Positions 1 through 36,986 of a stretch of 36,986 bases of DNA are shown piece by piece. The notes under the pieces were generated by a model. That model saw only the letters and a list, made by a program, of their open reading frames with translations, had not been told where the DNA came from and ran no database searches. The position numbers were made by a program, and so were the translations under genes. Position 1 is the first letter of the stretch; every line of letters starts with the position of its first letter. The stretch lies in contig JAFGWC010000042.1 of assembly GCA_016937695.1 (NCBI GenBank), positions 1 to 36,986 of the forward strand. Reading direction: 5' to 3'. This DNA is from Bacteroidales bacterium. Lineage in GTDB: Bacteria > Bacteroidota > Bacteroidia > Bacteroidales > NBLH01.

Positions 1-1
1 T

Positions 2-1990
2 ACGTTTAAAAAGTCACCATTTATAAGTACTTATCTTTTTGCATTTGCAACAGGCGAGTTTAAAAAACTTACCAGAACAAAAAATGGACGAACTTTAAGT
101 TTATTTCACAGAGAACCAGATAATGAAAAAGTAAATCTAAACATAGATGATATTTTTGAATTGCATTTTATTGCTATTGAATGGATGGAAAAATATACAG
201 GTATTCCATATCCGTTTAATAAACTGGATTTTGTCGCTATTCCTTCTTTTCAGTATAGAGGAATGGAACATGTAGATGCTATTTTTTATCGATCTTCAAT
301 GTTATTTCTTCCTAAATCTGCATCGGCCAATTTAAAAATGCAGAGAGCATCTATGATTACACATGAAACATCACATATGTGGTTTGGCGATTTGGTTACA
401 ATGAAATGGTTTGACGATGTTTGGCTAAAAGAAGTTTTTGCAAACTTTTTTGCAGAAAAAATGATTCAACCTTTTTTTCCTGAAATTAATCAGGATTTAG
501 TTTTTATGAATGCACGTTTTCCAAGAGCATATTCAATTGATCGTACAAAAGGAACTACGCCGATTATTCAAAAACTGGATAATTTAAAATATGCAGGAAC
601 TTTATACGGAAGAATAATTTATGACAAAGCACCAATTATTATGGCAAAAATTGAGCAAATGATTGGTAAAGATAGTTTGCAGGAAAGTTTAAGAGAATAT
701 TTAAATACTTATGAATATGGAAATGCTAATTGGGACGATTTAATAAAAATAATTGATAAAAGAACAACTATTAATTTGAATGAATGGAGTAAAGTTTGGG
801 TTGAAAAAGCAGGAATGCCACATATATCAGCAACTTATGAATTAGATAAAAATAATATAATCAGTAAATTTATTATAAAACAAAAGGCTTACGATAATAG
901 CGATGGTTTGTGGTGTCAAAGGATTGAAATTTTGGCTTCTAAAAATGGAAAAATAACTAAATACCCGATTTATTTTGATAAAAATGAAATGCTTATAAAT
1001 GATATTGCAGGCACTGATAAACCAGATTATTTTCTTTTAAACGGAGATGGTTATGGATATGGTTATTTTGAAATGGATACTGCAAGTATAAACTTTTTAC
1101 TAAATAATTTATGTGAAATAAAAGATTCGAAAATAAGAGCAATATCATATATAACTTTATATCAGGCATTATTGAATTATAAGCTTAAACCAAATCTATT
1201 AATTAATAAAATAGTTGGTTTTTTAGAAACTGATAATGAAAATCTAAATATTCCTTTATTATTGGATTATTTTGAACAAATTTGGTGGTATTTCTTAAGT
1301 AAAGAAGAGAGAATGTTGTTAGCTGAAAATATTGAAAACAAATTAGTAAAATTAATTAAGAATAAAAAGGATAAAGAAGCTAGTATGTTGATATACAGCG
1401 AATTAACTGCAATATTTATAACAGAAAACCTAACAGATAAGTTTTTTGATACATGGAAATATGAAAAGGATTTTGAAGGTTTAAAACTATCTAAAAGAGA
1501 TTATATAGATTTAGCTTTTGAGTTAGTATTAAGAGAACATCCTGAAACTGAAAATATAATAAAAGAACAATTGTCAAGAGTGAAAAATCCTGATGTTAAA
1601 AAGGAAATTGAATTTATTTTTCCCGCAATTTCGCCAAAGCAAGAGACAAGAGATTTATTTTTTGAAAGCTTAAAAAAAGTAGAAAACAGGCAACATGAAA
1701 CTTGGGTTAACACAGCTCTTAATTATTTAAATCACCCTTTAAGAGCTAAACATTCAATAAAATATTTAAATACTTCGCTCGAAATGTTAGAAGAAATTCA
1801 AGCAAGTGGAGATATATTTTTTCCAAATAATTGGTTGGCAAAAACAATTGGTAAATGCAATAGTCCTGAAGCTGCACAAATAGTCAGAGATTTTCTTAAA
1901 AATCATCCAAATTACAATCAGAATTTAAAATTAAAAATTCTTCAATATTCAGATATATTGTTTAGAGCCGAAAAAATATTTAAAAATTAG
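2..1990 (+). CDS. M1 family metallo-aminopeptidase, 3' part (5' end outside window)
   Basis: Zinc aminopeptidase of the gluzincin M1 family, removing N-terminal residues from peptides. The reading frame is open from base 2, so the start lies upstream; the TTG at 161 is inside the gene. Counting from that TTG, the zinc site is H68-E-T-S-H72 with the third ligand E91 in the sequence WLKEVFANF. The substrate exopeptidase motif upstream reads R-G-M-E-H (residues 33-37) where the classical motif is GxMEN, so the last position is His. The C-terminal half (about residues 320-609) is helical, like the ERAP1-C-type domain. The gene ends 15 bp before a DUF6498 gene on the same strand. Family assignment is firm; substrate preference and whether the protein is secreted cannot be read, because the N-terminus is missing. 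Confidence 0.93.
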   Translation, partial: TFKKSPFISTYLFAFATGEFKKLTRTKNGRTLSLFHREPDNEKVNLNIDDIFELHFIAIEWMEKYTGIPYPFNKLDFVAIPSFQYRGMEHVDAIFYRSSMLFLPKSASANLKMQRASMITHETSHMWFGDLVTMKWFDDVWLKEVFANFFAEKMIQPFFPEINQDLVFMNARFPRAYSIDRTKGTTPIIQKLDNLKYAGTLYGRIIYDKAPIIMAKIEQMIGKDSLQESLREYLNTYEYGNANWDDLIKIIDKRTTINLNEWSKVWVEKAGMPHISATYELDKNNIISKFIIKQKAYDNSDGLWCQRIEILASKNGKITKYPIYFDKNEMLINDIAGTDKPDYFLLNGDGYGYGYFEMDTASINFLLNNLCEIKDSKIRAISYITLYQALLNYKLKPNLLINKIVGFLETDNENLNIPLLLDYFEQIWWYFLSKEERMLLAENIENKLVKLIKNKKDKEASMLIYSELTAIFITENLTDKFFDTWKYEKDFEGLKLSKRDYIDLAFELVLREHPETENIIKEQLSRVKNPDVKKEIEFIFPAISPKQETRDLFFESLKKVENRQHETWVNTALNYLNHPLRAKHSIKYLNTSLEMLEEIQASGDIFFPNNWLAKTIGKCNSPEAAQIVRDFLKNHPNYNQNLKLKILQYSDILFRAEKIFKN

Positions 1991-2005
1991 TTTAAGTTTT
2001 TATTT

Positions 2006-2623
2006 ATGAAAATGAAATTCGATTTTTCAGATAAATCTTTAATTATTTTACTTGCTGTAAATTTATTTCCAATTTTTGGCGTCTTTTTTCTTAATTGGGA
2101 TTCTTTCGAGATAATTTTTTTATACGTTGTAGAAACTTTTATTATTGGATTTATCAATGTGTTGAAAATGAGCAAGAAAGAAGGTATTGAGAAATTTTTT
2201 TTAATTCCTTTTTTTATTTTTCATTACAATTTTTTTATCTTAATTCAATCAATTTTTGTTGTAATTTTTTGGTCAATAGGAAATAGTGGATTCGATGAAA
2301 TTAATGAAAATTTCGGAAATGAAATTTTTTATTCTATTGGAAGTAAGGATTTTATAATAGCAGTATTATTAATTATTTTTAGTCATAGTGTGTCATTTTA
2401 TAAAAATTACATTAAAAATAAAGAATTTTTACTATATAATATTGGCGAATTAATGTTTTTGCCATATAAAAGAATAATTATCCAACAAATAACCGTAATT
2501 GGTGGCGCTTTTATTATTTTATTATTAAAAGCACCAATAGGATTTTTAATAATTTTTATAGTATTAAAAATATATTTTGATATGCGGGCTCATTTTAAAT
2601 CTCATTCAAAAACAATAAAATAA
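2006..2623 (+). CDS. DUF6498-like integral membrane protein
   Basis: A 205-residue hydrophobic protein with about five predicted membrane segments (roughly residues 9-28, 33-50, 62-90, 112-130 and 160-190 by eye). The N-terminal pattern with an NxFPxxGV run, a WD pair, then a Y-V-V-E-T segment and F-I-N-V-L-K-M resembles DUF6498 proteins, which have no assigned function. The start chosen is the first of two close ATGs (2006 and 2012); no Shine-Dalgarno is visible, as usual in this phylum. It follows the aminopeptidase by 15 bp and may be co-transcribed. It converges with the Na/Pi cotransporter gene with only 17 bp between stop codons and no hairpin. The membrane location is clear; the family name is from pattern recall. 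Confidence 0.75.
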   Translation: MKMKFDFSDKSLIILLAVNLFPIFGVFFLNWDSFEIIFLYVVETFIIGFINVLKMSKKEGIEKFFLIPFFIFHYNFFILIQSIFVVIFWSIGNSGFDEINENFGNEIFYSIGSKDFIIAVLLIIFSHSVSFYKNYIKNKEFLLYNIGELMFLPYKRIIIQQITVIGGAFIILLLKAPIGFLIIFIVLKIYFDMRAHFKSHSKTIK

Positions 2624-2640
2624 TTTAATATAATTTATTG

Positions 2641-4449
2641 TTAATCAGAAACTTGATTTGTTTTTTTACTTGTGTAATCGCCAACTAAAACATCAAGACT
2701 TTCAAAAAGAGTATCTTTAGTTCCATAAAGTAATTCAGCTACTTCAATTAAATTTTCTATCATTCTGGCTACAATATCGCTGTCGTTAATTAATGAACTT
2801 GCCATATTACTCGAAATTAATTTTTCTCTTATCAGATTATCAATATGTTTACTTGTAAAAACTGTATGTTCTTCTGCACCTTTTCTTAATAAAGACAGGT
2901 TTTTAAGATGAATTTCAGGATTTTTATCTTTTCTTAATAAATATGTTTCGCGCAGAACTTTTGATACTTTTCTTCGTAATTTTTCGTATTCTGTTTTTAT
3001 ATGTTCATTATCTGAATTCATATACAAGGAAACATTTTTTTGAAGATCTTTTGTGCTTTTTATTATTTCTACAATTTTTCTATTTGCAATTTTAACTTTT
3101 GTTAAATTATCAATTATAGTTGGCGATGATTTAAATGTTACTTGAATTAATGTTGTGTATTTAATAATTTTGCTATAAATAGTTTTTACTTTTTGATAAT
3201 ATAGTTTATCAATATCAACATGCATATTTGCATGCGAATTTTTTAAAATTACAGTAAATTTTTCATCAGATTTTATATCATCTCTGTGCAAGTTTAATCC
3301 ATGTGCAATTATTTCAAAAGTTGCGTTTTTAAATAAGTATTTAGTTTCATTTAATATTGCTTCTAAAGCAGACATTGGATATTCTAAAACAGCTTTATTA
3401 AGATATTTAGGCATATCAATATCGCTAATCAGTTTATCTTTAAAAATTACATGCAAGAATTTTTCTAATTGTTTTATTAATGGAAGCATTATAATTACTC
3501 CAATTACATTGAAAATTGTATGAAATAAGGCTAATTTTATAGTATAATTAGTTGATTTAATGCCAATATTTTCAGAAATAAAATCTACCAAAAAAGCTAA
3601 TTGATGGATAAAAATTATAGCTACAATTCCGGTTGTAAAATTAAATATAACGTGTGCTCCAGCTAGCCTTTTTCCAGCAATATTTGCACCTAATGCACCA
3701 AGAACAGCTGTTATTGTTGTGCCCACATTAGCTCCTATTGCTAAGGCTAAAGACATTTCGTAACTTATTTGATTGGTAGCTAAAGCTGCAAGTATTAAAA
3801 CCATTGTTGCAGCGCTCGACTGTAATATTGTGGTTATTATTATTCCTAAAAATGTATAAACTAATAATCCCAAAAAACCACTAATTTCATAATTGGCTAA
3901 ATTAAAGGTGTCTTTAAAAGTATCAAAACCCTCTTTCATGAAGTTTACACCTAAAAAGAAAAAACCAAGACCAGCTAATACATTACCAAAGCCTTTTAAG
4001 TTATCATTACGTTGAAAAGAAAAAACAGCACCGAAAATAAGCATTGGCATTGCTAAAGCAGATATTTTTATTTTTAGTCCGAATGCAGCAATAAGCCATG
4101 CAGTAGCTGTTGAGCCAATATTAGCGCCAAAAATAATTCCTATTCCGGCATAAAGGCTTATTAATTCTGCGCTAATAAAAGATATGGTTATAACCGATAT
4201 TAAAGAGCTTGATTGTATTAAAGAAGTAACAAACATACCAACTCCAAAGCTTTTATATAGCTTATTAGTCGATTTTTTTAATATTTCTTGTAAAGGTCCT
4301 TTTGTAAATGCTCTAAATCCATCTTCAAGCAGTATCATTCCAAATAATAAAATTGCAATACCAAATGCAACTATCTTAAAATCAATACTTAACCAAAGCA
4401 AAAAGCCAAGAATTAATAAAACTATTATGAAAATGAGTTTTTTTAGCAT
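2641..4449 (-). CDS. Na/Pi cotransporter family protein with C-terminal PhoU-like domain
   Basis: Sodium-coupled phosphate transporter of the NptA/SLC34-related family in the inner membrane. With the ATG at 4449 the protein has 602 residues; an in-frame TTG at 4467 adds six residues but sits inside an inverted repeat and is less likely. The two signature inverted repeats are visible: Q-S-S-S at 79-82 with GANIGST at about 108-114, and Q-S-S-A at 210-213 with GANVGTT at about 239-245. Residues from about 360 onward are charged and helical, matching the PhoU-like tail found in bacterial NptA homologues. The gene is read in the same direction as the upstream thioredoxin-like gene, separated by 66 bp that contains a 13-bp perfect inverted repeat. 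Phosphate as substrate is by family; the operonic link is uncertain. Confidence 0.92.
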   Translation of the reverse strand: MLKKLIFIIVLLILGFLLWLSIDFKIVAFGIAILLFGMILLEDGFRAFTKGPLQEILKKSTNKLYKSFGVGMFVTSLIQSSSLISVITISFISAELISLYAGIGIIFGANIGSTATAWLIAAFGLKIKISALAMPMLIFGAVFSFQRNDNLKGFGNVLAGLGFFFLGVNFMKEGFDTFKDTFNLANYEISGFLGLLVYTFLGIIITTILQSSAATMVLILAALATNQISYEMSLALAIGANVGTTITAVLGALGANIAGKRLAGAHVIFNFTTGIVAIIFIHQLAFLVDFISENIGIKSTNYTIKLALFHTIFNVIGVIIMLPLIKQLEKFLHVIFKDKLISDIDMPKYLNKAVLEYPMSALEAILNETKYLFKNATFEIIAHGLNLHRDDIKSDEKFTVILKNSHANMHVDIDKLYYQKVKTIYSKIIKYTTLIQVTFKSSPTIIDNLTKVKIANRKIVEIIKSTKDLQKNVSLYMNSDNEHIKTEYEKLRRKVSKVLRETYLLRKDKNPEIHLKNLSLLRKGAEEHTVFTSKHIDNLIREKLISSNMASSLINDSDIVARMIENLIEVAELLYGTKDTLFESLDVLVGDYTSKKTNQVSD

Positions 4450-4464
4450 AAACAGAAAAACATA

Positions 4465-4497
4465 CAATTTGCAATGTGCATTTTACATTGCAAATTG
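4465..4497. repeat. 13-bp perfect inverted repeat between thioredoxin-like and Na/Pi genes
   Basis: Arms 4465-4477 and 4485-4497 are exact reverse complements of each other around a 7-nt loop. It lies between the stop of the TlpA-like gene (4516) and the ATG of the transporter (4449), both read leftward. In that direction the hairpin is followed by a T-rich stretch (five T about ten bases after it), so it could be an attenuator or weak terminator. An operator or intergenic repeat unit is the alternative. Confidence 0.6.
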
Positions 4498-4515
4498 ATA
4501 AAAAACCTTTTATTT

Positions 4516-5547
4516 TTAATTATTAAATATTTCTGCAAGCTTTATTTTAAGATTCTCGCCTCTTAAACCTTTAGCTATTATTTTACCTTCTTTGTCAATT
4601 AAAACTGTAAAAGGAATTCCATCTACACCATAATCTCTTGCAGCCTGACTATTCCAATATTTCAAATCGCTAACATGTGTCCATTTTCCTAAGCCATCTT
4701 TTGTAATTGCATTTTCCCAATCAGATTTTGTTTTGTCTAGAGAAACACTAAAAATTTCGAAACCTTTTTTGTTATATTGATTGTAAATAGCAACCATATT
4801 CGGGCTTTCTCTTCTACAAGGTGTGCACCAAGCTGCCCAAAAATCAATAAGTACATATTTTCCTCTTAACGAAGAAAGTTTAATGTTTTTTCCTGTCGGA
4901 TTTGGTAAATCAATTTCCGGTGCTTCGTCGCCAACCATTAAACCCGAGAAACTTTTAATTTTATTGTGAAGGTTTATTACCAAAAAATTCTTCGGATATT
5001 TTTTTGAAAGGCTGGCATCTAATTTTTTAAAAATATCTAAATCTTCTTCAACTTTAAGTTGATCTAAAAAAATTAAACTTGATAATGAATTTTGATTTTG
5101 TAAAATAAAATCTTTAAGATATTGTTTTTTTTGATTGTTAATTTTTTCGCTTAGTTGTTCTAATTCATCATCAAAACCTTTTATTTTTCCAAATGCTTGA
5201 TATACAAGTTCTGTGTTTTTTGAGCCTTTTATTGTTGGCTTGTAAAATTCATTGATATCTACATTAACATCAATGGTTTCACCTGGTGAAAGAACCATTA
5301 AAATATAGTTGTTATCATCAAATTTCAATTTATAAAAATCGCTAATTTCAATATTTGCTTTTATTTGAAACTTATTATTTTCAATTTTTGCAGAATCAAT
5401 ATATTTTTGTTTAATTATATCTTCAAGATATACTTTATTAAATATTTTATTATTTAATAAAGTGCCACTAATTACTATGTTTTTTTGAGAAAAAACGTTT
5501 ATGCTTATTAGTATAAAAAAGATTGTTTTGAATAAATAAATTTTCAT
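4516..5547 (-). CDS. TlpA-like thiol-disulfide protein with DUF4369 N-terminal domain
   Basis: Periplasmic thioredoxin-fold protein. With the ATG at 5547 it has 343 residues; the ORF extends upstream to a non-ATG start at 5568, but the signal peptide (M-K-I-Y-L-F-K..., cleavage after the F-S-Q region) fits the later start. Residues about 22-110 resemble the DUF4369 domain that precedes AhpC/TSA-type thioredoxins in Bacteroidota. The C-terminal domain begins near V205-G-D-E-A-P and carries W-C-T-P-C at about 240-244, with the cis-Pro region G-I-P-F-T near 310. The likely role is thiol reduction in the periplasm, for example for cytochrome c maturation or stress. Family assignment is firm; the partner is unknown. 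The receiver gene lies 70 bp upstream on the same strand. Confidence 0.9.
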   Translation of the reverse strand: MKIYLFKTIFFILISINVFSQKNIVISGTLLNNKIFNKVYLEDIIKQKYIDSAKIENNKFQIKANIEISDFYKLKFDDNNYILMVLSPGETIDVNVDINEFYKPTIKGSKNTELVYQAFGKIKGFDDELEQLSEKINNQKKQYLKDFILQNQNSLSSLIFLDQLKVEEDLDIFKKLDASLSKKYPKNFLVINLHNKIKSFSGLMVGDEAPEIDLPNPTGKNIKLSSLRGKYVLIDFWAAWCTPCRRESPNMVAIYNQYNKKGFEIFSVSLDKTKSDWENAITKDGLGKWTHVSDLKYWNSQAARDYGVDGIPFTVLIDKEGKIIAKGLRGENLKIKLAEIFNN

Positions 5548-5617
5548 GATAATTATTTTATAATCCACTGTAAATCAATAGTTTGATTTAAATATGGTTT
5601 GATTAAAAATATAGATA

Positions 5618-6010
5618 TTAATTATTATTTGATTTGAAACTTTCGGACATAAGTGAAAGTAGTTTTGAGATTTTTATAGGTTTAGGAATGTATTTGTCAA
5701 ATCCGGCGTCTAATATTTCTTCTTTTTCACCCGACATTGCAAAAGCTGTTTGTGCAATTACAATAATTTTATTATTTAGCTTTTTTATTATTTTCATTGC
5801 TTCAAAACCATTCATTTCTGGCATTTTTATATCCATAAGAACTAAATCAACTTTATTTGATTTAAAAAATTCTATTGCTTCTTTTCCGTTTTTTGCCCAA
5901 ATAACAGTTGCTCCTGTTTTATTAATAACTTCTTCAAGAAATAAATAATTAATTTCTTCATCTTCGGCTATTAAAACTATTTTATCATTCCAGTCGTATA
6001 AGTCTGTCAT
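5618..6010 (-). CDS. Single-domain response regulator (CheY-like receiver)
   Basis: A stand-alone receiver domain of 130 residues with no output domain. The acidic pair is E16/D17, the phospho-acceptor is D60 within L-M-D-I-K-M-P, the conserved Thr is T88 and the Lys is K110 (in Y-I-P-K-P). The sequence style (M-N-G-F-E-A-M after the Asp) is typical of receivers fused to hybrid histidine kinases in Bacteroidota, so this may be a freestanding relay or phosphate sink. No kinase gene is in the window. It is divergent from the nucleoside-kinase-like gene, sharing a 173-bp intergenic region. The partner and the output are unknown. Confidence 0.9.
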   Translation of the reverse strand: MTDLYDWNDKIVLIAEDEEINYLFLEEVINKTGATVIWAKNGKEAIEFFKSNKVDLVLMDIKMPEMNGFEAMKIIKKLNNKIIVIAQTAFAMSGEKEEILDAGFDKYIPKPIKISKLLSLMSESFKSNNN

Positions 6011-6142
6011 TATTAAAGGTTTACGTATTGTAGGTTAATGTGGTAAATGATAATTTTGAATACATTTTATACAAAAATAAGAAAAGCTTTTTAATAAATC
6101 TAATCAAATTAATATGAAATATAAAAGTTTAAAAAAAGATAT

Positions 6143-6150
6143 TATCTTTG
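6143..6150 (+). promoter_or_regulatory. Bacteroidota -7-type promoter motif before the kinase gene
   Basis: TATCTTTG matches the Bacteroidota sigma -7 consensus TAnnTTTG and ends 34 bp before the ATG at 6184. No convincing -33 TTG element is seen at the usual distance. The same octamer stands at the same distance before purL. Confidence 0.5.
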
Positions 6151-6183
6151 AAATTTTAGTAAAAATAAAAATTGTTGATTTAT

Positions 6184-7851
6184 ATGGGAAAAATTATTAG
6201 CATTAAGTGTTTAAATAATAATAAAATAAAAGATTATAAATTAGGAACCAGTTTAAAAGATATAGTTGAAGATCAGGATATTAAATTGAAATATCCAATT
6301 TTAGGTGCTATGGTTAATAATGAATTGGAAGAACTTAATTATGAAATATATAAACCAAAAACTGTAAAATTTATTGATATAACTCATAAAGACGGACTTA
6401 GAATGTATATTCGGTCTTTATCTTTTGTTTTAATAAAAGCTGTTAAAGAATTATATCCTGATAAAACTGTTAAAATTGAAAATTCTGTTTCAAAAGGTTT
6501 TTATTGTGAAATAGAAGGCATTGAGAAAGATAATTTAGTGCAAACTACTTCTGATGTTGAGCACAAAATGCGCCAAATTATAAATCAGGATATTCCTTTT
6601 ATTAGAAAAGATATTCCGGTTGAACAGGCTTTAGAAATTTTCAAACAAAATAATTTTAACGAAAAACACTTGCTTTTTTCAACCTGTCCAAAACTTTATA
6701 CTTCTGTTTACTATTTGGGCGATTTGGTTGATTACTTTTATGGATATTTAGTTCCTTCTACCGGATATTTGAAAGTTTTTGATTTAATAAGTTATTTTGA
6801 TGGAATGTTATTGAGAATTCCAAAAAGCGAAAATCCTGAGATGTTGGAAGATATCGTACAACAAAATAAAATGTTTGAAATTTTTAAAGAATTTAAAGCT
6901 TGGGGCGATATTATTGATGTTGGAAGTATTGGAAGTATAAATAATCATGTGATAAATAATAATTCGAGCGAATTAATTAAAATATCTGAAGCATTACATG
7001 AGAAAAAAATTGCTCAAATTGCTGATAATATTTATCACAAAAAAGATAAAGTTAAACTAATTTTAATTTCAGGACCATCGGCTTCTGGAAAAACTACATT
7101 TTCTAAACGTTTGTCTGTTCAACTTAAAGTGTTGGGTTTGAAGCCAATACAGCTTTCGCTTGATAATTATTTTGTTGATAGAGATAAAACCCCAACTGAT
7201 GAAAATGGTGAATATAATTTTGAAGTACTAGAAGCTTTGGATTTAAAGTTATTATATCAAAACCTAAATGCTTTATTGAAAGGCAACAAAGTTAAAATGC
7301 CTAAATTTTCATTTGAAACTGGTAAAAGTTATTTAACTGATGAGTACACTCAAATTACTGATGAACATATTTTTGTTATTGAAGGTATTCATGCATTAAA
7401 TCCAAAATTATTAGATAAATTTGATTATGATTTAAAATTCAAAATTTATGTTTCAGCTTTAACACAGGTTGGTATTGATCATCACAATAGAATTCCAACA
7501 ACAGATAACAGATTATTAAGACGAATTGTAAGAGATAATCAATACAGAAATTATTCTGCAAAAAATACCATAAAAAGATGGCCAAGTATAAGAAAAGGTG
7601 AAGATTTGTACATTTTCCCTTTTCAGGAAGAAGCAGATATAATGTTTAATTCGGCTTTGTTTTACGAATTAGGAGTTTTAAAAAATCCTGCCGAAGCAAT
7701 TTTAAATCAAGTGTCTCAAATTGATGAAGAATATTCTGAGGCGATGAGGTTATTAAAATTTTTATCTTATTTCAAATCAATTCCTGAAAAAGAAATTCCG
7801 CCCACTTCTATTTTGCGCGAATTTTTGAGTGGAAGTAGTTTTCATTATTGA
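6184..7851 (+). CDS. TGS / ThrRS-SAD-like / uridine-kinase-like fusion protein
   Basis: A 555-residue cytoplasmic protein. Residues about 1-70 form a TGS-like domain. About 75-240 resembles the second additional domain of threonyl/alanyl-tRNA synthetases: an H-K-D-G-L motif near 68-72, and H-L-L-F-S-T-C-P further on. The C-terminal part is a phosphoribulokinase/uridine-kinase P-loop domain with G-P-S-A-S-G-K-T at about 297-304. Proteins of this architecture are annotated as nucleoside kinases in Bacteroidota and Firmicutes, but their true substrate is not settled. The start chosen is the ATG at 6184; a TTG at 6172 adds four residues and is less likely. A TAnnTTTG motif precedes it. It converges with the Omp85 gene (13 bp between stops). 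Domain calls are good; the reaction is inferred. Confidence 0.88.
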   Translation: MGKIISIKCLNNNKIKDYKLGTSLKDIVEDQDIKLKYPILGAMVNNELEELNYEIYKPKTVKFIDITHKDGLRMYIRSLSFVLIKAVKELYPDKTVKIENSVSKGFYCEIEGIEKDNLVQTTSDVEHKMRQIINQDIPFIRKDIPVEQALEIFKQNNFNEKHLLFSTCPKLYTSVYYLGDLVDYFYGYLVPSTGYLKVFDLISYFDGMLLRIPKSENPEMLEDIVQQNKMFEIFKEFKAWGDIIDVGSIGSINNHVINNNSSELIKISEALHEKKIAQIADNIYHKKDKVKLILISGPSASGKTTFSKRLSVQLKVLGLKPIQLSLDNYFVDRDKTPTDENGEYNFEVLEALDLKLLYQNLNALLKGNKVKMPKFSFETGKSYLTDEYTQITDEHIFVIEGIHALNPKLLDKFDYDLKFKIYVSALTQVGIDHHNRIPTTDNRLLRRIVRDNQYRNYSAKNTIKRWPSIRKGEDLYIFPFQEEADIMFNSALFYELGVLKNPAEAILNQVSQIDEEYSEAMRLLKFLSYFKSIPEKEIPPTSILREFLSGSSFHY

Positions 7852-7864
7852 TAAAATTTATAGA

Positions 7865-9562
7865 TTAAAATCGGGCTAAAAATCCAAAATGTACTTTTGA
7901 TAAACTAAATTTTATAGGGTTGTCTTTTTGACTGCCTAAAGCATAAATTAAAGTGAAAATTCCTGCTTTTGTGTCAAAATTTAATCCTGCACCAAAACCA
8001 TAAGGCGTGTCTGAAATCGTTGTGCTTAAATTTTTAGTTTCGTAATAAGCAAAATTGGCAATAATAAATATCGAAGAATTATATCCAATCGAAATTTTTG
8101 GTTCTATTGTAAAAATTGAATAAAGCGTGGCAGGAATTTGTTTTTCATCAAATCCTTTTAGGCTTTTTAATCCGCCTATTTTATAAATTTCATTTTCATA
8201 AAAGCCGCTGTCATTTATTAATCCGGCAGAACTATTTTTAAATCCTAATGTAAATATTTCTAATATTTTAAAATAATATGATGCTTTAAATTCAAATTCT
8301 ATAAAATTGTTGTTTTGTATTTCTGAATCGCTTCTATAACCAAAACCTGAAGAAAATAAAAAACTATAACCTTTTAAAGGATTTTTGATATTATCTGTTT
8401 TATCAATTTCAAAACTTATTCCAAGCGAATAACTGTCAAAACCGTTTATAATATTAATATCAATGCTGTCTTTATTTATTATAAATGATTGTATTCTAGC
8501 GTAATAAGACTTAATAATATTATTGTTTGAAAAATTAAAAGCGACACTAGATTTAAAATTTGTTGTTAAATAATTAAGCTCATTTTTTTCTAAATTAAAT
8601 GAAGTTTCAATTCCAATAGGCAGAATAAATAGATAAGGGAAATTTATTGAAAAATCTAAATTTTGAGAATTTTCGTTAAACTTTATCCAATAAATTTCAA
8701 GCTTTTCCCCAATTTTAAAAGAATTATTTAAAATTAAATTAACATCACCATTAATTTTAAAATTACTTTCATCTTTTTCGTCATTTGCAAAACCGATTAT
8801 CCCTGAAAAAAAATTAGATTTCTTATTTGCCAGATATAAATAAATATCAGCTTCTGATTTTCTAAATTCAATTTCTGTTGGTTTAACCTGATTTATAAAT
8901 TTTAACTTTTTTAAATCTGTTTCAATTTTATTTATCTTTTCCTGATTATAAATGTCGCCTTTTTTTACTGATATATAGTTTAATAAAAATTTATTTGAAA
9001 TTTTCGGATTTCCCTTTATCATTAAAGAATCTATATAAAATTTATCATATGGAATTGCCTCAATAATTCCGCTTATTTTATCATCTATAAAAGCAATTGA
9101 ATCAAATTTAACTTGTACAAAGGGGAAACCATTATTTTCATAATAAATGGCAATTTTTTGTTTGATTCCATTTAAGTTGTTGATATTAAGCGATTTGTTT
9201 TTCTTTTTCGATTGTTTAATAAATCTAACAGCATCAGAGTCAATATTTTTGAATTGTAATTTTGTTAACTCGAATTTTAATCCAAAAAATAAATATGCTA
9301 GATATAATGAATCTTTTTTTATTATGCTATCAGCACTAAAAGATATGTAACCATTTTCTGAATATGATTTTTTATATGACTCGATAAAGTTAAAAAGCTT
9401 GGTGCTATCTTTAAATATAAACTCTGTTTTGGCAATTTTCAATAAATTAATTCCGGCCGAATCAACCGGAATTAACTGCAAATAAAGATTATCTTGTGAA
9501 AATGAATTTAAATTAAAAGAAATAAATATTATTGTGCTGATTATTAGACTTTTAATATTCAT
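7865..9562 (-). CDS. Omp85/TamA-like outer membrane protein with POTRA repeats
   Basis: A 565-residue outer-membrane protein. A signal peptide occupies residues 1-22 (ending F-S-Q). Residues about 70-245 carry two to three POTRA-like units, recognised by the K-G-D-I-Y-N-Q-E-K-I pattern near 200. From about 250 to 565 alternating hydrophobic beta strands form a 16-strand-type barrel, and the protein ends in an aromatic residue (L-A-R-F), the usual barrel C-terminus. It is shorter than BamA (about 800 residues) and has fewer POTRAs, so a TamA-like or accessory Omp85 role is likelier than the essential BamA. It lies 42 bp downstream of the SDR gene on the same strand and may share its transcript. 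The substrate is unknown. Confidence 0.87.
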   Translation of the reverse strand: MNIKSLIISTIIFISFNLNSFSQDNLYLQLIPVDSAGINLLKIAKTEFIFKDSTKLFNFIESYKKSYSENGYISFSADSIIKKDSLYLAYLFFGLKFELTKLQFKNIDSDAVRFIKQSKKKNKSLNINNLNGIKQKIAIYYENNGFPFVQVKFDSIAFIDDKISGIIEAIPYDKFYIDSLMIKGNPKISNKFLLNYISVKKGDIYNQEKINKIETDLKKLKFINQVKPTEIEFRKSEADIYLYLANKKSNFFSGIIGFANDEKDESNFKINGDVNLILNNSFKIGEKLEIYWIKFNENSQNLDFSINFPYLFILPIGIETSFNLEKNELNYLTTNFKSSVAFNFSNNNIIKSYYARIQSFIINKDSIDINIINGFDSYSLGISFEIDKTDNIKNPLKGYSFLFSSGFGYRSDSEIQNNNFIEFEFKASYYFKILEIFTLGFKNSSAGLINDSGFYENEIYKIGGLKSLKGFDEKQIPATLYSIFTIEPKISIGYNSSIFIIANFAYYETKNLSTTISDTPYGFGAGLNFDTKAGIFTLIYALGSQKDNPIKFSLSKVHFGFLARF

Positions 9563-9604
9563 TTAAGTAAAAGATTATTGTAAACAGATTTTTAACTTTT
9601 CGGT

Positions 9605-10366
9605 CTAAAGTTTTTTATTAAAATGCGATGTATTTGCCTGAGCTGTTGGCATAATAAGCATATCGTTAATGTTTACGTGTGCCGGTCTTGTTACAACATA
9701 AATAACTGAATCAGCAATATCATTTGCAATTAATGGTTCATAACCAGCATATACACTTTTTGCTTTTTCTTTATCACCGTTAAATCTCACAATAGAAAAC
9801 TCTGTTTCAACAGCTCCGGGAGCTATTTGAGTAACTCTAATATTATATGGCAATAAATCAATTCTCATCGATTTTGTTATCGCGTCAACTGCGTGTTTAC
9901 TTCCACAATAAACATTTCCGTTCAAATATACTTCTTTTCCTGCAACCGATCCGATATTAACAATATGTCCTTTTTTTCTTTCTACCATTAAAGGCATTAT
10001 TTTTTTGGAAATATACAAAAGTCCTTTTACGTTTGTATCAATCATCTTTTCCCAATTATCAGTATCGCCTTCATGAATTGGCTCTGTTCCGGCAGCTAAT
10101 CCAGCGTTATTTATTAGCACATCAATATTTAACCATTTTCTAGATAATGAGTCGATTGCTTTATAAACTTCATTTTTATTTCTGATATCGAAATCCAGAC
10201 AAAGAACATCTGATTTGTAATTGCCTTTTATTTCTTCTTTTAATGCAATTAGTCTGTCGTTTCTTCTTCCTGTAATAATTACATCATAATCATTTTCAGC
10301 TAATTGCAATGCTGTGGCTCTTCCAATTCCAGAAGTAGCGCCACTAATAAGTGCTATTTTGTTCAT
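9605..10366 (-). CDS. SDR family NADP-dependent oxidoreductase (YdfG-like)
   Basis: Classical short-chain dehydrogenase of 253 residues. The cofactor loop is G-A-T-S-G-I-G at 9-15; the R-R pair at 34-35 after the second strand indicates NADP. N-N-A-G is at 86-89, and the catalytic set is N112, S140, Y153 and K157. The overall pattern (G-R-R-N-D-R-L, P-G-A-V-E-T-E-F-S) matches the YdfG / 3-hydroxy acid dehydrogenase branch, which oxidises serine, allo-threonine or related 3-hydroxy acids. The start is the ATG at 10366, with no better candidate. The upstream 270 bp is shared with divergent purL. The SDR class is certain; the substrate is by similarity only. Confidence 0.92.
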   Translation of the reverse strand: MNKIALISGATSGIGRATALQLAENDYDVIITGRRNDRLIALKEEIKGNYKSDVLCLDFDIRNKNEVYKAIDSLSRKWLNIDVLINNAGLAAGTEPIHEGDTDNWEKMIDTNVKGLLYISKKIMPLMVERKKGHIVNIGSVAGKEVYLNGNVYCGSKHAVDAITKSMRIDLLPYNIRVTQIAPGAVETEFSIVRFNGDKEKAKSVYAGYEPLIANDIADSVIYVVTRPAHVNINDMLIMPTAQANTSHFNKKL

Positions 10367-10518
10367 ATTATTTTATTTTTTATTTAATTATGCTATAAAG
10401 ATAAAAAATCATTCAAAAAACTTTTAAAATTTCTTAATCATTGTCAATCATTTTTATTAATTATCGTTTTTTTATTATTAGTTTAAAAATTTAATTAGTT
10501 TAAAACACAAACAATTAT

Positions 10519-10550
10519 GCTTGCAAGATAAAAAAGCACAATTTGCAAGC
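10519..10550. repeat. Small inverted repeat in the SDR-purL divergent intergenic region
   Basis: Arms GCTTGCAA (10519-10526) and TTGCAAGC (10543-10550) are reverse complements with a 16-nt spacer. Each arm overlaps the self-palindrome CTTGCAAG or its close variant. It lies about 90 bp upstream of the purL start, 45 bp before its -7-like motif. It could be an operator or part of an intergenic repeat; no function is claimed. The rest of 10367-10636 is AT-rich and featureless. Confidence 0.4.
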
Positions 10551-10594
10551 TGAAATTTCTAATTTCTAATTTTAAATTTATAGTTTTTAATATG

Positions 10595-10602
10595 TATCTT
10601 TG
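10595..10602 (+). promoter_or_regulatory. Bacteroidota -7-type promoter motif before purL
   Basis: TATCTTTG fits the TAnnTTTG consensus and lies 34 bp before the purL ATG. It is the same octamer at the same spacing as at 6143-6150. No clear -33 element was found, and no purine-riboswitch-like fold was recognised between it and the gene. Confidence 0.5.
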
Positions 10603-10636
10603 ACTAAATTTTAAGGAATATAAAAAATATTATACA

Positions 10637-12868
10637 ATGTCTGAGCTAATTGTTAACCTAGAAACTGCAAAAAAATTAGGCTTAAATGAAGAGGAATTTG
10701 AAAAAATTCATGAAATTTTAGGTCGAGAACCAAATTTTACTGAATTAAGTATTTTTTCGGTAATGTGGTCTGAGCATGCATCATACAAAAACTCGATAAA
10801 ATGGTTGAAAACATTGCCCCGAGAAGGTGCTCAGATATTAGTAGAAGCTGGTGCTGAAAATGCCGGAATGGTTGATATAGGAGATGAACATGCTTGTGTT
10901 TTTAAAATAGAATCACATAATCATCCTTCTGCAATTGAACCATATCAAGGCGCAGCTACAGGTGTTGGAGGCATTAACCGTGATATTTTTACAATGGGAG
11001 CCAGACCAGTTGCTCAACTTAATTCTCTCCGTTTTGGAAGCCTTGATTTAGATAAAACAAAATGGCTGATAAAAGGCGTTGTAAAAGGAATTGGCGATTA
11101 TGGAAATGCTTTTGGTGTTCCGGTTGTTGGTGGCGAACTTGCTTTTGATGAATGTTATAATACAAATCCATTGGTTAATGCAATGTCCGTTGGTATTGTA
11201 AAAAAAGGTGAAACAATTTCTGCAATTGCTAAGGGCGAAGGAAATCCCGTTTATATTGTTGGTTCCAGAACAGGAAAAGATGGTATTCATGGCGCTACTT
11301 TTGCTTCTGCTGATATTACTGAGAATTCTGCTGACGATATTCCATCAATTCAAGTTGGAGATCCTTTTCAGGAAAAATTGTTACTTGAAGCTACTCTCGA
11401 AGTAATTAAAACAAAAGCTGTTGTTGGAATGCAAGATATGGGTGCTGCTGGAATAATTTGTTCTACCTCAGAAATGTCTGAAAAAGGAAATTCAGGGATG
11501 AGAATTGACTTGAGCAAAGTTCCTCTTCGACAAAAAAACATTGATGCATGGGAAATTCTTTTATCTGAATCGCAAGAACGTATGTTAATTGTTGTAGAAA
11601 AAGGTAAAGAAAAATTGGTTGAAGATATTTTTAAAAAATGGGATTTAAATTGTGAAATTATTGGAGAAGTGATAAACGAAAATAGATTATTGTTCTCTTA
11701 TAAAGGAAATTTAGTTGCTGATGTTCCTGCTTCTAATCTCGTTCTTGGAGGAGGAGCACCTGTGTATGACCGAGAATATAAAGAACCTGTTTATTATAAA
11801 GAAACTAAGAAATTTGATATTGATAAAATTGATGTACCTGAAGATTTAAGAGAAGTGGCTTGGTTTTTAATTAAACATCCAAATATTGCATCAAAAAAAT
11901 GGGTGGTTGAACAATATGATACAATGGTAGGAACAGATAATTTGTCAACAAATTTTCCTTCTGATGCCGCAATTGTTAATATAAAAGGTACAAATAAAGC
12001 AATGGCATTAACTGTTGATTGTAATTCAAAATATGTATATGCAGATCCTGAAATTGGTGCTCAGATTGCAATTGCAGAAGCTGCAAGAAATATTGTTTGT
12101 TCAGGAGCAAAGCCTCTTGCAATAACTAATTGTCTTAATTTTGGTAACCCCTATAATCCTGAAGCTTTTTGGCAATTTGTTGGAACAATTAAAGGAATGG
12201 GAAAAGCTTGTACTAAGTTTAATACTCCTGTAACTGGCGGAAATGTTAGTTTCTATAATCAATATTCTCATAATGGAAATGTTGAACCTATTTATCCAAC
12301 TCCTACAATAGGAATGCTTGGTTTACTAGAAGATAAAAACCATCAAATGACGATGTCGTTTAAAAACAAAGGAAATATTATCTTTTTAATAGGAGCTTCA
12401 AAAAATGATATATCTTCATCAGAATATTTAGTCTCATATCATAAGGTAAGAAAATCACCTCCTCCTTTTTTCGATATCGATATTGAATTTAATGTGCAAT
12501 CGACTGTAAGTAAGCTGATTAAAAAGAATCTAGTCTGTTCTGTTCACGATGTGTCTGATGGTGGATTATTTATTTCATTGGTAGAATCCAGCTTAGTTTC
12601 TGGCTACGCATTTGATATTATTACTGATGCAGAAATCAGACCTGATGCATTTTTGTTTGGAGAAGCTCAAGGGCGAATTATTGTTAGCATTACACCTAGC
12701 AGAGAAAAGGATTTTATCGATTTTATGATGAAGGAAAAAGTATCGTACCTTGCCTTAGGTCATGTAACTAAAGGTGAAATGAGAGTTGATGATATATCAT
12801 TTGGCTTTATTGCTGATGCTAAAAAGGAATATGAATCGGCTCTTGAAAATATTATAAATGCAAAGTAA
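10637..12868 (+). CDS. purL: Phosphoribosylformylglycinamidine synthase subunit PurL (small type)
   Basis: The ATP-dependent FGAM synthase subunit of purine synthesis, converting FGAR to FGAM with ammonia delivered from PurQ. At 743 residues it is the small PurL that works in a PurL-PurQ-PurS complex, not the roughly 1,230-residue fused enzyme found in many Bacteroidales. Visible motifs are S-E-H-A-S-Y-K at 45-51 (the commonly seen Cys is Ala here), E-S-H-N-H-P-S at 92-98, the [14 protein letters not shown] run at about 111-124, a second AIRS-like half from about 430, and the S-V-H-D-V-S-D-G-G motif near 640. purQ and purS are not in the window. The start is supported by a -7-like motif 34 bp upstream. 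The assignment is firm. Confidence 0.96.
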
Positions 12869-12989
12869 TAAAATTATTTAACGCATTAAGACTCATATAA
12901 TCAGGACTTTATTACAAATATTCAAAAAATAGTCTAAAAGTGTATTTATATTTAATAAACTTTTAGATGTTTTTATACACAAAATACAA

Positions 12990-13718
12990 ATGGAAGAAAA
13001 AACAGTTCCTTATAAAAATTCAAAAGACACTAAAAAAGAGCAAGTTGCAAAAATGTTTGACAATATTGCTAAAAAATATGATTTTTTAAATCATTTTCTT
13101 TCTGTTGGAATAGATAAAATTTGGAGAAAAAAAGCAATTGCAAAATTAAAAGATAATAAACCAAATCTAATACTTGATATAGCAACAGGAACAGGCGATT
13201 TAGCTATTTCTGCCTTACAACTTAATCCTGAAAAAGTTATTGGAATTGATATTTCTGAAGGAATGCTTGAAATTGGTAGAAAAAAATTGAAAAATAAAAT
13301 GTTAGAACATCGAATTCAATTATTACTAGGTGATTCTGAAAATATAAATTTCTCTAATAATAATTTTGATGCAGCAATTGTTGCTTTTGGGGTTAGAAAT
13401 TTTGAAAATTTGCAAAAAGGTTTAACCGAAATTTACAGAGTTTTAAAACCAAACTCTAAATTTGTGGTTTTAGAATTTTCAAAACCAAGTAGTTTTCCAA
13501 TTAAACAATTGTATAATTTTTATTTCAGTAAAATTTTACCTTCTTTAGGAAAACTATTTTCAAAGGATAATTCTGCCTATAAATATCTTCCTGAATCAGT
13601 AAATGCTTTTCCTGAAGGTAAAGAGTTTATTGAAAAATTAAAAAAAGTTGGCTTTCATACTGTTAATCAACAAAAACTAACTTTTGGTATTGCCTCAATA
13701 TATACTGCAATTAAATAG
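12990..13718 (+). CDS. ubiE: Demethylmenaquinone methyltransferase UbiE/MenG
   Basis: SAM-dependent C-methyltransferase for the last step of menaquinone synthesis, acting on demethylmenaquinone at the inner membrane. The 242-residue length is typical. The family signature V-A-x-M-F-D-N-I-A-x-x-Y-D-F-L-N is at about 19-34, the SAM loop L-D-I-A-T-G-T-G-D is at 62-70, G-I-D-I-S-x-G-M-L follows near 85-93, and V-A-F-G-V-R-N-F-E is near 130. Menaquinone is the usual quinone in Bacteroidota, so MenG activity is expected. It lies 121 bp after purL and 247 bp before porT; ubiE next to porT is a gene order I recall from other Bacteroidota. The assignment is firm. Confidence 0.95.
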
Positions 13719-13786
13719 GATGAAATTTTATCATCTAAATCTCATGTTTTGGAAAATAATAAATCTCGATAATTTCATATTTAATA

Positions 13787-13794
13787 TAAATTTG
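13787..13794 (+). promoter_or_regulatory. First of two tandem TAnnTTTG motifs upstream of porT
   Basis: TAAATTTG followed by C, a good match to the Bacteroidota -7 element. It lies 68 bp after the ubiE stop and 172 bp before the porT ATG. A second copy follows 41 bp downstream. Confidence 0.4.
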
Positions 13795-13827
13795 CAGTTT
13801 AATCGGAAATTTAAAATAATAAGGCCT

Positions 13828-13835
13828 TAAATTTG
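13828..13835 (+). promoter_or_regulatory. Second tandem TAnnTTTG motif upstream of porT
   Basis: TAAATTTG followed by C, identical in nine bases to the copy at 13787. If used, it gives a 5' leader of about 125 nt before porT. An open frame of 67 codons at 13833-14036 overlaps porT out of frame and looks like chance. Confidence 0.42.
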
Positions 13836-13965
13836 CATCTTCAAAATAATTTTTTCCTAAAAAAACAGTTATATAGGAAAGATTATTTAAAAACAAACAC
13901 AAATTTTATTTATTTCAGTCATCCTAAAATTATTGACTTTTTGATGATTGTATTGATTCTTAATT

Positions 13966-14682
13966 ATGAAAAAAATTATCATAATAATTATAATCTCTTT
14001 GTCTACCAATGTATTTGCTCAAAGAGAGCAACCTAAAAATTTACAAAATTTCGATAATAAATGGCTGCATTTTGGATTTACTGTTGGAACCAATATAATG
14101 GATTTTACAATTGTTAATGCTGATAATTTTTTTGATGAAACGGAAGTTAATTACATATATGGTATTGAAAATCAGCCAAGTGTGGGTTTCCATTTAGGTC
14201 CTGTTTCTAATTTAAGATTAGGCGAATATTTTGATTTACGTTTTTTGATTGATTTATCATTCGGTCAAAGAAATCTAACATATTATTTTGCTGATACTAC
14301 ATCTGGAACAAGAGAGCTTAGTTCCAAAACAATGAAAATTGCTTCCACTTTTATTGAATTTCCTTTACATATTAAATATAAATCTGTAAGAATTAATAAT
14401 TTCAGACCTTATTTAATTGCCGGATTAAATCCAAAATTAGATTTAGCTGCAAGAAAGAAAATAAAAGAAGAGGAAATGCCCAAAATTAGACTTAAAAATA
14501 TGGATTTATACTATGAGTTTGGGTTTGGTATTGATTTTTACTTGACATATTTTAAATTTTCTACTGAAATAAAATACGGCATTGGACTTTTTGATATAAT
14601 TGAGCCTGATAATACTCAGTTTACAAGCTCGATAGAAAGGATGAATTCAAGAATGCTTATGCTTTCTTTTCATTTTGAATAA
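13966..14682 (+). CDS. porT: PorT/SprT, type IX secretion system outer-membrane-associated protein
   Basis: A 238-residue secreted protein with an N-terminal signal peptide (M-K-K-I-I-I-I..., cleavage near V-F-A-Q) and a C-terminal region rich in beta strands, ending in a membrane-barrel-like aromatic stretch (S-F-H-F-E). The internal motifs G-F-H-L-G-P-V-S-N-L-R-L-G-E-Y, L-R-F, F-I-E-F-P-L-H-I-K-Y and R-P-Y-L-I-A-G match PorT of Porphyromonas and SprT of Flavobacterium, components needed for type IX secretion and gliding. The neighbour ubiE supports the call. No other T9SS gene and no protein with a recognisable T9SS C-terminal signal is in the window. It converges with the Crp/Fnr gene, 18 bp between stops. 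Confidence 0.85.
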   Translation: MKKIIIIIIISLSTNVFAQREQPKNLQNFDNKWLHFGFTVGTNIMDFTIVNADNFFDETEVNYIYGIENQPSVGFHLGPVSNLRLGEYFDLRFLIDLSFGQRNLTYYFADTTSGTRELSSKTMKIASTFIEFPLHIKYKSVRINNFRPYLIAGLNPKLDLAARKKIKEEEMPKIRLKNMDLYYEFGFGIDFYLTYFKFSTEIKYGIGLFDIIEPDNTQFTSSIERMNSRMLMLSFHFE

Positions 14683-14700
14683 TAATTGAATTTACTTAGT

Positions 14701-15381
14701 TTATCCTATCTGATTAATTTCGATAAGTTTTTTCTTGTCAATTATAGTTATATTTTGAGCATTGCATTTAATTATTTTTTCAGATTGAAATTCTTTAAGA
14801 ATTCTAATTGCACCTTCTTTGCTCATTCCTGTAAAATCAGCAATTTCTTGTCTCGAAAGTAAAATATCAAATTTATCAGTTTTAAAAATATTATTTGAAA
14901 GATATAATAAAATATCTGCTATTCTTCCATGAGATTGCTTAACTGATAGATTAACAAGCTTTTGCATAAGTCTTACATCTTTCAAACTAATATCGCGAAT
15001 TATTTGTTCTGCAAAATCTGAATTGGCTCTAAATATTTCTTTAAATACATTAACATCTATAAAACATACTGTAGAATCTTTTAGTGCTGATAATGAGTAT
15101 ATATGTCTGCCATCAAGATAAATCCCGGGACCACCTATAAGGCTTGTAGGTTCCACAAGAGTAATTATTACATCTTTATTGTAATCAGTTTCTAAATATA
15201 TCTTAGCAAGTCCATCCGAAAATGATACTATATGAGAAGTTGGACTCCCTTGTTTAAAAATAATTTCACCAGCCTTAAATTTAGCGATATGCCTATTATT
15301 GTTAATCAGAACTAACTCTTCTTCTGTAAGAAGTTTAAAAGGTTCACATTGCTTTTTTGCAATTAACACACGATTTATCAT
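14701..15381 (-). CDS. Crp/Fnr family transcription regulator
   Basis: A 226-residue regulator: a cyclic-nucleotide-binding-like beta-roll at about 18-135, a dimer helix at about 118-150, and a winged helix-turn-helix from about 150, with L-S-R-Q-E-I-A-D-F-T-G at 175-185 and a recognition helix containing E189 and R193 (S-K-E-G-A-I-R). These two positions are those that contact TTGA/TCAA half-sites in the family, in agreement with the box at 15457. Only three cysteines are present (12, 106, 206), too few for an Fnr-type four-cysteine Fe-S site, so its signal is not obviously oxygen through a cluster. It is divergent from the hexaheme cytochrome gene and probably controls it, itself, or both. 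The family is firm; the ligand and targets are inferred. Confidence 0.93.
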   Translation of the reverse strand: MINRVLIAKKQCEPFKLLTEEELVLINNNRHIAKFKAGEIIFKQGSPTSHIVSFSDGLAKIYLETDYNKDVIITLVEPTSLIGGPGIYLDGRHIYSLSALKDSTVCFIDVNVFKEIFRANSDFAEQIIRDISLKDVRLMQKLVNLSVKQSHGRIADILLYLSNNIFKTDKFDILLSRQEIADFTGMSKEGAIRILKEFQSEKIIKCNAQNITIIDKKKLIEINQIG

Positions 15382-15456
15382 TAAAGCTTGAGTCTTTATG
15401 CATTTATTTTTTTATGTAAAATTATAAACTATTAATTTAAAAATATCATTTATTTA

Positions 15457-15470
15457 TTGATTTATATCAT
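15457..15470. promoter_or_regulatory. Crp/Fnr-type operator candidate
   Basis: TTGAT-N4-ATCAT, one mismatch from the canonical TTGAT-N4-ATCAA Fnr box. It lies 75 bp upstream of the Crp/Fnr ATG and 178 bp before the cytochrome ATG, in the divergent intergenic region. Confidence 0.6.
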
Positions 15471-15495
15471 AATAAAAACAAAACAAATCATCCAA

Positions 15496-15529
15496 ATTTT
15501 AACAAAAATCAATTAAATTTTGTTAAAAT
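15496..15529. promoter_or_regulatory. 12-bp perfect inverted repeat, second operator candidate
   Basis: Arms 15496-15507 and 15518-15529 are exact reverse complements, ATTTTAACAAAA and its complement, separated by 10 nt. It stands between the Fnr-type box and the cytochrome gene, 119 bp before its ATG. It could be an operator for another regulator or a transcript hairpin; without a T-tract it is unlikely to be a terminator. Confidence 0.55.
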
Positions 15530-15647
15530 CATGTTTGTAAGTAGCTATATATCAATGCTTTTTATGCCATACAACTTTTGAGAAACTGCTTATTAATATT
15601 GCAAAAGCTGTAATTTTATAAAAAATATTTAACTTAAATTTTGTGTT

Positions 15648-16748
15648 ATGAAAAGAATAATTTTTATTTTATATTTTGCTTGTTGTGCAACTTTCTTATT
15701 TGTATCTTGCGAAGGCCCAATGGGAGCTCTAGGAATAGATGGTGTTGATGGAGAAGATGGTGATGTTACTTGTCTTTCTTGCCATGCAGACGAAAAGATG
15801 CAAAGTGTGCAATTTCAGTTTGGAATGTCATCTCATTGTATAGGAGCAGTTGATGCGGAACGTGATGGTTGGGATGCAGGATGTGTTCAATGCCACACAA
15901 GCGAAGGATTTATTGATTATGCTACTAATGGAATGCCGGAAGCCGGACTTTCTACTCCTTCAGGTCCTTTTGAATGCAAAACATGTCATGGTTTACATTC
16001 AACATTTGATTCTACAGATTATGCATTAAGACTTACAGAACCTGTTGCATTTATATACTCTGAAGATTTTACAACGCCTGTTACTGCTGACTTTGGAACT
16101 AGTAATTTATGTGCAAACTGTCACCAGTCAAGAAGACCAGAACCAAATTTTGAAGTTCCAGGAACAACTTTTTATATTTCTAGTACTCATTATGGCCCAC
16201 ATCATGGATCTCATGTAAATGTTTTAGCTGGTGTTGGATTTGCTGAAATTGCAGGAACTGCTTCTTATCCAACGGCAGGTTCTGCTGTACATATGACACA
16301 AGCAAATTGTGCAAGCTGTCATATGTCAGATTTTAGTGTTAATGTAAATGCTGAAGGTGATGATGAAGGACAAGGTGGTCACTCTTTTAGACCAAATCTT
16401 GACGCATGTAATTCATGTCATGGTGTTGCTGAAACTGATTTTGATCATGGAGACTTCCAAACTGAAACTGAAGCTCAACTTCTTGAGTTAAGAGATTTAT
16501 TGGTTGCTCAAGGCGTTGTTGAACAAGCAATGGAAGATATTTGGGAAATAAACCAAACAACTGGCATAAACGAATTAGTAACATATGCAGGCGATTATCA
16601 TCCTGTAAAAGGAACATTTACAATGGTACAAGCTCAAGCTTTCTATAATTGGGTTGGACTTGAAGAAGATCGTAGTTTAGGTGCTCATAATCCGTTATAT
16701 GTAAAAGCATTATTAACAAATTCCATTGCTGCTTTAGGAGGAAAATAA
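15648..16748 (+). CDS. Hexaheme c-type cytochrome lipoprotein
   Basis: A 366-residue lipoprotein. The signal sequence ends in L-F-V-S-C, so lipidation is at C21. Directly after it, residues 23-39 form five to six Gly-X-Y triplets (G-P-M, G-A-L, G-I-D, G-V-D, G-E-D), a collagen-like spacer. Six CxxCH haem sites follow: C42-H46, C79-H83, C110-H114, C155-H159, C221-H225 and C254-H258. Several unpaired histidines (63, 117, 181, 185-186, 189, 215, 245, 267) could serve as distal ligands. Residues about 270-366 lack haem motifs and are helical. The likely role is electron transfer at the outer membrane. It is divergent from a Crp/Fnr gene and followed by a monoheme lipoprotein and a DUF5777 barrel. 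Redox partner and substrate are unknown. Confidence 0.9.
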   Translation: MKRIIFILYFACCATFLFVSCEGPMGALGIDGVDGEDGDVTCLSCHADEKMQSVQFQFGMSSHCIGAVDAERDGWDAGCVQCHTSEGFIDYATNGMPEAGLSTPSGPFECKTCHGLHSTFDSTDYALRLTEPVAFIYSEDFTTPVTADFGTSNLCANCHQSRRPEPNFEVPGTTFYISSTHYGPHHGSHVNVLAGVGFAEIAGTASYPTAGSAVHMTQANCASCHMSDFSVNVNAEGDDEGQGGHSFRPNLDACNSCHGVAETDFDHGDFQTETEAQLLELRDLLVAQGVVEQAMEDIWEINQTTGINELVTYAGDYHPVKGTFTMVQAQAFYNWVGLEEDRSLGAHNPLYVKALLTNSIAALGGK

Positions 16749-17073
16749 TATTAGTTATCTTATTAGGCATTGGGTAAATATTACTCTCTGCCTTTTATAT
16801 AAATAGATTAATTTAAAATCATCTGTTTAATTACAATATTGATTTGATGCAAAAATGAAGTAAAAATAGTGTATTCTAAATTCTAAAGAAGGAATAGTTT
16901 AGTTTTAAATAATAAAAGTTTATTGCGTTATATTGTTTTGATATACAGACGTATATGAAATTAATTTATTTTAAACATAATGCAAAATTACACCAGGATA
17001 CACTATGAAATAATAATTAAAAGGAATTTATTATGCATAATCAATTCTTAATTTAAACATAAATATAGAAAGT
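16749..17073 (+). other. 325-bp intergenic stretch inside the cytochrome cluster
   Basis: AT-rich DNA with no convincing gene. A short imperfect hairpin, AGGCA...TGCCT with T-rich 3' side (about 16764-16797), might be a weak terminator just after the hexaheme gene. A 17-codon frame starting at the ATG at 16955 is too short to support. The second gene of the cluster may therefore have its own promoter, but no TAnnTTTG motif stands out. Confidence 0.4.
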
Positions 17074-17451
17074 ATGGATATAAAAAATGGAATTTTGAAA
17101 GGTGTATTGTTTTGTACATTATGTTTTTCAGTTTTTTTTGCTTCATGTGAATGGGTTACAGTTGAACCCGTTGAGGTAATTATACCGGATAAACCAATCA
17201 GTTTTGCAAGTGATATACAACCAATATTTACAAGTAAATGTGATCAATGTCATCCATCTCAAGCTGGATTAGATCTTACTGATGGTAATGCTTGGGCTAG
17301 TATTAATGATGGGCGCCTTAACTTAACTGCACCTAATCAAAGTTTAATTTATACTAAGCCAGATCCAAATGGAACTCATCCAGAAAAGTATTCAGCTACT
17401 GAATCATTACTTGTATTAACATGGATAGAAGAAGGAGCTCTTGATAATTAA
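17074..17451 (+). CDS. Small monoheme c-type cytochrome lipoprotein
   Basis: A 125-residue protein with a lipoprotein signal ending F-F-A-S-C (lipidation near C25). The mature part has one haem site, C-D-Q-C-H at about 55-59, within the pattern F-A-S-D-I-Q-P-I-F-T-S-K-C, the form seen in the small 'planctomycete-type' cytochrome c domain; the end (L-L-V-L-T-W-I-E-E-G-A-L-D-N) also fits that domain. It lies between the hexaheme lipoprotein and the DUF5777 barrel, all on the same strand, 98 bp before the barrel's chosen ATG. An electron shuttle on the periplasmic or outer face is likely. The haem site and lipidation are seen; the role is inferred. Confidence 0.88.
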   Translation: MDIKNGILKGVLFCTLCFSVFFASCEWVTVEPVEVIIPDKPISFASDIQPIFTSKCDQCHPSQAGLDLTDGNAWASINDGRLNLTAPNQSLIYTKPDPNGTHPEKYSATESLLVLTWIEEGALDN

Positions 17452-17549
17452 ATTTTTTGGAATGAAGACTATTTGACTTCAATTTTTAAAATGAATAATT
17501 GACAAATAGCTTAATCAAGTTTCTGAATAATAATTTAAAACATATTTTG

Positions 17550-18473
17550 ATGAAAATTATGGAAATAAAAAATATAATAAGGCCTTTATCACTTTGTATA
17601 TGTATGGTGTTAATGGTAGGATTTACTTATGCTCAGACTGATACAATAGTTAATGTTGTTGATAAAGATGGGATGCTTCCGTTAAGAAGACCATGGAATT
17701 CAAGTATGATTATTGATAACCAAACAACTGAAGGTCCTAGTGCTAAGCAGTTTCATTTTTCTATTCATCACCGTTTTGGTAAAATTAAAGAAATGGGTGA
17801 TATATTTGGAATTTATGCAAGTTCGAATATTAGATTAGGCTTAAATTATGGTATAACTGAAGATATTTCTATTGGATTTGGAACTGAGAAATATAAAAAA
17901 ATGCAAGAGTTTCAGGGAAAATACAAAATTATCTCACAAACGCGAAATGGTAAAATCCCAGTGTCTGTTTCTTATTTTGGTAATATAGTTATAGATGGAA
18001 GAGATAAAGAAATTTATGGAGTAAACTATAATTTTAAAAACAGACTTTCTTTTTTCAATCAGGTTATTGTGTCAAGAAAATTTACAGATGAACTTAGTGT
18101 TCAATTAGCTGGTAGTTTTTCACATTTTAATGCAGTTACTGATTTGGTTCAAAATTCTCAAGTCGATACAATAGGAAAATGGAAAAATGATTACATAGGA
18201 GCAATGTTTGGAGCACGTTACAGATTTCATAAAAACATATCTGCTATTGCTGAGTATTGTCAACCTTTCGGGTTAAAAAAAGCTTGGGATGGTCAAAGTA
18301 AACCTCTGCCGAATATCGGTTTGGGTGTAGAATTTGGCACAAGCACGCATGCTTTTCAGGTATTTGCTGCAAATTACGAAGGAATTATTGCTCAAGAAAA
18401 TTATAGTCACAATACGAATGATTTGGCTTTTGAAGGATGGAGGTTTGGATTTAATATTACAGTCCGGTTTTAA
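17550..18473 (+). CDS. DUF5777-family outer-membrane beta-barrel protein
   Basis: About 307 residues from the ATG at 17550 (another ATG at 17559; an upstream ATG at 17499 would add 17 residues before the signal peptide and is less likely). The signal peptide ends near G-F-T-Y-A-Q. The mature protein begins with a plug-like segment containing L-P-L-R-R-P-W-N-S-S, followed by alternating strands with H-R-F-G-K-I-K, S-N-I-R-L-G-L-N-Y-G-I-T and a C-terminal strand ending V-R-F, all typical of DUF5777 barrels. Such genes are often near YceI-like or cytochrome genes. Placed after two haem lipoproteins, it could form the barrel of a porin-cytochrome conduit. The barrel is well supported; the conduit role is inference. 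Confidence 0.82.
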   Translation: MKIMEIKNIIRPLSLCICMVLMVGFTYAQTDTIVNVVDKDGMLPLRRPWNSSMIIDNQTTEGPSAKQFHFSIHHRFGKIKEMGDIFGIYASSNIRLGLNYGITEDISIGFGTEKYKKMQEFQGKYKIISQTRNGKIPVSVSYFGNIVIDGRDKEIYGVNYNFKNRLSFFNQVIVSRKFTDELSVQLAGSFSHFNAVTDLVQNSQVDTIGKWKNDYIGAMFGARYRFHKNISAIAEYCQPFGLKKAWDGQSKPLPNIGLGVEFGTSTHAFQVFAANYEGIIAQENYSHNTNDLAFEGWRFGFNITVRF

Positions 18474-18819
18474 ATGCTTGGTTAATAATTAGTTAGGATT
18501 GTGTTATCTATAAATGGATACATTGGCAGTTTTTATAAACAAGAAAAAAATCGTTTTATGAAAAATGCTAAATTCATAAATGAAATTAAAAATATTTAAT
18601 CTCCAAAAATCAATAAATCCTGTTTTAATTTTCATTGAAACAGGATTTATATTTTCAAATAGTATTATAAACATAAAGTATTTCCTATAAATTAATTTTT
18701 TGTAATGTAGTTTATAATAAAATTTCATAAAATAAATAATATAAAACTTTATCAGTAAACAAATAATTGTATATTCTACAAAATTATCCTTAACCCAAAA
18801 TCTTAAAACAATAATTAAT
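18474..18819. other. 346-bp intergenic stretch without a gene
   Basis: AT-rich DNA after the cytochrome cluster. Apart from the hairpin at 18613-18650 I see no gene or motif. A minus-strand frame of 74 codons at 18504-18728 runs through the hairpin, has no recognisable features and is judged spurious. Confidence 0.5.
18613..18650 (+). terminator. Terminator-like hairpin after the cytochrome cluster
   Basis: A 13-bp perfect stem (18613-18625 with 18638-18650) and a 12-nt loop, beginning 140 bp after the DUF5777 stop. The T-run on the 3' side is short (ATTTTC), so termination efficiency is uncertain. It is the only strong hairpin in this gap. Confidence 0.5.
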
Positions 18820-18833
18820 TGAATCTTGAATTA

Positions 18834-19603
18834 GTAAATAATGATGATTTTCCTAAAAACCCAAAAACTAAATTGGGAAAAATATTAGTTACAGGAGCAA
18901 CAGGTTACATTGGAGAGTGTAAAAATTGGTTATTATTTAATTCATTCCTTACGCCTTGGCAGAAATAATTTTAGTTCAGTGGAAATAGAATCAGCAATTA
19001 ATTTTAGAAAAGCTGCTGAAAAAGGAAAAAGTTAGTAGAATAATATATCTTGAGGCACTTGGTGATATACAGCAGATGAAAAAATTATCTAACCATTTAA
19101 AAAGCAGATTAAAAGTTTCTGAGGAACTTTCAAAAGGTACTGTTTCTTTAACGATATCAATGGATGCAGTTATTATTGAATCTGTAAGAGCTTCTTTTGA
19201 AATTCTAAAAAAATTGGTGAAAAATTCGCCTATTCTTCTATTACCTAAATGGTCAAGGACTCTTTGTCAGCCTAATAGTATACGTGATGTTATCAAATAC
19301 CTTATTGGTGTGATGGTGGAGCATGATGAACTAAAAATAAAATATATGATATAGGCGCTGGGATATCCGGGAGGAGTATTTTCAATGTATGTACGTTCAC
19401 GCATTATTGTTCAAAATAAAACTAAACAAGCTCAATTATTTCTTTTAGTAGGGTTTAATTTCTATGGACATAAAGAATGGTCGAAAAAGAAAATTATAAA
19501 TAAGCTTTGGGAGTTTATTCATAACAGAGTTACTTCTAATACAATGAATAGGTTTAAGCAATTATGCGAATATAAATATGGAAAATTTATTGAGGAAGTA
19601 TAA
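18834..19603 (+). pseudogene. Decayed NAD(P)-binding SDR (YbjT/DUF2867-like) pseudogene
   Basis: Remains of one protein lie in several frames. At 18882-18920 the frame reads I-L-V-T-G-A-T-G-Y-I-G, the NAD(P) loop of an extended SDR. It then jumps, with about 50 codons missing, to Y-Y-L-I-H-S-L at 18931 in another frame, running to a stop at 19033. One base further the third frame resumes K-V-S-R-I-I-Y-L-E-A-L-G-D, then S-N-H-L-K-S-R-L-K-V, up to TAG 19352; there K-N-K-I-Y-D-I-G can be read in yet another frame. A 72-codon open tail at 19385-19603 (W-E-F-I-H-N-R-V-T region) follows in phase with the middle fragment and may be the C-terminal domain or a second remnant. At least two frameshifts plus a deletion make the gene non-functional. 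The family name is from recognised motifs. Confidence 0.8.
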
Positions 19604-19743
19604 AAAACACATTTATAGAGAATCAAACAAAAAATATAAACAAGACATTTTTTAACAAAAATCCAATATTAAATCTTTTATATAAATATAATTAGTATTT
19701 ATAATTTACTAAGTATATTCGCATTTGAATAAAAAATTTAATA

Positions 19744-21297
19744 ATGCAAAAGAATATACAACTAATTTTAAGTCCTGAAGAAGCTTCAATTGAAACGGAA
19801 TACAAGAACTATATAGCAAAAGACTTAAATATAGAGGAAAATAGAATAACTTTTTTTGAAGTAGTAAAAAAGTCTATTGATGCTAGAAAATCAGTTAAAA
19901 TAGTAGTCGAATTTTTTGTGGTTTTTGATGAAATTCCTCCAACAAAAGAACTATTTAATCCTAATTATCAGTCTGTTGCAAATAAAAAAGAAGTTTTGAT
20001 AGTAGGTTCTGGACCTGCAGGTTTATTTGCTGCTTTAAGATTAATTGAACTTGGATTTAAGCCGGTAATTATAGAAAGAGGTAAAGATGTTAGAAACAGA
20101 AGATTTGATATAGCTGCAATAAACAGAAAACATATTGTTAATCCTGATTCAAATTATTGTTTTGGCGAAGGTGGTGCAGGAACTTTTTCAGATGGAAAAC
20201 TTTATACCAGATCGAAAAAACGTGGAAACGTTAAAAAAATATTAGAGGTTCTTAAATATCATGGAGCTGTTGAAAAAATACTTATTGAAGCCCATCCACA
20301 TATTGGGACAAACAAATTGCCTGGAATAATAAAAAATATCAGAGAAACTATTTTAAATGCAGGCGGCGAAATCCACTTTAATACAAAACTAATTGATATA
20401 GAGCTTGTTGATAATAAAATATCTAAAGCAATTACTTCAAATGGCGATAAAATAAATGTAGGTGATATTATTCTTGCAACAGGTCATTCAGCAAGAGATA
20501 TTTATTATTTATTACATGAAAAAAATATTCTTCTTGAGCAAAAAACTTTTGCTATGGGAGTTAGAGTTGAGCATCCGCAAAATTTAATCGATTCTATACA
20601 ATATAATTGTGATATAAGAAGTGAACATTTACCTGCTGCTTCGTATAGTCTTGTTTCTCAGGTAAATGAGCGTGGAGTATATTCTTTTTGCATGTGTCCG
20701 GGAGGTTTTATTGTCCCTTCGGCAACTGAAGTAAATCAAGTTGTTGTTAATGGAATGTCGCCTTCCAGCAGAAATTCGAAATTTGCAAATTCAGGAATGG
20801 TAGTTGAAATTAGAGAAGAAGACACTTTGCAATATAAAGAATATGGTGCACTTGCAGGTTTAAAATTTCAAGAACATTTTGAAAATTTAGCTTTCTTAAA
20901 TGGCGGAAAAGGACAAACTGCTCCTGCACAGAGGCTTCACGATTTTGTAAATTCAAAATTATCGTATGATTTGCCAGATACTTCATATCATCCTGGAATT
21001 GTATCATCTCCTTTGCATTTTTGGATGCCCGAAAATATTTCGAAACGATTGCAAGAAGGGTTTAAAATTTTCGGTAAAAAAATGAAAGGATATTTAACAA
21101 ACGAAGCTGTAATTATTGGTGTTGAATCAAGAAGCTCTTCACCAGTAAGAATTCCGAGAGATAAAGAAATGTTAAATCATCCACAAATAAGTAATTTATA
21201 TCCAAGCGGTGAGGGTGCAGGTTTTGCTGGAGGTATTGTTTCGTCAGCTATTGATGGTGAAAGATGTGCGGAGAAAATTGCTGAAAAGTACAATTAA
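19744..21297 (+). CDS. FAD-dependent oxidoreductase (COG2509-like)
   Basis: A 517-residue cytoplasmic flavoprotein. Residues 1-75 form a small N-terminal domain. The Rossmann motif V-G-S-G-P-A-G-L is at 87-94 with the acidic end of strand two in V-I-I-E-R-G near 108. The marker G-E-G-G-A-G-T-F-S-D-G-K-L-Y at about 142-155 and the late motif Y-P-S-G-E-G-A-G-F-A-G-G-I near 486-498 are characteristic of the 'uncharacterised FAD-dependent dehydrogenase' family COG2509. The family has no established reaction. It sits alone, with the pseudogene upstream and an ABC-type permease 71 bp downstream. The start is the ATG at 19744. Flavin binding is well supported; substrate and electron acceptor are unknown. 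Confidence 0.88.
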   Translation: MQKNIQLILSPEEASIETEYKNYIAKDLNIEENRITFFEVVKKSIDARKSVKIVVEFFVVFDEIPPTKELFNPNYQSVANKKEVLIVGSGPAGLFAALRLIELGFKPVIIERGKDVRNRRFDIAAINRKHIVNPDSNYCFGEGGAGTFSDGKLYTRSKKRGNVKKILEVLKYHGAVEKILIEAHPHIGTNKLPGIIKNIRETILNAGGEIHFNTKLIDIELVDNKISKAITSNGDKINVGDIILATGHSARDIYYLLHEKNILLEQKTFAMGVRVEHPQNLIDSIQYNCDIRSEHLPAASYSLVSQVNERGVYSFCMCPGGFIVPSATEVNQVVVNGMSPSSRNSKFANSGMVVEIREEDTLQYKEYGALAGLKFQEHFENLAFLNGGKGQTAPAQRLHDFVNSKLSYDLPDTSYHPGIVSSPLHFWMPENISKRLQEGFKIFGKKMKGYLTNEAVIIGVESRSSSPVRIPRDKEMLNHPQISNLYPSGEGAGFAGGIVSSAIDGERCAEKIAEKYN

Positions 21298-21344
21298 AAG
21301 ATAATAAAAGGTTTAAAATGTTAATCCTATAATTAATAATTTAA

Positions 21345-21352
21345 TAACTTTG
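21345..21352 (+). promoter_or_regulatory. Bacteroidota -7-type motif before the MacB-like permease
   Basis: TAACTTTG fits TAnnTTTG and ends 16 bp before the ATG at 21369. It suggests that the permease is transcribed separately from the upstream flavoprotein gene. Confidence 0.45.
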
Positions 21353-21368
21353 TTAAAATTATAGTTCT

Positions 21369-22619
21369 ATGTTCGGATATGGAGATTTACTTAAAGAAAA
21401 TCTTAAAATATCATTTGATTCAATTAAATCAAATCTTTTAAGGTCAATACTTACTATTTTGATTATTGCTATTGGAATTATGGCTCTTGTTGGAATTTTA
21501 ACAGCTATTGACGCAATTAAAGCTTCTATCAGCAGTCAGTTTATGAGAATGGGAGCTAATACATTTACAATTGAAAGCAGAGGCATGCATGTTCATATAG
21601 GCAAAGATAGATATAGAGCAAAAAACTTTTCATATATAACATATCGTGAAGCAAAAAGATTTAAAGATGAGTTTATTTTTCCTGCTGCTGTTAGTATTTC
21701 AGTAAACGGAACAGGTATTGCAACTGTTAAATACGAATCTAAAAAAACAGACCCTAATATTCCTGTCAGAGGAGTTGATGAAAATTTTCTGCTAACTGGT
21801 GGTTATGAAATAGATAAAGGTCGTAATTTTACTGAAGTTGAAATTGAAAACAGTAGGAATTTAGCTATTATTGGAAGTGATTTAGCTAAAAATATATTCG
21901 AAAAAGGCGTAAATCCTATTAATAAAATTATTGCAATTGGTAATGGAAAATATAAGGTAGTTGGAGTATTAAAATCAAAAGGTTCAAGTATGGGATTTAG
22001 TGATGATAAAGCTTGTATGATTCCTGTTACAAATGTGCGCCAATATTTTTCAAGGCCAGAAATGTCTTTTCGGATAAATGTAATGCCTTATGACCCCAAA
22101 CTTTTAGAAATAGGAACAGGTGAAGCTGAAGGATTATTTCGAGTAATTAGACGATTAGACAAAACAGATGAATCTGATTTTAATATCTCTAAAAGCGATA
22201 ATTTGGCTCAGATGTTATTGGAAAACCTTAGTTTTGTTACAATTGCAGCTACGATTATTGGCATCATAACTCTTTTTGGTGCAGCAATTGGTTTAATGAA
22301 TATAATGCTTGTTTCGGTAGCTGAAAGAACAAGAGAAATTGGTACAAGAAAAGCAATTGGGGCAAAATCTTCAACTATAAAACAACAATTTTTGTTTGAA
22401 GCGATTTTAATTGGTCAGTTTGGAGGTGCATTAGGAATTCTTCTTGGAATAATTATGGGCAATTTGGTGGCTCTTTCTGTAGGAACACCATTTATAATTC
22501 CATGGGTTTGGGTAATTGGCGGAGTAATTTTATGTTTGGGAGTGAGTTTGGCATCAGGAATGCTTCCTGCGGTAAAAGCTTCTAAATTAGATCCAATTAT
22601 TGCTTTAAGATATGAATAA
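21369..22619 (+). CDS. MacB/FtsX-type ABC transporter permease
   Basis: A 416-residue inner-membrane protein of the MacB class. One membrane segment at about 21-43 is followed by a large periplasmic MacB_PCD-like domain (about 44-285) and three C-terminal segments (about 290-315, 340-365, 375-405) forming the FtsX domain. The conserved R-T-R-E-I-G-T-R-K-A-I-G-A motif, the cytoplasmic coupling element, is at about 321-333. These permeases act mechanically with an ATPase for lipoprotein handling, antibiotic or peptide export; no adjacent ATPase of the LolD/MacB type is present, and the ATPase at 22891 is of NitT/TauT type on the other strand. So this is an orphan permease whose partner is elsewhere. 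Confidence 0.92.
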   Translation: MFGYGDLLKENLKISFDSIKSNLLRSILTILIIAIGIMALVGILTAIDAIKASISSQFMRMGANTFTIESRGMHVHIGKDRYRAKNFSYITYREAKRFKDEFIFPAAVSISVNGTGIATVKYESKKTDPNIPVRGVDENFLLTGGYEIDKGRNFTEVEIENSRNLAIIGSDLAKNIFEKGVNPINKIIAIGNGKYKVVGVLKSKGSSMGFSDDKACMIPVTNVRQYFSRPEMSFRINVMPYDPKLLEIGTGEAEGLFRVIRRLDKTDESDFNISKSDNLAQMLLENLSFVTIAATIIGIITLFGAAIGLMNIMLVSVAERTREIGTRKAIGAKSSTIKQQFLFEAILIGQFGGALGILLGIIMGNLVALSVGTPFIIPWVWVIGGVILCLGVSLASGMLPAVKASKLDPIIALRYE

Positions 22620-22639
22620 CTAAAAATCCTGCAAGCCTC

Positions 22640-22830
22640 TTATTATTGGTAATTGATGTATTAGTAATTGGTAATTTAAAAAAATCATCATTCAATATTC
22701 CTTGTTCGATATTCGATATTTTTTTCTAGTTACTGGTTTCTGTTCGTAAATAAATTAATCGAAAATCGCATATTGGAAATAAAAATGATTTTAGATTTAT
22801 GCCTTCCGGAGCCTTAAAGGGAAATTAAAC
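22640..22830. repeat. Low-complexity intergenic repeat-like stretch
   Basis: Short repeated units: TTGGTAATT occurs at about 22646 and 22667, TTCGATATTCGATATT at about 22705, and a TCCGGA palindrome at 22805. The pattern resembles intergenic repeat strings that I recall from other Bacteroidota genomes. No gene is present. Confidence 0.4.
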
Positions 22831-22832
22831 CA

Positions 22833-22861
22833 TAAAAAAAGCCGATTCGAAAATCGGCTTT
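22833..22861 (-). terminator. Intrinsic terminator of the ABC operon
   Basis: A 10-bp perfect GC-containing stem, arms 22838-22847 and 22852-22861, with loop CGAA. Read leftward it ends in seven consecutive T, the form of an intrinsic terminator for the minus-strand operon whose last stop is 30 bp upstream. Read rightward there is only a short TTT, so it serves the plus strand poorly. Confidence 0.88.
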
Positions 22862-22890
22862 ACATACTTTTTAGGAAAGTGTTACTTTTA

Positions 22891-23697
22891 TTAAACTTCA
22901 AAACTCATCATTCTGTCTTCAAGATAAAAAACGTAATCTGTAAATTTTTGGCTTCTTTTTATTTCTTTGGTTCTTTTGAATGGTAAATCTATTTTAACAT
23001 GTTCGATAATGCTGCTTGGTGCTGTTGACAAAATATAAACATCATCACCTAAATACACAGCTTCTGAAATATCGTGTGTTACCAATACGATTGTTGGATG
23101 AACTTGTTCCCAAACAGAAATAAGAAAATCCTGCATTTTCAAACGAGTATTTGTATCTAAAGCGCCAAAAGGTTCATCCATTAATACAATTTCTGGATTT
23201 ACAAGTAAGCTTCTTGCAATAGCAACTCTCTGAAGTTGACCGCCTGAAAGAGTAGGGTATTGAGCAAATTTTTTGTGATGACCTTCAAGACCGACAATTT
23301 TAATCATTTCCATTGCTTTTTCTTTGCGCTCTTTACTGTCAACACCTTTATATTTTAAACCAAGTTCAACATTTTCTAAAACTGTCATCCATGGAAACGA
23401 TGAATATTGCTGAAAAACCATTCCAATTCTATCGTCATTAGTTCTTTTTTTCTCTTTAATAAAAATTTCACCACTTGTAGGTTGCTGTAATCCGGCTAAA
23501 TATCTCAAAACTGTTGATTTTCCACATCCTGAAGGTCCTAAAAGAACAATAAACTGACCTTGATCAGGTTGGTCTTCGATAAGTAAATTAAAGTCCTTTA
23601 GAATAAAAGATTTCCCATTATCATAAGTTTGATTTGCATTTCTTATTTCTAATATGTCAGGAAGTTCTGTATTTGTAAAATTTACTGCATTATTCAT
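22891..23697 (-). CDS. ABC transporter ATP-binding protein (NitT/TauT type)
   Basis: The ATPase of a nitrate/taurine/sulfonate-type importer, 268 residues from the ATG at 23697 (a non-ATG start at 23766 would add 23 residues and abut the permease stop). Walker A G-P-S-G-C-G-K-S-T is at 54-62, the Q-loop Q96 is in V-F-Q-Q-Y-S-S-F-P-W, the signature L-S-G-G-Q is at 150-154, Walker B L-M-D-E is at 172-175, D-loop A-L-D at 179-181 and the switch His is H208. All catalytic residues are present. The F-P-W after the Q-loop is usual for the SsuB/TauB/NrtD group. It is the last gene of the five-gene operon, before the terminator. The transported compound cannot be read. Confidence 0.93.
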   Translation of the reverse strand: MNNAVNFTNTELPDILEIRNANQTYDNGKSFILKDFNLLIEDQPDQGQFIVLLGPSGCGKSTVLRYLAGLQQPTSGEIFIKEKKRTNDDRIGMVFQQYSSFPWMTVLENVELGLKYKGVDSKERKEKAMEMIKIVGLEGHHKKFAQYPTLSGGQLQRVAIARSLLVNPEIVLMDEPFGALDTNTRLKMQDFLISVWEQVHPTIVLVTHDISEAVYLGDDVYILSTAPSSIIEHVKIDLPFKRTKEIKRSQKFTDYVFYLEDRMMSFEV

Positions 23698-23769
23698 ATG
23701 TCTTTTTTTTATGATTATATCCAAGTTTGAGATTTGTTTCTCCGCAATGTTTAAAATTTCCAACAATAC

Positions 23770-24876
23770 TTATTCACTTTTTGAAGGGTATTTAAATTTA
23801 AATAGTTTTTTGTCTAACCATGAGAAAATTATGTCTTGAATAAAACCAATAATAATAATAAGTAAAAGTATTGCAAATACTTTATCTAATCTGCTTGAAC
23901 GTTGAGCTTTAAAAATTAATGATCCAAGTCCACCTTCTTCTGTATTAACTAGCTCGGCAACAATAATGTAAGTCCATGATATAGCAGTTAAAACTCTAAT
24001 GTCATCAATAATTCTGGAAGTTACACTTGGCCAATAAACATTTCTAAAAGTTTGCCAGTCTGTAGCACCTAAAGTATATGAAGTCTGAAGATATACTTTT
24101 TCAACTTCATCAATTCTTTGAACAACAACAGGAACAAGAAAAACAAAAATACCAAAGGCTAAAAATTGAATTTTCATTCCCATATAAATTCCAAACCATG
24201 CTATAAATAATCCGGTAACTGCAGCTAAAGGAACAAATCTTATTGCATCAATATATTTTCTCAATAAACTTCTGAAAAAAGGAACTAATCCTATCATAAA
24301 ACCAATAATAAGAGATAATGTGATAGCTTCAATATAACCCCAAATATTAAGTTTGATTGAAATAATAGCATTTTTTACTAGATAATTTTCAAAATGTAAT
24401 TCTTTAAATGAAGATAAAACTGCAAGTGGTGAAGGGAAAACTGCTTTATTTATAATTGAGCTTTTTGTTGTTCCATCCAATCTAATTCCAAGTGGTAATG
24501 TTTTAAATTCATTTTCAACCGAATAATTTTGTTCTGTAGGATATAAAATTGTTGTATCTTTTTGCGAATTTCCTATGTCGATTGATAAATCAATAACTTC
24601 TTTATTTGAATCTGTTAGTTTTACTTTGTAAAGCCCTTTTGATAAGCCTTTTATTTCACCATTTCCTGTTTCAATAATTTTTTTAAAATTATTAGGGCCT
24701 GTCCATTCAAATTTGTATGGGCCAACTCCATCTGTGGCATTAAATTGAATAGAAAGCGAGTTGAAAGGATGTGTAAGTAACCACCAAACTAGAATAAAAA
24801 ATAAAAGGCCAGCTATTTCAATTATTAAAGTTGTTTTTTTAGGTAGAATGCCACCAATTTTAAACAGTTTTCTCAT
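23770..24876 (-). CDS. ABC permease (SsuC/TauC type) with inserted SprB-like Ig domain
   Basis: A 368-residue inner-membrane permease. The usual family length is about 250; the extra part is an N-terminal membrane segment (about 17-36) followed by an extracytoplasmic stretch of about 110 residues. Residues about 41-101 read like a SprB/PKD-type repeat: A-T-D-G-V-G-P-Y-K-F-E-W, then G-L-S-K-G-L-Y-K-V-K-L-T-D-S-N. After F147-P-S-P comes the normal BPD_transp_1 domain with five segments and the coupling-helix region T-L-G-A-T-D-W-Q-T-F at about 269-278. The ATPase start lies 72 bp downstream. The gap to the upstream binding-protein gene is 153 bp and holds a long inverted repeat. Permease identity is firm; the SprB resemblance is by motif, not by search. 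Confidence 0.88.
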   Translation of the reverse strand: MRKLFKIGGILPKKTTLIIEIAGLLFFILVWWLLTHPFNSLSIQFNATDGVGPYKFEWTGPNNFKKIIETGNGEIKGLSKGLYKVKLTDSNKEVIDLSIDIGNSQKDTTILYPTEQNYSVENEFKTLPLGIRLDGTTKSSIINKAVFPSPLAVLSSFKELHFENYLVKNAIISIKLNIWGYIEAITLSLIIGFMIGLVPFFRSLLRKYIDAIRFVPLAAVTGLFIAWFGIYMGMKIQFLAFGIFVFLVPVVVQRIDEVEKVYLQTSYTLGATDWQTFRNVYWPSVTSRIIDDIRVLTAISWTYIIVAELVNTEEGGLGSLIFKAQRSSRLDKVFAILLLIIIIGFIQDIIFSWLDKKLFKFKYPSKSE

Positions 24877-24936
24877 AGAATAGGTTTATTTAATGAAAGT
24901 TGTAAAAAAAAAGTAAAAAAATAGCTTTATTGCTAT

Positions 24937-25000
24937 ATGCTATATTGCACTAATGTTAAATTTATTCGTATGTTTTTTTAACAATAGAGCAATATAGCAT
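24937..25000. repeat. Nested inverted repeat between binding-protein and permease genes
   Basis: Outer arms 24937-24948 and 24989-25000 (12 bp, perfect) enclose a symmetric 5/5-nt internal loop and inner arms 24954-24960 and 24977-24983 (7 bp, perfect), with a 16-nt apical loop. The transcript is read leftward, so the structure lies 3' of the binding-protein stop (25030) and 60 bp before the permease ATG, and A-runs on the plus strand at 24903-24920 give T-runs after it. It fits an mRNA-stabilising hairpin or partial terminator that sets more binding protein than permease. Confidence 0.7.
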
Positions 25001-25029
25001 TATAATAATTTAAACATTATAGTTATTAT

Positions 25030-26568
25030 TTATTTTTCAACTAATTCAAAATCAGTTCTTCTGTTTTTTGATCTACCTTCATCTGTTGCATTTGATGCAA
25101 TAGGTTTGTCAGGGCCATTACCAATAACAATAAATCTATTTTTTGCAAAATTGTGTTCATTAATAAGGTAGTTTGCGACTGCTTGTGCTCGTTTATAAGA
25201 AAGGGCTTTGTTTGCATCAGCATTTCCTGTATTGTCAGTATTTCCTTCAATCCTAATTCTTGAGCTTGCAAAAGATTTTGCAATATCAAGAAACTCATTA
25301 TCAATAATATACTTCATGTTTTCATCAAGTGTATATGAACCTGAGCTAAAAGTTATGCTAACTGATTTTGTTGAAATTGCAGCTGAAGTTTTAACATCTT
25401 CTGTAACTTCAGAAAAAGTAACTCCACCTTCTGAAGCTTGTTCATTTCCGGTCATATTTAAAGCAGAAATAATAGATGAATTACCAACTAAACGCCAGTT
25501 TGGAATCTTATCAGTAATATATCCTGTATTTCTGTATTTAATTTCCATTTTGTTATAAATGTCTTCACCAGTAACACCTGTAAAGCTACCTTTTAGATTA
25601 TAAAAATTCACATTATCGCCATAAGTACAAAGGCGAACATTATTTATGGCGTCATAGCAAAAATCATAAGGCTGAGCTAAACCGTCTTCTAAAATTCTTG
25701 CAGCTTTTTGTTTTGCTTCATCAGAAGTGTTTATTTCAGCAGCTCCTTTAAACCAACCTTCAACAAGTTTTTCTAATTGCCTTCTGTTTTTTTCTAAATA
25801 GGATTTTTTAACAATAAAGATATCAGCAATAATATTTGAAGCTTGTTTTGTATTTTGTAATATTTTTGAACCTGTAACTTTGGCAACACAATCTGCATCA
25901 TCTGGGCTCCAAACAACAGCTGCATCAACTTGTCCTTTTTTGAATAAATCAGCGGCATCTATTGCGCTGGCTACTTTAACTGCTTGAATATCATTTGGAT
26001 TCATATTTCCAGCTTCAAGTAACCAAAGAAGAAAAGTATGACTAGGTGTCATTTCAGCAAAAGCAATTTTTTTACCTTTTAAATCGCTAACTTTATTTAT
26101 CCCTCTACGAACAACAACTGCATCGCCACCTCTTGACCAGTCTGCCTGAAAAATAACCTGAGGTTCAAATTCATTCCATAAACCTCCGGCTTCTGTTGTA
26201 AAAGCATCAATTGTAGCCCAAAGTAAATCTACTTCTCCGGCTTTCCATGCGCTTCTTGAGGCGTTAAAATCGTCAAGGACTTTAAATTCAACTTTAAAAC
26301 CATAGTCTTTATAGAATCTTGATTTAGAGTTTGCCTTAAATCCTTCGTTAAAATATTGACCACCGGCATATCCGCCCCAAGTAACAACGCCAATTTTTAT
26401 TACATCGCCATCTGAAGAAGAATAATCTTCATCTGCATCTTGATTGAAAGATTGTTCATCTGGAATTATATATTTCTTTATTGGAGTAAAGTATATAGCA
26501 GCAGCTATACCACCAACTACCACTGCAACAATAAGTAATTTTGAAAATGGTGTAAGTTGTGATTTCAT
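25030..26568 (-). CDS. Membrane-anchored ABC substrate-binding protein fused to OmpA domain
   Basis: A 512-residue envelope protein. One membrane segment at about 10-27 with no signal-peptidase or lipobox site suggests an inner-membrane anchor. Residues about 55-380 are a NitT/TauT-type periplasmic binding domain (I-G-V-V-T-W-G-G at 59-66, then D-L-L-W-A-T at 114-119 and A-V-V-W-S-P-D at 217-223). Residues about 401-511 are an OmpA-C domain: E-G-N-T-D-N-T-G at 441-448 and N-A-T-D-E-G-R-S-K-N-R-R at 493-504, with D496 and R503/R504 at the positions that bind diaminopimelate of peptidoglycan. A binding protein tied to membrane and cell wall is unusual. The gene follows the membrane coiled-coil gene by 55 bp. 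Domain calls are firm; the ligand is unknown. Confidence 0.92.
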   Translation of the reverse strand: MKSQLTPFSKLLIVAVVVGGIAAAIYFTPIKKYIIPDEQSFNQDADEDYSSSDGDVIKIGVVTWGGYAGGQYFNEGFKANSKSRFYKDYGFKVEFKVLDDFNASRSAWKAGEVDLLWATIDAFTTEAGGLWNEFEPQVIFQADWSRGGDAVVVRRGINKVSDLKGKKIAFAEMTPSHTFLLWLLEAGNMNPNDIQAVKVASAIDAADLFKKGQVDAAVVWSPDDADCVAKVTGSKILQNTKQASNIIADIFIVKKSYLEKNRRQLEKLVEGWFKGAAEINTSDEAKQKAARILEDGLAQPYDFCYDAINNVRLCTYGDNVNFYNLKGSFTGVTGEDIYNKMEIKYRNTGYITDKIPNWRLVGNSSIISALNMTGNEQASEGGVTFSEVTEDVKTSAAISTKSVSITFSSGSYTLDENMKYIIDNEFLDIAKSFASSRIRIEGNTDNTGNADANKALSYKRAQAVANYLINEHNFAKNRFIVIGNGPDKPIASNATDEGRSKNRRTDFELVEK

Positions 26569-26623
26569 AATAGTTTATTTATAGTTAAATTTAATATTTT
26601 ACAATATTCTGATAATTAAAGAT

Positions 26624-27625
26624 TTAGTCGAACAAATTTGTGTATGAACTAACATTTCCAATATCAGTATTATCCTCTTCAATAATTTCTTGCTTAGCAT
26701 CAGATAATTCTGCAGGAGAATCACCAAGTAGGAAAGACATTCCTTCTTTTTCCATTTTTTCAAGCAGGTCAATTCCTTCTTGTTCATAAACTCCGTTTTG
26801 TAAATCTATACTATCGATAAAACTTCCTGAAACTTCAATAAATCTTTCCATTTCTCCAATTTTATTATGTACGTCTTCAACAATCATTTCGGTAGCCATA
26901 TCAAACATCATTTTTCTGTCTGGATCTCCACTAATAATATTCATAGCACTTTTCATTGCTGAATGTCCAGCTTTAATAGCAATTCTTTCTTGCTCGCGCA
27001 TTCTTACTTCATTCTCAGTATCTTTAATTAAATATCCTGAATTTGCATGAATTTTAGATAAAACTTTGTATAAGAGTTGAATTTTATTTAAAAGAACAAT
27101 GTATCTTTCGTTTGTTTCTTTAAGTCTTCCAAATTGGCGAGTATTAATGGCAACTAGTTCCATATTATTTTTTTTCTTAGCTTGTTCTGCCATTTTCATA
27201 TTGTCTTCCATTTCTTTTTTATTGGTTTCAATAAGTCTTGCAAGCTTAGAAATTTGCCCTTTAAGCTTAGCAATTTGGGCATTCATTTCTTTAAGGTTAT
27301 TGTATAAATATTCAATATATGATTTTAATATGCCGATTGGATCAATTTGAACAAATAAACTTGTAATCCATCTCATAACACTTTTATACATATACCAAAC
27401 TAAAGCTCTTACTTTTGGGTCTAAAATAATATAAACCATAAGTGCTAATACAACAAATAGCGCTATTGTGGTAATTGCATTAAGAAAAAGGCTTTGAAGA
27501 AAAATAAAAATAGGCGTTGCAAATAGTGCAAAAACAACAATAATTCCTATAATAACAACCATGCCTGTTTTACCTTCGGGTCTTTGCCAGAAGCTTTTCA
27601 TTTTTTGTTTTGTCAAATCGTCCAT
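26624..27625 (-). CDS. Membrane protein with long coiled coil, ABC-operon associated
   Basis: A 333-residue protein of unknown function. Two membrane segments lie near the N-terminus (about 21-43 and 48-68), followed by a short amphipathic region with several Trp and Arg. Residues about 103-215 are a charged heptad-rich coiled coil, reminiscent in composition of PspA/IM30-like helices but without a match I can name. The C-terminal 50 residues are acidic (E-E-D-N-T-D-I-G). It begins 5 bp after the stop of the first operon gene and precedes the binding-protein gene, so co-transcription is nearly certain. An inner-membrane scaffold or stress-sensing partner of the transporter is a possible role, from context only. 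Confidence 0.8.
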   Translation of the reverse strand: MDDLTKQKMKSFWQRPEGKTGMVVIIGIIVVFALFATPIFIFLQSLFLNAITTIALFVVLALMVYIILDPKVRALVWYMYKSVMRWITSLFVQIDPIGILKSYIEYLYNNLKEMNAQIAKLKGQISKLARLIETNKKEMEDNMKMAEQAKKKNNMELVAINTRQFGRLKETNERYIVLLNKIQLLYKVLSKIHANSGYLIKDTENEVRMREQERIAIKAGHSAMKSAMNIISGDPDRKMMFDMATEMIVEDVHNKIGEMERFIEVSGSFIDSIDLQNGVYEQEGIDLLEKMEKEGMSFLLGDSPAELSDAKQEIIEEDNTDIGNVSSYTNLFD

Positions 27626-27630
27626 TATAT

Positions 27631-28335
27631 TTATTTATTATTTGGTGATAAACTTTTAATTGTTTCTATATTCTCTTTTATTTGTTTTTCAACATGTTCG
27701 TAAGTTATGTTAAAATTATTTTCGGTTGATTTTATTTTAACATCTGCCTCTTTTATTGATTCTTTAATTTTGCTTATATTTTCCTGATTATTAGTTATTT
27801 CGTCAGTTAATATTTTAATTTGTTCAGATTTTTTTTGAATTTCTTGCTCAAGCGTTTTTATTTGTTTTTGTTTTTCGTCAACTTTACCATGTGTTTGACC
27901 TGCCATTGCTTGCTTAAACTTTTCTTTTTCGTTTTCTAAAACTTTAAGATAGTATTCGGCACTTTCAAGTAATTTTTGAACAGTTAAGCCTTTCGTTGAA
28001 AGTGTGGCAAGAACTGTTTGCATTTTTATTTTTTGATCAAGCGGAATATCTTTCATTGCCATTAAAGCATCCATAAATTCAAGATAATCTTCTCCTGGTA
28101 AGTTTGAGTCTGCAATCGCTTTTGTTAAAGAATTAAAGATTTGTTTATTGAAAGTGCCTTTTTCAGGCTCATTTGTAGGCGAAACTGAACTTGTGTGTTG
28201 AAAAACAGGCTTTTCAATTTTTTCAATTTTTTGATTGGTTTCTTTTTTTTCTTCTTTTTTTATTGTTTTAGATTCTTCTGTCTCATCTTCAGGAACAATA
28301 AATAATCCTTTAATTTTATTTAAATTTAATGCCAT
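27631..28335 (-). CDS. Soluble coiled-coil protein, first gene of ABC operon
   Basis: A 234-residue soluble protein of unknown function. A charged, low-complexity Lys/Glu stretch (about 15-60) follows the N-terminus; a compact helical core at about 62-130 includes N-L-P-G-E-D-Y-L-E-F-M-D-A-L, K-M-Q-T-V-L-A-T-L and A-E-Y-Y-L-K-V-L; and residues about 131-225 form a long coiled coil rich in Lys, Gln and Glu. I recall similar core patterns in proteobacterial proteins next to tellurite/TelA-like or binding-protein/OmpA genes, but cannot confirm this. It has no signal peptide or membrane segment. The next gene starts 5 bp downstream. A cytoplasmic partner of the membrane coiled-coil protein is suggested by context. 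Confidence 0.78.
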   Translation of the reverse strand: MALNLNKIKGLFIVPEDETEESKTIKKEEKKETNQKIEKIEKPVFQHTSSVSPTNEPEKGTFNKQIFNSLTKAIADSNLPGEDYLEFMDALMAMKDIPLDQKIKMQTVLATLSTKGLTVQKLLESAEYYLKVLENEKEKFKQAMAGQTHGKVDEKQKQIKTLEQEIQKKSEQIKILTDEITNNQENISKIKESIKEADVKIKSTENNFNITYEHVEKQIKENIETIKSLSPNNK

Positions 28336-28353
28336 TATTTTATCTTTTTTCTA

Positions 28354-28361
28354 CAAATATA
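28354..28361 (-). promoter_or_regulatory. -7-type promoter motif for the ABC operon
   Basis: On the minus strand the sequence reads TATATTTG, matching TAnnTTTG, and ends 18 bp before the first ATG of the operon (28335). No clear -33 element is seen. The remaining 28362-28577 is AT-rich and empty. Confidence 0.5.
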
Positions 28362-28577
28362 TATAATTGATTTATAAATATAAGTTTGATTTAAATTAAT
28401 ACCAATAAATTTAAAGATTATTTTATTGATAAATAGTTTTATTTAAATCATTTTTCAAATAATTTGAGTTTGAAAAGTAAATTTATAAAAAATTATTAAA
28501 TATTATTAAATCTTTGAATTGAATTTATAATATTTTCTAATTAATTGTAAATAAAACTAATATTGATTTTTAGTAAT

Positions 28578-29165
28578 TTAGTTTAAACTTGGGTCTTCGG
28601 GTAAATTAAACCAAGCTTTGTAATTATCACCTAACCTTTGTAAAGTAGATTGCCAATAGTTTTTGTCGGTTTGCATAATTGTTTTAGAATCGGAGTTTGT
28701 AACTATCCAATAATCATTTTCTATTTCGGTTTTTAACTGATTTTTTCCCCATCCTGAATATCCAATAAAAAATCTAACTTGATTATCTTTTATCAGATTT
28801 GATTTTATTAATTCTAAAAGAAATGAAAAATCTCCTCCCCAATATATATTGTCAACAATTTTTTTGCTGTTTGGTATTTTTTCACCAATAGTATGTAAAA
28901 AATCAATTCTATCTATTGATACTGGTCCGCCTATTGAAACATTCGCATTAAATTCAATATTTTCACCTATTAATTCTTTAAATGAAATTTTAACAAATTT
29001 GTTTAAAATAAATCCAATTGCTCCTTCTTCGTTGTTAAGAGTAATCAAAACAACAGAGCGTTTAAAATAAGCATCTTTTGAAAATGGCTCAGAAACCAGA
29101 ATGCTTCCTGATTTTGGTGCTATATTTTTATGTTTTATCTTAAAAAAGTTTGAATCGATATTCAT
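28578..29165 (-). CDS. YqgE/AlgH family protein
   Basis: A 195-residue cytoplasmic protein of the YqgE/AlgH family, named after an alginate regulator in Pseudomonas but without a clear biochemical role. The family markers are visible: G-S-I-L-V-S-E-P-F near 19-27, R-S-V-V-L-I-T near 36-42, G-A-I-G-F-I-L-N-K at about 48-56, G-G-P-V at about 78-81, and F-F-I-G-Y-S-G-W-G-K-N-Q-L near 136-148. The length is typical. It is divergent from the Wza-like gene and not linked to the ABC operon by close spacing (242 bp). The assignment is firm; the function is not known. Confidence 0.93.
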   Translation of the reverse strand: MNIDSNFFKIKHKNIAPKSGSILVSEPFSKDAYFKRSVVLITLNNEEGAIGFILNKFVKISFKELIGENIEFNANVSIGGPVSIDRIDFLHTIGEKIPNSKKIVDNIYWGGDFSFLLELIKSNLIKDNQVRFFIGYSGWGKNQLKTEIENDYWIVTNSDSKTIMQTDKNYWQSTLQRLGDNYKAWFNLPEDPSLN

Positions 29166-29312
29166 TAAATTTTATATTAAAACTAATATTAGGCAAATTA
29201 AGAATAATGTGAAAAATTAACAAATATTGATGATGTATTTTTGATGAATAGAATTATACATTGTATAATTAATATGAATATTGTTATATGATGTAATTTA
29301 TTTTATTATTAT

Positions 29313-29320
29313 TAGTTTTG
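29313..29320 (+). promoter_or_regulatory. -7-type promoter motif before the Wza-like gene
   Basis: TAGTTTTG fits TAnnTTTG and ends 39 bp before the ATG at 29360. No -33 element is evident. Confidence 0.42.
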
Positions 29321-29359
29321 TAATAAAGCAATTGTAATAATAATTTTTTTTAGATAACT

Positions 29360-30127
29360 ATGTATAAAATACTATTTTTTTGTTTTGTTTTAGTAATTCT
29401 TTTTCCTTCTTGTATACACAATAAAATTAGATATTTACAAGATAAAAGTGAAATTTTTGAAACAATTAGTGAATATTCAAATAAAGAGCCTGAATATAAA
29501 ATTCAGAAAAATGATATTTTATATGTAAAAATTTCTTCTACAAATGAAGACATTAATAAATACTTTAATAATTCCGAATCTGTAAATAATTTAAGTCAAG
29601 CAAAAAGCTTTTTTTTAGATGGATACACAGTAAATGAAAATGGTTTTATAAAACTTCAAATTTTGGGTGATATAAAAGTTGATAGTTTGTCAATTAAAGA
29701 AGTTCAAGAAAAAGTTCAGAAAAAAACGGATGAATTTTTAAATAACGCTTCGGTTACTGTAAAACTAGTAAGCTTTTATTTAACATTTTTAGGTGAAGTT
29801 AATAATCAAGGAAAAATTTCTGTGTTGCAGGACAATATTAATATATTAGACGGATTGGCTTTAGCAGGAGGAATTACCGATTATGGAGATAAAAGAAAAG
29901 TGTTTATTGTAAGAACTACTTCTACAGGAACAAAAACATTTAGTATAGATTTAACAAAAAGAGAATTATTAATTTCATCGAATTATTATTTATTGCCAAA
30001 TGATATTATAATTGTTGAACCGCTTATTAATAAATCTTTTAGACTTGGAGTTGCAGATTATACAACCATTTTAACAACAATAACTTCTACTGCCACTTTA
30101 ATTTTATTAATGATAAGTTTATTTTAA
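29360..30127 (+). CDS. Wza-like polysaccharide export lipoprotein
   Basis: Outer-membrane polysaccharide export protein of 255 residues. The lipoprotein signal ends L-F-P-S-C, lipidated at C18. A Poly_export domain spans about 45-130 (Y-K-I-Q-K-N-D-I-L-Y-V-K-I, then G-Y-T-V-N-E-N-G-F-I-K-L), followed by one SLBB-like domain at about 135-215 (F-L-G-E-V-N-N-Q-G, then N-I-L-D-G-L-A-L-A-G-G). The C-terminus has a membrane segment at about 233-254, as often seen in Bacteroidota versions. The Wzc-like gene starts 5 bp after the stop, so both are co-transcribed. Export of capsule or exopolysaccharide is the family role; the sugar cannot be read, as no glycosyltransferases are adjacent. Confidence 0.9.
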   Translation: MYKILFFCFVLVILFPSCIHNKIRYLQDKSEIFETISEYSNKEPEYKIQKNDILYVKISSTNEDINKYFNNSESVNNLSQAKSFFLDGYTVNENGFIKLQILGDIKVDSLSIKEVQEKVQKKTDEFLNNASVTVKLVSFYLTFLGEVNNQGKISVLQDNINILDGLALAGGITDYGDKRKVFIVRTTSTGTKTFSIDLTKRELLISSNYYLLPNDIIIVEPLINKSFRLGVADYTTILTTITSTATLILLMISLF

Positions 30128-30132
30128 TTTTT

Positions 30133-32553
30133 ATGAACGAATTTACGCCTAAAACAGAGCAAACTTCTTTTGATTTAAAAAACTATTTGCTAAAACTAAT
30201 TGCTTTTTGGTATTTGTTTGTTATTTCTATAATAATTGCTTTTATTGTAAATTATTTAAATAATAGATTTACAATAGCAAGTTATGTTTCAAATTCAACA
30301 ATAATTTTGACAGATGATTTTCAAAGCACACAAAAAATTGTTGGTGGATTAAATTTGTTCGATAACAGGAAAAACACAGAAAATGAAATAGGTGTTTTAA
30401 AATCGTTTTCTTTGACTAAAGAAGCAATTGAAAATTTGGATTTTGAAATTTCTTATTTTAAATATGAAAAATTTAGAAGTGATGTCGATTTATATAAATC
30501 ATGCCCTTTTGCTGTTGAATTAGATACATTAAAACCGCAAACTGATTATTTAGAATTTCATGTTAAAATTTTATCTGAAAAAGAATATAAACTAAGTAAT
30601 GAAGGATTAGGAATAAATGAAAACTTAAAATTCGGAGAATATTTTTATCATCCAAAAATAAATTTTAAAATTTCTATTAATGATAAGTTTAAAGATAATT
30701 TTAATGAAAATATTGATAATGTCTATTATTTTTATAAAAACAATTTAAATTCGTTAATTAATTCATATTCAGGAAGATTGAATGTTGATTTGAGAAGTCC
30801 GAACAGTTCAATTCTGTGGTTATGGATAAATGGTACTGTGCCGCAAAGAATGGTTGATTATCAAAATGAATTATCAGAAGTATTTTTGAAAAGAAGATTA
30901 GCCGATAAAAACAGAATTGTGAAAAATACAATAAGTTTTATCGATTATCAACTTGAAAGTGTTGTAGATTCATTATCTGATGCCGAAGATAATCTTCAGT
31001 TTTTCAAACAATCAAATCAAATATTAGATATTGGAAAAGAAGGCGAAATGCTTTTTAATGAACTGATACAACTACAAGCTGAAAAAAAAACATCTAATTT
31101 AAAACTTAATTTCTATCAGTATTTAATGAAAAATATTGAAGAGCAAAAAGATGCTTCATTGATAATTGCACCTAGTTTTATTGATATACAAGATCCGGTT
31201 TTGAGTGCACTTATTGATAAGTTACAAGAATTGAAATCAAAAAGAGAGATTCTTAAATATGATATAAAAAAAGACATCCCAAATTTTAATATTTTGGAAT
31301 TGCAGATTTTAGAAAATGAGAAAGAGCTGATTAATCATATCTCAAAAAGTATAAATTTACATAAATATAATTCTGATGAAATACTTAAAAAAATATCAAA
31401 AATCAATTCAGATCTAAGGAAAATTCCGAAAGTTGAGAGAGAAATGATGAAAATTGAAAGAAGATTTAAATTAAATGACAATATCTATACTTTTTTATTA
31501 GAACGTAGAACTGAAGCCGGAATTACTATGGCCACAAATAGTCCGGGAGCAAAAATATTAGATTCAGCCAGATTGGAAAATGTTATAAAAAAATCGCCAA
31601 AACCTGGTGAAAATAGGAATAAACTAATTTTAATAAGCATTTTAATTCCTATATTAATAATTTTTTTAAAGGATTTTTTAAATAATAAAATTATTGACAA
31701 AATTGAAATCGAGAAAAACACTAAAATTCCTATTGTAGCCTCAATAAATAACAATATTTCAAAAGAAAATATTCCTGTTTTCACACATTCAAATTCGCCA
31801 ATTGCTGAATCTTTTCGTTTATTGAAAACTAATATCCAATATTTATTAATAGATAAAGAAAATCCTGTAATTCTTATTAGTTCAACTATAAGTGGCGAAG
31901 GAAAATCTTTTTGTTCTATAAATTTGGCTGCAATTATTGCAAAATCAAATAAAAAAACTCTGTTAATAGGTTTAGATTTAAGAAAACCAAAAGTTCAACA
32001 ATCTTTTAATGTGAATAATAATATAGGATTGAGTACTTTTTTAATAGGCAATAATACAATTGACGAGATTATTTATGAAACACATATCGAAAATTTATAT
32101 ATAATACCATCAGGACCAATTCCTCCAAATCCGGCTGAGCTAATAGAATCTGAAAGAATGAGGAATTTAATCGCTAATCTAAAAAGTCAATTTGATTATA
32201 TTGTAATTGACACTCCTCCAATTGCTCATGTTACTGATGCTATGTTAATTTCTAAATATTCAGATCTAAATATTTTTGTTATTAGGCAAAATTATTCTAG
32301 TAAAAATGTTCTAAAAATAATTAATGAATTATCTGAAAAAGGGAGTTTGGAAAATATCGGAATTTTAATTAATGATATTAATCAATCTGTAATTTTTGGC
32401 TTAAAATACGGATATGGTTTTAGTTATGGTTATAGCTATGGATATGGATCTACCGATGGACAAGGATATTTTAGCATTCCTGAACAGGAAGAAGCTTTTT
32501 TTAAGAGATTAAGTAGATTTTTTTATGACAAACTAAGCAAGTTTTTCAGTTAA
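30133..32553 (+). CDS. Wzc-like polysaccharide co-polymerase / tyrosine autokinase
   Basis: An 806-residue inner-membrane protein of the PCP-2a class. Membrane segments at about 23-41 and 497-513 flank a periplasmic Wzz-like domain with coiled-coil helices (about 270-460). The cytoplasmic BY-kinase domain has Walker A S-G-E-G-K-S at 587-592, Walker A' L-I-G-L-D-L-R-K-P-K at 611-620 and Walker B V-I-D-T-P-P at 691-696. The tail has a tyrosine cluster (Y759, 761, 765, 767, 769, 771, 779), the expected autophosphorylation site. It partners with the Wza-like lipoprotein 5 bp upstream to control chain length and export. All kinase motifs are intact. The polymer is unknown. Confidence 0.93.
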   Translation: MNEFTPKTEQTSFDLKNYLLKLIAFWYLFVISIIIAFIVNYLNNRFTIASYVSNSTIILTDDFQSTQKIVGGLNLFDNRKNTENEIGVLKSFSLTKEAIENLDFEISYFKYEKFRSDVDLYKSCPFAVELDTLKPQTDYLEFHVKILSEKEYKLSNEGLGINENLKFGEYFYHPKINFKISINDKFKDNFNENIDNVYYFYKNNLNSLINSYSGRLNVDLRSPNSSILWLWINGTVPQRMVDYQNELSEVFLKRRLADKNRIVKNTISFIDYQLESVVDSLSDAEDNLQFFKQSNQILDIGKEGEMLFNELIQLQAEKKTSNLKLNFYQYLMKNIEEQKDASLIIAPSFIDIQDPVLSALIDKLQELKSKREILKYDIKKDIPNFNILELQILENEKELINHISKSINLHKYNSDEILKKISKINSDLRKIPKVEREMMKIERRFKLNDNIYTFLLERRTEAGITMATNSPGAKILDSARLENVIKKSPKPGENRNKLILISILIPILIIFLKDFLNNKIIDKIEIEKNTKIPIVASINNNISKENIPVFTHSNSPIAESFRLLKTNIQYLLIDKENPVILISSTISGEGKSFCSINLAAIIAKSNKKTLLIGLDLRKPKVQQSFNVNNNIGLSTFLIGNNTIDEIIYETHIENLYIIPSGPIPPNPAELIESERMRNLIANLKSQFDYIVIDTPPIAHVTDAMLISKYSDLNIFVIRQNYSSKNVLKIINELSEKGSLENIGILINDINQSVIFGLKYGYGFSYGYSYGYGSTDGQGYFSIPEQEEAFFKRLSRFFYDKLSKFFS

Positions 32554-32671
32554 ACTTATTTATTTTCCTTTTAATAATTTCAATTTCTGATTTTTTAAAT
32601 TATATATTGATTGACTTATAATTTGTATCGATATTTTTGCATATTGTGTTAAAATGTAAATTATACGACAA

Positions 32672-32679
32672 TAAATTTG
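32672..32679 (+). promoter_or_regulatory. -7-type promoter motif before the PLP enzyme gene
   Basis: TAAATTTG fits TAnnTTTG, ending 76 bp before the ATG at 32756. The longer leader makes this less certain than the others. Nothing else was recognised in 32554-32755. Confidence 0.35.
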
Positions 32680-32755
32680 ACAAATAGTAAATTATTTCGT
32701 AATATTGCTATCGAATTATAAATAAACGCTATATATTAATATAAAATCAAATATT

Positions 32756-33955
32756 ATGAAATTCGATCCTGCAAAAGCTGTTCAAAAACTTGAGCAATTT
32801 GGTGAATTTGGAGGTGTAAATCCTTCTATAACCGACTCATCTACATTTACTTTTTTAGGTGCAAATACAATGCTTGATACTTTTCATGGCGAAACTGAAG
32901 GCTGTTTTCTTTATTCAAGGCATTGGAATCCTACAAATAAATATTTATCTGATGCTTTAGCAGCAATGGAAGGCACCGAATCTGCTTGGGTTACTGCTTC
33001 TGGTATGGCCGCAATTACAAATGCTATTTTGCAATTATGTAACAGTGGTGATCATATAGTTTCTAGTGTTACCACTTATGGCGGAACTTTTGCTTTCTTA
33101 AAAAATTATCTGCCTAAATTTAATATCAGCGTAAGTTTTGTAAATCCAACTGATTTAAATGCAATTGAAAAAGCAATTAAGCCTAATACAAAGCTTATTT
33201 ATACAGAAGCTATGACAAATCCATTATTGCAAATTTCTGATATTCCGGCAATGGCAGAAATCGCAAATAAAAATGGTATTAAATTAATGGTTGACAATAC
33301 TTTTACACCTATGATTATTTCACCTTATAAGCTTGGAGCTCATATAGTTGTGTATAGTATGACTAAATTTATTAATGGTAAAAATGATGCCGTTGCCGGT
33401 GCTATTTGTGCCGATAATGTTTTCATTAATTCTTTAATTGATGTTAATAATGGAACTGCTATGCTTTTAGGACCAGTTCTTGATCCTTTAAGATCTTCAA
33501 GTATTTTGAAAAATTTGAATACTTTGCATATTAGAATGAAACAACACAGTAAGAATGCTATGTATCTTGCTGAAAAATTCGCTGAAATAGGATTAAAAGT
33601 TTCATATCCTGGTTTAAAATCTCATCCCGGACATGAGTTAATGACTAAAAATATGAACACAGAATTTGGATATAGCGGTTTGATTGCCATTGACATGGAA
33701 ACTGCTGAAAAAGCTGGTAAATTGATGGAATTGATGCAAGATAAAGGCGTTGGTTATCTTGCTGTTAGTCTTGGCTATTTTAAAACTTTATTCAGTAATT
33801 CAGGAAAAAGTACTTCATCTGAAGTTCCTGAAGATGTGCAAAAAGAAATGGGGCTTTCTGAGGGTTTAGTTCGTTTTTCTGTTGGTTTAGATAACGATAT
33901 TGAAGATACTTTTCAAACAATTAAATCTTGTTTAAAGGAGCTCAAGTATATTTAA
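32756..33955 (+). CDS. Cys/Met-metabolism PLP enzyme, methionine gamma-lyase-like
   Basis: A fold-type I PLP enzyme of 399 residues. The Schiff-base lysine is K204 in S-M-T-K-F-I-N-G; D180 (M-V-D-N-T-F) binds the pyridine nitrogen, and Y108-G-G stacks on the ring. Y-S-R-H-W-N-P-T at 53-60 is the phosphate-binding and neighbouring-subunit segment. The family includes methionine gamma-lyase, cystathionine gamma-synthase/lyase and O-acetylhomoserine sulfhydrylase; the spacing here and the missing Cys/Tyr loop details do not separate them, though Bacteroidota copies of this form are usually called methionine gamma-lyase. It stands alone, closed by a strong terminator. The class is firm; the reaction is likely but not proven. 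Confidence 0.88.
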   Translation: MKFDPAKAVQKLEQFGEFGGVNPSITDSSTFTFLGANTMLDTFHGETEGCFLYSRHWNPTNKYLSDALAAMEGTESAWVTASGMAAITNAILQLCNSGDHIVSSVTTYGGTFAFLKNYLPKFNISVSFVNPTDLNAIEKAIKPNTKLIYTEAMTNPLLQISDIPAMAEIANKNGIKLMVDNTFTPMIISPYKLGAHIVVYSMTKFINGKNDAVAGAICADNVFINSLIDVNNGTAMLLGPVLDPLRSSSILKNLNTLHIRMKQHSKNAMYLAEKFAEIGLKVSYPGLKSHPGHELMTKNMNTEFGYSGLIAIDMETAEKAGKLMELMQDKGVGYLAVSLGYFKTLFSNSGKSTSSEVPEDVQKEMGLSEGLVRFSVGLDNDIEDTFQTIKSCLKELKYI

Positions 33956-33993
33956 TAGATTGATAATCAATAAAATATATTTTATTACTATAC

Positions 33994-34026
33994 AAAAAAA
34001 CCGGATTTTTAAAATCCGGTTTTTTT
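33994..34026. terminator. Bidirectional intrinsic terminator between convergent genes
   Basis: Arms A7-CCGGA-TTTT (33994-34009) and its reverse complement (34011-34026) make a GC-centred hairpin with T-runs on both strands. It lies 39 bp after the PLP enzyme stop and directly before the prfC stop (34031), so it can end both transcripts. Confidence 0.93.
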
Positions 34027-34030
34027 GTAA

Positions 34031-35605
34031 TTAAAATTCTGATTTAAAATGGAATTGTAATTTTTTATAATTTTCCTGTACCATTTGTAACGAATATGGA
34101 GATTCTGCTAAATAAACATCTCTTCCATGTTTATCGGTTGCCATTGCTCTGTATTTCTTTATCTTAAGTTCTTTAAGTTCTTTTACATCTCCAGTAATCC
34201 AACAAGCTTTATAAAAATCACCAGATTCATACCTTGATGTTGCACCATATTCATGTTTTAGTCTGTATTCTATAACCTCAAATTGCAAAGCTCCAACGGT
34301 TCCTATTATTTTTCTTCCATTAAACGAACGCGTAAATAATTGAGCAACACCTTCATCCATCAATTGATCAATTCCTTTATTGAGCTGCTTGGATTTCATA
34401 GGATCTGCATTTTCTATATATTTGAATATTTCAGGAGAAAAACTTGGAATTCCCTTAAATTGAATTTTTTCTCCTTCGGATAAAGTATCACCTATTTTAA
34501 AATTTCCTGTGTCATGTATACCAACAATATCGCCCGGATAAGCTTCGTCTATTACAGATTTTTTTTGAGCCATAAATGCTGTAGGGCTTGAGAATTTTAA
34601 ATTTTTTCCAAGTCTTGTATGAAGGTAATTAGTGTTTCTTTTAAAAATGCCTGAACATATTTTTATAAATGCAATTCTATCTCTGTGATTTGGATCCATA
34701 TTAGCGTGTATCTTAAATACAAATCCTGTAAATCTATCTTCATACGGACTAATGTCTCTTATATCAGTATGTCTTGGAAGTGGTGAAGGAGCAATATCCA
34801 AAAAACAATCTAATAACTCTTTTACTCCAAAATTATTTAAAGCACTTCCAAAAAACACAGGTACAATTTCACTATTTATATATCTTCCCTTTTCAAATTT
34901 AGGATAAACAGTTTCTACAAGTTCTAGCTCTTCGCGCATTTTATTAGCTGAATTCCCTAGGAATTTATCAAATTCAGGGCTTGCCAAATCCTTAATTTCT
35001 TTTGGTTCTTCTATTGTTTGTTTATCTAATTTACTATATAAAAATAATTTCTTTTCAAATAAATTATAAACACCTTTAAAATTATGACCCATACCAATTG
35101 GCCAAGATAATGGTTTTACTTTTAAATCTAATTTTTGTTCAATTTCATCTAAAAGCTCAAATGCATCTTTTCCCTCTCTATCTAACTTATTGATAAACAC
35201 AATTATAGGTGTCTTTCTCATTTTGCAAACTTCTACAAGTTTTTCAGTTTGAGGCTCAACTCCTTTTGCTACATCAATAACTACAATAACACTATCCGCA
35301 GCAGATAAAGTTCTATAAGTATCTTCAGCAAAATCTTTATGTCCTGGTGTATCAAGTATGTTTATTTTAACATCTCTATAATCAAAACCCATAACAGAAG
35401 TTGCAACGGAAATTCCTCTTTGCCTCTCAATTTCCATAAAATCGGAAGTAGCTGTTTTTTTTATCTTGTTAGATTTAACTGCTCCTGCAATATGAATAGC
35501 ACCGCCAAATAATAATAACTTTTCTGTAAGTGTCGTTTTTCCTGCATCCGGATGACTTATGATAGCAAAAGTTCTTCTTCTTTCAATTTCTGACTTTAAT
35601 GACAT
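34031..35605 (-). CDS. prfC: Peptide chain release factor 3
   Basis: A GTPase that removes RF1/RF2 from the ribosome after termination. At 524 residues it has the usual length. G1 is H-P-D-A-G-K-T-T at 18-25, G3 is D-T-P-G-H at 85-89, followed by K-D-F-A-E-D-T, which is typical of RF3 (EF-G has a different continuation). G4 is N-K-L-D at 139-142. The C-terminal RF3 domain (about 390-524) contains [10 protein letters not shown]. The start is the ATG at 35605, with a TAnnTTTG motif upstream. It stands alone between terminator and DUF2752 gene. The assignment is firm. Confidence 0.96.
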
Positions 35606-35627
35606 AATTTATCAAATTTTTAGGCCG

Positions 35628-35635
35628 CAAAATTA
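35628..35635 (-). promoter_or_regulatory. -7-type promoter motif for prfC
   Basis: On the minus strand TAATTTTG followed by C, a full match to TAnnTTTG(C), ending 22 bp before the prfC ATG. Confidence 0.52.
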
Positions 35636-35786
35636 ACTAATTTAATTGATATTACTGTACTTATTTTATTTTAGAAATCTCATTAGCTTTATATTGATTT
35701 TCTTTATATTATTTTATTGCTGATTTTATTTTTGTTACAAGCTTATTTAAGACTGATTAAACGCGTTAATATTTTTTAAAATAGAT

Positions 35787-35794
35787 TATATTTG
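35787..35794 (+). promoter_or_regulatory. -7-type promoter motif before the DUF2752 gene
   Basis: TATATTTG fits TAnnTTTG and ends 23 bp before the ATG at 35818. Confidence 0.5.
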
Positions 35795-35817
35795 TTTGTG
35801 TAATATTATTTTTTTAA

Positions 35818-36126
35818 ATGCGCGAAGAATTAATAAAGTGGTTAGAATCGAATATGGGAACTTGCCCATATAATTACTATTTTGGAATTGATTGTCCTGG
35901 TTGCGGTATGCAACGCGCTGCAATTGAGCTAATTAAAGGAAATGTTCTTGAAAGTTTACAATTATATCCAGCACTTATTCCTACAATTGTGATGTTCGTT
36001 TTTTTAATTTTTCATATTTTTTTAAAATTTAAAGATGGAGCTACTATTCTAAAATATTTATTCTTTTTTACTGTTTCTATAGTTGTAATAAGCTACATTG
36101 TGAAAATAATTCAAAATCAAATTTAA
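35818..36126 (+). CDS. DUF2752 family membrane protein
   Basis: A 102-residue membrane protein. The motif F-G-I-D-C-P-G-C-G-M-Q-R-A at about 22-34 is the DUF2752 signature, with its C-P-G-C-G knuckle-like pair; C16 is a third cysteine. Two membrane segments follow (about 50-69 and 79-98). The N-terminal part carries a soluble or re-entrant segment. The family has no known function; members often occur next to small membrane proteins such as TM2-domain or CD225-type proteins, none of which is in this window. It is followed after 93 bp by a secreted helical protein. The family call is good. Confidence 0.88.
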   Translation: MREELIKWLESNMGTCPYNYYFGIDCPGCGMQRAAIELIKGNVLESLQLYPALIPTIVMFVFLIFHIFLKFKDGATILKYLFFFTVSIVVISYIVKIIQNQI

Positions 36127-36219
36127 TTATATAAACATTCTGTATCTTAATTGAAAAATTTTGCGTAAACAATTGCATATCAGCATATAAATAATTTTAA
36201 ATATATAAAAAGACACTTT

Positions 36220-36986
36220 ATGAATACTCATTTAAAATTAAAATTATTAATAGGCTTTGTAATTATTAATAGTTTTATGTCAGCCCAAAATATTGACAAA
36301 GCATTTCAGTTTTATTATCAAAAAGAATATAAAACTTCAATAGAATTATTTAAAAGAGTAATCGCAAAAAAGAAAAATATTTTAGAATCAAAATATGGTT
36401 TAGCATTAATATATTCAAATTTAGATTACGATAAACATAATTATAGCAGAGCATACAAATATATATTAAGTGTAGAAAAAGCTTTTGAAAAAATAGATGA
36501 GAAAGAGAAAAGTAATTTATTAGAATACAAAATAAACGAACAATCAATTTCTGATTTAAAGAATAATATTTTGGATCTTGCATTTGTAGAAACAATTAAA
36601 ATTAATACTATTGAAAATTACGATGAGTTTATTAGATCCTACAATGATGCAGAATTAAGAAACAAAGCAATATCAAGCAGAAATTCTTTAGCTTTTGATT
36701 TATACAAAAACCAAAATAGCCGACAAGCTTTAAGCGATTTCATAAAATTATATCCTGATGCAAAACAAACCGATTCTGCTAGAATATTATTGAAGAATTT
36801 TGGTTTAAAAGCATTTTATGAATATACTTTTGAAGGTGAATTAGATTTAATTGAAACTTTTGAAAAATTGTATCCCGATTTTGAAGACAAAGAAAAATTA
36901 AACAATGAAAAAATCTTAGCCTTCAATGCTTTTCGATTAGAGTTGGATAAACCTTACAATATTTTGCTTCATGATGCTTATGTTCA
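36220..36986 (+). CDS. Secreted TPR-like protein, 5' part (runs off window)
   Basis: An open frame of at least 255 codons from the ATG at 36220 with no stop before the window end. The N-terminus is a signal peptide (K-L-K-L-L-I-G-F-V, cleavage near M-S-A-Q). The first mature helices, with F-Q-F-Y-Y-Q-K-E-Y and Y-G-L-A-L-I-Y-S-N-L, resemble TPR units, and the remainder is alpha-helical with repeated Tyr/Leu/Lys patterns. No catalytic motif is seen. Similar N-terminal TPRs occur in large OmpA- or WD40-containing envelope proteins of Bacteroidota, but the deciding part lies outside. A minus-strand frame (36350-36595) over it is a shadow. Confidence 0.72.
   Translation, partial: MNTHLKLKLLIGFVIINSFMSAQNIDKAFQFYYQKEYKTSIELFKRVIAKKKNILESKYGLALIYSNLDYDKHNYSRAYKYILSVEKAFEKIDEKEKSNLLEYKINEQSISDLKNNILDLAFVETIKINTIENYDEFIRSYNDAELRNKAISSRNSLAFDLYKNQNSRQALSDFIKLYPDAKQTDSARILLKNFGLKAFYEYTFEGELDLIETFEKLYPDFEDKEKLNNEKILAFNAFRLELDKPYNILLHDAYV

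Follow-up and report, generated by a model that had tools for sequence, protein, structure and literature searches.

The window, that is, the whole stretch of 36,986 nucleotides that was analysed, contains the genes for two c-type cytochrome lipoproteins, here called HEX and MONO, followed on the same strand by the gene for a DUF5777 outer-membrane barrel. A row of two lipidated cytochromes and a DUF5777 barrel was what the preliminary description had reported, and all three genes were found as follows, together with two features upstream of them.

14701 to 15381, minus strand: CRP/FNR-family regulator, divergent from HEX
15496 to 15529, no strand assigned: inverted repeat of 17+17 nt, 88% complementary, between the regulator gene and HEX
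15648 to 16748, plus strand: HEX, hexahaem c-type cytochrome lipoprotein of 366 aa, with six CXXCH motifs and a lipobox
15708 to 15767, plus strand: lipobox cysteine of HEX at residue 21 (FVS/C), then a collagen-like G-X-Y stalk
15771 to 16421, plus strand: the six CXXCH haem motifs of HEX, at 15771, 15882, 15975, 16110, 16308 and 16407
17074 to 17451, plus strand: MONO, monohaem c-type cytochrome lipoprotein of 125 aa, with one CXXCH at 17239
17550 to 18473, plus strand: DUF5777 outer-membrane barrel, 307 aa from ATG 17550, 12 predicted strands

The genes are loosely spaced, with 325 bp between HEX and MONO and 98 bp between MONO and DUF5777, and in the window no inner-membrane module adjoins the trio. 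The lipobox of MONO (FAS/C) lies at residue 25. The DUF5777 frame as called begins at TTG 17499, and ATG 17550 is the likely start; read from this ATG, the protein has a signal peptide and a C-terminal F. It belongs to PF19089, with a score of 223 bits against a cut-off of 23.1 in a Pfam scan whose only other hit was a sub-cut-off match to Imm47, and PF19089 is found above its cut-off once in this genome.

The window copy of the CRP/FNR regulator is without an N-terminal cysteine cluster. The inverted repeat between it and HEX, with arms ATTTTAACAAAAATCAA/TTAAATTTTGTTAAAAT, is a possible operator. A PorT/SprT type IX secretion gene lies just upstream of the regulator, at 13966-14682. Downstream of DUF5777, at 18850-19610, are broken frames that look by eye like an NAD(P)-binding SDR-like protein (ILVTGATGYIGE and following) and are likely to be a pseudogene.

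Conservation of the genes in relatives

Eighty homologous loci were gathered with DUF5777 alone, using a seven-row subset of its alignment as the query; about five of them duplicate records of the seed set. The gene immediately before DUF5777 is MONO in 77 of the 80, and a divergent CRP/FNR regulator is present in 50. HEX is found in 52, and in 37 of the 47 loci that have at least 6 kb on both sides, although it lies immediately upstream in no more than roughly one locus in three and is elsewhere close by or shares the contig. HEX>MONO>DUF5777 as a strict order holds in 26 of 80. Adjacency of the three genes in relatives, by which the preliminary description was to be judged, is thus firm for MONO and DUF5777 and partial for HEX.

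A quinol-oxidising module, counted as either a heptahaem cytochrome with cytochrome b561 or an Fe-S protein with NrfD, is nearby in 71 of the 80 loci and in 44 of the 47 with full flanks. The neighbouring families, assigned with Pfam and NCBIfam, are cytochrome b561 (PF01292), NrfD (PF03916), DsrO-like Fe-S proteins, multihaem c3/c7 cytochromes and a NapC/NrfH-like protein; in one relative of the same genus (G006) the Fe-S/NrfD module is directly downstream of MONO-DUF5777. In the full clusters inspected, DUF5777 is the only obvious outer-membrane barrel amid many cytochromes. The features of HEX, MONO and DUF5777 are not due to chance. Since the trio recurs across many Bacteroidota beside quinol-oxidising genes, it is likely to form the part of an anaerobic electron-transfer chain that lies at the outer membrane.

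Two kinds of DUF5777 can be told apart, a division made by score and gene context and not by tree: against the type II profile (A5) a high group, which includes the window copy, scores at least 299 bits and a low group, type I, at most 212. Among 118 genomes of the order, the window's own genome being left out, HEX is present in 25 of the 27 that have a type II DUF5777 and in 3 of the other 91, while 88 have neither (Fisher p 4e-20, a value that overstates independence because the genomes are related). These genomes come mostly from different families, HEX is usually on the same contig as the type II gene, and only one of 18 type I-only genomes has HEX. The functional link between the genes, which had first been drawn from gene order only, can now also be drawn from this co-occurrence, the nearby quinol modules, the conserved synteny and the kinship of HEX with extracellular terminal reductases described below.

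Type I genes have monohaem lipoproteins and YceI as neighbours, or a Rieske protein in Emticicia, with a cytochrome neighbour in most of 22 loci. On the Emticicia oligotrophica plasmid pEMTOL02 (L185), the neighbours of DUF5777 are a Rieske 2Fe-2S protein, YceI and a c-type cytochrome protein, which suggests that partnership with small one-electron redox proteins is a general trait of the barrel. Partners vary from locus to locus, with a Rieske protein in place of MONO or with HEX absent, and the role of DUF5777 may accordingly be broader. A search of plasmids gave no HEX and no heptahaem cytochrome, and for DUF5777 only distant matches (24-28% identity) with YceI or cytochrome/Rieske neighbours. 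A literature search for DUF5777 found no papers.

The two cytochromes and a soluble acceptor

The lipobox cysteine and all six haem motifs of HEX are conserved in 42 of 42 aligned homologues. Besides the motif histidines, six more are conserved, five in all 42 sequences and one in 41, making twelve conserved ligand-type histidines; all six haems are therefore probably bis-His. The collagen-like G-X-Y repeats that follow the lipobox, six triplets in the window copy (15714-15767) and at least three in every homologue, might form a trimeric stalk. When a profile built from the 42 sequences was searched against solved structures, the best match was 6i5b (E 3e-16), followed by 6qvm (6e-12), NrfA (4e-11) and MtrC (7e-8). 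The 6qvm entry is a ‘multiheme cytochrome cf’, presumably from Carboxydothermus ferrireducens. HEX also scores barely above the cut-off of the MtrC/MtrF domain II/IV model PF22113 (31 bits against 30). The best match, 6i5b, is the structure of OcwA, a terminal reductase at the cell surface that has NrfA, c554 and MccA among its relatives (PMC6703420). Judged by these profile matches, HEX is distantly related to OcwA, NrfA and MtrC and falls within the NrfA/octahaem/c554 superfamily, and it is likely to be a terminal reductase.

MONO has its lipobox cysteine in 71 of 71 homologues and a haem motif, CXXCH or CX4CH, in all 71; some homologues have the CX4CH form or two haem motifs, and some of the copies that appear to have no haem are CX4CH variants. 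By eye, in a 15-row alignment, the expected distal-ligand position is His or Met throughout, and it is His in the window. Inspection by eye found no clear Bacteroidota surface-export signal in HEX or MONO, so both could face the periplasm.

An inward-facing HEX is part of one alternative to an extracellular role, the periplasmic respiration or detoxification of a small soluble acceptor such as a nitrogen, sulfur or metalloid oxyanion, with DUF5777 as the import pore, MONO as the donor and HEX as a reductase of the NrfA/octahaem type. The superfamily of HEX is consistent with this, as are a barrel sized like specific small-solute channels (see below) and the ability of OcwA itself to reduce nitrite and hydroxylamine (PMC6703420), but a distal His seems to be present at every haem of HEX, so that none is evidently open for catalysis, and Labilibaculum manganireducens reduces neither nitrate nor nitrite nor sulfate (PMC5760507). 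This alternative seems unlikely, if not markedly so. The narrower assignment of HEX as an NrfA-type nitrite reductase was considered separately: NrfA has five haems, one of them an open CXXCK catalytic haem, whereas the 42 HEX sequences have six CXXCH motifs and no CXXCK, which together with the six extra conserved histidines weakens it.

The predicted barrel and passage across the outer membrane

An AlphaFold2 model of the window DUF5777, made with 78 sequences, has twelve strands (pLDDT 88, pTM 0.81). When MONO-DUF5777 of a relative (L074), read through the stop codons, was modelled as well, twelve strands came out again, with a small helical MONO; this model has a pTM of 0.64, the helix linking its two parts is an artefact, and no interface could be read from it. 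The fold matches KdgM (Z 17, rmsd 2.0 over 166), NanC, FapF and COG4313, small porins or autotransporter barrels of equal size class, and a sequence search with DUF5777 gave no solved relative. By the textbook formula for barrel diameter, with assumed shear numbers, a 12-strand backbone would be ~23-24 angstrom across against ~47 for 26 strands, and the lumen left after side chains ~13-14 angstrom against ~37.

The idea of a classical porin-cytochrome conduit like MtrAB or Pcc, in which DUF5777 would sheathe a haem wire across the outer membrane, turns on this size. MtrB has 26 strands, which it needs to hold MtrA (PMC7198977), and even in Cyc2, with 16, the monohaem domain is believed to be no more than a plug on the periplasmic side, so that Fe(II) has to come into the pore (PMC8406198). 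Sheathing of a haem wire by a barrel predicted to have 12 strands and the size of KdgM or NanC is therefore unlikely. The preliminary description had suggested that the barrel could insulate such a wire and had named too narrow a barrel as the finding that would count against it; with twelve strands in both AlphaFold2 runs, the sheath was rejected on predicted size. Nor did the Pfam scan of DUF5777 give a match to PF11854 (MtrB_PioB), a family absent from this genome and above its cut-off in one of 119 genomes of the order. A classical conduit is thus very improbable, even though the conservation of a barrel together with two lipoprotein cytochromes, the distant relationship of HEX to MtrC and OcwA, and the position of DUF5777 as the sole obvious barrel in the full clusters inspected all speak for it. 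A Bacteroidetes MAG from an anode biofilm also has a similar, uncharacterised multihaem cluster with one barrel (PMC8258643), possibly this system.

A larger candidate conduit cluster, separate from the trio, is found elsewhere in the genome, on contig C101 (L179:12069-18442, L180:1-12127). It encodes a 25-haem cytochrome (729 aa), a 653-aa barrel-like protein without a Pfam match, a 7-haem fragment, a 6-haem-OmpA protein and NHL-repeat proteins, and adjoins a four-gene quinol module (Fe-S/NrfD/IG298/C1) and a cytochrome c assembly protein. This cluster fits classical conduits better than the trio does, the identity of its barrel being putative. The four-gene module is the one that lies beside MONO-DUF5777 in relatives, as might be expected if the trio fed a wide conduit of this kind and did not itself cross the membrane, but the 653-aa protein is present in only 6 of the 119 genomes and MtrB_PioB is nearly absent, so that most trio carriers have neither and this explanation is highly unlikely. 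On another contig, C22 (L181:8260-11255), an octahaem cytochrome (PF11783) precedes a cytochrome b561 that carries PAS domains.

If the barrel is too small for a haem wire, as predicted, electrons must be handed over in another way. The most economical mechanism would be one in which MONO and DUF5777 form a split Cyc2-like pair and HEX is the terminal reductase. Menaquinol would be oxidised at the inner membrane by the module that neighbours the trio in relatives, made up either of a heptahaem cytochrome and cytochrome b561 or of a DsrO-like Fe-S protein, NrfD, a small subunit and a class I cytochrome c. Periplasmic cytochromes would then hand the electrons to MONO, which would sit, lipid-anchored in the outer membrane, at the periplasmic opening of the narrow barrel, where its haem could be reached by a small redox-active solute entering the pore, whether a shuttle, a chelated metal or another soluble acceptor. 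MONO and DUF5777 would thereby follow the logic proposed for Cyc2, spread over two genes, and HEX, on its collagen-like stalk, would act as an OcwA-related terminal reductase. The computations show the gene content and its conservation, the lipoboxes, the conserved ligand-type histidines, the predicted size of the barrel, the co-occurrence and the distant homology; the direction of electron flow, the contact between MONO and the barrel, the side that HEX faces and the acceptor are what we infer here. That the trio is a redox module of the outer membrane and draws on menaquinol is very probable. The whole reading, of an outer-membrane end to a menaquinol-driven anaerobic c-type cytochrome chain with MONO docked at the barrel and HEX reducing the acceptor, is plausible and is put forward tentatively.

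A bolder form of the proposal would make MONO-DUF5777 a minimal redox gate of the outer membrane built from two genes, unrelated to Cyc2 but equivalent to it in split form, and run reductively. Together with HEX, this gate would let Bacteroidota such as L. manganireducens use extracellular Fe(III)/Mn(IV) or redox shuttles for respiration with no wide porin; in this form the proposal is distinctly doubtful. The authors who documented the reduction of Fe(III) and Mn(IV) oxides in L. manganireducens could not name the genes for it (PMC5760507). The locus of this species reads CRP-MONO-DUF5777-C1-heptahaem-cytochrome b, with HEX also in the genome, and because a known Fe(III)/Mn(IV) reducer carries the module, the idea can be tested. 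Labilibaculum and Marinifilum form one clade, and the tie of metal reduction to the module genes is putative. The findings bear on the route by which electrons leave Bacteroidota for extracellular acceptors: a defined conserved gene set can now be given, in cultured isolates, consisting of MONO-DUF5777, HEX, the quinol module and the CRP/FNR regulator, and the mechanism is narrowed by the predicted barrel, whose bore would not admit a haem wire.

Comparison with known electron-transfer systems

The systems closest to HEX are OcwA of Thermincola potens, OmhA of Carboxydothermus ferrireducens (PMC6703420, PMC7829351) and NrfA. HEX carries the NrfA-type C-terminal region and haem motifs, and no solved structure matches its profile better than OcwA, but it has six haems where OcwA has nine and NrfA five, and it differs from OcwA, OmhA and NrfA alike in being a lipoprotein with a collagen-like stalk. 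OcwA has two open haems, whereas HEX appears to be without an open catalytic haem.

With MtrCAB and Pcc the trio shares a lipoprotein multihaem cytochrome and an outer-membrane barrel in a chain fed by a quinol oxidase (PMC7198977). It differs in the absence of a long periplasm-spanning multihaem cytochrome and of MtrB homology, and in a barrel that is predicted to be far too narrow, with twelve strands against the 26 of MtrB.

The type I DUF5777 loci show the same barrel family beside small one-electron redox proteins, here YceI, a tRNA_anti-like protein, and monohaem lipoproteins or a Rieske protein. They differ in that HEX is present in just 1 of 18 type I-only genomes, YceI is often present and aerobes are included.

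The likeness to the Cyc2 of iron oxidisers lies in the pairing of a small monohaem c cytochrome with a narrow outer-membrane barrel, such that a soluble species would have to reach the haem (PMC8406198). Cyc2 is, however, a fusion of a monohaem cytochrome to a 16-strand porin, whereas MONO and DUF5777 are two genes, in the window as in the pairs listed from other loci, for a lipidated cytochrome and a barrel of 12 predicted strands from the Bacteroidota family PF19089. In contrast to Cyc2, MONO-DUF5777 is linked to quinol oxidation, and hence probably works in the reductive direction.
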